Source: Ischnura elegans (taxonomy: Eukaryota; Arthropoda; Insecta; Odonata; Coenagrionidae). Taken from it: a stretch of 64,000 nt of DNA. Made by a program: the position numbers and the translations under genes. Numbering within the stretch: the stretch's first letter is position 1; the number at the start of each line of letters is the position of its first letter. The stretch is taken from the NCBI RefSeq assembly GCF_921293095.1, contig NC_060259.1, positions 76,318,120-76,382,119 of the forward strand, read 5' to 3'. Of this stretch, positions 1 to 64,000 are shown piece after piece. Below the pieces are notes generated by a model. That model did no database searches, was not told the origin of the DNA, and was given only the letters and a program-made list of their open reading frames with translations.

Positions 1-770
1 GAAATTCCCCAGAACATAATACCATAAGATATATGAGCATGAACATTAGCATGGTAGATAAGTTTGAGGGTAGAAAGAGATAGAAATGGGGCCAGCCTTC
101 TAAGCATAAAAATACCAGTGCTAACTCGATTCATGATGGCTCCAATGTGTGGTGTCCATTTAAGGTCGTCTGAAACCAGAAGCCCTAAAAATTTAACACA
201 ATTACTTTGGGTAATGGGCTCATTCATCAGATTAAGTTGGTGATTAATTATAGGTGTGTCACTCTTAGGGTGGAAATCCAAGAAAACAGTTTTGTTAATG
301 TTAATTGATAAATGGTTGGTATTGCACCACTCAGCCATCCTGGAAATTGAAGTATTGACAGAATTTACCAGATCAGAAATATTTCTAGAATGTGGCAGAC
401 ATGAAGTATCATCAGCATATAACACAACATCCTGTTGAGTAAACAGGTTTGGTAGGTCATTAACTAAAATAATAAACAGGAGGGGGGCCAAGTATGGAAC
501 CTTGGGGGACCCCAGTATTAATATCTAAAGGAGAAGAGAATGAGATATCATTACTATACTGTGACCGGCACGTATATTTCACAATTTGCTTTCTACCAGT
601 TAAATATGATCTTATCCAGTCCAAGGTTTTTCCTCTCATTCCAATGTTGGCCAGCTTAAGTAAGAGAATATCATGATTGACTCTTTTGAAAAGTCATAAA
701 ACACTCCCAAGTGAGTGTAAATTTTTGTCTCGGGCATTATAAATGGAATTTAACAATAGTTATGAACTTG
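1..770 (-). mobile_element. LINE reverse-transcriptase fragment (jockey/CR1-like)
   Basis: Read on the minus strand, this stretch encodes the middle and end of a non-LTR retrotransposon reverse transcriptase. The motif [13 protein letters not shown] is encoded near 490-535, and the catalytic box YADDTS near 405-420. Downstream there is a thumb-like stretch with SRMAEWCNTNHLSINI and then KFLGLLVSDDLKW around 130-200. The frame shifts just after SILGP within a run of C residues, so this copy is not functional. It is cut by the left window edge. It probably sits in an upstream intron of the HUWE1 gene. The family assignment rests on motif spacing and is approximate. Confidence 0.8.
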
Positions 771-1806
771 TAGAGAGCAGATTCATGACCGAGACATTTT
801 TCTATGAGGAGATTGTAACCTTTTCATTCTCAGAGTGACTATCTATGGGTGTCCTGCAGTGAAACAATTCCTACTTAGTTAATGTTTTCTGTACTGCTTC
901 CCACATGGTGTTAACTGCTGATTTTTATGCTTCCAAATCTTTGGTGCCTCAAGTGCCTCCCATGAGTATGTGGCTCAGTGCCTGGGATATGGTTTCTGCA
1001 ACCATATTGTAATTTGACACAATTTTGCTAATCATGATCTGTGATCATATTGCCATTACTACTCATACAGGGAAGGATGCAAAACTCTTGGAAATGAGCA
1101 GTTAGCATATTATTTTATATTTGCCTCTATTTATGATATTTCTTTAAACAAAGTCTTCCCCCACCACCCACCCTCTCCACACCTAAATATAGTTTCCCCA
1201 TTATTTTTAATGCGATACTATTTTTAAAGAAGTTCTCTAAAGCAATGGCAAGCCTTTAAGTTTAGGTGCTCAACATTTTTGTGTTTGTGATGTGTTACTG
1301 AATAAATTTATTGCATATTAGATTATCAAAAATAATTCTTAATATGTTGGTTGATGTTTAAAAATGCATCATAATTCATTTGAGCTTAATTTTCTGTATT
1401 TTATCTTTTTTGAGTATGTGAAATAAATAATCTTTTTTGTTCTTTTTGTGGATAAATTTTTGAAACTTAAAGAGGAAAGTTACGTGTTTTTTCAGCAAAA
1501 GCATGTAATCACTTAACCCATATTCTTAGAAGTCAGAACTTCTTAATGCTTTTCTGTGTTGAAAGGTTTAATTTTTATGTTAGATGAGAAAAGCACTAGT
1601 TTTTCCTTAGTCTCTGTGCTACCACTTTTGAAAGGGTTGCAAAACCATAATGTATCACTTTATCAATATGATTTCTCAAAAGGATTTTTTTGGCTAGAAA
1701 ATCAATGCCGTATGTGCATACAAAGTGTGTTCAGTTCTGAATTGTGTTGAAGTGAGAGGATGTTTGGCATGCAGTTTAATTTGATCTCATTTCAATTCAA
1801 AATCAG

Positions 1807-4800
1807 GTGAGGAGGGTCAGGATGCTGGTGGACTTCTCCGGGAGTGGTATGTGATAATATCCCGGGACATTTTCAACCCTAACTATGCCCTGTTCACAAC
1901 ATCACCTGGTGATCGTGTCACCTACACCATCAATCCAGCATCCCATTACAACCATTATCATCTGTGCTATTTCAAATTTGTCGGCAGAGTCATTGGTAAG
2001 TGTAGGCCTCAAGAGTGTGGATGTAATTTACTTGACAGTCTAGAAGTCTTTCATGGTAATTTCACGGCTGTTGAATACTTATGACATTAATAGCTGCATA
2101 TATTTTAAACTTTTACCCACTTAATACTTCATTGTGCAATTAATGCGAAAATCTGTGCAAATCTGGGAATTTGGCCAAATACTTATCTTGACTTAAGAAC
2201 ATTATAGGCTGGAATCAAGGTACTTAAATATGTACTTAGAATGTACTGAAATCTCTTTTATTTGGCAATTAAAATAACATCTCTTTCCTATCTCCATTTG
2301 TCCTTCTGATGGATTAAATATTGAAATAATTTCAAGTAAAAAACTTAAGGGGAAAAAAATTGTTTTAATTCAAATGAAATGATTGAAAAGAATGAATTCC
2401 AGTGAATAGTTCATGATTTTATCCACTAAGTTCGTAATGTTATAAATTGTTTTCTCCACCCTTATTCTAATGTAATTGCAATTTTTCTTTCAGCAAAAGC
2501 CATTTATGATAATAAACTGTTAGAGTGTTATTTCACACGCTCATTTTATAAGCACATTCTTGGAATCCCTGTGAAATACACGGACATGGAGAGTGAAGAC
2601 TATAGCTTTTATAAGGGCCTGGTATACTTGATGGAAAATCGTGTAAGCGATTTAGGTGACTTAACATTCAGCACAGAGGTGAGCAATGGAGTTATTAATA
2701 AATCCTTAGATTTTTAATCATTATTGTGTCATTATTACTCTTCAAATTCAGACATACTTGAGGAATCTACTTAATCATATCAATTTGTAGTGCTATTTTT
2801 ATCTCAATTTATTGGTATAGTTTCCATGTTTATTTTTTAAATTTCAAATCTTCATTTTCTGATGAGAGGAATATTATTTCAGGTGCAAGAATTTGGTGTT
2901 ACTGAAGTTAGGGATTTGATACCAAATGGGAGAAATATTTTGGTTTCGGAAGAGAACAAAATGGATTATGTGCAGCTGGTTTGCCAGATGAAAATGACTG
3001 GAGCCATAATGAAACAGTATGCATGACAATCTTGATTTTCAATTGTTTTCTCTGCATTGAAATTTTTCTTATTGTAGATTTAATTTTGTAATTTGCTCAT
3101 TATAGGTTAAATGCATTTTTGGAAGGTTTTTATGATATCATTCCGAAGAAGTTAATTTCAATATTTAACGAGCAAGAATTGGAGCTGCTTATCTCTGGCT
3201 TGCCCAACATTGATATTGATGAACTGAGAGCCAACACTGAATACCACAAATATCAAGCTTCTTCCCTCCAGGTTGGTATCTATTTAATTAGTTAATATGT
3301 GGGAAATGTTTTGACCAACCCTTGCTTTATTAGGGTTGGGTAGAGGTCTGTGTGAGGGTGTATTGGTGATCGTTGCTGTATTTTCACTTTTTGGATTCCA
3401 TAGCAAAAAATATTTGAGTCGTAGAAAAAAAGGCATACATATTAAATTTTTACCTCTCATTAAGCAATAGTAGTTTAAAAGTTGCATTTCAGATCTTTTG
3501 CTGAAGTGAACAGTGGCTATCTTTCTCATTGAGTGACCAATTCCTCAGTAAGCCTTGTAAACCTTGTAAGTAAACCTTGTTGTAAAAAATAAGTAAACTC
3601 ACCACTAGCTACTGCAGGCATTCACTTCGTGTTTTAGTCATGGTATTTAGTACCTGTTGGGTACCCCACTTCTGGGATGCCAGTTGGCATTAAACATTCA
3701 GGGATGTCGGATGCATCCCTGACACTTTTGCAAGTTATCTTGAATAGTTGTTAATATAGTCAAGTGGAAGATAAAAACTTCTTATTTCTTCCTCTCACAC
3801 CTAAACAGTACCTTGGTAAATGTAAAATTTGGAACCATGTTAAACTACATTTTGGAAATCAATAACAGCATGCAAAACCAAATTAAGACAAGTATGAATG
3901 GGCAGTAGGAAAACTGTGTAGTGCCATTGTGCAATTACATTTTATATGTTTTATTCTCATGCTCTTTTTTATTATTAGACTAATAATATCAAGCATAAAC
4001 GTAGCCTTTGCAAACTGGGCTTGCAAACATGTTTGCTCCTTCAATACTGATTTTTTTTAAATTGTGACTTGAATGGCGTATGATATTTACAATGTGCTTC
4101 AGAGAAGTTATAAGCTGGAAATGAGTGCCTTAAAATGTTAAGTTTCTCCGACAAATGACTTAACACCAAACTCGGTAGTCCATAATGCTCATTAAATTAT
4201 GGTACATGTTTTTCATAATTTATAATGCAATTTTGATCTGTGAATTATTCACAAAGTAATGTGATATTGATGTTATGAATATTAAATTCAGAATGGTCAT
4301 CCATTGGCATGAACCAATTTTCTTATTTAAGTAATTATTCGTCGATTTTTTAAAATGGCATTGGAAGAAAGCATATATTCCATGCCTATTTGACAAGAAT
4401 TATGCAAAAGTGGCCCTTGATGTAACTTATTTGGACCAAATGTTGCAATTCATCTTCATTTGCCAAATGAAGTGAAAACCCTAAAGCTATTTTTTTATGC
4501 ATTCATAAGTTCATGAGGCATTGCAATGTTGTAAGGCTAGAATTTTGTATAGGTGTTTTCACATCTGATGTCTGGGAATATGGAAGTATTCGTAATAGAT
4601 CATTCAAAAGCTCTTGAGTCGAAAAAGTAAAGTGGTGTATTATAAAATTTTAAAAATTCAGTCCCAGGCCTCATCCAAAATGAAGAAAATTTTTAGAATT
4701 TTAGCTGTCTACCACCCAATACTTGGAGCTGTCGTAGTACTTCCTATCTTTCTACTGGTACAATCATACTTCCTTAATTTTTAAAAATTTCATTGAATAT

Positions 4801-6728
4801 AAAATATTATAGTGTGTCTTCATTTAATATTGCTTGATTTAACCTTGCATCGATCTTGATCCATCCCTAAGATGTAATCTGTGTGTGGTACTGTTAAATG
4901 AAATGGGTTATTTAAGCAGTGCGTGGACAAAATCAGTCTGAACTATTTACTACCTCATCTCAAGATGCTGAGCACACTCACGAGACGGCTATATTAAACA
5001 TGTACCTGATGAAATATCCTACTGCTTGAAAATCAGAAATGCCATCTGAATGCTAGGATAGTATGTTGAATTCTTACTTTGTCTTAATTTTGGTTGCAAA
5101 TGTGCTCATAATGTTGACGGAATAGTGACGAACATTATATGCTCAAATTCAATGAAGAGTTGCATCTAGAGCCTGGGAGACCTTTCCCCAGTTCCAAATG
5201 TAGGGAGATGCCATTCAATCAAGGGAGAAATCCCTTGATCAATGGTTTGTGGACATGCCTTTGGCTCTCCCTTGGAAGCCATATTAGCATACCGGTAATT
5301 ACCTCTGCACATGCATTGAAATAGATTACTTCAGGCATGAAATGGAATAATAATAATATCTGGTGAAGATAGTTTCAAGGAAAAGACTACGTGTACTCAG
5401 CAATAGGTATCATAAGTATTAGCTATGATTCTTGCTTCGTATTTTGAATGATTGAAAAATGGCAACCTTATGATCGACGATTGGATGGAAGCAATCTCTA
5501 ATTTATCATGCATACATTGGAAGTGTTTAGAAAATACTAAATAAGTTTTCCACTTTTGCTCAAAGGAAGTGTGTGCTGCTTACAAATTATTAGTTTGAAT
5601 TTTGATCCTCTTATCTTTCATCAACAGCAAATATGCTTGACCTCTACCATATTGTTTACATGTTTTATATATATCTTCTAAAAAATGTGTTTTTCTGTAA
5701 AAACAGCCATTGATTTTTTTTCTTTTGGTTTTCTAGATAAAGTGGTTCTGGAGAGCTCTACGCTCGTTTGAGCAAGCTGATCGAGCCAAGTTTCTCCAGT
5801 TTGTCACTGGGACGTCGAAAGTGCCTCTTCAAGGATTTGCTGCTTTAGAAGGCATGAATGGGATGCAAAAGTTCCAAATTCACAGGGATGAAAGATCTAC
5901 TGATAGGCTTCCCTCAGCCCATACTTGGTATGTTATTAGTGGTAGTTTTATTGGTTCATGAGATATGTTAGGGCATGCACAAGAACTGTCAGAAGAGTAT
6001 GTTACAATAAAATGGCAATTGGGTTGATGAAATTAATGCTTGGATGTTGCATCTTGGATTGGTGCTTGATAATGCTTGAATTGGAACCCAGTCTTGGAAA
6101 TAAATGATCACATCAGAACATAATACTGGGTTTTTATGTTGTTATTGTAATTGTTTAAATGCTCTGGCACAGTTTCTTTTTATTAGTCAGAATTGATCAT
6201 ACATTGCCTTATACTCATTTTTCATTACTTAGCTGGGTCTCAGTATTTTAACATGTTGACCGCCATGATGTTTTTAGTAGATATGTCCTCTGACGCCATT
6301 AGTGTTTTTCATTCCGTTAACTATTCCCGGATCATAAAACATTAAATGTGATTTTGTACTCTACTTTAAAATAAATATTTATATTATGACGACACAACGA
6401 TCATGGCCCATACGTTAACAAGAGGTTCTGGTCACTCCGGCGTCAGAAATCCACTTTGAAACAGTCGCTCGGAGGCCGGTCAGTATGACCGGCGTGGCGT
6501 GACAGGAGCCACTCGACTCTGGTCATTATGACCGGTATGGCGGTCAACGTTTTACTATAGCATACACCTATAGCTCAATTTATTTGTGTGTATCATGATT
6601 AATCGTTCGTTTGTCTATTTTCCAGTTTCAATCAGTTGGATCTTCCTGTCTATGAAACATACGATAAACTCAGAAAGTATCTGCTAAAAGCAATCCAAGA
6701 GTGTTCTGAGGGTTTTGGATTTGCTTAG
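1807..6728 (+). CDS. HUWE1: HUWE1 orthologue, C-terminal HECT domain (5' partial, six exons seen)
   Basis: This is the C-terminal end of the giant HECT-type E3 ubiquitin ligase HUWE1, which passes ubiquitin from E2 through a catalytic cysteine to substrates such as p53, MCL1 and histones. Six exons are visible: 1807-1995, 2494-2678, 2883-3016, 3106-3271, about 5738-5927 and 6626-6728, all with GT-AG borders. The translation begins [15 protein letters not shown] and continues with [75 protein letters not shown] and RLPSAHTCFNQLDLP. It ends at ECSEGFGFA and a TAG at 6726-6728. Similarity to vertebrate HUWE1 is near-continuous over the whole HECT domain. The catalytic Cys of AHTCFNQ is encoded across the last intron (TG in exon 5, T in exon 6). 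That intron carries a piggyBac-like element. The rest of the gene lies left of the window. The start of exon 5 may be off by 1 nt. Confidence 0.96.
6248..6553. mobile_element. piggyBac-like MITE in the last HUWE1 intron
   Basis: The element has inverted ends TGTTGACCGCCATGATG and, read from the right, CGTTGACCGCCATACCGG. The left end abuts a TTAA (6248-6251). The right flank reads TTTTA and is degenerate. Internal ATGACCGG(C/T) motifs repeat near the right end. About 300 bp, no coding capacity. The superfamily is inferred from the TTAA and general TIR form only. Confidence 0.55.
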
Positions 6729-6997
6729 AGTGAGAGAAGGAAGCCAGGGGGGCGAGAGAGTGATGATTGTGTTTGCGCTGATGCATTGTTTCAAAGTGGT
6801 GGACTGTTGGCATTGTGTAGAATATACATAGATGCCAATATTTTGGTTATGATTTATGACATCTTAATCATGCCTGAATTAGCGTTGAAGAAAAATTTAG
6901 TTAGTATAAATGATACATGGTTCACTTATAAGAAAGCATGTAAAAATATTAAAAAAATATGTATGGCCCTTATGTAAGGGCAATTTTCCTGGACTTG

Positions 6998-7003
6998 AAT
7001 AAA
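6998..7003 (+). promoter_or_regulatory. Polyadenylation signal of HUWE1
   Basis: An AATAAA lies 270 nt after the HUWE1 stop codon and is followed by a T/GT-rich stretch (GTTCTGTATTTTTAATTTTA). It is the first canonical hexamer on the + strand after the stop, which implies a 3'UTR of about 290 nt. Confidence 0.65.
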
Positions 7004-10000
7004 GGTTCTGTATTTTTAATTTTATTTGTGTTATTGGTCTCCATCTAATTTCTTGATTTCTGTGTCTTGAGAATTTTCTATTTCAACAGGATTACGTAAG
7101 CCAGTTAGAGATAATATAAGTTTGATGATATAATTGGATTTTAAGGTAATATCATGAAGCAGTGACATGCAGAGTGGGTGGTCTACTGGAGCTGTAATCA
7201 ATGAAAATGCAGTATATATTGGACATACTCTAACCCCAACACCTGCTCTATATGGTGCTTTCCTAATGTAAATATCCTCATTTCTTTGCCCTTCTGCCAT
7301 ATTTGTGGCTATATTTTTACAATTTTTTTAACATTTGACTTCGTTGAGTTAGTTTGCATTTTATGAGCTCCGAAAAATAAAGGTTCAGTGAGTCATGAAT
7401 CATGGTCAGTTGGCTTGGATTTTGTAGTCTGTTATTAAAGAGTTGCTAGCCAAGCATCAATACGTACTTGAGAAAATATATCTCTTTGCATTTGGAAATA
7501 CAAAGTATTTTGGGAGGAATTTCCACAGCTATAAATTTAACAAAGCCTTCCTACTCATCATAATTCATAGAAAAAATTATTTAACAAAATGTCAGTATTC
7601 TTCATAGAGATCATACCTGGTATGGAGAAGGAATGTGAATTATTCTTTGCTTTAAATTATTGGATGAGTCAGTGTAAGCAAAATCAAAAGAAATAGTGAA
7701 GAACTTTGTAACAATTGAAATTACGTATTTGGCTGCAGTCTTGTATTACCCTCTGATGATGCCAGCAATAGCTCTGGAAAAACTGCTTTCACCAATGTAT
7801 ATCAATCACTGGAAGCACAGGCCACATATAGTGAAACTATTCTTCTAACTTATAATGCGTTAGTTGTAAAAAAAAAATTCCTAATATGTTTCTATATCAT
7901 GCAAACAATGTTAAATATTTCTATGGTGGAGCACTACGTCCATATTTTTGGAGCTCAGGTTCGTGTGTACATCCAAAGAAAATTCCCTATTGCATGGATC
8001 CAAGCATTAATGTCTTAGCATGTGGTGAACTTATGATACTTAACAAATAAAGCATTAACTTAACTTTTCAGAGTCAATGCTGACATAGCCCTCTCCAGTC
8101 TTTGACTCTGTTTTCTTAAAACTCTGAATACCTTGGGCTCTTGGGACTATCCTCACCTTAGAGATGATGTACTGATAGCTTCCTCTTTGTTACAGATCAC
8201 CCCCAAGTCTCTCATAATGTATCAGAAGATCTTATTTTATCTATCTAAGATTTATCTGGAAACCTATGGGTCACTAGGGAAGGGGAGGGTATATTTTCCA
8301 TCGGGACGTAATCTTCAAAGATAATGGTAGCACAACCATTATTATCCATTATTCCAGCCATACATTTGTTAGGATATCGCTGTTTCTCTTGGCCCATTCT
8401 TCTCTTGAGCCACCAAATTCCTATTCTCTTTGCACATAGGAGCAACCCGTGAATGTCACCACTGGCGCAGTCTTGTTTCAAAAGTCTTACTCAGATAAGG
8501 ACTGATTTTCCTGGTTTACAACTTGGCTCTTAAACCCAGAATCTCCTTCCCCTGCTGACTTGTGGGGGCAGTTACGATCATATTTTGGGCAATAGAGGGT
8601 AGGGTGACCAACTTCTATGCATTTTCCACTGGTAACATCCTAAAGAATGACATTATGTATCTCATTATAGTGGAAGTCAAAATCCTCCACCTCATCCCCC
8701 ATATGACCACTATGTGGATCATTTTCTGCTCCCCATGATGCCTCTTGCCCTTGGCTTTCCCTTTGCCCTCGATAGCTTCCCCTCTCCTCCAATAGCCTCC
8801 TTCTTCTTTACTTATGGCCTTAACCTTCAATCGCAATGGCCTCTTTTTGCCTCCACCCTTTATGGCTTCCTCTCTCCCCTGTGGCCTTCTCCTTGGCTCG
8901 CTACATTAAGTCAGCTGCTATACTCTTTTACATGTTTCTGCCCAGCTTCATGAAAAATACTTTAAAATATCAAATGAACTATTTTTCTGACTTTTGGTCA
9001 CTTAGGAGGGCAAAAAGTGCATTCAGATCAATTACAAACGAAGGTCTCCGTTGAGTCGATTATTCACTCTCGTTCTCTTGCACATAGGAAATTTTTGAAA
9101 AACAGGGTTCTAAGTAGAGGGTTTTTAACTAATTTTAGCCCTTTTCATAATAAAAAACTTCATTTGTTAAAGAAATATTTTTAAATTTATGATTTTTCAA
9201 TATTTTGTTTTCTTTTATGAAGGAAAATAATTGCATTTTTATATTTCTGGAGGGGGGGTCCGGAAGGTCTGGCTACGCCACTGCATCCAGGGAATTTTAG
9301 ATGGGGTTTATTTATTCATATTATCAACAAGCTCTTCCATTTGAAGAATTTCGCCTCAATATTATCTCAATCCGTTCGTTCATGCATTGTCACAAGCATG
9401 ATTTACTTGTGGACGCAGAGGGAGTAGCATATATGACGTCAGAGCAACTGAACTTGGTATTCAATGCTACGGAAATTCCTCAGATTCTGTTAGTAAATAA
9501 ATGGATATTCATATAAATTTAATGTCGAATTTCCGACGCTTAGGTATTTATAAATTTTAGCGTAGCCTCGGTAGTTTCTCACACATTTTCCCAATCTTTT
9601 TTTTAATACGATAGAAATATTTACCAAGCAAAAATCAAGATTGATTTTAAATATTTAAACACTTTAAGTACAAGTTGCTTTGAGATACATGAGTAACTTG
9701 TTGTATTTCAAAGGGGCTGAGCTCGTAATTATGGATCATTTACGAATGAGGATTAACTGGCTATGCTGTAATTGGAAAAGTTGAGCGTTCGGGAAGCAAG
9801 TATTTAAAATACCGAGAGAAAAGTTAACTTTGGAGGCATATTGGCAGAGTGAATAATCGATAAAGGCATCTATCTGCAATCCTTACTTTTGCTTGATAGC
9901 GATTGCCTTCTATTGCCGCTAACAGGATCAGCTGAATCAAGATCAGTTGGGGGGATATCATATTTTAAATGCTTTTAATTGAAAAATGTGGAAAATTCGA

Positions 10001-10100
10001 ATATGATGGCAATGAATTTTAAGCAAATTAAAATATGATAAATTATTCCAGTTATTATTGCTGTAATTTTTATCCGATCAGTTTGATATTATTCAAGAAA
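7004..10100. other. HUWE1-RYBP intergenic region, no gene recognised
   Basis: AT-rich sequence with short chance ORFs only. It contains a pyrimidine-rich, low-complexity patch around 8700-8900 and a decayed hAT-like fragment at 9075-9283. I see no conserved protein and no RNA gene. Confidence 0.6.
9075..9283. mobile_element. Truncated hAT-like MITE (GTAGCCAG family)
   Basis: The right end, GGCTACGCCACTG, is the complement of CAGTGGCGTAGCC, a common hAT-type terminus. The body shares TTTTCATAATNNNAAAAACTT and a following TTTTCTTTNATNA stretch with the complete copy at 59259-59529, in the same orientation. The left terminus is not recognisable here. Confidence 0.55.
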
Positions 10101-10698
10101 AAATAGTGAAAGCTGGGTGCTTTTAAATAGAGCGCTCGGAGTTCTTTTCCAAGATGGACGAATGCGCCATCTTTTGCTTCGATGGATCAGAGAGCATAGA
10201 GAACGATTCGTCGGTAGGGTGGGCTTCATCAGCTTCATTCCTTCAAGATCATGGTGTGCTTGTATTGAGTTCGTTGGTTTATTTGGAATCGAACCACCGT
10301 TGGTGGGTTCGATATGATTGTTTGTTTAATCGGGATTGCGGACTGCGAACAGTACTATAATCATACTCGAGTCGGTGGCACTAGTTCTTGATTTTGCTTT
10401 GGTATTGGTGCCCAAAGGCAGTGAGGGTGAGGGTGGTGAGGGTACGTATGAAGTACGATGTAGCGTGTCGGACTCCAAGCGTCTTGTCAATCACTCCGAA
10501 AGCTGATGAATCGGGTGGTAATTGTGAAGTGAAATGAAGAGGGGCTTAGTTGGGAGGGAGGGGGAACGGTTCCAAGAAAGTGAATACGAGGAAGAAGATA
10601 GAGAAAGAGAGGATGATATTGACAGAGAAAAAAGAAGAAAAAGCGAAGCGGAGGAAGGGGATGGCAGAATTTCATCCCAACCGATTTTGGGTCTGAAA
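10100..10698 (+). promoter_or_regulatory. Probable RYBP promoter and 5'UTR region
   Basis: This stretch precedes the RYBP start codon. It holds a TTTTAAATAG box near 10121, an inverted pair of YY1/Pho-like cores (AAGATGG at 10151-10157 and GCCATCTT at 10166-10173) and a purine-rich GA tract at about 10530-10660. The transcription start is not fixed by the sequence. Calling this the promoter is inference from position. Confidence 0.4.
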
Positions 10699-13600
10699 AT
10701 GGACCAGAAGAAGAGCCCAAATAGGTAATTTTTTCTATTTGGAGGAACAATTAAAAAATGCATCGAAAATATTTTTCATCTTGAGTTATTACTGTATTTA
10801 TTTTTATGTCCATTGCTGTCATTGATGTTCCTAGAGTGGGTAACTATTTCTGTTCAACAGTTAAAGACCACTTTCCCGATCGTGAAAAGTATGTAGTCCA
10901 AACTTATTGTTGAAGTCTTCTTTTCCTACTGATTTGTACCTTATTTACCTTAAAGTGGTTTCTTGTGGTAAAACTCCAAAAACTGAAGTGGGCGTAATCG
11001 TGGAGATAACTTCACCTTACAATGGCTTGAGGAGATATAATTGCCTTATGATGGTGGAATTCCATCGTATTCGTTATTAGTAGCTTTCTCATTGCGCGAA
11101 TCGTGTATTTTTGCCTAATTATTCTGGTGAAAGACGACAAAAACTTGCGTAACAGCAATGTAAACATATTGCGTTTCAAGATGTGATAGTTCAGTATCCA
11201 ATGGTTACTTTTATAGATAGAAGTAAATGTTCATGACTGTTGCGTGAATATGTAGCGTTTTTCTTGTGCTTTTCATGAAAGAGGCCTCAAGGAAAAGACA
11301 GTGATAAGATACTTTGATATATGCTTCATCAATTTTGACATCCCAGTAATGTTCCCAAGTTACTCGCGTTAGCACTCTTACGACTCTTTGCAGCCCTTTT
11401 TAGTGTTATCTATTTGATCCGTATACCTCTTTTGCAGAATTAAGTGATTATTATCCAAAATAATCGGGAATGTGATTTTGTAACGCCTTCAGATTTTGTT
11501 TTGTATTGATTCTTTGAAATCATAGCTATGATTTGGTCGTGTTGGTGTGATATTCTGTGCTGGACTTTCTTCTTTGACGATGTTACATATCTTTTAATAA
11601 ATTGAGTGCACCATTACCCTTATACGCATTTACGGGCCTATTATAAAATTGGCATAAGATTCTTCTTTCTTTGTATGGGGGATGGAAATTCACCAGATAG
11701 TTTTGTTGCTACGCGGAGCTTGTAATACTCTTAGTTTATCGCTAGGTCCTTGCATTTCATTACATCCAGTGCAGTTAATTTTTGTACTATCATTTCAGGA
11801 GTATACATGTAATGTCTCTTGCTCTAGATGTTGAAAAATAATTAGCAAATATGAGGTATCTTAACATATTCATCGTAAGGAAATCAGTTGACTGCTTTAG
11901 CATTAGCTTACTTACAGGAATGGAAAGTGAATAATAGTCAAACAAATAGATTGTCTACTAAAATATTTACTTAAAGAAGTTGATCATGATAGAAAATGAA
12001 GTATAAATGATAATGTGTGAAAGAAAATGAAGCAATTATTTGCAATGTATCTATCATGGCATAATCCCTTTTTTAAATCAGGTGTTATGAGGAAAAGATT
12101 AAAAAATCATTCTCATTGCAAGGGCTGACAGAATTCTTAAATCTCAGCCACCAAAATATAAACTTAATGTTCAGCTATCCTGTTGATATTAAAAAGGACC
12201 CACGTGATGCAGCTGATTTTTCATGAGTACCATTCCACTGACTATGAGATATCAGGGAATTGATGTTGCCCAATTTCTTCTTTGACTGAAGTCAAAATAT
12301 GGGAAATAAGTCATACCTTTCTTTGCACATGATAGGAAAAAAAATCATAAATTTCATTCATTATAAATGGTTTTCCTTACACCAGAGTTGAATAGATAGA
12401 ATATTGGTTGTAGAAAATATGTGATCTACGTGTATACGATGGTAGAATGCATAATGTATTGTAACTTTGGTTACTGGAAAAAGTCTCTACACATATGTAA
12501 AATTTGTATGCGATACGGCAGTGGCGACTGGTGGTAATTTATCTAGGGTGTGCATTAGAGTAGATATAGGATGATTTAATTATATTATGTTAATCCTAAT
12601 CCATGAGCGTCATATTTCGTCGTAATAGAATGCATAGCAAGCAAAACATATCACTGGTACACTCTACCCTTAAAATTGCATGAACAGAAATAATATTAGC
12701 ATGTATGAAAATAATTATTCTCAACACACCTTTACAAGTGACGGTAGTTGAAATTCATTTTCTTTTCCTTACACCCTATGAGGAAGTAGTGTAGAAAACG
12801 GCTATACAGATGGCTCTGTAGACGGACTAGGATCCTGGGCGCAGGTAGTGTAGGTGGCGGCTACACCACTACACTACCTGCTAGTCAGTCACCAAAAACA
12901 TGCGCGTGCGCATTCGCATGGTTTTGAGTCTGCTCCCATCGCCCCTTTGAACAGCACATACCCCCCCGCTTACCTCGTCCCACCAGAGCTCCCTCAAGCG
13001 ATCGCACAGACCGAAAATGCGCCTGGCATGATGCCACGGGATCGCACACTAGTAGAGCGGTGAATTCGAAAGGGAGATAGCTGTAGCATTCGGAGGCTCA
13101 TGTTTCTTGCATATGCAGACGTACTTTTAGTACTTATATCCTTCGCGTTGCAAAGGAATAGTTTTCTTTTATAATTTATTCATCTTTGGGTGTGCACTTG
13201 CTAACATGCATATACGCACGCGCTGCCACTGCGATACGGCACTATTATGGTGGACTGTATTTTGCATATGTGCCGGTAGTCCCACACTATCCAAATCACC
13301 ACTCGCCTGAATTTTGGGCTCCCGTCAATGGCTTCCTGAGGCAGCATCAGCTGGAGGCCATTCCAACACGACGACACACTAACAACTCTCGTTCATGGCT
13401 AACAAGCAAAATTTTATTTTTAATAAATTTAATTTTAAACTATCGCACCCTCGCCCACATGGGTGCACAACAAACAAAAAAGCAAGCGAGTGGCGATTAT
13501 AGCATAGGACTCCCTATGGTGCGAACACAGCTATTTACTTCTTTCAATTGCTACAGTGAAATAGGAGCAAAACAGTAGCCTTTATTTTTCTCCAACAACC

Positions 13601-16600
13601 GACTCGCTAAAAAAGAAACAAACCCTGACAACCCAGGATAAATAATTGTGATTAACAACAACCCAACATACGTAAAAGGTATCACAATAATGTTAATGTA
13701 AGGTAAATAGGTCTTCCTCTCTAATGCACAAGGATGATTTTTTTTCTTCAAGTTACTGCTAGATATTCTTTCTGAAAACAAAAGACATTATATCCTACTA
13801 CCTTGAAACATTTCTAAACTTGAAGTGCTTGAAGCAGTGAGTATAGCATGCTTTTTCTCCAATCGTATTCCCCCTACTGATGGAAAATATTTTTGAACTT
13901 GCAAAGAATAAGTTTAGTATCAGATTCATAGTGGTGGCAGTGAAGAGATACTGCTAGAAAAATCTCAGTATGAATGGCAGAGATGCAACAGATGATAATT
14001 AAAAGTTATGGAAGATGAAATGCATGTTTTTGTAAAGTGAATGCTAAACTAAATGGGATGATGGTAGAGCTCTATTAAATTTCGTGGCACCTGTGCAATA
14101 ACCCATTTTTGTTCAATTGTATTTGGCTCAACTATGAGGAAGTTAATACTGGAAAATGAAAAGGAGACTACTCCTTCGTTGATTTCCACCAATTTATTTT
14201 GTCCGTACGACATGTTTCGAACCTCTATGGTTCAAAATGGAATCGAATGACCTCTATGGTTCGAAACATGTCGTACGGACAAAATAAATTAGTGGAAACC
14301 AACGAAGTCTCCTTTTCATTTTCAATCCATTTTCGGCCTGGGCAAATTTATTTTGACGAACTGCAAGGAGAAAGAGGTGTAGATGAAAGTGATTATTTTC
14401 TTGTGGTGCTCCATTTTAAAGTGCTCGCCATCACTACTAACCACCTAGCATTTGATTTTTTAAGATAAACAGCTTAAAATTTTCCCTTTTGACTGGCCTA
14501 AAAACCCTACCTTCTCATTGAGGCGTACACCAGAGGGTAACTTTGCCTTCCCCTCAAAACAACCCGTCCCAAGGTCACTTGCTCCTCATCTCCGTGCTGC
14601 TGTGCACATTTTAATTCCAGGAGCTTTTAAAAGAGCAATGAATACATGCGTGAAATTAAGACTCTTACATGATTTGTCTTAAGTACCTCAAGAACTGAAA
14701 TCATTTTATCTATTTTGCTGCCTCAAAAACCTCAAGTCATATTTGAAATATGACAAGGTTTTTGTGGCAGAAATATTAAAAATATGTCCTTCATACTCTT
14801 TACCATGGCATCATTCCCGACCAATTCCAGAACACTTTTTATTTTCAGTATAGGAGCCCATTTATGGCATGTTTTTGGTATACATATAGTTCAAGCTCCT
14901 CAGGCCCTAAATTAAAGTTTTGTTGTCGAGATCAACATTTTTATCTAGAATCAAAATTTCAATATTGTCTACAATGATTATTACAAAAAAAATTTCAAAG
15001 TATTGGGCTTCCGAAACACTATGCATAGGTCAGGCAATGATAACTTCCCAATCCTTAACTATTAAAAAAGCTGCCAGTGATATCATATTATAAGTGCTGC
15101 ACCTACACATATGACGTGAGATAGTTCTGAGCTCTTGAGATTTTCAAATGAGCTTATATTTGATATTTAAATCCTTGTTAAAGGGGATTTCTTACTCCTA
15201 ATCATTTAAGTATTAGAAAAACATTTTATAATTGGGCCACTGAACCATTTACATATTCTATTTTCTTTGTTGAAGGGAACCACCCAATTGAGGTGACATA
15301 GGTAATATAGAAATGGAGTTTTCTCTCATGCCAACAATTCTTTACGTGTGCTCCATCATCTGAGCACTCATTAAAAGCAGGATTTGGTTGCATGTTCAGA
15401 AGACCTTTTTGAAAGGGAGTATCTGGTTTTTGTAGAACCTCACTTTCAGTGAGCTCCAGTATACTTCCAATTCTCCTGATTAACTAAACAATCGCTTTGT
15501 GTGAATCGAGTAATGCAGAAAATTTTCACTTTGTTCAAGGAGGACTAAACGGCATGCTAAAGTTCTTGAGGACAACTTCTGGGATTGCAGTGTGTGTACT
15601 TATAGAAATACTGCAGAAGCCTTCAAGTGCCTGATGTGTGACGTCAGGAAAGGGACCTCCACCAGGCAAGTGCTTTCTATATTAGTATTATTTTAGATTC
15701 TCTCTATTTCAATTACTGTAAACTAGGGCAATTTTGCAACTTTTTTCTTTTTCAACTGCTTTCTTGTTAGTTAAGGTGCAATAATGCTTTAAACCATCAT
15801 AAACCATTAGTCTTGGTCACTCTACTTTCAAAATGTGTGAAAATGACAACTTAAGAGAAGTGTTATACACTAAAAAAATTAAAAACATAGTTGGCGAAGA
15901 TTCCCTGGAACTGAAGCAACTTTACCAACTAAGTTATAATCAGTGGAAATCTCAATAAAAGAATGGAAAAAATTATTTTGAACTTTGAAAACTCTTTAAC
16001 ATGAAGAAAGGTACGTAGATATACTCCAAACATTGAAAGTGGAATGTTTAAAATTCACTAACTTCAATATTAAAAGAAAACTTTGACAATTTCATCTGAT
16101 ATGGTAAAGATAGCACTGGTTTCTTTGTAAGGAGGTTCAATTATATTGTCTGTGAGATAAAAACATTAGTGCCCCTTTTGGTTAGTTCGGTAACTTGGTA
16201 GGTTGCCAAACATAGTATTTTTCAAAACCTGTCAAAGTTTTCCCGGTTTACTGTATTCATCTTGATATATCAATTCCAAATGCTTGACATATATAGGTAT
16301 TCAGAGCTAAAATATTGTTTACAAAAAAGTATGACTAAATAGATGTAACGTTTCTGCACTTGTTTATCCAAAGCTTTGTTTTTCACCTTAAGCATTCTGG
16401 AACTCCATTTTATGGGGCAACGATTAAAAACTTTGCATTCAACTGTGTTTATCATGTGGTATTTATTAAAAATTAGTTTTGCTTCAGTGTAGTGTTATCA
16501 ATTGGTAAATACCACTACATACATATTTGCTACTTGATACTGCTACTGTGTAGCAAAACTAGTAGTGAGTAAATACCATATGATAACCAGTGTGGAATGT

Positions 16601-19600
16601 GAGGTTTTCTATCATTACCCTGGCAAATTATATAGTTGTTTCTGTTATTATGTCAGTGGAACAACTCTGTTTTTTGTGACCGCTCTAATTATTTTAATCT
16701 CTGACTCCTATGTTTTGTGTCCCCTTCCATGTTCAGGAAGCCGAGGATCAACCCCCAGTTGGTGGCTCAACAGGTTGCTCAACAGTACACGCCAACGCCT
16801 CTCAAGCCAAGCAAAAAAGAGAAAGAGAAGCTGGAGAAGAAGGGCTCGTCCTCGGATTCAAAATCTTTGAAGAAGAGTCGGCATCCGTAAGTGATTGATT
16901 CTGTCTTCTAATTTTGAAGGTTAACATTGACTCTTGTAGTGCCAGTGGGACGATTTATCGGCCCAGGGTTATCTGCCAAGAGTGCCAGGGGCCGATCTAT
17001 GGGTTGGGTTTTTTTACACTCCCAACTTTCATTTTTTGTGCTTCGTGTAGCTTTGGTAACTATTTTTTTAATATCTGTAATGCTTTAACATACCGTATGA
17101 GCACGTGTAAGAGGCGCACCTTTTTTCCCAGAAATTGCAGCCGAAAAATATCTCTTACACAAACTTCTTATCTTCCCTTCCTCCCTTTCACCAGTCGCTA
17201 GTCTAAGGGGAACTGCGTGGCCTTGGTTTTCAGCATGAGTCAACCATCTGAAACCCTAGGTCAAAAACAAGCGGCAGGCAGGGGAGTTTATCCCATAGTG
17301 ACGTATTTTTAAAATGCTCCTGTTTGCTTTTCTAATTCGTAAGCATCGCGCAGTCACGTCGGTAGGTACCTCAGATGTGAATATGGAAAAGATCACGCGG
17401 GATATTTCGCTCTGGAGGGCACGCTAAATTTACTGCTACGAGTGGGCATACCGCTGCATTTATACTACATATAGTACTCGCTTATCAAACGTAGGGAAAA
17501 ATGCAGTTATGAAGGACAATACCTGGTCCATAGTCAACACCTATCTTGCCGAGTAATTTCCATTACGCGAAGGGCCTGCTTTTTCAAAAATCGTCTTCAG
17601 ACGCTATTATAAGGGTTGTTGCGATTGAAAATTATATTGGTGTCAAAACCTCCTGTTTAAAAAATTCAACATAAGTGGTAACATTGTTTGACTGAATGGC
17701 GGATAGAAGAAATCGGAAATGCTTATAGGTGAAGAGTGCTGGAGAAGAGGTAGAGGGGAACGAGCTCACTCCCTCCGTATTTCCTCCACAACGAGGCTGA
17801 GGGCGAAGGAGAAAGGGAAGAACACGTCCGATCTTGCATGTGACGTCGTTGTCTTCAAAGCGAAGGGGCGAAGGCACAGCAATGTGATATACGCAGTTTG
17901 AGTTGCCTGAAGTTTCCAGTCAGTCTCGTCTAGTTTAAAATGCGCTCATGCTACACTTGTTTCTTCCGAAATTGTACTGTTCGGACTATTTTGAATATTA
18001 GTAGCCTTGTCGTAACTATAAATCTTAGTGTCAATCAATTAGAGCTTAAAAACTTAAATTCTGTCAGATATGTGTCGTGTTAGATCTCTTTCTTGTTTTG
18101 AACCTCGTGCGTGTCATGCAATTATTGAAAGCTATCGAGATATCTTCGGGCTCAGTAGGTGACTCACCTTTACCATTTAGCCTCCAGAAACTGGGAGATC
18201 GATCAAGGTCAGTTGGTGAGATGGGGAAGGAATGAAACAAGTTTCGATTGTTTCCGCGCAACTTGATATTTTGATTTGATTTGTGTTCCGTGGGGTCTCG
18301 GAAAGGAAAAAAACGTTAGAGGCATGGGCTGATGGGTATTTTGTGAAATCTACGCCGTGGTTATTTTCTAACGGCGCTGAGATTCCCCCAATTGTTGTCC
18401 AATCTCTTGGGAAGATTCACGCCATGTGCCTGTCGTGTTTTGTTTTAAAATTTTCGATGGCTGCAATTCTATTGCAATACTCCTACGAAAGCTTTAAGAA
18501 AAATTGCACGTGAGTAGGAAAAGCATCGTAGTGCAACGGCGTATGCGAAAAGAGAGGATCGGAACTCTTTCTACTCCCACTTATGGGACGTTGCATTCAC
18601 GAAAGCAATGATTGAAAATTTCGAATTCAGATTCAATTTCTTCGACGAATTTGGATCCGAAGTACATTGAGGTGAAGGGCATTATTCGTGGATATTTGGA
18701 TCTGAGGTATCCGATCCGACCGTCCCTAGTAAGCATCATAAGGTTAAGGCTACAAGTGAATACCTACTAATCTCCGAGCACCATACATATCATGTAAATT
18801 TAGCTGAAAAACGTCCCGTGAATTATTAGTGTTGAAAGTGGAAAATTTGATGACTGTCGAAAGTCCAGGCTTAAGTCTTCAACGCTGCGCGATAGGATAA
18901 AAAATGCCGAAAAGTTTTTTTTTTTTTTTTAGCTCCGATGCTCAAAATAGGGGTGCGTCTCTTACACGCGCTTATACGGTACTCAAAATTGAGAGCACAT
19001 GAAAAAAATACTAGCTTCATAAAATGCATGTTAGCCTTCACATAAATTCGTAGGCGAAAATCTAAAAATTTGCCAAAAAAGCCCTGGCATTCTTCAGTAT
19101 ACTGGGCAAAATAGTCTGGCAGTGAAAGGGTGAGAGCTGTTCTCTTTTCCTCATGAACATTATAATTGTAAACTTGAAACTAAAAATATTTTCTTAGAGC
19201 CAATCAGTATCATTGCATTTTGGTATAGTAGTACCTGCACCTTGACTTAAAGAATGCTTATTTGAATAGATATTCCTCTCTTTCTATAATTGAAAAACGT
19301 AATATTCCATATAATCTCACTTTTTTATTTGATTGAAGCTTAATCTTATCCCCTTATTGATCTGATTTTAGCCCTGGCAAAACGAGTCTATTCTTTCAGA
19401 AGTAGGCGTTAGTTTATGTTGATCAGCATCTGCAATTATCTGATCCATACTCCAGAAGTTTCCCACAGTGTTTATTTTTAAACAAGATATAATGTAGTAA
19501 CCGACATATTACTGATTTTTGGAGGTAATAGAATGTGTTTCTGCTAGTCAATGTTACTGACGTACTAGAAATTTCAAACATTTTTTTCAAACAAACAAAG

Positions 19601-20395
19601 CAGCTGCTTCATGAAAAATTGCCTGTAAACTCATATCTGCTTGTATTTGCATTTTATCTTACGGTGTCTTTAAGAAAAGTTTTGTACCCTCATAGCTGAA
19701 TAGATTAGGAAGTGGGGCCTCATAGGCATTTTTTATAGCCTTTGGTTTAGTTCCAGGTAATTTTTAAAATGAACGAGGTTGTGAAAATAGAAAATATGTA
19801 TATTTTGAAATGAGAAAAAGATATTATTATGGACCTGAATTAAACTTTAAAAAATGGATAAGTAAAGAAGCCTGTTAGAATTATATGATTCACTGCCCGG
19901 GGCTCACCTTAGGTAGTGGCTTCTTGGGAGCCCATTATTCCCTTGTGTTGCCATTTTGGATGATACCGCAATGATGACCACCATGAACCTTGGTAGATTT
20001 GTATAGGGAATTTTGGAACCTGGATATTGTAGTTGTCTGCACGTTGGCGTAGAAAGCCAAAGGTCTCTGGTTAAATTCCAGGTCAAGGGAAATATTATTC
20101 TATGGAAATTAATGTGAAAAAGATAATGATTATGTTTTTAAGTAATTTCTTGGTTCAAATGTATGTTTTTTATAGGCCAAGACTGAAAAATGTGGACCGA
20201 AGCTCAGCACAGCATAGGGAGGTGACTGTGAATAATGTGACAGTCATTATCACAGAATTTAAGCCCAAACTGAGAAAGGCGGCCTCTGATCAGTCTGGAC
20301 AGTCGAGCAGTGCATCGTCTGAGAATGGCAGCCAGTCAGAGTCTAGTGTTGATGCTCGCAGTGGTGACTTGGGAACAGACTCACGGAGTTCTTAA
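10699..20395 (+). CDS. RYBP: RYBP/YAF2 orthologue, RING1- and YY1-binding protein (complete, four exons)
   Basis: RYBP/YAF2 is an adaptor of non-canonical Polycomb PRC1. It binds RING1 and YY1/Pho and, through its zinc finger, ubiquitin on H2A. The exons are 10699-10724, 15540-15665, 16737-16886 and 20176-20395, giving 173 aa. Exon 1 encodes MDQKKSPNR, matching the vertebrate KKSPTRPKRQAK start. Exon 2 carries the RanBP2-type zinc finger [18 protein letters not shown] with the second pair in [13 protein letters not shown] (residues about 21-50). Exon 3 gives [17 protein letters not shown] followed by a Lys/Glu-rich linker. Exon 4 gives the RING1-binding segment [18 protein letters not shown], then [13 protein letters not shown], and a Ser-rich tail. 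All phases agree (2-2-2). Intron 2 begins with GC instead of GT (AG|GCAAGT), because AGG across that junction restores the conserved TSTRKPRIN. Introns 1 and 3 carry repeats. The protein is close in length to fly RYBP and shorter than the human one. Confidence 0.96.
12519..13231. mobile_element. hAT-type non-autonomous element with perfect 8-bp TSD
   Basis: The element begins CAGTGGCGACTGG and ends GCTGCCACTG. It is flanked on both sides by the identical octamer CGATACGG (12511-12518 and 13232-13239), the 8-bp duplication expected for hAT. It lies in RYBP intron 1. Inside, a short inverted motif GTAGTGTAG/CTACACTAC occurs around 12845-12885. No transposase is visible. The perfect duplication suggests a fairly recent insertion. 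Confidence 0.85.
14152..14323. repeat. Long imperfect hairpin (about 70-bp arms) in RYBP intron 1
   Basis: The two arms pair over about 70 bp. The left arm begins GAAAATGAAAAGGAGACT and ends CGACATGTTTCGAACC. The right arm is its near-perfect complement ending at 14323. The loop is about 30 nt. The left arm has a few extra bases near its outer end. No clear target duplication was found. This is probably a foldback-type MITE or a LINE-tail derived hairpin. Confidence 0.8.
16920..19130. mobile_element. Decayed TIR element (piggyBac-like?) hosting a pogo-like insertion
   Basis: The left end, from a TTAA at 16921, reads TAGTGCCAGTGGGACGATTT and on to GCCAAGAGTGCCAGGGGCC. The complement of 19085-19130 reads CACTGCCAGACTATTTTGCC and on to GAATGCCAGGGC. 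The ends are inverted but diverged, so this is an old copy. Almost all its interior is the pogo-like element at 17093-18979. The TTAA is only visible on the left, so the class is uncertain. Confidence 0.4.
17093..18979. mobile_element. Tc1/mariner (pogo-like) element, 1.9 kb, TA duplication
   Basis: The termini are CCGTATGAGCACGTGTAAG and, inverted, CCGTATAAGCGCGTGTAAG. Both continue into GAG(G/A)CGCACC, giving about 28 bp of inverted repeat. TA flanks each side (17091-17092, 18980-18981). The interior is higher in GC than the surrounding intron and includes CG-containing stretches, but I recognise no transposase. It sits in RYBP intron 3. A short relative lies at 24097-24464. Confidence 0.7.
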
Positions 20396-22330
20396 CAAAG
20401 GGACTAATGTAGGTTGAATTTGGAGCTGAGGGTTAAATAGTTAGCCTGTGGACATGTATCAGTACAAATGAGTGTGCTCTCCAAGAAACTAAAAAAAGGT
20501 GTAATTACCCAGTGGGCAAAGGCATAAGCACCAAGTGGAAGTGTCAAGTGAACCTAAAAAAAAAAAGGAATAATTGCTTGAAATCTGGTGTCCAATATAG
20601 ATTTGTGATGGTTGTGAGTGTGTACGTGTGTGGTGTTATTACATACAAATATTTATAATTATTGTGTGCTTCTGAAGTGAATTCCTAGTAACAGTGAAGA
20701 TAAGCTAGTTGATATGCTGGCATATAGCTGTTCAAAGACACTTGCGTTTTCATAAATATTTTTTCATGAACATTTTTTTATTTGTCATGTTCTTTTAATT
20801 TTTATTTTATCATTTGCTATTCATTTTTAAAGTGAATTTTGCAAGGCAAGTGTTTTCCAGTGCCATTTGTTGTTTTTATTACAAAATTGATGCTCATTCT
20901 TTAAAAGTGTGTGTAACCCAGGGAAAGGTCTAGGAGCCACTTGTGTCGCATTTGGTCTGTTTACCTAAGTGACCAAGACGCTATCTTTACTTAGTAAACA
21001 GACCATGCTTTGTGAAGGAATCGCATCATTAATTGTAACTTTAACACTTATGGTGTTATTGCTGACAGCATTTTGACGTATAACAAAGTCTGTTTATTTA
21101 GTGAGTATAACATAGTTAGCACTGGGGAAAATGGCCTGAGGCTAACCTGTGAAAAGATAATTATGAAGCTTTGTCCCCTTTTCTTGCAGTTAAGCTCATT
21201 TGATGGGTGTAATGGAATATCTAAATGTGATATAATCAATAATCCTGTTTCTTGGACATTGCTCTGTTGCTTTTTTGCAATAATGAGTGATATGTGGAAA
21301 TTTGGAGCAATAGCTGAGAGGGTGTCAAGTGGCTCTGCCAATGGCACGAAGGTTGCACATACAAGTTCTGTTCGAGAAAGTACTCATTTTAATGGTTGTT
21401 TTACTGTTAATTTTTGCATGACTTTGTGAAGCTTTTTATTATTTTTGGTATTGATGCACTTGCTCTTCGTCACTCTACCGTAAATATTCCTCAAATTGTC
21501 TCATAGCACCATAACATTAAGTTCCATTTTAACTTATCTGGTTTTGAACTGGTCATTCAGTTTTATGTTGCTCTGGGAAAATTTGGGAGATATTTGGTGG
21601 ATAAATTAATAATTTTTACTTCAGAAACAAATGTGAATATTGAGAAATAATAGTATTCTCAAAACTTATTCAGGCACACTCTTTTATTCCTTTGTTCTTG
21701 TCTTGCTTCTTATATTGCAATAGGTATTGATTTTTTGATGTGGCAGTTGGTATTACCCTTTGGCTTGAAAAAAAGATGGGAAAATGTATTATGTGGAGAG
21801 TGTAAAATTACGTGTGGACCTTTTCAATGACTCTTGTGTGTTTCATGGCTCCCTCACTCTCTTTGGAGTTGTTTTTTAATGTTTTAAATAGGATTTCCAG
21901 CTATCAAAATGGAAGTGGTATTGATTGATGACAATATGGGATATTTTAAAGACTGTGTTGGTTTTTATTGTATTTAGTTTTCTGCCTTTGTTCTTGTGTT
22001 CCTAGTCAATGATGTATGTTGCTGCCAAGAAATAAGATTTATTTTAGTGGAAAATGGGAGTAAAAGTGTTTAATCCTTCCTCTGCACCGTGTGCATCTCT
22101 GAACGTTATTTCAGCGAGTTTGCTCTGCTCTGTGGGGCTGGCATCTCTCTTTTAGTCTTTACCAAGGGGAGATATGGCTCAAAGAGGGGAAACTATGGAG
22201 GTATTCAGTGCATCTGACCAAATTACCTTGGCTCATTGAGTAATGTGGGTAAATATGTGTAGCCATATATTTATAATTACATATTATGTACAACTAATTC
22301 TTATGATGATGATGATGGCAATAAATTGAG
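20396..22330 (+). other. Probable long 3'UTR of RYBP
   Basis: No splice-compatible coding sequence follows the RYBP stop. The stretch is T-rich, contains a perfect stem-loop at 20953-21005, and ends near an AATAAA at about 22320. The extent of the UTR is inferred. Earlier weak signals could also be used. Confidence 0.4.
20953..21005 (+). repeat. Stem-loop in the RYBP 3' region
   Basis: TGGTCTGTTTAC-CTAAGT pairs with ACTTAGTAAACAGACCA over about 17 bp with a single bulge. The loop is 18 nt. It lies about 560 nt after the RYBP stop codon and so would be in the mRNA if the long 3'UTR is correct. Confidence 0.7.
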
Positions 22331-25300
22331 TATTCTTCCAATAGTAAAGCTTTTCCCCAGAAATTCCTCATGAGTTATCCTCAGGAATTCCCAATGATGA
22401 AACAATTGATGAGAATTTGTTTTGTTATTTCTGATTCAACTCTCAGTGCTGCAAGGTTTTCAGGTGACCTCAGGCATAATAAGAATCATGAAGATAGCTG
22501 GCAGCCCATGTTGTTTCCTATGGGGAAGTCGGCCAAGAGCCAGCATCCCATTTGTAACTTAAAATATTGTAGCGAAGGCTTTTTGCAGTGCATTATGATC
22601 ATTAGTTAACATTAATAATATCATAGTCATTGGTTTCTACATAGTAAATTAAAATGTCTTTTATGCTGTGTATTTTTACTCATAATGGAAATTAACTTTT
22701 TGAGGCTGCCATTTTGTCCCATGGTTCATACACTGATTGCTAATGACACATATCTTCCATTATTGTGATTGCCTGACATTGTATGGTCTGATAAAAATAG
22801 AAGGATAATTGATAATTTTTACTTTTTCCGCCTCTGTTAATTAGTTAGATGAAGATTAGGGTATGTAATTTCAATCTTTTAATCATACCTCAATATTTTT
22901 GTGTTTGTTCTGCTGATTTCAATCTCCTAATCAATTTGATGTTATCAGACCAGATGAAAACAAATCCTCATAATTTTTCCCAATCCTGTGAATTAACGCC
23001 TGCTCCCACCCTGCTGTGCATTTTCTCTGTGCAAAAGGAGGGCCAAGTAAGAGAGAGGCCTGCATTTGTTTGGAGTGTAGACCTTATTGGTGACTCCAAG
23101 CTTGCTTGATGAAATGCCTACCTAATATCATTATCATAAATCAACAATCCTAAGATTCGTTTGACACAACTCTCCACTCTGCTCTCCTGCCAGTTAACAG
23201 TTACATCTTTTTTCTTTATAATAACCTACATATATTCTTTGTAGCCTTTTTTCGCCTTCTTCCCATCTGCTTGTTCTTGCATATTTGTCTTCATCAGGCT
23301 ATCATGCCACATTATGTGGCTGATAAACTTGTCCTGTTTTGCTCTAAAGATTTTCAAGAGACTTCTCTTTTTATCCCACCCTTAGGAGAAATTCCTCATT
23401 TATCTCTCAGTAGATCCATTTAATCTTCATCAATGTTTGCTTGCAACACATTTCGAATGCTTCCATTATTGCCTTTCCTGCTTTTGTCAACTTTGAATAA
23501 AAGATACAGTGTCCGGCTTGATACGGTGGAAATCTTTGATATTCAGCTTAGTAAAACCACTTGTCTGTTTCCACACACTTTTATTTAAACCGTCCATGGT
23601 TTCAGCAGCTCGTGCCATTATCAAGGTACATAGCCTAGGGTGACAGCCTTTTTGTATTGGTGGAGTTTTTCAGGAGGGAGGGGAGGGGTTATTGGGGTGT
23701 GTTCATTCCAAGGTTAATGATGACGTCAATGGGCGATGGATGGGTGGGAGGTAGGGTAATATTCAGGAGGGGTGAGTGGAATAATTGTTACATAATTTAA
23801 TATTTCATATATATTCATAAGTTTGTCAACTTCCGTGACTTGCTGCCTTTAAGAAAATGGCTCCATATGTGGATGTGATGAAATGGTTCCTTACTTGTAA
23901 GCTTGTATTATCTGTCATGAGTAGATTCCTTGTCATGTAGAATGCCCATTTTGTCTGCAATATTTTACTATTTCTTTCTTCCATCATCCATTGCTGGTTG
24001 CGTGTTTCCCAGGCAGCATAATTCTTTCATCTTTTCCACCTTTTGCTTTCCTTTTTTAATGTTAGTCCTTGTCCTCTTCTCTGTTGCTGCAAACTACCGT
24101 ATTTACCTGTAGAAGACACACACCTTTTTTCCGGAAATGCCAGTAAAAGAAATGGGAGTGTGAGGCTTACACGAATCATCCAAATTTTCATGTGAGCTGC
24201 GCTCCATTTTCCCTCAAATTCGTATAATTTATTTCTCCAGAGTTTAGCATTAAAGCCAGGAAACCTTCGCAGGAATTACATATCTTACATTATTTAACCT
24301 TATAAATCATGGAAACGTAAATTTATCGATTTAGTAACGAATCACAAGTTCCTCTGTTAGACCGCACCCAAAAAGCATTAAGAAGTATTTTTTTCCTCAC
24401 GAACCGGCCCAAAAATGGGGGTGCGTGGGATGCACGAGGGCACATCGTACACGAGTAAGTTCGGTAATACATATCTTAGTTCTCTTTTTATTTATTCACA
24501 GCTGACACCTGGCCATAGTCCTCTCCATGTTTGTAAGTCTCTCCTTCAAATCCCTCTGTCGCAGCTGACATCTGCAAATAGCAACAATAATTATTTTTCC
24601 TGTGGATGTTGACTCCTGAAGTCTTCTCTTTGTTTTCATTGATGGCTTTCATGGTGCTATCATAAGAAATACATGGCTATGATTTTTAAGGTTTTTATAA
24701 TCCACGTGATTTTTAATGTAGATTTGCACCTTAAATGACCAGTATCAGGTGATAAGTGGCCAAAATTTGTGAAATTTTTCCCTTTCTCTTGGACTTTTTT
24801 GTCTTCAAAGACTTTGCACTGTTCAGAATTTTTTTTCTGTCATTGCTTCTACAAAAAGCTAAATTTTCTGCTATTTGAGGCCAACACAAGGTCTAAAAAG
24901 CAACAAAAATTGGCCAATTTTTCAGGGGTCGTATCTCTGTTCCTATAATCACCGAAATTGAGCCCTGATACCATTAGACATTTTTAATTACAATCAGCAT
25001 ATTTTTGCTACTTCCATATTTAGAGCTCAAATGTGTCGTTAGACTGATTGGCATGCTTTAATTTAGTGTAAAATGGTGATATTATTGATCATGTAAATTA
25101 GTTCCCAAGAAATATTTAAACAAAGTGAAGAAAATAATTTTGATGGAAATTAATATTGCAGTTTCTTATGAATGAAAAAATTTAACTAATAATAATTTTT
25201 TTACAAAACACATTAGTGAAACATTGTGTTAACAATTGACTTACGTTGACCTTTATCTTTGTTATGAGAGTCATCATTGGCATGGCACATATGAAACAGT

Positions 25301-26274
25301 GGGCTTGAAACTGGTCAAAAAATGTCTGTTAATTACTGATTCAATTGCTTCAAAGTTATTTCATGAAGTAGTTTAGTTAAAACAGGCAAAAAGATACTGA
25401 AAGTCATTGATGAAAACATGCGGAAATAGTGAAGCCGAGGCCTTAGAGAGGCCTGGTATAATAGTTTGGCTGCAGGGGGCCTAGCTGGCCTGGTTTGCCT
25501 GCAGGGGGCGTGGTGTCACCATAAAATTTTTCTCAAATTCATTCCAACAAGTGAGAAGAATGCAATCCATCTTCAAATATCTCTAATTAGGATTGAACAT
25601 TGGAGAGTTATTATTCTTTTTGGTGGTTGCTTATTATGTGCATAAAACTAGAAAAGGATTCTTAAGTTGAATATGGAGAGGGATGTGAATTTTATTGGCA
25701 TGTTATAATCACAGTGTAGTGTCCATTTCAATTTTTACAATCAATAAATGTTCTATGAACAAAAAGATTGGCTTCACGTGTAGTACTTACGCATATGATA
25801 GAGGTACTGTAAGAATTTCTAATGCTTTAATGAATATGATATTGAAATGTGATCTAAAAATAAGAATATTTTATAGTTAAAAAAATATTGGCTATTTTGG
25901 GTTTTTCATTTTATTTCATATCTTTTAATTGATTTTTAAAAAATTTTCAAATAATGTTTACTTTTTAATAGGGTTTGAATTATTATTTAAAGACTTTGTG
26001 GCAAATAATGCAATTGTTTCTCTTATGTTAGGATGTATCTTAACACCTAACTAAAATGAGCCTCCTGTGGAATTCAATTCATCAAATCATTATTGCAAAT
26101 TGTATTTTGCAACTCCTTATAGGAGAAATTATAGGTACAATTTAGAACATGTTTGAAAAGGTGGAATATAAAATGTGAGACAGCACTGGAAGACCTCTGC
26201 ATAGAAGGAAAAGTGGTTACTCAGAGATTTCATAGGGTGAGATATTTCCCCTGAACTGCTGGTAAGTCCTAATA
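22331..26274. other. Intergenic, repeats only
   Basis: No conserved coding region was seen. There is a TA-flanked short element at 24097-24464, and around 23590-23640 a repeat-like line reading CAGCTCGTGCCATTATCAAGG, a type of sequence often found at ends of arthropod short elements. The rest is unremarkable AT-rich DNA. Confidence 0.5.
24097..24464. mobile_element. Short pogo-like MITE with TA duplication
   Basis: The left end CCGTATTTACCTGTAGAAG is followed by ACACACACCTTTTTTCC. The right end, inverted, reads CCGAACTTACTCGTGTACG and on to CGCACCCCC. TA lies on both sides (24095-24096 and 24465-24466). Both ends resemble the 17093-18979 element, so this is probably a deletion derivative of the same family. 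Confidence 0.65.
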
Positions 26275-27038
26275 TGCACTCCCTCCACCGATCAACTTTT
26301 CACAGAGCACCAATCCAGCCAATGGCAAACAAAGCACTTTGAAGGAGGGTGAGTAGACGCTCGTCAACAGCACCTCAAGTTAACTAGGGCCACTTACAGG
26401 GATACAAGCATCAAATCTCGCAGACTTTTGCCCCTGGGACGTCAGTTTTGCTGTAAAAAGGGAATTTTCTATTTCTGGCTATTAGTGTCGTATATGATGT
26501 AAGGAGGTATTCTTGTAAATGGTATCATTAGAATTTGTTTACGTTTTTGACTCGCCTTCCGCGGCTTTCGGGTTGGTTGATTGTCCGTCGAACGGCTGTC
26601 TCATTCCCTCCCCTTAACGGCTGGCTAGTCGCAAAGCACCCCCTCCGCTCATCCTCTTTTCTCCGAGCATCACGCCAGACAATGGCAAACAAAGCATTGC
26701 GAACGAGGGTGAGTAGTCGCTCTTCATCAGCAACAGCTCAAGTTAACTGGGGCAACTTGGGTACAGGGATACCTTCTTATGTGTTATTCTCACCGTGGAG
26801 ATACAAGCATCAAATCTCGCCGATTTTTACCCCTGGGACGTCAGTTTTGCTGTAAAAAGGGCATTTTCTATTTCTGGCTATTAGTGTCGTATATGATGTA
26901 AGGAGGTATTCTTGTAAATGGTATCATTAGAATTTGTTTACGTTTTTGACTCGCCTTCCGCAGCTTTTGGGGTTATTGACTGTCGACTTAAACGCCTGGC
27001 TACTCGAAATGCACCCCTCACGCTTTGCCTCCCCCTAC

Positions 27039-27341
27039 CAGGGGCGCAACTAGGATTAAGGCTGGGAGGGGGGCTTAGGTGCAACTAATACCGGAGTGTG
27101 TGGGGGTATGGTATACCCACCAGGATTAGCGGTAGGCACGAGATTAATAAATTCCAGAATTATAAGATAAATGGTTCAAAAAGGTGAGTTTTTACGGCTT
27201 TCTGAGGGATATTTTATTAGTCCTTACACTATTATTTTAGTAATATCAATCCAATTAAGTAAATTGGATTAAACTTAAAAATTTCTCTGAGCTCTGGGGG
27301 GAGAGTTTTATCCCTCAAAACCCCCCCTCGCTGCATCACTG
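27039..27341 (+). mobile_element. hAT-like MITE, family A (GGGGCGCA), copy 1
   Basis: It begins CAGGGGCGCAACTAGGAT and ends CTCGCTGCATCACTG. It shares TGTGTGGGGGTATGG, CCCACCAGGATTAGCGGTAGG and an ending of CCCCCTCGCTGC with copies at 27503-28479, 52150-52450 and 56761-57047 (reverse). The flanking octamers CCCCCTAC and CGCCCTGC match at 6 of 8 positions. It splits unit three of the 399-bp array. Confidence 0.7.
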
Positions 27342-27502
27342 CGCCCTGCTGAATACTATGCCAGCCAATGGTAAACACCTTATAGTGAAGTAGGTTTAGT
27401 GGTCGTTCACCAACAATAATAGCTGAAGTCAAGTGGTTAACGTTACATACAGGGATACCTCCTTACACGTTTTTCTCACCCTGTAGATGGAAGCTGCCAT
27501 TT

Positions 27503-28479
27503 CAGGGGCGCAGCCAGTAATAGGGTGGTTTCCTTCATCAAAGAAAACGAAAGGCATTGATTGCAATTCGTTACCCACCATTAGTGTATTCATAATACAC
27601 AAATTATTTGGTTTTTGAAATACCGGTTTAGACGAATGGCAAGGGTCAAATTTTATCCTCATTTGAAAAAGGCCAGATTGGCGCCCATGCGATTCCACTC
27701 CGCATGACGTCACAGGGACCTAGTTTCTACACGAGAGGATAGGAGTTATACATCGTCTGAGGTTACCAATGCATGCATGAGGCACAGAGCTCAGGGAAAC
27801 ATGTCTTAATAATCACCTTTTAAAAATGGCTAAGTTCGGAAAGTTTTCTTCGTTTGATAAGGTATTAATAAACCTTTTTTAAGCCAAGCGCTACCATCCA
27901 GCAAGGTACTCAGCTATCCGCTAGCATCCTGCGACGTATCAGCGCTAAGCCTCGCCTCAAGGTCACCTTACCAGGCGGGAGGGGGAACCAGAAATACGAC
28001 GTACGGAGATATTTCCCGGCATTCATACTTAAGCGTCGCGTTTTCGCGCGCTTGAAAATTTTCACTTTTTATTTAATCGCGAAAAATAGATGTTGTCATT
28101 TAAAAATCTAAAAGCGTGAAATTCGTACTCCAGGAGTAATAATCTTTTGATTAAAGCAATAAAAAAATAATAGGAAACCACCCTATTAAGGCTGGGGGGG
28201 GGGGGGGGTGGTTTAGGTGTAACTAATACCAGGGTGTGTGGGGGTATAGAATATTCACCAGGATAAGCGGTAGGTGCGAGATCAATAAATTGCGGAATTT
28301 TAAGATAAATGGTTCAAAATGGTGAGTTTTACAGCTTTCTGAGGGATATTTTATTAATGCTCACACTATTCTTTTAGTAATATCAATCCAATTAAGAATA
28401 ATGGATTAAGTTTAAGCATTTCTCTGATCTCTAGGGGGGGGGGTTTAACCCCCAAAACCCCCCCCTCGCTGCGCCAATG
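27503..28479 (+). mobile_element. hAT-like MITE, family A, copy 2, split by a TA-flanked MITE
   Basis: The left 20 bases (CAGGGGCGCAGCCAGTAA) lie before the TA-flanked element and the body resumes at 28184 with TTAAGGCTGGG. The end at 28479 is CTCGCTGCGCCAATG. The flanking target sequences are only roughly alike. G-runs of 15 or more occur near 28190-28210. Confidence 0.7.
27523..28183 (-). mobile_element. TA-flanked 0.65-kb MITE, family M, copy 1 (Tc1/mariner-type)
   Basis: The termini are GGGTGGTTTCCTTC and, inverted, GGGTGGTTTCCTATTATT, with TA on each side. Five copies occur in the window (here and at 39334, 58319, 61400, 62046). Shared interior marks are TGACGTCAC, CATGCATGCATGAGG, GCGCGCTTGAAAATTTTCAC and CTCCAGGAGTAATAAT. 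No intact transposase ORF is present. Copies 1 and 2 are inverted relative to copies 3-5. Confidence 0.85.
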
Positions 28480-28649
28480 GCCTATTTAACAGATTTTTGC
28501 CACTCCAACCCCAAATACGCTCTACGTATGGCATCTTCGAAGCCGGCTCTGAGAGTCGTATAATTTATTAAATGGTATTCTCGTGAATGGTAATATTGCC
28601 AATTCTGCATACATTTATCGCAGCAGTTTTTGATCCTCTCATTTAATTT

Positions 28650-28775
28650 TATAGGTCAAAGTGGCAGAAGGGCAAAATCCTTGTCTGTGAAACAAGAGGT
28701 CGTGGGTTCGAGTCCCACTACTGTATGTTGCTCCTATCCAGGGTTTGGCTGTCCGTGCATGTGCATCAGAAGACA
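28650..28775 (+). mobile_element. tRNA-derived SINE head (candidate)
   Basis: An A-box-like TGGCAGAAGGG near 28662 and a B box GGTTCGAGTCC at 28705-28715, the latter inside a perfect T-arm (GTGGG/CCCAC), are spaced as in tRNA genes. A full cloverleaf could not be drawn, so I call it a SINE head or tRNA relic rather than a tRNA gene. Confidence 0.5.
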
Positions 28776-29324
28776 ATTATTATTAACCCCAATGTAAACG
28801 GCTCATTTGTTTTGTTTTTTGGTGGTATGGAAATAAATGTCATGAAAAACTGAAGGTTAAATTTAACAGTATTTTTACAGTTATGAATATGGAAATAGAT
28901 ATGTATTTAATTTTTTGTGAAGAGTGAAATATTTGTGCATTGCTGCCATTTGGACATAATTGACTTACCTATTATGTACCTGATTTTTAGTTGATTAGAT
29001 GCCCATTGTCTGCTCTCCTCTGCTTTCTACATTGATATGTATTTACCTTTTAAGTGGAGAGCATAAAAAAATCAATTGCTCAGAAAGGGTTTTCATCAAG
29101 AAAGACACAAGATATTTCAGCTTAAAGCAAAATAGATTCCTTATGGTCTTATTTACAGGGGATAGGAACATTGAGTTTCAAGCCTTTAAAATACCTACTC
29201 AGCACATTGCGATCAAGTGTTTTGGTGCCTGGGGGAGCTTGTGAGTCTGGCTGTGCATAGACTCACAAGCCCAAATGGGGCATGTTAAAATGCCCATCTT
29301 TAGCTAATATTCACTAAACCCAAT

Positions 29325-30736
29325 AGAACATCTAATCTATGCAGATGACTTGAAGATCTTTCATCCTATTGATTCAGACAATGATGCTGTGGATCTTCAG
29401 AGGTGTTTAACCTCTCTTGCTGACTGGTGTGATAATAATTCATTGAAGCTGAACTTAAGTAAATGTAATGTACTTACCTTTTGTCGAGGGAAAATCCCAT
29501 ATCTAAAGAACTACATTTTATCTGGGATTACACTAGATAGAGTCGAACGTAAACAGGACCTAGGCATTTTGTTTGACTCTCAACTTAAGTTTGACACACA
29601 TATCGATACTGTAGTTAGTAAAGCATATAAATCTCTTGTTTTCATTTGCCGACACTGTAAAGATTTCAACAGTATTTTCAGTTACCGTATTCTGTATATT
29701 ACCTTAGTAAGATCTATGCTTGAATACTGCTCAGTAGTATGGAATCCATACTATTTGATATATGACGCTGCTATTGAGCGGGTTCAGAAAAAAATTTTAA
29801 GACTTGTTGCTTTTAGATTTAACTTAGAAAGAGAAAGAGGATCATATGTTGAACTGTTAAATCTACTCAATCTCAGTTCCTTATGTAATAGAAGAAAACA
29901 ATTAGGTCTTTTGTTTTTGTATGGCCTGCTAAATAACCTAATTCAGGGGCGGATCCAGGATTTTTTTCTGGGAGGGGCACAAGCAAGGCCGTATCCAGGA
30001 TTTTGTTCTGGGTGGGGCACAAGGATACCTCGTAATACAAAACGAATGCAATGATAATGGGAGCGTATTAAAAATCTTGCATATTTTTGAGGGTCTGGGG
30101 GGGGCACGTGCCCCCGTGCCCCCCCCCTGGATCCGCCTATGACCTATAATTATATGTCCGGATCTACTAAGTTTAATCAATATTAAAGTTCCTGCCTTAC
30201 ACTCTAGAACTCATAATCTTTTTTATCTCCCGCACTGCAGTTACAATTACATTAATTTTTTGCCTATGTTCAGGATAGCAAGAGATTATGATAACGTATA
30301 TGTATAGATGCTGATATTTTCCAAATGTCAAAAGTTTCTTTTAAAAAATTCTTTATGGACTGTTTGCGGTGCATTTCCTTAAGTACCCTTTTTAGTTTTG
30401 TAGTGTTGTCTTGTTTTCAATGTATGTATCTATTAAACTATTTATCTCACTTTTAATTTATAGCTTTTTTTCTCATTTAGTTATATATATGTTTGGTAAA
30501 TGATGATATGATATGGTGGTATGATATTCGTATGTTTATACAGGTTTATATTATGTATGTTTTTTTTGTGTAACTACTTCTATGTTGTATTTTATCTCCT
30601 AATATGTATTTCATGTCATTGATATCTATGTTTCTGGTATTTGAAGTATATTGATATTGTGATAACTTTGTGCAATTTCAATTTGTGCTAATGTAAAAGG
30701 GCTTAGGCCCGTGGAATAAATTTATTATTATTATTC
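29325..30736 (+). mobile_element. 5'-truncated LINE, RT C-terminus and 3' tail (jockey/I-like)
   Basis: The copy opens at the catalytic motif IYADDLKIFHP (about 29335). It continues in one frame through LADWCDNNSLKLNLSKCNVL, DLGILFDSQLKFDTHI, FICRHCKDF, LVRSMLEYCSVVWNPYY and RVQKKILRLVAFRF, which is the usual C-terminal end of an arthropod LINE RT. The reading is broken by a short hAT-like element at 29944-30141, then resumes with LHSRTHNLF and FRIARDYD. The 3' end is GGAATAAATTTATTATTATTATT, an ATT-repeat tail. Everything before the YADD box is missing. No target duplication was found. Confidence 0.88.
29944..30141. mobile_element. hAT-like MITE, family B (GGGCGGATCCAGG), inside the LINE
   Basis: The termini are CAGGGGCGGATCCAGG and, inverted, CATAGGCGGATCCAGG. 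The flanks ACCTAATT and ACCTATAA share their first five bases, a partly decayed 8-bp duplication. A second GTATCCAGGATTTTGTTCTGG copy of the left end lies inside at about 29990. The same family is seen at 57056-57326. Confidence 0.75.
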
Positions 30737-30768
30737 AATGACGTTTTGAGTGCCCAGGAAATATTAAG

Positions 30769-31372
30769 CAGTGGCGGCTTGCCCATAAGGACTCTCGGAC
30801 GCCGCCGCTCCCAAAGATTTGAAAAAGGAAAAAAAATTAAATACCCATTCAATTGTAATTATGCATCTATTAACCAAGGTGTTTTTTCAATCGCATACAT
30901 CGAAAATGTAAGAAAAGCACGCGAGAAGTTCGTCTTTGTAGCCATGGGGTGCTGGCCAGAACGTCCCAATCCATCACCATGCAGTTACATGGAGAGTGGT
31001 AGTGGTGGGGGCTGCTGGTGCTATGACGCGTCCAAGCTTGTGCCTTATGGAAGTCTTGGGACACCGCCCGAGCATGCGCAGAACGAGTGAGTTGACATCA
31101 CCGCGCCGGCCGTATAATCTTGGTGTTGCAGAATACCTTGTTTTGGTGACCAGTTAACTTATTATGTGTAAATTGTTTTAACGTAAATAGGTCTAGTTGT
31201 AGTTGAGTTAATCAAGTTAGTGATTGTTAGTGTTTTGGTGTTAGTGATTATTTTGTGTATTAGTGATCTCTAGATTACCTTAAAAACTCACTAAAACACA
31301 CAAAATATTAAAAACTTTTGACCCTCCGGTGGAGTGTGCCCCGCCCAGCATTTGACTCACGAGCCGCCACTG
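30769..31372. mobile_element. hAT-like MITE, 604 bp, near-perfect 8-bp TSD
   Basis: The left end is CAGTGGCGGCTTGCCC and the right end, inverted, is CAGTGGCGGCTCGTGA. The flanking octamers ATATTAAG (30761-30768) and ATTTTAAG (31373-31380) match at 7 of 8. It lies 30 bp after the LINE tail. No transposase was seen. Confidence 0.8.
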
Positions 31373-31745
31373 ATTTTAAGGAAATTGCATTCCTGGAAAT
31401 GAATTTTGACGCTATTCTGGCTCTCAAAAACTTGATAAAAGTTAATAGAAAAGAGCAATTTCATGACAATATTACTATAAAAAGTGTGATTATCATGCTT
31501 ATAAAATTTTATAATTTATTATGGCTCTACAATGTATTTAGTGAATTTGTTCCCAGAAACTGCGATGAAATCTAAAATAAATTTTTTGAATATTCATTCC
31601 AAAAAAGCATTAGGTTCTCTTCTATCCTCTGAAAACTTTATATATTTTTTGTATATATTTTTTCAAACTGAGTATGTTGTAAATAAAGCAACTAATGAAG
31701 TAGGATTTCATAATCGAAAAAAAAGTTGTTCAAGTTATCTGAGCC

Positions 31746-31880
31746 TTATTTTACTACAGCTTTCATATACTCATCGAGATAGAAGTGAGTGTTGTGGGTG
31801 CCTCCTAAGCTCTGGACCCTCAGGGATTGCCAACCAGCCAATCTGGCCAGACCACCCCTGTTGCTGGTTTTGCCAACAAC
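31746..31880 (-). repeat. Dispersed repeat segment shared with 57535-57635
   Basis: Read on the minus strand, GGTCTGGCCAGATTGGCTGG followed by ACAACACTCACTTCTATC matches the + strand at 57535-57635 (AGTCTGGTCAGGTCAGCTGG followed by ACAATGCTCACATCTATC). An open frame of 123 codons spans it (31746-32117, minus), but I do not recognise the product. It is likely part of an unclassified mobile element. Confidence 0.45.
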
Positions 31881-32117
31881 ATGCTCTAATGGCATTAGCG
31901 TCAGCTGCTCAGCAAATTCATAATCATTACAACATGCTCTCTTTCGATTCCATTCTTTTCTTGAGCCATGTATTTGGCAAAATGCCTTTCCCTGTAATAC
32001 TACAATGTAAAAATACTTTAACTTCTTTTTGGGAACTGGTACGCACAAAAAAACTGATTCTGAGTAATAACCGGGTAGTTTCAATGGTTTGATACTTGGA
32101 GGGAAGACCCACCGCAA

Positions 32118-33559
32118 GGCCCCAGGACAGTAGCTTACCTTAGGTTATTGCATATAAATGAAAGGCAAATGTAAAAAGTCAAAAATAATATTTATTGGGA
32201 ACTAATACATTCTTTCACAAGAATAATATAAATTAGCAAACAAGTTAATGTGTAATGGTGGATACACATGGGGGGGCGCATGCCCCCCTTATGGCTTAGG
32301 CCACATTGCCAAACATTGCAGAAGCACAGTTGAAACTTTTTTATATCATAAGATGGCATTCTCTTGCATGTGTGTATAATCACTTTATTTAAAACTTTCT
32401 TCAACTTAGCATATGACTTGATAAATTTTAATTACAGTAAAAGAAAAGGTAGCTCAAGATATCTTTTGAATGAAATTCTTGAACTCTTTCGTAAAAAAGA
32501 ATAAATAGAAACATAAAATTAGTGTGTTTCATTTAAATTGTGTAAGACATTAAAGGAGAAAAACAACTCCGCAAGAAAAAACAATAAAGTAATGGGAAAT
32601 ACTTTTAATAGCCATGAGCTATGACTAAATGGCTATAAAGGATTAATATTACACACTCCAACATAATTTTTTGGGAATACCAACAAAGGATAAGATATAT
32701 GAAGACGGATGATGATTGTATAGACAATTTCACAATTCAAAACTTTCATGAGAGAGAAGACAGAGAAATACAGCTCATCAGTACATTCTTTCTCATAGGA
32801 TAATTACCTAAAAAAGTTGCCAAGAGTATTTCAATACCAGGTCAAAATTATAGAAAGATTCACATGACATCAGTAGAAAAATGCATTACGTTAATTTCAC
32901 TAACAGAGAACAATATAGGATAGACTTGATAAAAGAAAATTATTAATTCAAAATTTTGTGACTATCTTGGGTTGACTGCCAGTTACAGTAGATTTGCATT
33001 GAGTATGATATGGAAATGTTGCATTTTAAATTTCTGTTCAGAAATCCCCCCTCACCACCTTACCCTCTTTCCCTTTCCTCCACACCCCTCTTCCCCCCTC
33101 CCCTCAACCCAGAAATGCTTTGCTGAGTCGCTATGAGCGAGCAGCTCTCTAAAATGCGCTGTGAGCAGTGAGAAAGCTCCACAAAAAGAGTCATTTATCC
33201 CATCACTATAATTAATACACCACTAGTATCAGATTAATACTGGAACCTGCTGTATCTTTATTTAGAAGAATGCACAAAGAATAAAGAAATGAGTACCATT
33301 GGAAGATAATTCTGCCATCTTGAATAATCCGTGAGCATCCTATGACACCACCCCAAATCCAACCACAGTAACCTCTAGATCTAATTTTTTCCAGTCCTTC
33401 CAAACTTCATATTATGCAAATATGTATATGAAACACAGCTAAAAGAAAGACAGCTAGCACCCTTAATATGCATGTAATTATTTATAGGGTACACAAGTGC
33501 TGATTTGATACAATGAATACTGTTTGGACTCGACGGGATATGATGTAAGCCCATAGTCC
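32118..33559. other. No gene seen; polypyrimidine tract
   Basis: AT-rich DNA without conserved coding. At 33045-33110 the + strand is an almost pure C/T run of about 65 nt, with only a few interruptions. That could form unusual structure or simply be low complexity. Confidence 0.5.
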
Positions 33560-36500
33560 CACGGTGCTAGTGATGGACTTAGTCGGTCATTCTCGTGATC
33601 CCAATCACGGTGACCATTCATTTGAGTGACTCTGTCATGAACGGGAGGTCATGATTGTGGAAAGTGGACGGCAATCACGACCGAGTAGGCAATCACGACC
33701 GAGTAGGCAATCACGACCGCGTAGACAATCACGACCGCATAGACAATCACGACCGAGGGGGCAATCACTACTCTGTTGTCAATCATGACCCGCTTATCGC
33801 TTTCTTGTTAAGGGCAATATCTATGTAGCTTGTTAAACGAAAGATGAGTTGTTATTATTATTAATCTATAAAGTTTTTCACTTGATAAAATTAGAAACTA
33901 GTTAATTCTTATCTTAATTACTTCCAAAACATTTACAAATACAGAATGTTCCTTAAATGTTGTTTATCACACTCCTTTTATTGTTTTTCAAGATACAGAA
34001 TCAACGATAATTTCCAATTGTTCGTAGGGCATCGGGTTACAGATATTTTATTATTAGTCCAGGAAATGAAGCATTTTGGCTTGCAATTTTTTCAAACTGA
34101 ATCGATTTTCTTGAAATTTTCACAATAAGTAGGGAATATACCAACAATCAAAATCTTTATCATGCCGACGGGCGCTTTTACTCTGGGGGGGGGGGGGTTT
34201 CCACCCCATCTCGGGGGTGGAAAATTTTAATTATATTTTGACCACAGGAATCGATAGAAAAGTAAATTCTAAGAATAAAATGTTTTTCCGTTTTTTGCGT
34301 AAAATTAATATTTTTCGAGTTATTTGCGATTGAAAGTAACAGTTTTTTGACGAAAAAATCAACGATTTTAATCGATTATAGGCATATAACTTGAAAAGTA
34401 TTAATTTTATTAGGAAATTGAGAATTACAAAACTGTAGCCTGTAAAAAATTAAATAAAAATCTTATTTTATATTTCCTTAATGACCAATTCGGACAAAGC
34501 TACAACTTGTTGATGGTTATCTATTGTTTGTCAAACGCTAAATTTGAAAGATTCAATACCAAATAGCGGGAAAAATGTAATTTTCGAGGAAAAATTATGC
34601 AATCTGTTTAAAATTGTTTTTAAAAAACTTTCTTATAACGAGAAAAAATATTTTTTTATCATGAAATTTGAGCGAGTTATGATTAAAAATAAGATCAGTC
34701 CCTACTTTTTTGTACGAAAAAATCAGTGAAAACAACTCCTTATTACCACAATAGTCAAAATTGATCAATGCCCTTCAGTATTTCTCTTTATTTAAGTATT
34801 GTTAATTGATCCTAGAAGTTTTTTTAATTTACAACTCTAAATTTTGAAAACATTGGAGGAAAAAGTGAAAAGTCATTTTCTACAATTTCGTTAAAAATGC
34901 TCTTTTTTCAAAATAACTCCAAAAAAACTGGAGATATGAAAAAAATGCAGGAGTAATAAATTGTAGCCTCTTTATTTCCAAATATTTTGGTGTGTTTTAA
35001 TTTTCTATACAATAAATATTTGGTGAGATGTTGATAATTAAAACCTCTATTTCCAAGGGAGCTCCACCTTATTTAAACCCTTAAATCCCTCCCCTTTCAA
35101 AACTAATGACTCGGAAAAAATTTAATTCACATGACCTTTTAGTCAGTAAAAACCCTACAAAATACAATTTAAATGAACTTTCTATCATAAAAAATAAAGG
35201 AGCTATGTTTGAAATACCAATAAAATTAATTTGCGAAAAATTCGAAATCCACAATTCTGAGCATAATATTCCTCATAATCAGCATATACTTTGTGTACTA
35301 TACGTCAGAATCTAACGATACACTCAAATTTGCTACAAAATAAACACACATACCCATAAGATGTATATATACATACACATATGTGAGTATGTGTGCTCTC
35401 GCTCACAGTGACCTGTGAGCATGCATGTGGTGGGAAGACTGGAAGCCATACAGTCTCCGTTTTGATTGTGTTTCATGTAATGTCTACATAAATTTACATT
35501 TACTTGTTTATGTTACCATGACGATTTTGTTCTGTTTATCCTATTGTTATATCTTTTCTGTGCTGTGATTAAAATCATCAGAGAAAAAAGTGTATACATA
35601 ATAAAAGGAGTAAGAAAGTGAATAAAAAGATACAATGTAATAAATAATTTTTATTTTTAGGGTAAATAATTTTTTTTACATTAACCCCCAATAAGGGTTG
35701 ATTATTATGGGTTGAAACGCCTTAAAATTATTTTCCTAACATAAAAAAATAATTATAAAAATAATTTAAACTAAATTTTACTCGTATTTAGCTTTAAAAA
35801 ATAATGTTTTAAGTTCCAGCTTTTAGGGGTAGTTTTCACCCCTAAATAATAAAAGGCGCCCTTCGGCATAATATAGATTTTGATAAAGGGGGTATGATTA
35901 GACTAATCCCAAATATTAATGCAAATCGATTCGGTTTGAAAAAAATTTTTAAAGGAGGTATGATTAGTATAAACACAAATTTTTAAGCAAATCGACTCAG
36001 TTTGAAAATTCTTTTTTACATTAACCCCAATAAGGGTTGATTATTATGGGTTGAAACGCCTTAAAATTATTTTCCAAACAAAAAAAAATAATTATACAAA
36101 TGTAAGCGCTCTTTCATTAAGATTATTATAAGCTGCGAGACGACGAGGGTCGCCTTGAACGGACTTCGTTTGGGACCCAGCCATTAAGCGCATTCCTGCT
36201 GTCATCGGAAGAGTCGCTTAACAAATGATCTCTTTCGGTGACTCCAGGGGCGTGGGGCTGGTGGCGGCTAGTGCCGGGTCTACACTAGTAACTTAAGTGA
36301 CTACTTAAGTTGGCTCTGTATTTAAGTTGGTAGTGTAGGTGTCACCAGCTTCATTTAAGTACACCTCCACTTAAGTCATCTTAGAACCCAACTTAAATTG
36401 CGTAGGCAACTGTTTCCGCACGGTTGAAGCTCTTCATGTGTTGTAAATGGCACATAAATACCCATCTCACGTCATCCCGTTGATTATGTTCATGCATGCA

Positions 36501-37206
36501 TGTTCATGATTATGTTCTAAGTTGTGCTGTATTGTATGATGTGGTTATTGAGCGTTCTATTACGTTAGTTAATTTCTAGTGTTGGGGATATTAATTCGAC
36601 GAATTTATTTTGTAGTGTTTCTCATCTTATTGTTGGTTTTATTTCCGTGAAAACTAATTGCTATGCCTGTTGCTCACGGTGAAACTCGATTTATAAAACT
36701 TAGAAACGTTTTAAGGAATTTTAAGACTGACAATGAGACGACGGCAGAGGATCCGGTAAAACAGTTTATTTTCCATGGTGTCATAATCGAAAATAACGTA
36801 AACGAATGCACTCAGTAACTTCCCAAACACTGTTATTGAAACTATTGCATAGGGCTTTAATGTTAGTCCTAGGGATGCCGAGGGAGATAAGATGTGGCGA
36901 TTTCATTTGACGTGGGAGGAATTAATGGTTGAAATTTAACATCAATGGTTTTAATAAAGCAGTGGAATTTGACTAGCAATAAGTGTTTTTGTTTACGTTA
37001 TGAATATGTCATTCCACGAAGTCACGCTTAGTAATTCTAAATTCCTATGGCTCCATCACCTCTCGCCATATAGCGTTCCCTCAGGAACTGAAATCGGTCT
37101 TTCCTTTTAACCTTCTGAATCCAAAACGGTTAATTCACGGAGTTTGGAAGTTTATTTCAAATAACAGTCGCTTTGGATCAAAGAATCACTAATTGCCCAA
37201 GTAACA

Positions 37207-37480
37207 ATGACCGTTGGGCCTCGGTTGGGGAACCGTAGTCACGGTTGGCTCATTGTGGGTGGATATGCCTACCAAATTCCATTGTTGGCCCAACGCAGAT
37301 ATCGTTCGTTGGCCCAACGAAACGGTTTATGCTGTTGGCCCAACGCAGATATCGTTCGTTGGCCCAACGAAACGGTTTATGCTGTTGGCCCAACGCAGAT
37401 ATCGTTCGTTGGCCCAACGAAACGGTTTATGCTGTTGGCCCAACGGAAATCCCCAACGATGGCCCTACGAAATGGATTAT
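37207..37480. repeat. Left subterminal repeat array (50-bp units)
   Basis: Three complete 50-bp units start at 37284, 37334 and 37384, with a partial one at 37434. Each holds two near-palindromes GTTGGCCCAAC. Looser CCGTTGGGCC, CGGTTGGG and CGGTTGGC motifs precede them. Chance open frames through this array are not genes. Confidence 0.9.
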
Positions 37481-38940
37481 CATTGGGCCACCGTTGGGAC
37501 ATCATACCATTTTCTCACTTTCCGCCATGAGCGCTGCAAAAAAAATTCCGACAAAATTTACTGCATTAACGGCATGTCGCAGTTTTTCCCTAGATTTTTA
37601 TGAAAAAATTTCCATAATTGACTTTCTAAGGGAGCCGTGTATGAATTTTTTCTTTCACTAGAATATCCAGTCTACTTGGATTAAATTTCAAAATAAGAAT
37701 ATATATAGCCGACGGTGCTTGATTCACACGCGATATTTAGAAACAAATACTGCCGCGACTGCCGCCGATTTTTTCAAGTGAAAGTCGAACTTAACCAATC
37801 GATACAACGATTGAATCGACACCTCACAATCGAAAGAATCGGAACTCAATAATCGAACACTATCGATAGTCGATTATTTTCAACCATCCGACATCATTAC
37901 TACTCCGCAACTCAATTACAATTACTCCACAACTACAATGAACACCGCTGTTTACGTGGCAAAGCAAATATATGACATATATTAACAGCATGCGGCTTCG
38001 TCGTCTACCGCGGTCTGATGTTTACGCGGCGGAAACTGAGTTTTCGTTGACAACTCTCGTCGCGTAAACTGAAGCACGAAACTTACGCGGCGGAATGTTC
38101 GAAATGGCTTACTGAATAGACAATGGCTTAATGACATCAAAATTAATGGTAACCTAGGTGTGGCAATACCTTACCAACGTTAAGAGGTTTTTTGTATTTT
38201 ATATTGTTCATACTTTTTTCTTACCCTAGCCCTGATGATGATTTAAAAATAAATCGAAACGTTGGCTGAAACTTGTTTTTAAAATTGAACTAAACTCCAA
38301 GAAATTTCATATCGTATAATAAACAAGGTCAACAAACGAGAAGAATAATAATAATTACTGAATAGCAACAATGTGATTTTCGCGATCCCGTCACGAAATC
38401 TTTCGTCTTCGCGACCGCGTAAACAATTACTGCTGTTCAACGTGGACTTCATTTCGCGACGTGTTAGCTGATGCGGTAGCGTGGTGTTTTAGGAATACAT
38501 CTTGCCTTAGCAATAAGGAAAGAGGAAGAAAAAAGATCGAGTATTCCTGCACTCATTTTTCACACGCGGAAGAGGATATATTGTAAACGGTAAGTAATTG
38601 TATGCATATTAATAACGCATCCGCAGAGTAGCATTTCAGTCACGTGGGTTAATCCACAACTATGGCCGGTTTTTTGTAATTTTATGTGTATTATGTAGCG
38701 TTTCAGTGCTGGAAATATTTCCATGATTTGGAATCAAAATTGTAGTCATAAGTGTTGAATCTAACTAATACTTGTCTTACATCGAATTTGGTGAAATTTA
38801 AGCATGGCACGTCGTCGGGTTTTGTAAAAAGATTTGATGCTCTACTCTAGTCTTCGGTATACGGTGTATTTTCTTTGGTTAATATAAGCGAGTTTTCTTG
38901 AGATATGCAAGTTTTTTTGTTGCCAGATTCGGTAAGCGGA

Positions 38941-41900
38941 ATGTATAAGGTGGTGGAGTTTAGCAATGACCACTCCATTGGCATTGTCCATGCGGAGTGG
39001 CTAACTCCTAAAAAGAGGCATTGCCTATGGCCTCCTTATAAGGTATCCTCCCGTTATAATAAGTCGCTAACAGAAGGAGAAATGCCGAATGATTCGTGGG
39101 ATGTTTACCCGATCCATCGGACTTTTTATTCTACTGGTATGTATTTTTGGTAGTCTACACCATATAAATATTTCCAATTATCTTGCTACTTTTTCTGAAA
39201 AAGATTTAGGGGTCAGCACAACATAGGTCTCTTCAGTGTGCACAGAAACTGCTGTTACTATGTACTAATGTTCGTTTATATAATCAGAGTGGTCATTTCA
39301 ACGAAAATTCTCATATTTGGATTTCAGTGAATAGGGTAGTTTCCTTCATCAAAGAAAACGAAAGGCATTGATTGCGATTCGTTACCCACCATCACTGTAT
39401 TCATAATATACAAGTTATTTCGTTTTAGACATACCGATTTAGACGAATGGCAATGGTCCATTTTTATCCTCATTTGAAAAGGGCCAGATTGGCGCCCATG
39501 CGATGTCACTCCTCGTGACGTCACAGGGACCTAGTTTCTATGCGAGAAGATAGGAGTTATACATCGTCTGAGATTACCAATGCATGCATGAGGCGCAGAG
39601 CTCAGGGAAACATGTCTTAATAATCACTTATTAAAACTGGCTAAGGTCGGAAAGTTTTCTTCGTTTGATAGGGTATTAATAATCCTTATTTAAGCCAAGT
39701 GCTACCAGCCAGCAGGGTACTCAGCTACCCGCTAGCAGCCTGCGTCGTATCAGCGCTAAGCCTCGCCTCAAGGTCACTTCACAGGGCGGCAGCGGGAACC
39801 ACAAATGCGTCACACGGAGAGATTTATCCCGGCATTATTCATACTTACCCGTCGCGTTTCCGCGCGCTTGAAAATTTCCACTTTTCATTTAATCGCGAAA
39901 AATACATATCGTCATTTAAAAATTTAAAAGCGTGAAATACGTACTCCAGGAGTAATAATCTTTCGATTTAGGCAATAAAAAAATGATAGGAAACCACCCT
40001 AATCTCAGGGATATCAGATTTTTGCTGAGGGTACTTAGTTTAAGCAGTTAAGGCTTTCGTTTACTGCTTAGTTGTGACCATACGAGCTTTATTTTCCAAG
40101 GGAACTCATTCCTGATGTTGCTTCGAGCAATGGCCGCGAAAGTTTGAATATTATAGACGCGCAATACGTAGCGGCACTGTAATTTGCGTTGGATATCAAA
40201 TTTTCACAGGTTACATGTTTGCCTACAAATTAATGCAGTGATTTGAGCAGCAGTACCTCACCTTAAAGTTCTTATTACGTTAAGTAGTAAAATTCCCAAA
40301 TTTTTTATTTCGAAACTGCAAATAACGTCGTTATTAATGTTCCGTCGTACTTTTCCGTAACATTTATTCACGTGGAATTTGATCTTGATCCTTTATTCTC
40401 TTCATCCGCCCTACTTTTGCGACCTGTTCTTGTGATTGGCTGATACATGTTCATCAAAGAATCACGATAAGCGAATTTATGATTTACTTTTTGAAAATAC
40501 ATAAACCTTCTTAAATATATGAATCAATATTGTAGAAAAGGACCGTTAAGTAGATCGTGGAAACCTCCATCCTGCGAACAATGATGCTACTTTGATTGAC
40601 TGGCATCTGTAATCGTAGGTGTATTTGGCAAAATTGTTATGAAAAATGTGAAGAGTTGATTGGAATGCTGTTGGCTAACCATTTGTTCAATCGTCAGTGA
40701 AGAATGTCTTCCTACGTACGACATGTGTATAATTAATCTTTCGGTGATGATGTTTCTCTTACTATTTTAGATGAGTTATCTATAGCTAGACAGAAACTCA
40801 GGCAAGCAGAAACTGAATCAGAGCTGCTATCTGACTTTGAAGAGACAGGGAAGCGGAAACGAAGGAGAGCCGAGAGGTTTTCTCCAAGCGATAGTGACAG
40901 TGAGGACCAGACTCCCAGGAACATCATTAAACACTATCCACGGCCACCCACTGTGAATGATTCAGGTAATGTAAATGCCTATGTTTTTAATATGATGATT
41001 TACATGGCAGTAACATTCATGGGTATATTATTTTAATGAATTGTTTTACTAGTGTGGAGGACTTATAGTAAGTAAAGGCTATACTTATTAATTTTTCTAA
41101 TTTTTATATTTTTGCAGATGACGTACCTTCTCCAGAAACTGGTAGTGTGGGTGAGGAATCACCTTTAAATACTGAGAGGGAGGCAGAATCTCTAACTTCA
41201 CCAGGTAAATATTTCTTTGAGAAAAATATCTGTTCTGAAACTATACTAGATCCATGATGTTACTCTCTTAAATATTTGGATGTCACCTTGCTGGAAACTG
41301 TTGTGTAGTTGAAACATTCCAGAATAATGGGGAGCACGCATGAAATTTGTTCATCAAGCTAGTTAGTCTCATTGAATAGAAAAATTTCTCACGATTCCAA
41401 ATATATGTCAAAACTCTCCTAGTACTCCACAAATTTCAATAAATGCTAATTAAAAATGCTCGAATATCGCTTGAAGTCACGTGAACTGAAACGCCTTCTG
41501 ACTTCTTGGCACGGTACAATGGACACTTCGCTAAGAGAGTAGAGTGGTAAAGCCTTGATTAGAAGATATGGAAGCAAAAATCATCGACGTGTTTTGTAGT
41601 AGTTCCTAAAAGGACAAATTGACCACAGAGGGATTTAAGAAAGCACAATACCTCAGTTTACTTTTGGTCGACTTCCTTATGGTGGCTGATTTTCTGAAAA
41701 ACAGCGATTGCTTCATCACTAGCGCGATGCGGGAGTATAATAAGGCTGGTAAATAATTATGCAATCAATGAAAATTATTTTACAAACGTTTTTACATATT
41801 TATTTATCGTCCTTCAAGATTTAATGTATCCATTGCTAGCTGAAAATCTATCTAATGTGTCTGAAGTTCTGTTTTTAAAGACTCATAACTCAGCTAAAAA

Positions 41901-43296
41901 GCATTATTATTTTCCGCAAAACTTTCGGAGAGTACATTTGAGGCAGGGACCTTCTTATTCCAGTAATTTAAAAAAATATGCATGTTCCCCATTGTCAGAA
42001 CACAGTTACTGTGTAGTTCCCACAGTCAAGTTTCAGCAAAGATGCCACCTTTTGCCATTATAGAAATTACAAAAACTTAATGAAATGTCATAATTAATGC
42101 TGTTACTGAAATTTTCTTGAGAAGTTTCCCAGGCTAACTTGGTGGAGAATGTGGAAATACAATTTTGTTTTTCATAACCACTCTTTACAAACCTAATAGC
42201 TCTATGTTTCAATGTAATTAACTGTATAAGCAAACCTTAAGGACCACACACTAGTAGTAGGGTCTAGCAAGAGCCTTGTCATATCTCTCATTTATCTCTA
42301 TCATTTTTCGAAGTAATCTCATTGCAAAGGACTCAAGTAAATTTTTAAGAAGGAAGTCTTAGTACCCGAAAAGTGTAATTTGAAGTGTGTACTATAGTGG
42401 AAGAGCTACTGTTAATTAGCTTAAAACATGATATGTTCCCATTTTTTCAGTGGCTTCGCCTTCTTCACCTGGATTAGTGGCCATTGCCAGATATTTGGCC
42501 AAACTAGATAAGAAATTGGACGAGATATTGCAACATCAACTCGAATCCAAAAGCCCTACAGTTGTTGTTCCCAGAAGAATATGTGTGGCTGATACATTGA
42601 AGCTGCCTTGTGACAGTTATGATGAAGTTATGAAGATAGAAGAATTCTTAAAAGATGATGGTGATGATGTAACAGATTTTGTAAGTAGATATACATAATT
42701 ACATTATCAGCATTTTTCATGATTGATTTTGAGTAATTAATATCACTCGGATTAAACACCTGTTTTTTTTAAAATAACACTTAGTCAACTGTCTCATCAA
42801 AAACTGATTACTGCCATTTAAGTAAATGTATGGCTTCTTTCATGGGCTGATTTTATTGTTTTTGTGTTTTAGGAACACTGGCTGAGCCTTGTAGGAGGCA
42901 AAAAAGTAGAGCACATTGTTCGGCGGATGTTGGAAAGGTTATTCACCAATAGGATTGCAGCCGAGTACAACTGGACGGGTAAAAATAGTAAATACCCATT
43001 GAAAGACCTGAAGCTTATCAAGGTTATTTATAGTAAGTGTAATTGGTTTTAGGAAAATAATTCTAGTTTAATCCTTGCTGTGAGGAGTTGTAACTTTATT
43101 TGTATCATATACTACTATACCTAGTTAGTTTATTCTCTTGCTTGAAATTCACATTTTTGTTACAGGAGCTGTGAGAAGGAACCATAAGACATTGGATGTC
43201 ACAGATGATGAGATAAATACGATTTGCAGCAATTGGTTCAGGTTCACCAAGGATCGTGATGGAGGACGAGAGGCAAGGCGTAAGAAAGAGGCCTGA
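38941..43296 (+). CDS. DUF4806-domain protein of the CACTA-like element (six exons)
   Basis: The exons are 38941-39136, 40771-40965, 41118-41204, 42451-42680, 42873-43032 and 43166-43296, all GT-AG and phase-consistent, giving 332 aa. The frame is open upstream to 38905, but TTTTTTTGTTGCCAG at 38912-38926 is a strong acceptor, so MYKVVEFSND is the likelier start. The N-terminus (HAEWLTPKKRHCLWPPYK) resembles the opening found with DUF4806 in other arthropod proteins. The middle is charged and low complexity (KRKRRRAERFSPSDSDSED). The segment from about 160 is helical and K/E-rich (ARYLAKLDKKLDEIL). Residues about 215-325 are the DUF4806 domain (EHWLSLVGGKKVEHIVRRML, LFTNRIAAEYNWTGK, RAVRRNHKTLD). 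Its role is unknown. As a second protein beside a tnp2 transposase it may act like plant TNPA and bind subterminal repeats, which is inference. Confidence 0.85.
39334..39999 (-). mobile_element. Family M MITE, copy 2, in coding intron 1 of the transposon gene
   Basis: The ends are GGGTAGTTTCCTTCATC and, inverted, GGGTGGTTTCCTATCATT, flanked by TA on both sides. The interior matches copy 1 closely over the whole length. It lies between exons 39136 and 40771, so it leaves the reading frame untouched. It is the innermost layer of the tower. Confidence 0.88.
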
Positions 43297-45370
43297 TGAC
43301 TTGAACCTCTGTAGTTACAGTGGTTTGTCCCTACGTTCCAAACGTCGAACTGTTGCTAATGAAGTAGGGAAAGTGCTTCAGGAATTGGGGGCTTGCAATA
43401 CAATAGTAAAACAGGTGGATGATAATGGAGTTGAAAGTAATTTTGTACATTTTAGTGTGCATTCAGATGAGTCGATACAGGTGGATGATGGTGTTATAAA
43501 TAATTCTGTAAATATTAGTGTGTCTGCAGATGAGTCTTGTTATAATAAATCATCATCCAAATCTGAAACAAGTGAGTTGGAGAGTGATGATAGTTATTCC
43601 ACCCCACCCATCCCATGTGACGAGAATTTGCCTGAGAAATTGAGAGTGTGGAGTATGACTCATAATATTCCTACCAATGCTCTGACTGAGCTTTTACACA
43701 TATTGCAGCCATATCATGAAAGTTTGCCCTTGGATGGTCGTACTTTATTGCACACCCCTAAGTCCGCTCACAACATAACTGCCTGTTGTGGGGGCTCCTT
43801 TGCATACTTTGGTGTGAAAGGGAATGTGTTGAAGAGAGTGGCCTCTGGTTTGGTACCTTGTAAGTATCCCTACGTCAAGAAATTGGCTTCTACATACAGT
43901 GATATTTTAACTGTTACTGTTAGTGTTGATGGTTTGCCCCTTTTTGCAAGCTCTACAAAATCTTTTTGGCCTATCTTAGGGATCCTAGATCAAGCCGTTG
44001 ACAAAGTGCCTTTTGTAATTGGTATTTTTTATGGACCTGAAACTAAGCCAAGTAATTCTAATGAATTTTTAAAGATGTTTGTAGATGAATGCTTGATACT
44101 GCAGTCAGAGGGAATTATAGCTAATAATAAGACTTATTCATTTCGTGTAAGTTGTGTTGTGGCTGATGCTCCAGCTAGATCATTTGTGAAATGTATTGCA
44201 CCTCACAACTCACTCCATGGTTGTGAGAAGTGTGTTCAAGAAGGTGTATTTGTGGGTCGAGCTACCTGGCCTTACTCTAATACCTTGCAGCTGAGGAAAG
44301 ACAGTATCTTCAAAAATCTTGGCTATGAGGATCATCAGCGTGACAGAAGTAGGCTTTCTGATTTGGATCTAGGTTTAGTCACTCAGGTGCCCTTGGATTA
44401 CATGCACCTAATATGTTTAGGTGTCATGAAAAGGCTAATCCGGATTTGGGTAGAGAAAGGCCCAAGACATTGTAGACTGGGGTCAGTTAGCCGAGACGAA
44501 CTTTCCAAGAGATTAGTATCATTATCTAAGTTTATCCCCAAAGAGTTTTCACGTAAACCAAGGTCACTTAAATACTTTAAATTTTGGAAAGCAACTGAAT
44601 TAAGATCATTTTTATTGTATTATGGGCCCTATGTTTTAAAAGATGTTCTTCATAAAGATTTGTATGAACATTTTCTAATTTTACATTGTGCTATGTATAT
44701 ATTGTGCAGTAATTTGTCGGAAGACAAGAAGTGGGTGTCTTATGCTAATGAATTGCTCCACCTCTTTGTGGAAAATATTCAAAAAAGGTACTCTAAAGAG
44801 GTTTTAAATTATAGCATGCATAATCTCTTACATGTATGTGACGACGTCAAAAATTATGGGAGCTTAGATAATTACTCAGCTTTTCCATTTGAGAATTTCA
44901 TGAGCAGACTGAAGCGGTTAGTAAGGGGTCCAAACAGACCTCTTCAACAAGTCTCAAATAGAATACTGGAGATGAGTGTGTCTGGGAGTACTCGTGTTCC
45001 AAAATCGCAAGGTGGTGATGGGTCTAATCTCAGGGTGATTTGTCCCAGTAACTTGCATGGTTGTTGCCTAAGTGTATTCTCCCCAGACTCGGCCTTTGTC
45101 ACCAAAGACCAGAGAATAGGCATTGTGAAGGCAATTGAGTCAAATAACTCTGGGGTGTACATCTTGCAGTGTGAAATATATGAAATAAAGGAGGATTTCT
45201 TTGAATTACCTCTTAGAAGTGGTACCATTGGCATCTTTGTAGTAAAAAAATTAGTACCTGGATGCAAATTGCAGTCCGACCAGATTTTGTCTAAGTGTGT
45301 TTTGTTGCCCTACAAAGAAGATGGACAGTTTTTGTGTGTGCCATATTGTAATATGGAAAGGTGCTGTTAA
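43259..45370 (+). CDS. tnp2-like (CACTA/EnSpm) transposase ORF, 703 aa
   Basis: A single uninterrupted ORF from ATG at 43259. The N-terminal 110 residues are acidic and low complexity. The core carries VSVDGLPLFASSTKSFWP (Asp about 224), FVIGIFYGPETKPSN, VSCVVADAPARSF (Asp about 303), a Cys/His knot HNSLHGCEKC (about 320-330), PLDYMHLICLGVMKRL (Asp about 380, His about 383) and FENFMSRLKRLVRG (Glu about 545). These patterns fit the tnp2 transposases of CACTA-like elements in animals. The acidic residues are candidate DDE positions, by inference. The start overlaps the last 38 nt of the DUF4806 gene in another frame. No stop or frameshift is present, so the gene looks usable. Confidence 0.88.
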   Translation: MEDERQGVRKRPDDLNLCSYSGLSLRSKRRTVANEVGKVLQELGACNTIVKQVDDNGVESNFVHFSVHSDESIQVDDGVINNSVNISVSADESCYNKSSSKSETSELESDDSYSTPPIPCDENLPEKLRVWSMTHNIPTNALTELLHILQPYHESLPLDGRTLLHTPKSAHNITACCGGSFAYFGVKGNVLKRVASGLVPCKYPYVKKLASTYSDILTVTVSVDGLPLFASSTKSFWPILGILDQAVDKVPFVIGIFYGPETKPSNSNEFLKMFVDECLILQSEGIIANNKTYSFRVSCVVADAPARSFVKCIAPHNSLHGCEKCVQEGVFVGRATWPYSNTLQLRKDSIFKNLGYEDHQRDRSRLSDLDLGLVTQVPLDYMHLICLGVMKRLIRIWVEKGPRHCRLGSVSRDELSKRLVSLSKFIPKEFSRKPRSLKYFKFWKATELRSFLLYYGPYVLKDVLHKDLYEHFLILHCAMYILCSNLSEDKKWVSYANELLHLFVENIQKRYSKEVLNYSMHNLLHVCDDVKNYGSLDNYSAFPFENFMSRLKRLVRGPNRPLQQVSNRILEMSVSGSTRVPKSQGGDGSNLRVICPSNLHGCCLSVFSPDSAFVTKDQRIGIVKAIESNNSGVYILQCEIYEIKEDFFELPLRSGTIGIFVVKKLVPGCKLQSDQILSKCVLLPYKEDGQFLCVPYCNMERCC

Positions 45371-45639
45371 AATTGTCCTAATTTGTGATAATAAAAGTTG
45401 GGGACCTTCTGAACTGATATTGATTTTTTGTTTTCCACTTTTAACCACTGTAACCTTACTTTGTCCTATAGCATTGATTGTTAATATATTTAATTTCATT
45501 TTGATTTATAGGGAGTTAAAGGTAAAGATTCTACCTACCGGTATCATATCAAGTGAGAAGGTAAATTAATTTAACTTTCATTCTATAAAAATGAGAAATG
45601 CCTGTAAAACATAGCTTTTGTTGGGAAATGGATGGCAGA

Positions 45640-45952
45640 ATTTAAAAGGGCCAACGGTGTATCGTTGGAGATTTGTTGGCCTTGGGTTGGGAACACGAAG
45701 GCCCGACTGTAATGCTCTGTTGGCCCATCGTTGGGGAATCGTTGGTTGGGATACGGTTGGCGAGGTGGCCAAATCATACCATGGGCCAACCGCTGTGTCC
45801 CACCATCTGCCAACAGAGGGCCAACCAAAAAAATGCTCTGTTGGCCCATCGTTGGGGAATCGTTGGTTGGGATACGGTTGGCGAGGTGGCCAAATCATAC
45901 CATGGGCCAACCGCTGTGTCCCACCATCTGCCAACAGAGGGCCAACCAAAAA
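45640..45952. repeat. Right subterminal repeat array (two 121-bp units)
   Basis: Two nearly identical 121-bp units begin TGCTCTGTTGGCCCATCG at 45713 and 45834. Each holds several GTTGG or CCAAC motifs in both orientations (CGTTGGGGAATCG, ATACGGTTGGCGAGG, GGGCCAACCGC, TGCCAACAGAGGGCCAACC). The motif core matches the left array, although unit length differs. Overlapping open frames here are chance products of the repeat. Confidence 0.9.
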
Positions 45953-47081
45953 TGTTACTTGGGTGCTCTCCTAGACCTTCATCTGTCAACATAACTGTTT
46001 CCCGATATAGACAATCACGGTGCTGAAGTCGACTTAAAGCTCAAGTGTAGCTACCGCACCATATTTAAGATTACATTTAAGTGAAGTCACTTAAGTTAAG
46101 TGTGTAGTGTAGACAAGGCATATGAGAGGCAGTTGGGGTTTGGCAGCGAAACAGTGTGTACGGCTTGGGCTGAATAAAGCAAGTTGCTATGTGTGAGAAT
46201 TTGGACTTGTTCCCTGCTTTGTTTCCCCCGAACCCCTTTATCGTCGGCGAAGACGACTTACACAAATAATTTAAGCTAAATTTTACCCGTATTTAGCTTT
46301 AAAAAATATTTTTTTAAGTTCCACCTTTTAGGGGTGGTTTTCACCCCTAAAAAAATAAAAAGCGCCCTTCGGCATAATATAGATTTTGAAGTAGGGGGTA
46401 TAATTAGTCTAATCCCAAATTTTGGTGCAAATCGATTCAGTTTGAAAAAATTGCAAGGTTTTTCACTTTTATGAGCTTCATTTCCTGGACTATATGGAAA
46501 CTCAATATAAATAATGGAACTGATTGAAAGGCATGAAAGAAAACTGGGCTCTCTCTAGATTTTCGGCATATCACCTGAGATATGAAGGCCATAGGTACCC
46601 TGAAATGTCGATTATAGAAAACTTTACAATTATTACGAACATTGCCCCTAAAAGTGATTGCAATACCATGCCATTCATCACCACGAGTGAAAGAGCAGTC
46701 AAAAACGGTCAATTCAGGTCGCGAGTAACGATCATCAACCGCGACATCTTCGAAGAATGATAGCGATTGGACTGTGTTTGAGAATGACCTATGCAATGAG
46801 CAATCACGAATGACCTAATGGCTGGCGATTGACGGAGAATGACCACAATCACGAATGACCTGCGTCTAGAACAATCATGAATGACCTGCGTCTAGCACAA
46901 TCATGAATGACCGACGATCGCGACTGATGGAGAACGTCCACGGCGGTCCACGGTCACGAACGACCGACGGGAGGAAATGACCCTCTCGGTCATCTGAATG
47001 ATCCCGTTCACCGATCAATCTCGGAGATGACCCTGGTCACATGATTCGATCGTTCATGACCGACCCATCACTACACGGTGC

Positions 47082-48183
47082 ATTTTGTTATGAGCAGCCT
47101 AGAACGATTGTTAAGTTTCTATCCTCTCATCCCCTTCCCTAATTGAAGTAAATAACTTGATGAGGTTGGGCCACGATTGAACATTTCAATACAATTATTT
47201 CTAGCTAAATAAGTTAGAAGAAACAACTTTGTACTTTCCTGAAAGCTTCTAATTTACCCTAATCGATTACAACAACATTTCAAGGAGGGACCAAGGGAGA
47301 ACACCCAGACGTCATTTAGATGGTCAAAAATCCCCTCAATCACAGGTCAATAATACCTACTTCCTTCCCTCCACCATGACTCAATCACGAACTCTTCTGG
47401 TTGGTCTTCCTTATGGACTGTTACAAATGTCTTATGGACGTCCACGGCATTTTTCATGTAAGTATATAGAGGAATAACATAAGTGCGACAAGCCGAAGGA
47501 TGGACGTGAGTTAAGTGTAACAAGAATCATTTAGTATATAAAAGGAATCATTCACACATCGCAATCCTTGCATATAATAATATTGCTTACCGCACATAAA
47601 CTTTACAAAGAGAAAGACATTATTCAGTCTTATACCTACTACACATCGCCCTTACTTAAAAAGGGAAAGATATATCGTTCTTATTTGAGGGGAAATATAA
47701 TGGCAACACATTATTCTTCAACAGCCAAAATAAAGATTAAACAATGAGGTTCTTGAGAAAGGCATTTCACAACACATAATAACAAATGCAAAACTTCTAC
47801 AATCGAAAAAAGAGAAACTTACAACCTTAGGATGGGAAGTCCTTAACTAAGCTAGGGTCACGCATTTCAGACGATACTACAAAACATGAAGCACTGTTAC
47901 GATGCGAGACACGCTGCTAATCGTCGGAATTCTTTGATTTCACTGCCCAATTCCACAACCATGAGCATACATATGTTCATGTCCACAACAAACGATACAC
48001 CTGAGTAGTTCAAAGAAGAAACGGATGACGCATTCACTTGTTTTGGTTGTAACTTTTAAGGCGATTTAAGATGCCTCTTATTATTTTGGGTTGGTCGTTG
48101 GGGATCATTCGGAGAACTGGGCTACTGATTTGAAATTTGCGTTGATTTTGTTATTGTCTGGATAGCACCATAATAGGAGAACA
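47082..48183. other. Upstream region of ERCC8
   Basis: AT-rich DNA between the hAT element and the ERCC8 start. No second gene, clear TATA box or repeat was identified. The promoter must lie here or overlap the last few hundred bases before 48184. Confidence 0.4.
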
Positions 48184-51100
48184 ATGCTTTCGCTCATTGA
48201 TAGCGTAAGAGCTGGATTATCCTCTACGAGTGAACTGAAGAGGGCTGTTGTTACCAAAAGATCGTTCACCCTTAAAATAGTGAAAGACTGGGAGCTTGAA
48301 GATGTTCATTCCGCGACAGTTAACTGCATGGACATAGACCCAAGTGAACACAGATAGTAAGAACGCTTGTTTTACTGTTTATGCAGTTGTTGAAATTTGA
48401 TTGTCTTGATTTCTTTGATTGATTGTGTTGCGTGTCTGTTGAACGTTGATCGTACTTGTGTTACCTTGGCCCACAATGTAATTCCTACCCTACTTATAAA
48501 GTAAATATCTTTTCTTTTAATTCTACAGAAATATTTCGAATTATATTACTGTGGTAGTTTGATGATGCAGTGTCGTAGTACTATACCTGCGTGTGTTAGT
48601 GTGCTTGGCTTGTTTACATGTATATCTTACTCATGAATAGGACTATATATAAGATGTTGTAATTAGTGACGTTCAGTTTCTTTCAATGACAAGTTATGAT
48701 ACTCAAACGTATCCTGTAGGCATTGGAAGCCGGTATAGGACCTAACGTGGTCAGGAAAAAAGATAACTGCAGGACCTGCTGGATGCATCAATCTAATTCT
48801 AGCATCTCCTTGATCTAAATTTGTTGTTGAAATAATACCAATATAAGGTTCTTATTCGCCCTGTGTATTTCCAATGACTGAAAAGTTCATGTTTAAGGTC
48901 TCTGTTATCCTCTAAATTTAAATATTGCTATTGTTTCAATTTTTTCCGATGAAGTCATGGGAGAATGTTTTTTTTTTTAACTTTAGTTTACTATCTGGAG
49001 GTAATGATGGTGGGATATGTGTTCATGATCTGATGTACTATACCGGTGCCTGCAGCTATTCAGCCAAAGTCTTACACCGAATTGAAAGGTCAGTATTCTT
49101 CCTTTAAGGTGGTCAGTTCATGAGACCAATACTTCAAAGAATCGTGTGTGTAATGTAATGATTCATTTTTTTCATGCTTACTGTAAGTTATTTAGATATA
49201 TTTATTTTAAAATCTATTTTACTTTATTAGAAAAGTATAATACAACCCCTCAAGATTAGGTATGCATCAGTTTAAAAAATTCAAGATTTACATGATGTTA
49301 AAAATATGGAGAAAATTGCGTAATTTTACTAGTATTTCATAAGAAGGAGCTAAAAAATATTATCAGAAAAGAAGCATACCTTTGTAGAGTCACACCCCTG
49401 TCATGAATTTTTAACAAAACACTTAACTATTTATGACAAAGGTGCCTGCATCAATGGCTGTTTTGTCAAAATAATTCATTACTATTTATCATTCAATTCT
49501 ATGGAAATGCCATGAATAATATAAAATAAAAGTTCAATATTTTTGTATTTGTAACAACAAGATTTTCTTTAAATTATGACATTTTAGACATGGTTTGCTA
49601 CATACATATGTTCAGGAGGGAAAATAAATATCTTACTGGACATACAGGCTGTGTATTTTAAATAATAAGATTTAATTACAGTTACAAAACTATAGCGAAG
49701 TCCATTATATGCTCCTTTACCATCAACACATTTGCGAGTTTGCCATGCCTTATATGCTCACTTGAAGTCACTGAAACATCCTTCAGAGCTTGCGTGCAAG
49801 CTTCTTTGACTATGTCTTGGGACCCATTCACGAGTCTTTTGAGAGAGGTTTTGAGGAAGAGAAAAGTCTACTGGGGCAAGATCGGGTCTGTAAGATGGCT
49901 GAGGAATTATTAAAATGCCATTTTTGTGTCCGATGCTTAGTAACCATGATCTCTGGATCTTTAACTTAAATCAAGCTTTAGATGAAAAAAATCTGTGGTT
50001 TATGAGGCTCGGAAAATGGTAGCTTCACTTTGAACACTATTTTCTGAAGAACTTCTCCGCATATTTACATGAGGTTTCATCCAGTCAAGGAATGGACGTA
50101 AAAATTCAGGATCCAGAGAAGAACTTTATAAAGCTCTTATAATTTTGCTATATTTTTAATTTCAAGGGTTACAGAAAATTGAAATGCACCGTCAGCACTG
50201 CATTCATGATTTTTGAAGTACAAAATTTTGATTCATATGAGTACCAATGGTTAAAATTCCCCTTTTTGCAAGGGGTGTAAAGTTTGTAAGCGCCAGTGCT
50301 ACAAAAAGGAATATATGAAATGCCCTCAGAATAGGTTTTGTGAAGAATATAACATTGAGAGACAGTACAGAAGTTTTTTAATGGATGTGGTGCTCCAAGA
50401 AATAAATATCAAAGGCTCTGGATACTTGTTAGATCTATGGATCAAGCTGGAGTTGGAGTAATTTATGTAAAAAATATGTTTTAATTTGGTTTTCATTTGA
50501 ATATACATTAGAATAAATTGCTAAAGTATTTATTTTCTACGTGCTGCAATTTAATATTTTCCTTGTAGATTCCCTTTGATATTGTTACAATCCTCTTGCA
50601 TTTCATCATCAGCTCGTTAATGATCTTGCTCTTTAATTTTGAATGCACATTTATTGACTCATTGATTTTTTCAGAACTCACCCTGCTGCCCACAAAGGTA
50701 GCATGGAATGTTTGCAGTGGTATCCTTTTGACTCAGGATTATTTGTCTCCACTGGAATGGATAGGAAGGTGAAACTGTGGGACAGTAATATGATGGCTCT
50801 TGCCTTTGAGACAAGGTTGAATGGGATGATAAATCACCATGAGATGAGCAAAGTTCCTTCTCAGAACTACCTTGTTGCAGGTATTCGTGCATTTTATACC
50901 AGAAAACTATTGCTATCTTGATATTCAGGTTATATGAAAATATGTTTTACTCTCAATTTTTTGGAATGTGTGTTGAGCATTAAAAGACTAAGTCCGTCTT
51001 TATCTACAAACAATAGTTCTATCTGTTTCTGGGATTTTTACTCTTCATTGATAAACCATATTCTGGTTGATGAGTAATGGTTTCAGTATTGCTTTTATTG

Positions 51101-53417
51101 ATACTCATGTGATAATGTTAGGTGTTATTAATTTTGATATAACATTTACCATTAAGTTATTCCAAATTTTGATTATTTGTTTTGCCATATTCAGGCATTA
51201 TAATTTTTTCTAGCAAAATTTTATTGATAACCTTATAACTCTCGGTCGCAACTCCGTGGTATGAATAATGCGTAAGGAAAAACCTCTCTCTGAACTAATC
51301 TTGTGTAACTATAAAATCTAACTATAACAAAGTCTGCACTTGGGCCCCAGTTGGGGAAATAACCTCTCTAAAGCAAAATATCTCTTGCAGAAATTACAAT
51401 GGAACCTCTATCTATTGTATTTCAAGGGAATTTACGAAAAAAAAAAAAAAAAAGATGAATGCGGGAATGTTTGACTGGGTTGCCTATGTATCAGGGGATG
51501 TGGGATTTTTTGCAAGTAATTGTAATATTCTGGAAAGAATTCATACAGGAATTTACCTGTTAATAGGAATATTTGAATTTCATGGAAACACTTTGAGCAT
51601 ATTATTGATTCGATAACACCTCTTTCAAATATCCTAGGGGAACATGTCACTTACAAGGGGATACCACGAAACTTGCTCCGCCTTTTTCAATGCCGTATTT
51701 TTTATGGCCTTCGGAATGGTGAACACATCCCTGAACTAGTAGTGGTTCCGTTGAATGGGCCTTAGTTTGGCTGTAATTAATTAATTTTCATGCGGTACTT
51801 TTCACAAGCCGCGTATAGTTCCATAATATCGCACCATCTTGCAGATGGGTCAGGTGGGGTAGTGGTTAGCGTTTACGGCTACCATCCGGGGGACCTGGGT
51901 TCGAGGCTTTGTGATGGCTGTATATTTTGTTGTCTTCATTGTGATCATACGGCGTCAACTTTTTCATTAATTTTAATTGCGACAAGCATAGACATGAGGC
52001 TATTTTTTTATCATCATGATGCTGTGGTGGGTCATACATTCCTTTGGCCATAGCATAGAGCAGTCCAATCAAAAACTTTCTGAAATTTGATTCAAAATAA
52101 TAATTCCTCTAAATTTAAGCCAATCAAAGGCAAGGAGAGAGGACTGATGCAGGGGCACAGCTAAGAATTGAGGCTAGGGGGTGTTTTATGCGCAACTAAT
52201 ACTTGGGGGTGTGGGGGTATTGCATACCCACCAGGGTAAGCAGGAGTTGTGGGGGGCCCTCCTCCAGAAAATTTTTAAGAATAATGGTCCAAAACGGTGA
52301 GTTATACGTCTGTCTGAGGGATATTTGATTAATCCTAACACTATTTTACAAGTAATACTTATGCAATTAAGTAAAATGGATTAAACTTAAAAATTCCTTA
52401 AGCTCTGGGAAGGTTTTATCTCCCAAAACTCCCCCCTCGCTGCGCCACTGGACTGATGGAATGTATGATGGACATTCTAGATATTTATTGCTGGTCAGTT
52501 GTATACATTGCTCTGTGTAGGATAATAGTTCAAGTAGAGGGCATGTGAAATAGCTTTGGTTTGATGATGTTTATTGAAAGCGTTAGAAAAAATCGTTATT
52601 GTTTTTTTGTGACCACATTATTGGCTGTGTTTTGAAACATAATTTATGTGTATGTAACTTATGGTCATCTTTGTTATTCTTAATAAAATATATCTATTTT
52701 ACTGGTCTGTACTTATTATTTTCAGCAGCTACATCAGACAAGAATGTGATATTACTGGACCTCAAATCGGGGTCCAAATCACATGAACTATGTGGACATT
52801 CATCAGACGTCCTCACCTGCCATTGGTCTCCTCGGGATGAGGCTCTCTTGGCGACTGGCAGCTGTGATAGCCAAATTCTCTTGTGGGATATTAGGTCTGC
52901 CAAAGGATGCCTCAAGTCTTTGGATCAACACAATGGGAAAGGAGGTGCAGGGAAATTTTCACCCTCTACTGCACATGATGGCGACGTGAATGGACTCCGT
53001 TTTACAGAAAATGGATTTTTTCTGGTGTCATACGGTGCTGACAGTAAACTACGGGTCTGGGATGTAGTGAATGGGACAAATTTAATGGTCAATTTCGGTA
53101 CTACACGTAATAATTCAAAATGTGCGGTCCAGATGGATGTGACAAGCTTTGACAATGAACATGACCTGGTATTTGTTCCCTCTGGTAGCTCTGTGATTGC
53201 ATATGAAATTATGACTGGGGTTAAAGTAAAAAAGTTTGGTCATTTTGATACAGTCAAGTGTTGCACCTTTGAGCCGTGGTATCAGCAGCTCTTCAGTGCT
53301 GGCAAAGACCGTACTATTTTATGTTGGGCTTCTGATATTCACCAGATGCGTGAGGCACCCCCTGATAAGGTTGGCTCTGGCTCTAAACCAATCTATGTTG
53401 ATAACTGGGATGATTGA
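48184..53417 (+). CDS. ERCC8: ERCC8/CSA orthologue, WD40 DNA-repair protein (complete, four exons)
   Basis: CSA is the WD40 substrate receptor of the DDB1-CUL4-RBX1 ubiquitin ligase that acts at RNA polymerase II stalled on DNA damage (transcription-coupled repair; Cockayne syndrome A in humans). The exons are 48184-48356, 48987-49088, 50675-50880 and 52726-53417, giving about 390 aa against 396 in human. Exon 1 starts MLSLIDSVRAGL and includes VNCMDIDPSEHRY. Exon 2 gives LLSGGNDGGICVHDL. Exon 3 gives ECLQWYPFDSGLF and KVKLWDSN. Exon 4 gives LDLKSGSKSHELCGHSSDVL, LLATGSCDSQILLWDIRSAK, CLKSLDQHNGKGG, TAHDGDVNGLRFT, FVPSGSSVIAYEI and LFSAGKDRTILCW, all aligned to CSA blades. The last intron ends in CAGCAG, so two adjacent acceptors are possible. 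Introns 2 and 3 hold a mariner relic, a SINE-like unit and a hAT MITE. Confidence 0.96.
49640..50330 (-). mobile_element. Decayed mariner transposase remnant in ERCC8 intron 2
   Basis: On the minus strand at about 49830-49900 the reading PQPSYRPDLAPVDFSLPQNL matches the C-terminal block of mariner transposases (usual form PPYSPDLAPCDFFLFPKL), which carries the last catalytic Asp. Upstream, FLDWMKPHVNMRR-like pieces can be read. Several stops interrupt it, so the copy is dead. Element ends were not located. Confidence 0.7.
51846..52070 (+). mobile_element. tRNA-derived SINE (candidate) in ERCC8 intron 3
   Basis: An A-box-like GTGGTTAGCG (51862-51871) and a B-box-like GGTTCGAGG (51898-51906) are spaced as in tRNA-derived promoters. 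A GGGGTAGTGG start and a tail without a tRNA 3' half follow. The T-arm is imperfect, so it is not a working tRNA. The right limit is a guess. Confidence 0.55.
52150..52450 (+). mobile_element. hAT-like MITE, family A, copy 3, perfect 8-bp TSD
   Basis: It begins CAGGGGCACAGCTAAGAATT and ends CTCGCTGCGCCACTG. GACTGATG occurs immediately before (52142-52149) and after (52451-52458), an exact 8-bp duplication that settles the hAT-type assignment of family A. It lies in ERCC8 intron 3, 275 bp before the last exon. Confidence 0.9.
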
Positions 53418-55609
53418 ACATGAGGTCAGTCTCTTAGAACAAATTTCATTGATATTGCTATCTTTCATCAGGTGCCAGACATGGCTGCCTTATCATTGTG
53501 GCTAAGTACAACTGGGCATAATCCTAATGTAAATTGGTTTCGTTCATGGATGGGATCTACAAGAAAGTCATCCCCTCTTTGATTGGCCGTGTTTCTCTGT
53601 GGTATTGATGCAATCATTAATTCTCTCAATACTCCATCTTACTGCTTATTCCTACGGCTCAATGTTGATGCTATCTGTGTTTTTGTGGTTGTTGGGAATG
53701 ACGGGGCTCTTCCTTTGGATGAGTAGCCAGTCTCATCACATGGTGTTTAAAGCTTGTTGGAAAGTGGAAACTTTTCAACATTTAAACCCAAGCCAAAAGC
53801 AGTGGAATCATTGGCTACACCTGTGAGGTATATGTAAAAGGTTGAGCATACTATCTGAAATGTGAAATGAATTATGAAAGATTCCTCAATGTAAGCTCTG
53901 TGGCTGATGTGCACCACATATTTTTGGTTGGCATGAAATATATTTGTTGAAAGCGTTGTGGGTATTCAAGGAGGAAGGTTGAATCTACATAATGTAAATT
54001 TGGCACCTGTATGCAAATGCATAATCTGGTTGTACTCTGCCCTGGTACCTATGAGTAAGAGACTCTCCCTCCTTCTCTCCCTGGAAGCAAGGGCTCTTAG
54101 GAGGCAGCCTTTCCTGACTTCATTCTAAATCTGTTGACTGTCAAAGCCTCTTGTGCAAGGATGCTCACTACCCTCTCTCACAGTGTGTGCGTGCGATCGT
54201 CCAGCTGTAAAATGGGCAACCTGGGAGAGGTTGGTTGTGGACTGAGTAAGTCACGTGGATGGGTGTGACTGCAGGCATGGGCAATGTAAGACCCGAAGTA
54301 CAGGCGATTAAGATGTAATCGGAGTCCGAACACCGATTAACATAACGGGAGTTTATTGACTCCAAAAAAAATATGTTTACAATACACTGCAACTCAGCCA
54401 ATATATGACACTCTAACACTCAGGCGGCACGTGCGTATGTCCTTCTCGCCAGTCCTCTCTCAGTGGAACTAACGGTACTTTCTCGCGCCACTTACATGCC
54501 GCTCCTCGTCCCTCAGTCGGCGAGCCCTTTAACTGTCTGCTGGAGACTTGCACAAGGGCGCCACAGGCAATAAACAGAAATGGGTGGGAAAAGGCCAGGA
54601 TTTGATCTTGTGCAGCTCTCTATGGGAAACTAGTTTAATCCTCATGCTCTCACGGCAACGTCTGTTTTTACTCCCAGAAAACTCAAACCTGACTCAAGAA
54701 TGGGTTAGGCATTATATACACAAATACAAGTTTAAAAAAATTCTTTTGTTCATCTAGGACACTATATTCTGTAGAAGAAATACCATTCCATCAGGAGTGA
54801 TAATATTTATGTAATCTCTAGTATAAAAGTGAATGTAACTCAAATTATTAAAAACAAACATTTTTACATGGCATTGAACACAAGCCCATATATCGGCACC
54901 TTGGGCATTTTAAAGTGAAAACCAAAAACCGATATATCGGCGCCTTGAGTATCTAAGGGTTAAGATGGTCCTATGCTTATAGATTTGAAATAAAGGAGTG
55001 GCCCATTTTCCATTGGAGGGTAGGGTAGGTGGACTCATAGGGAGGATTTACCGCTGGATGTATTTCTTAAAAAATGAACTTACGCATTATCATAAAGTGT
55101 TGCATTTAGACTAAATATGCAATTTTTGTATCAATTATTATTTGTGATGTGTGAATGAGAAGAAAAGGCATTGAATGCTCTTGGAAATAAATCCTCCTGA
55201 AAACTAATGCCATTTACAATAATAATTATTGTACAAATTTCCATACAAATTCATTGATAAGAATACTGTTACACCAAAAGAGATAAACCGGCACATTATT
55301 CCTTTAAAAGTATCCAAGTTATTTTACGTTGTAGCCCATTAGTACCTAAATCACATTGAGTAGATTATACTTAAGAATGAGTTATTGTAAAAGCTTGATA
55401 AAAAATAGCAGAGTATTGAAGGTAGTGATGGCCCAATTACTAAGCCCAAGTGATTTGTGTATATTATGTTTAGAGTAGCCAATATGCAATTTTTTTCTTT
55501 TCAAGAAGTACTGATTGCTTGAAGGTCAGACTTAGTTCCAGTTGAATGAAACTTATTTGAGCACCTCTCTTTTATTTCATTTTATGGCAATAATCCAGCC
55601 AAAATGCAG
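53418..55609. other. ERCC8 downstream region, no further gene seen
   Basis: An AATAAA at about 54569 could end a long ERCC8 3'UTR. Around 54890-54962 the motif ATATATCGGC(A/G)CCTTG(G/A)G is repeated and is followed by ATCTAAGGGTTAA, which looks like one end of a piggyBac-type short element with its TTAA. The other end was not found. Confidence 0.4.
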
Positions 55610-56076
55610 CCCAGTGAGAAATGGGTGGTGGAATCCACGTTGAGTGGTGGATATTTGGTGGTGGTGGATATTGAGTGGTTGGACCCACGTGGAATCCACG
55701 TTGATTTCAAGTGGATTTGTGGTGATTATCATAAAATGTTAAACAGAATTCCTAATTTGTGGAACTTAACTCTCTGGTGACATTGCGTCATTTATCATCC
55801 TGAAACCACGCTAGTTATGTGAAAATGTATCGCACATGCTATTTTTATATAATTTGTGGAAAGGCAGCCATGAGAGCACATGAAAAATCGTAGACACATA
55901 TATAGAAGGTTTAGATATAGAGTGGTTGAGGTTTTAATGGTTTTAGGACAGCACCTACTGCTGTTTTAGTTTTTCCACCAAATTTCCACGTTGATTCCAC
56001 GACCAAAAACACGTGGTATCCACGTTAATTCTCCACATGGGTTCCACGTGGATTCCACCACCCATTTCTCACTGGG
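55610..56076. mobile_element. Short CACTA-like MITE with CCCAGTGAG termini
   Basis: The inverted ends match perfectly over about 31 bp, beginning CCCAGTGAGAAATGGGTGG. AG flanks both sides (55608-55609, 56077-56078). Many GGAATCCACGTTG/ CAACGTGGATTCC-like boxes lie inside both ends. The layout (CCCA start, 2-bp duplication, subterminal boxes) is the same as in the 37196-45963 transposon, but the box sequence differs. It is 467 bp with no ORF. Confidence 0.75.
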
Positions 56077-56760
56077 AGCTTTCCCTAAAAAGTTTTGGTT
56101 TAGGATAAATTCATTCCTGTTCTTGTGTGTTTAGGGGCTTTGAATCCAAATCTGATGCTTATTCAAAAAATTGTGAAGCAACATAGCAAAAAGGGCCAAA
56201 AATTGTCAAACCAAAAAGAAATTGATTCAGTAATGTATTGTTTTACATAATAATCAACTTTTAAACTGAATAATTATTCGTGAAGTCCTGTGAGGTATAT
56301 CACCAGTTACGTAATTCAAATACATCCTCTATTTTGGGTACCTAGTGACTCTTCACCCCTTCTAATGATTTATTTATTGTCTCAGTGACTTTCATGCTTA
56401 CAGCTATTTAACGTAAGTGTTTTGATGTAAGTAACTTACTTCACTAGTAGTAGGATACGTGGAATAGTGGACTAATATGTTCAATGTATGGAATATTTTC
56501 TACTTTTCTCAATTTGAATCTAAAAGTATAATTTCTATCATAAGCTCTTTACTGCTGCAGAGAAAAATAAATAACGTATGTCATTGCGGCCCTTCCTCTT
56601 GGGGAGCGTGGATGCCAAAGCCACTTCGGACTTCATGAGTTTAGCTTCAAGAGTGTATCCTTGTGGGCCTGCTTTAAGTTTCCTTTCCCTTGTTGAGGGA
56701 TTTGGGTAGTTTGGAAACCTTAATCAATGCAGCTGATGAGTACATTAAAGTAGTTGGACT

Positions 56761-57047
56761 CAGTGGTGCAGTGAGGGGGTGGTTTTGGGGGTTAAACCCC
56801 CCCCAGAGCTCAGAGAAATTTTTAAGTTTAATCCATTTTACTCAATTGGTTAAATATTACTAATAGAACAGGTAAGGATTAATTAAACATTCCTCTGAAA
56901 GCCATAAAACTCACCTTTTTGAACCATTTATCTTAAAATTCCGCTATTTATGAATCTCGCTCCTACCGATTATCCTGGTGGGTATTCCATACCCCCACAC
57001 ACCCCTATATTAGTTGCACTTAAATCCCCCAGCCTTAATTCCTAGGG
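56761..57047 (-). mobile_element. hAT-like MITE, family A, copy 4 (reverse)
   Basis: It begins CAGTGGTGCAGTGAGGGGG, the complement of the usual right end. The interior CCTGGTGGGTATTCCATACC and CACACACCCC matches the other copies in reverse. The left terminus of the family is lost at about 57040, where only CCTTAATTCCTAG remains. No matching duplication was found. Confidence 0.7.
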
Positions 57048-57055
57048 GGGATTGT

Positions 57056-57326
57056 CAAGGGCGGATCCAGGATTTTTTTCTGGGGGGTACCAGGATCTGA
57101 CAGACAAACTGTCTTCACGTCTTTGGGATTAAAAACTACATGCAAAAATTACTCTACAAAATACTCTTTATTTTGATATAAGAGTTATTAATATATAAAT
57201 ATTTATAACTTTTATATTGAAATATAAATTTTTTAAATATTTGTATTAAAAATATCATTTTTTTAATGTCTGGGGGGGGGGGGGGGGAGCACGTGCCCCT
57301 GTGCTCCTCCATTATATCCCCCTTTG
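57056..57326. mobile_element. hAT-like MITE, family B, copy 2
   Basis: It begins CAAGGGCGGATCCAGGATTT and ends with the decayed CCATTATATCCCCCTTTG. The flanking octamers GGGATTGT (57048-57055) and GGGATTGA (57327-57334) match at 7 of 8. A G-run and GCACGTGCCCC near the end match the copy in the LINE at 29944-30141. Confidence 0.75.
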
Positions 57327-57334
57327 GGGATTGA

Positions 57335-58318
57335 TGAGAATATATACAATAGAGGAAGTTGCTTCAAGAAGTGAGACAATAAAGAACTCAGTAATTTGAA
57401 GAAAATAAAGAGGTATTTTGGAAAAACAATCGGCTGACGTTACACTACCAATAGCCGTGTTTGGCCACTCGCGTTTTGTTCACACCAGACTAAGTAGAGA
57501 CGGGCACTTTGCAAGTGAGTCGGCACCAACCAGGGGCAGTCTGGTCAGGTCAGCTGGTTGTGGCCAACAAGGGGACCCCCACAATGCTCACATCTATCGT
57601 GAAGCCTATACAAAAAAGTTTAATAAAAATGACTCGAATTACTTGGACCAAACTTTTTTTGCAATTATGAAATCCTAAATTTTCATTAGCTGCTTTATGT
57701 ACAGCATGCCGAGTGTAAAACGATCATATAAAAAACAAATTCAGTAAAGGTGTTGGAAGAATAAAGATAACCCTGATGCTATTTTGAAAGCATTTTTTTT
57801 TTAAGTTTTCAAAAAAATAGTGTTCCCCGTAACAATGTGAAAATGGATTCCTCAAAAAGTATTCCACTAGTAAAATTTTGGACAATTTTGTAAAATTAAT
57901 GCAAATATTTCTTAAAAGGATTACCTATTTTCGAGGTTTTCTTACATTTCAGTGCAGTTTTAGGGAGCAAATTCACTAAATAGATGATGGAAACATGATC
58001 TATTATTAAATTACGTAAGCTGTGGAATTATCATTTTTCATGATATTTTTTCTCACAATATTGCTATTTTTTATCATCGTTTATCTAGTTTTAAGTGCTA
58101 GAATAGCGTCAAATATCAATTTCCGGGCATGCAAATTCAGGGCCCTCAATCATCCCAGACCGCCAGTGGCACAAACGTGCGACTACGCTAAAAGAGCGGA
58201 GTGGCACGCTAGTCCCTCCCCGATCGGGCGCGACTGGCTCGTCGTGCAACAGGACTCTTCTTTGTGTCGCAGGGAGTTCAGTTCCTAGAGAACGTATTTG
58301 TTCCAATGCTTTCCAATA
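57335..58318. other. Repeat-like stretch without a recognised gene
   Basis: It contains the segment at 57535-57635 shared with 31746-31880 (reverse). A GC-richer block at 58100-58290 (GCATGCAAATTCAGGGCCC onward) differs in composition from its flanks and may be a separate insertion. Open frames are short and unrecognised. Confidence 0.4.
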
Positions 58319-58961
58319 GGGTGGCTTCCTATTATTTTTTTATTGCCTAAATCGAAAGATATTATATATTACTCCTGGAGTACGCATTTTACGCTTTTAG
58401 ATTTTTAAATGACGATATCTATTTTTCGCGATTAAGTGAAAAGTGAATATTTTCAAGCGCGCGAAAACGCGACGGCTAAGTATGAATGCTGGGAAAAGCC
58501 TTTGTGACGTCATTCTGGTTCCCGCTGCCGTCGTGTGATGTGACCTTGGGGCGAGGATGTGTGCGCCGCTACGATGCAGTCTGCTAGCAGGTAGCGCTTG
58601 GCTCAAATAAGGATTATTATATCCCTATCAAACGAAGGAAACTTTCCGACCTTAAGCAATTTTAATAGGTGATTATTACGAGATGTTTCCCTCAGCTCTG
58701 TGCCTCATGCATGCATTGGTAATCTCAGACGATGTAAAACTCCTATCTACTCGTATAGAAATTAGGTCCCTGTGACGTCACGTGGAGTGGCATCGCATGG
58801 GCGCCAAACTGGCCTTTTTCAAATGCAGTTAAAATTGACCATTGCCATTCGTCTAAACTGGGATTTCTAAAACCCAATAATTTGTATATTATGAATACAC
58901 TAATGGTGGGTAACGAATTGCAACCAATGCATTTCATCTTCTTTGATGAAGGAAACTACCC
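58319..58961 (+). mobile_element. Family M MITE, copy 3
   Basis: The ends are GGGTGGCTTCCTATTATT and, inverted, GGGTAGTTTCCTTCATC, with TA on both sides. Interior marks are as in copy 1 but inverted relative to it (CAAGCGCGCGAAAACGCGAC, GACGTCACGTGGAGTGGC). Confidence 0.85.
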
Positions 58962-58988
58962 TATTTATCACCGATAGGCGTCATAAAT

Positions 58989-59138
58989 GGATGAAAGCTT
59001 CTCAGGTTTCCAACCGGGTCAGGGTCTGCATGGTGTAAGCCGACGTTTCGTTGGGAGACTTTCCCAACATCCCCAACGAAAGGTTCGCCTACACCATGCG
59101 GATCCTGACCCGGTTGGAAACCCTACAAGCTTTCATCC
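58989..59138. repeat. Imperfect hairpin with about 68-bp arms
   Basis: The left arm runs GGATGAAAGCTT...GGTTTCCAACCGGGTCAGG...GCATGGTGTAAGCC...TTTCGTTGGG. The right arm is its complement with about 8 mismatches, ending GCTTTCATCC at 59138. The loop is only about 14 nt (GACTTTCCCAACAT region). No coding. It may be a foldback MITE. Confidence 0.85.
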
Positions 59139-59258
59139 ATCCTATTCACCGGGAAAAGCTCAGATTTTTCAGGCGTTATAAACTTTCCGGAGCATGGGTA
59201 TCTTAAATTTCGTTCCTTAGTAATAGCGTAATCTACGTCTACATGATAGCCTGTGAGC

Positions 59259-59529
59259 TAGTGGTGTAGCCAGGAATTTATTTCGGGCGTGTCCAAACCA
59301 GGGGAAATTTTTGACAAACGGTACTGAGTAGAGGGGTACTGAGTACTAGTAGGGTACTGAGAACTAATTTCAACGCTTTTCATAATCGGAAAAACTTTAA
59401 TTTTCAAAGAAAACTTTTTAAAGACGTAATTTTGTTTTCTTTCATTATGAAGCAAACTAATTGCTTTAATATTTCGGGTGGGGGAGGGAGTCATGACCCC
59501 CCGTACCCCCTCCCTTCGCTACTCCACTG
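59259..59529. mobile_element. hAT-like MITE (GTAGCCAGG family), 7/8 TSD
   Basis: The left end is TAGTGGTGTAGCCAGG and the right end, inverted, is CAGTGGAGTAGCGAAGGG. The flanking octamers CTGTGAGC (59251-59258) and CTGCGAGC (59530-59537) differ at one base. A truncated relative lies at 9075-9283. Confidence 0.8.
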
Positions 59530-60282
59530 CTGCGAGCCATCTTTAGGGTGTTTGGCCGGTAATATTTCGTTAGGGTCGTGATTAGACTTAAAAATATGCT
59601 CAAGTATTCCATGCCAATAAATTCGCTTTTCCCCTAATTTACATTCCACCTCCCTTGTCTCTTTTGTATCCAATAATCCATTATCCCTTACTTCTCTTCT
59701 TCTCCCCTCCGATTCTTCTGTTCTTTTTAACCTCTCATCCCCCAAACCATCGCAAATGGCAACTACGCAGAGTCATTACGACTCTGCGAGGCAGAACCTG
59801 AAGGCCGTTTTACAAGGAGCACGCAACTGCGCAGGTTAGAGTTGCATTAATTTGTCATCACGACGTGCAATTGTGCGAATGCACGAGCGAAATTAGAACG
59901 GGCTATTTTGCCATTTCACGTCCATCCATTCTCGCATGCGTTCTAGCAACTCACCATATTACACGACTCAATTTTGACTGCACCATCGTACACGTGTATT
60001 TACGTGCCCAGTGTAAAACGGAAGAGACGCACTTGCCGTCGCTATTTACCTGACGGTTATTGAAAAACCGCTCGAGTTTTTGACGCGCCGCACCTGAGTT
60101 TTTTTCAGATCCAGCAAAAACTGCTACACGTGTCATATCGTAAATATTGGTTGCAATTTGAGGAAGTGCTATAATTCTATCTATCCCTTTATTTTTGGGC
60201 TTTTTCCTCTGATAGGTGCCTGTTTTTCGCAACCCCGAAGTGGATAGTTGCGCCACCCCGAAGGTGGCGCCTAAGTTATAGG

Positions 60283-60547
60283 CAGTGGCGGATAAAGGGG
60301 CGGCCTCCGTGTAACTTCTGGACAAATTGAAAAGATAGTAATCTTCATAGTGCATCTTCGTTGAGAGTTTGTATTTCACCAGCTTAAAAAACAATTTAAA
60401 ATAATGATTGCTGACTGCCTAAAAGTCAATTGTCTCCACATACCAGATCTCAGACGCATAATCGCTAAGAGGTGTTGCATTACCACGAAGCTATTACCTG
60501 GGAAAACGATGAACGGCTCACCCCAAAACACCCTTAATCCGCCACTG
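60283..60547. mobile_element. hAT-like MITE, CAGTGGCGGATAAAGG ends
   Basis: The ends are CAGTGGCGGATAAAGGGG and, inverted, CAGTGGCGGATTAAGGGTG. The flanks GTTATAGG and GTTATGCT share five leading bases, consistent with a worn 8-bp duplication. A GC-rich local inverted repeat (GCGCCACC/GGTGGCGC) lies just to its left at about 60250-60270. Confidence 0.75.
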
Positions 60548-61399
60548 GTTATGCTTAGCTTACACTTGAAAAAAATAGTGTCACTTATCCTGCTCTGCGC
60601 TCGGGTTTAGACTTCACGTATGCATCTGAAGTCACTTAGGAATACAAACAAAACCACAAATCATTCGCGCTCGTTTATGAGGGTGCTTTTGTATTATCGG
60701 GGGTCACATATAACGCATTCTAAGATTCGAATTTTAAAATAATACATTTTTACTTATCAACCGTTACGATGAACATTGTTTTTTCAAAATCATCCCCATT
60801 TCCGCCGATCCTGATTAAAGAATTAAGTGAAATAGAACTTAATTCTGTTTAGTTCATTTGGATCTCTCTTGTCAACTACTAAACGCTGCAGCGCGCTGTG
60901 CCTTACATGGTCCGCTTGGTGCCCAATCCGGTGCAACAGCCGGAAATGGCTTCATTCCCCATGACGTTCTTATGAAAATATAGTAATGTTTCCCCAAACG
61001 TGGGAGTCACGGTCTGCTGCGTTACCAAGTCGCGAAAAACCCACGTATATAGAAGCTTAAGGTAAAACGCCTTTCAAATCCTTAAGCTAATTTTTCAGCA
61101 AGTCATTCCTTCACGGAAACCATGTTTGAGAGAGGCATGATTCCGAGTTCAGCGAAGCAGGTTACCGATATGTCGACCGCGTAAATTTTATAAGTGGGGT
61201 GGTTTGGGAGGGTTGTATACTGCGGAATGCTGTAATTGAAGACGTAACTAAAGTGGAGGTACAGGGTAGTGATAGTTTATGAGCGTCGTGTACCCAGAGG
61301 TGAACGAAAGCGCATTCGGAAAAGGCAAATCAAAAACATCTGATGGAAGGGTACCACAAATGTGGTATGAGGGGTTGAAATGGTTTCTTGCGAGCAATG
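60548..61399. other. No feature recognised
   Basis: No conserved protein, RNA gene or clear repeat end was seen here. Confidence 0.4.
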
Positions 61400-62041
61400 G
61401 GGTGGTTTCCTATTATTTTTTATTGCCTATATCGAAATATTATTACTCCAGGAGTACGCATTTCACGGTCTTATAAGATCTATAGAATTTCGAATGACGA
61501 TAGGTATCTATTTTTCGCGATTAAACGAAAAGTGAAAATTTTCAAGCGCGCGAAAACGCGACGGCTAAGTAGGAATGATGGGAAAAGCCCGTGTGACGTA
61601 TTTCTGGTTCCAGCTGTCGGCGTGTGAGGTGTCCTCGGGGCGAGGCTTGAGCGCTGATACGACTCAGGCTGCTAGCAGGTAGCGCTTGGCTCAAATAAGG
61701 ATTATTATAACCCTATCAAACGAAGGAAACTTTCCGAACTTAGGTAATTTTAATGGGTGATTATTAAGAGATGCTTTCCTGAGCTCTGTGCCTCATGCAT
61801 GCATTAGTAATCTCAGACAATGCAAAACTCCTATCTACTCGTATAGAAACTAGGTCCCTGTGACGTCACGTGGGGTGGCATCGCATGGGCGCCTTTTTCA
61901 AATGAGGTTAAAATTGACCATTGCCATTCGTCTAAACTGGGATTTCTAAAACCACATAATTTGTATATTATGAATACATTAATGGTGTGTAAGGAATCGC
62001 AATCAATGCATTTCGCTTTTCTTTGATGAAGGAAACTACAC
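61400..62041 (+). mobile_element. Family M MITE, copy 4
   Basis: The ends are GGGTGGTTTCCTATTATT and, inverted, GTGTAGTTTCCTTCATC. The left flank is TG rather than TA, the right flank is TA. It is separated from copy 5 only by TATA (62042-62045). Confidence 0.82.
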
Positions 62042-62045
62042 TATA

Positions 62046-62706
62046 GGGTGGTTTCCTATTATTTTTTTATTGCCTAAATCGAAAGATTATTACTCCTGGA
62101 GTACGTATTTCACGCTTTTAGATTTTTAAATGACGATATCTATTTTTCGCGATTAAATGAAAAGTGAAAATTTTCAAGCGCGCGAAAACGCGACGCGTAA
62201 GTATGAATGTCGGGAAGTCTCTCCGCGTGACGTATTTCTGGTTCCCCCTCCCGCCCCGCGAGGTGACCTTGAGGCGAGGCTTAGCGCTGATACGACGCAG
62301 GCTGCTAGCGGCTAGCCTAGTACCCTGCTGGCTGGTAGCGCTTGGCTTAAATAAGGATTAATAATAACTTATCAAACGAGGAAAACTTTCCGACCTTAGC
62401 CAGTTTTAATAAGTGATTGTTAAGACATGTTTCCCTGAGCTCTGCGCCTCATGCATGCAATGGTAACCTCAGACGACGTATAACTCCTATCTTCTCGTAT
62501 AGAAACTAGGTCCCTGTGACGTCACGTGGAGTGGCATCGCATGGGCGCCAATCTGGCCCTTTTCAAATGAGGATAAAAATGGACCATTGCCATTCGTCTA
62601 ACCCGGCATTTCTAAAACAAAATAATTTGTATATTATGAATACACTAATGGTGGGTAAGGAATCGCAATCAATGCCTTTCGTTTTCTTTGATGAAGGAAA
62701 CCACCC
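62046..62706 (+). mobile_element. Family M MITE, copy 5
   Basis: The ends are GGGTGGTTTCCTATTATT and, inverted, GGGTGGTTTCCTTCATC, with TA on each side. It is the best preserved of copies 3-5 and lies head to tail directly after copy 4. Confidence 0.85.
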
Positions 62707-63212
62707 TATTGCAGGGAATACTCGGGAGTGTGGGTACGCGCAAGTAGGGTTGAAAGTCAATGAACGACGCCTCTATGTTATGAAAGATGTGCATGTGATT
62801 CTCCTGATAGTTTGATACATTCATTTTGAACTTTAAATGAGAATTCAAAGAAGTATGAAAATAAGAAAATCATCAGTATATATCGATACTCGAATGCTCG
62901 TCATATATGTGGTCTTTGTAATGAAGTTTTATTGTCCTCTAAATTTTAGCAATACCGTTGTCACACCCAGCGCATTCAGAGTTTGTTAAGTTAGATGTAA
63001 AACTTACTTCCATGGAGATTCGGAAAAACTACCTGCATATATATCGGAAAAAATTTAGGGCCATCACAGGATCTACACCGCTGTCGATGTACTAGCTGTC
63101 TTCAACGAGTAAAGCAGTATATTTTGGTGATCAGAAGGGGTACGCTAAGCCTATCCCCCCGTAAAGCTCGTATAATAGTTCGGAATTCCTCTCCAGCGTG
63201 TATTCCTTGGAC

Positions 63213-63562
63213 CAGGGCCGGCCTTAGGGCGGGGCGACCGCCCCGGGCCCCGCGCTTTGGGGGGACCCGCGTTCGTGAAAAAAATTAAAATATACGATAG
63301 TTTTGAAAACGCTATTGAAAAAGCATTATATTAAAGAAAAGAATTATAATTTTATGAATAAATATAATTATAAATTTTATTTGTATTATACTATTTTGAA
63401 CTCAACTGCGTGATGGTATCATAACGGCGTAATTACGAAGTCTGAATTTGGGAGGGGAACACACACTTAGCCAGAGAGTGGTAGGGATTCAAAATGCTCG
63501 AGTTTGTAGATGGGGTTTAATATTTTAAGTGAAGGGCCCCGCACCTGCTAGGGCCGGCCCTG
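63213..63562. mobile_element. hAT-like MITE (CAGGGCCGGCC ends), perfect 8-bp TSD
   Basis: The ends are CAGGGCCGGCCTTAGGGC and, inverted, CAGGGCCGGCCCTAGCAGG. CCTTGGAC is repeated exactly at 63205-63212 and 63563-63570. The ends are GC-rich and the middle AT-rich. No ORF. The exact duplication suggests a young insertion. Confidence 0.9.
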
Positions 63563-63570
63563 CCTTGGAC

Positions 63571-64000
63571 AGAGATGTCGAGAACTTAAACAACGCGTTC
63601 GGCTGACGGTTGAAGTCTTCATTAGGGTGCTTCGTTTTCTAGGAGAGAATCGTAATAGCCGGAAAAAGTTCCGTACTCGCGTGGGTATTAGAAATAATAG
63701 GTATCTTCTGTTTGCATTTCTGGCTTAAAATTTCGATTTTTTTAACGAAAAATGTTAACATAGTAAATAATATAAATTTGGTTTGGGCGAGCACACTTTA
63801 TTGCAATGCGGTATAAGATAGGCAGTTTTGGATATTTAGACCAAATACATCAGCAATATTTCTGTTATTATCGAGAAAATTTTTATTGTGCCCTCCGAAA
63901 TGGTGTGAGAGGCAACCCGCAGCACTCAACATCATTTTACGCTATGCATGCGATAAATGACGCGAAAAAGAGATTTTTTCAGTCAATAACGTGGGAATAA
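63571..64000. other. Right edge, no gene recognised
   Basis: A 64-codon open frame (63806-64000) ends at the window edge. It has no recognisable motif and I do not call it a gene. Confidence 0.35.

Follow-up and report, generated by a model that had tools for sequence, protein, structure and literature searches.

An apparently complete CACTA-related transposon of Ischnura elegans with CCC ends and a DUF4806 gene adjoining the transposase gene

The window analysed here, 64,000 nucleotides of Ischnura elegans DNA (contig NC_060259.1, positions 76,318,120 to 76,382,119), carries an apparently young and complete cut-and-paste DNA transposon, in which a gene for a DUF4806 protein and a transposase gene lie together between perfect inverted repeats. 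The same pairing recurs in many related elements of this genome, which suggests that the DUF4806 family has a role in them. We consider it probable that the element is a two-component transposon, whose BEN-like DUF4806 protein binds palindromic repeats near the element ends and assists the transposase.

Results

An inverted-pair search and reading of the sequence place the element at 37196-45963, with 11-bp perfect terminal inverted repeats (Table 1). The flanks read aatTG/CCC and GGG/TGctc, the slash marking the boundary, so that a 2-bp target duplication is evident. The left subterminal array consists of a 50-bp unit repeated 3.3 times (37283-37445) with the palindromes GTTGGcCCAAC inside it, and the right array of a 121-bp unit repeated 2.0 times (45711-45952); the repeat type of the window is GTTGGCCCAAC. 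The motif GTTGGSC/GSCCAAC occurs 15 times in the left 320 bp (mean 0.29 and maximum 2 in 300 shuffles) and eight times in the right 330 bp (shuffle mean 0.34, maximum 3), and a search of the element interior for it found none.

Table 1. Features of the element, in window coordinates
Feature	Position	Strand	Basis or remark
Target duplication, left copy (TG)	37194..37195	.	Sequence
Left terminal inverted repeat CCCAAGTAACA	37196..37206	+	156 exact 23-bp left-end matches genome-wide; control 0
Left subterminal repeats	37213..37505	+	Seven perfect palindromes GTTGGcCCAAC (37284-37444)
DUF4806 exon 1	38905..39136	+	N-terminal domain common to other element families
DUF4806 exon 2	40771..40965	+	Stop in this exon in copy L039
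DUF4806 exon 3	41118..41204	+	Gene model
DUF4806 exon 4	42451..42680	+	DUF4806 domain begins here (Pfam match)
DUF4806 exon 5	42873..43032	+	DUF4806 core, BEN-like (Pfam and profile match)
DUF4806 exon 6 with stop	43166..43296	+	38-nt overlap with transposase start, different frame
703-aa transposase ORF with stop (CMCT clade)	43259..45370	+	ORF, alignment, Pfam matches of relatives
Possible polyadenylation signal AATAAA	45390..45395	+	Sequence
Right subterminal repeats, including the 121-bp x 2 array	45648..45952	+	Repeat and motif searches
Right terminal inverted repeat TGTTACTTGGG	45953..45963	+	159 exact 24-bp right-end matches genome-wide; control 0
Target duplication, right copy (TG)	45964..45965	.	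Sequence

The DUF4806 gene has six exons separated by GT..AG introns and a 344-aa product, and the transposase ORF begins within its last exon. A sequence-only reading of this DNA had described a two-gene element with sound splice sites and reading frames, perfect 11-bp ends and subterminal arrays at both of them; the inverted-pair, repeat and motif searches and the gene models bear out each of these points. That reading proposed a search for further copies with the same ends, and these are numerous. The exact end matches counted in Table 1 come from the window's own species (1.7227 Gb in 110 contigs), the controls being reversed patterns. Of 100 left ends listed, 81 have a right-end partner, and the sizes of these 81 pairs are discrete, with clusters at about 1548, 1734, 1983 and 2604 bp. 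All ten end pairs sampled among those shorter than 3.5 kb have a 2-bp target duplication, and in none of the ten are the flanks identical over 3 bp. Duplications of 2 bp are also found at the window element, at copies L039 and L008, and at the more distant copies A, B and D.

The full unit of 8.5-8.8 kb is found again with other flanks, and each insertion has its own 2-bp duplication. A second full-length copy, L039, is 99% identical to the window element over 8459 bases; the stop in its exon 2 breaks the DUF4806 frame, so that of the two full-length copies read the window's alone has both frames open. L008 is an internal-deletion derivative that lacks complete genes and retains both ends together with the repeats of both. 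The window element, L039 and L008 begin and end with the CCC core, and copies A, B, C and D start with CCC; the right end of copy C was not located. The ends of A and B and the left ends of C and D were placed by breakpoints between copies, and the right end of D by motif search. A sister family, L012, has the gene order and repeat type of the window and a TGTTACTAGGG end. In two families palindromic repeats are limited to the ends and their motifs differ, being GTTGGcCCAAC in the window and of GGAATATTCC type in copy D; copy A (family A/B) has no strong subterminal repeat, its most frequent terminal 6-mers occurring five times. For families 17, 24, 28 and 35 the CCC/GGG plus 2-bp rule gave no credible end pair in the first stretches taken, and a pair for family 26 was dropped because one end falls inside its DUF gene.

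The transposase has the residues D224, D303, C322-x2-C325, H521-x3-H525 and E545, and the alignment of 13 members is invariant at every one of these positions. This is the pattern of the CACTA/Mirage/Chapaev/Transib (CMCT) clade, given as D-D-C(2)C-H(3-4)H-E in the available text of PMC12730594, and the invariant residues are, from this pattern, presumably catalytic. Across six transposase pairs dN/dS is low, at 0.14-0.41. The earlier designation as a tnp2 transposase needs qualifying. The window protein itself does not match the Pfam family Transposase_21 (tnp2) even at E<=1, and the relation is visible through relatives only, two of the 13 aligned members matching it at E<=1 (best 1.9e-4). 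Ten of the 13 match DUF4218 at the same threshold (best 8.7e-5). A PDB search with the window transposase gave no match, and one with the 13-row profile gave three irrelevant matches (E 1.5-2.4); structure prediction from the single sequence gave a model of unusable quality (mean pLDDT 39, pTM 0.25). In viral contigs 28 stretches fit a transposase pattern, and none was confirmed.

The other protein passes the Pfam DUF4806 model (PF16064) with 30.7 bits against a gathering cut-off of 25 (E 4e-7). Five DUF regions joined from other families were compared with the model as well: two match under the cut-off (1.8e-4 and 5.2e-5) and three do not match it. A whole-genome family search with PF16064 found nothing, and nothing for its 14 controls either, and is not proof of absence; introns that split the domain may be the reason. 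Between the window and L011, exons 4-6 have a dN/dS of 0.31. A seven-row profile of the DUF4806 core has the BEN domain of BEND6 as its top PDB match (7yul, E 0.022), the earlier profile of the first five rows having matched BEN weakly, at E 0.39. Such matches weakly indicate a relation between DUF4806 and BEN, and DUF4806 is termed a BEN subtype in the part of PMC11075544 available, which cites Pan et al. 2023.

How regular is the association of the two genes? At 27 of 30 transposase loci a DUF4806-type exon adjoins the transposase on the same strand, upstream of it in the window's clade and downstream in others. Counting from the DUF side, the tally comprises 59 N-terminal matches; the window's own DUF4806 protein gave 100 matches, which it leaves out. 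A transposase adjoins in 36 of the 45 examined, and the DNA read around six of the 45 contains none; 24 of the 59 have a listed transposase within 12 kb, always on their own strand, where 0.37 would be expected. The supposition that DUF4806-type genes mostly adjoin these transposases is thus supported for this genome. Transposase and DUF distances correlate over 12 families (Mantel r 0.594, p 0.0001), and the transposases of paired families are about one third identical. The genome also has DUF-bearing repeats without a transposase (L047-L049). Our search of an open-licence library found no published pairing of DUF4806 with a transposase.

Discussion

What kind of transposon is this? Its CCC ends and 2-bp duplications lead us to class it, on sequence features, as an element of the animal TRC kind, CACTA-related and within the CMCT clade, and to exclude CACTA (En/Spm) sensu stricto, since the ends are CCCAAGTAACA and not CACTA, and the duplication is 2 bp and not 3 bp. 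The label CACTA-like is therefore right as to kinship and wrong in the strict sense; typical EnSpm elements have CAC.. ends and 3-bp duplications (PMC12730594, available text), in contrast to the window element. TRC comprises SmTRC1 of Schistosoma mansoni and relatives in Aedes and Tribolium, and shares with our element the CCC terminal core, the 2-bp duplications and a CACTA-related transposase; the Tribolium end CCCTAGTAGCA resembles both CCCAAGTAACA of the window and CCCTAGTAACA of the L012 family. SmTRC1 also encodes at least one additional protein, but the authors, in 2006, found no relatives of its PrA and PrB, and a DUF4806 partner is named nowhere in the available portion of that paper (PMC1636069). 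Plavaka, ESTA, Lanisha, Mirage, Chapaev and Transib have the D-D-C(2)C-H(3-4)H-E pattern and duplications of 2-5 bp, but most of them have CA..TG termini, and the extra gene of some fungal Plavaka elements is TET/JBP, not DUF4806 (PMC12730594, same text).

How might the two proteins divide the work? The long ORF would encode the DDE transposase, responsible for cleavage at the CCC/GGG ends and for insertion with a 2-bp stagger. The DUF4806 protein would be the element's own DNA-binding partner, its BEN-like domain recognising the palindromic subterminal repeats, and would join the two ends and position the transposase, a role comparable to that of TNPA towards TNPD in maize Spm. On this reading the protein would be needed for transposition. 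The two ORFs share a strand and either overlap or are near neighbours, so one primary transcript probably yields both proteins, through alternative splicing or in the form of two cistrons. Spm has repeats at both ends, and its deletion derivatives are mobilised in trans. The window element likewise encodes two proteins and carries repeats at each end, and it has deletion derivatives, for which trans action may be supposed. TNPA is not known to be a DUF4806 or BEN protein. The DUF4806 core aligns weakly with the BEN domain of BEND6; BEND6 is a host protein, whereas the DUF4806 gene here sits within transposon ends.

One could instead suppose that the DUF4806 protein stays outside the cutting complex and that the element encodes it to regulate transcription or to counter silencing, by way of chromatin as BEN proteins do; its binding near the ends would then serve the element's own promoter. 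The left repeats are indeed upstream of the genes, and plant TNPA both binds DNA and regulates the element promoter (PMC1636069, in part). Against this, repeats are present not on the left alone but also at the right end, past the genes, and L008 keeps them at both ends without complete genes; we regard such a purely regulatory role as rather unlikely.

Might the DUF4806 gene be a captured host gene or passenger with no role in transposition? Transposons are known to acquire passengers, and the transposase-free repeats L047-L049 could be read in this way. A passenger would hardly be expected, however, at 27 of 30 loci in families whose transposases are so divergent, with the two sets of distances co-varying and with the dN/dS seen in exons 4-6, and we give the idea little credence. 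That the genes are chance neighbours in a repeat-rich region, with ends paired by accident, is scarcely credible. Neither gene is single-copy in this genome, which would favour accidental proximity, but the whole unit recurs between different flanks with its own duplications, and DUF matches near listed transposases far exceed expectation.

A two-component transposon with a BEN-like end-binding partner is thus our preferred reading, and its generality is a further question. DUF4806 has been reported as an expanded family in animal genomes (PMC7642931 and PMC13270666, available parts). We see about even chances that in animal TRC transposons the second protein of transposition is, as a rule, a BEN-like DUF4806 protein, co-evolving with the palindromic subterminal repeats of each family. 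If so, most DUF4806 'genes' in lineage-specific expansions, such as those of Hydra, an ambrosia beetle and zebrafish chromosome 4, would be transposon genes or their descendants, and mobility may be common among annotated DUF4806 genes. A regular partnership with TRC transposases would give a function to DUF4806, to which Pfam assigns none, and would provide animal CACTA-related elements with a counterpart to TNPA. It would also tie BEN DNA-binding domains to transposons, and some BEN host proteins may descend from, or be the source of, transposon end-binding proteins.

Structure and copies of the element

The sequence-only reading described a two-gene transposon with perfect 11-bp ends, sound splice sites and repeats at both ends, and that description stands. 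The terminal inverted repeats (CCCAAGTAACA / TGTTACTTGGG) match at 11 of 11 bp, and the flanks carry a 2-bp target duplication, TG. Subterminal arrays flank the genes on both sides: at the left end a 50-bp unit is repeated 3.3 times, and at the right end a 121-bp unit is present twice. The left 320 bp hold 15 occurrences of GTTGGSC or its complement and the right 330 bp hold 8 (shuffle means about 0.3), and the motif count gave none in the interior; seven of the left-end copies are the perfect palindrome GTTGGcCCAAC. For the looser 5-mer GTTGG/CCAAC the counts are 19 and 20 at the ends (330 bp each) and 8 across the intervening 8108 bp. The six-exon DUF4806 gene, all of whose introns are GT..AG, encodes a product of 344 aa with a DUF4806 domain above the Pfam cut-off. 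The transposase ORF (703 aa) starts within the last DUF4806 exon, with a 38-nt overlap in a different frame, and is followed downstream by AATAAA. Either of two predicted acceptors would fuse exons 1-5 in frame with the transposase, giving about 1010 aa. A MITE-like repeat of about 670 bp, with ends AATAGGGTRGTTTCC/GGAAACCACCCTAWT, occupies part of intron 1; because L039, a second full-length copy of the element, aligns straight across it, this insertion is older than the split between the two copies.

Coordinates of features discussed in the text (window positions unless a contig is given)
Feature	Position	Remark
Two-gene element	37196-45963	
Stretch with acceptors for a possible exon 1-5/transposase fusion	43166-45370	acceptors 43230 or 43242
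MITE-like repeat in intron 1	39330-40001	
Other copy of MITE-like repeat	27515-28185	81-93% identical (all four copies)
Other copy of MITE-like repeat	58317-58965	
Other copy of MITE-like repeat	61400-62044	
Other copy of MITE-like repeat	62044-62710	
15-kb pair of window-family ends	G000:C2:31219601-31234607	around L019

Further copies with the same ends are present across the 1.72-Gb, 110-contig assembly searched. L039 (8549 bp) has other flanks and its own duplication, TT, and is 99% identical to the window element across 8459 aligned bases (71 mismatches, 5 gaps), with 92% identity in the first 185 bases; its transposase frame is open, and a stop lies within DUF4806 exon 2. Exact ends number 156 left and 159 right, with no genomic match to the reversed-pattern control for either end. 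For 81 of 100 listed left ends (156 in all) a same-strand right end lies within 20 kb, and end-to-end lengths among the listed pairs cluster near 1548, 1734, 1983 and 2604 bp. L008 (1734 bp, duplication TA) is an internal-deletion derivative in which the two termini and some of the transposase 3' end survive. Ten pairs, picked at steps among those shorter than 3.5 kb, all had an exact 2-bp duplication and none a 3-bp one; with the window element, L039 and L008, this makes 13 of 13 copies read for the window element's family. The 15-kb pair of ends around L019, a transposase of another family, is perhaps one transposon inserted in another.

Pairing of DUF4806 with the transposase

Do DUF4806-type genes generally adjoin these transposases, as the element first suggested? 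In this genome they mostly do. Thirty transposase loci, the best of 63 scored matches among 1029 candidates, were fetched with 1.5-kb flanks, and 27 have a same-strand DUF4806-type coding stretch; several of these 27 are near-identical copies, so the number of independent families is smaller, and the N-terminal alignment took in 12 distinct sequences. Within transposase and flanks, no such stretch was seen at L014, L025 or L033. The stretch lies upstream in seven loci (L009-L013, L015, L023) and downstream in 20, the downstream scan having used an extended L017, omitted L010 (the same copy as L039) and relied on a profile trained in rounds on the same loci. The five upstream-type rows tested in the transposase tree are separated by a branch with support 100/100, so that gene order has probably switched once, in a tree that is unrooted, with long branches meeting near the fork and with L025 and L033, where no DUF exon had been observed, given the majority label.

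In the reverse search, the N-terminal domain of the DUF4806 protein from a distant family (L017) was run against the whole genome at E<=1; it returned 59 matches, the window and the L017 locus itself among them. Of these, 24 lie within 12 kb of a listed transposase, and in every case the strands agree (random placement would give 0.37); one, 11.9 kb distant, was discounted, leaving 23. For 22 further matches (21 loci; 14 other matches are outside this count) 1.7-2.5 kb upstream was read, revealing a transposase stretch in 13, a weak one in three (L052, L053, L093) and none in six (L042, L044, L047, L048, L049, L057). L047-L049 are related repeats with a DUF4806-type exon and no transposase within 2.5 kb upstream, and look like derivatives, since they share 83-91% DNA identity with stretches of transposase-bearing L046. 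By our reading of the ORFs, a LINE appears to lie upstream of L042 and a piggyBac upstream of L057, where 3.5 kb downstream of the match also held no transposase of the window element's kind. Across 12 families, distances between transposases correlate with those between DUF N-terminal domains (Mantel r 0.594, p 0.0001), a pattern that joint movement of the two genes would predict.

The dN/dS values of six transposase gene pairs, with 3 to 49 changes per pair, are 0.14-0.41 (two stop codons were skipped in L027/L028), and are consistent with purifying selection on the transposases until recently. When the window element is compared with a damaged copy, L011, the transposase has a dN/dS of 0.34 and DUF4806 exons 4-6 one of 0.31.

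Contigs C13-C17, 4.3% of the genome, hold 28 of the 83 listed best-scoring transposase matches, 14 of them on C14. These contigs would be Ischnura elegans chromosome 13 and its unlocalised scaffolds, to which the female-morph locus has been assigned (PMC10781644).

Affinities of the element

What kind of transposase is this? The window transposase has no notable Pfam match (DUF1258, E 0.034, is under its cut-off) and none in the PDB. It was aligned with 12 genome relatives 31-36% identical to it (L018 lacks a start; L016 and L018 are near copies), and in all 13 proteins D224, D303, C322-x2-C325, H521-x3-H525 and E545 are invariant. This arrangement matches the pattern given for the CACTA/Mirage/Chapaev/Transib (CMCT) clade, two D, C(2)C, H(3-4)H and E (PMC12730594). 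At E<=1, DUF4218 is matched by 10 of the 13 (best 8.7e-5) and Transposase_21/tnp2 by two (best 1.9e-4). The earlier label "CACTA-like" is supported as far as a relationship to CACTA goes. The termini are CCC rather than CACTA and the duplication is 2 bp; these two features set the element apart from CACTA sensu stricto. Both are shared with the CACTA-related TRC elements of Schistosoma, Tribolium and Aedes, the 2-bp repeat being reported in 7 of 14 Schistosoma copies (PMC1636069). Because of the CCC termini, 2-bp duplications and CMCT residue pattern, we place the element within the CMCT clade, as TRC type.

Ends of the same type occur in three copies of more distant families, A, B and D. A and B (L028/L031 family; transposase 33% identical and first in order) are 8.2 kb, with ends CCCAGC..GCTGGG and duplications CA and TT. 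Copy D (L020/L021 family, 33%) begins with CCCACACAGCA, ends with TGCTGTGTGGG and is flanked by the duplication GC; its ends carry the palindromes GGAATATTCC/GGATATCC, its motif occurs 29 times in the right 480 bp (shuffle mean 1.5) versus 0.5 per kb inside, and its interior held no full palindrome in the motif search. L012 represents a sister family, with the window element's gene order and GTTGG/CCAAC repeats and with an end TGTTACTAGGG. Copy A has no strong subterminal repeat, which counts against a universal repeat rule. In A, C and D, 364-404 nt separate the transposase stop from the predicted DUF start downstream of it.

Among five joined regions from other families, with approximate splice joins, Pfam DUF4806 matches two below cut-off (1.8e-4 and 5.2e-5) and gives no match in three. 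Our own profile also matches L012 (4.9e-7, best piece) and family C/D (5.8e-5), and is unconvincing at the L035 region (0.84). DUF4806 is classed as a subtype of BEN in PMC11075544, which cites Pan et al. 2023. Independently, against 177635 PDB sequences, the seven-row profile of the DUF4806 core finds the BEND6 BEN domain best (E 0.022, 67/93 positions), as did an earlier five-row profile (E 0.39), which is suggestive, not proof, of a relationship to the BEN domain.

TRC elements were already described in 2006 (PMC1636069), so the element is not of a new kind. Searches of open-licence literature turned up no account of a DUF4806 partner, of its near-regular occurrence across this genome or of the two gene orders. 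The element's anatomy is that expected of a two-component transposon. The window transposase is without a Pfam-recognisable DNA-binding domain, and the BEN-like DUF4806 protein may bind the palindromic subterminal repeats; it may also be needed alongside the transposase, and both could come from one transcript. In these proposed roles, transposase and BEN-like protein would parallel the TNPD and TNPA pair of Spm.
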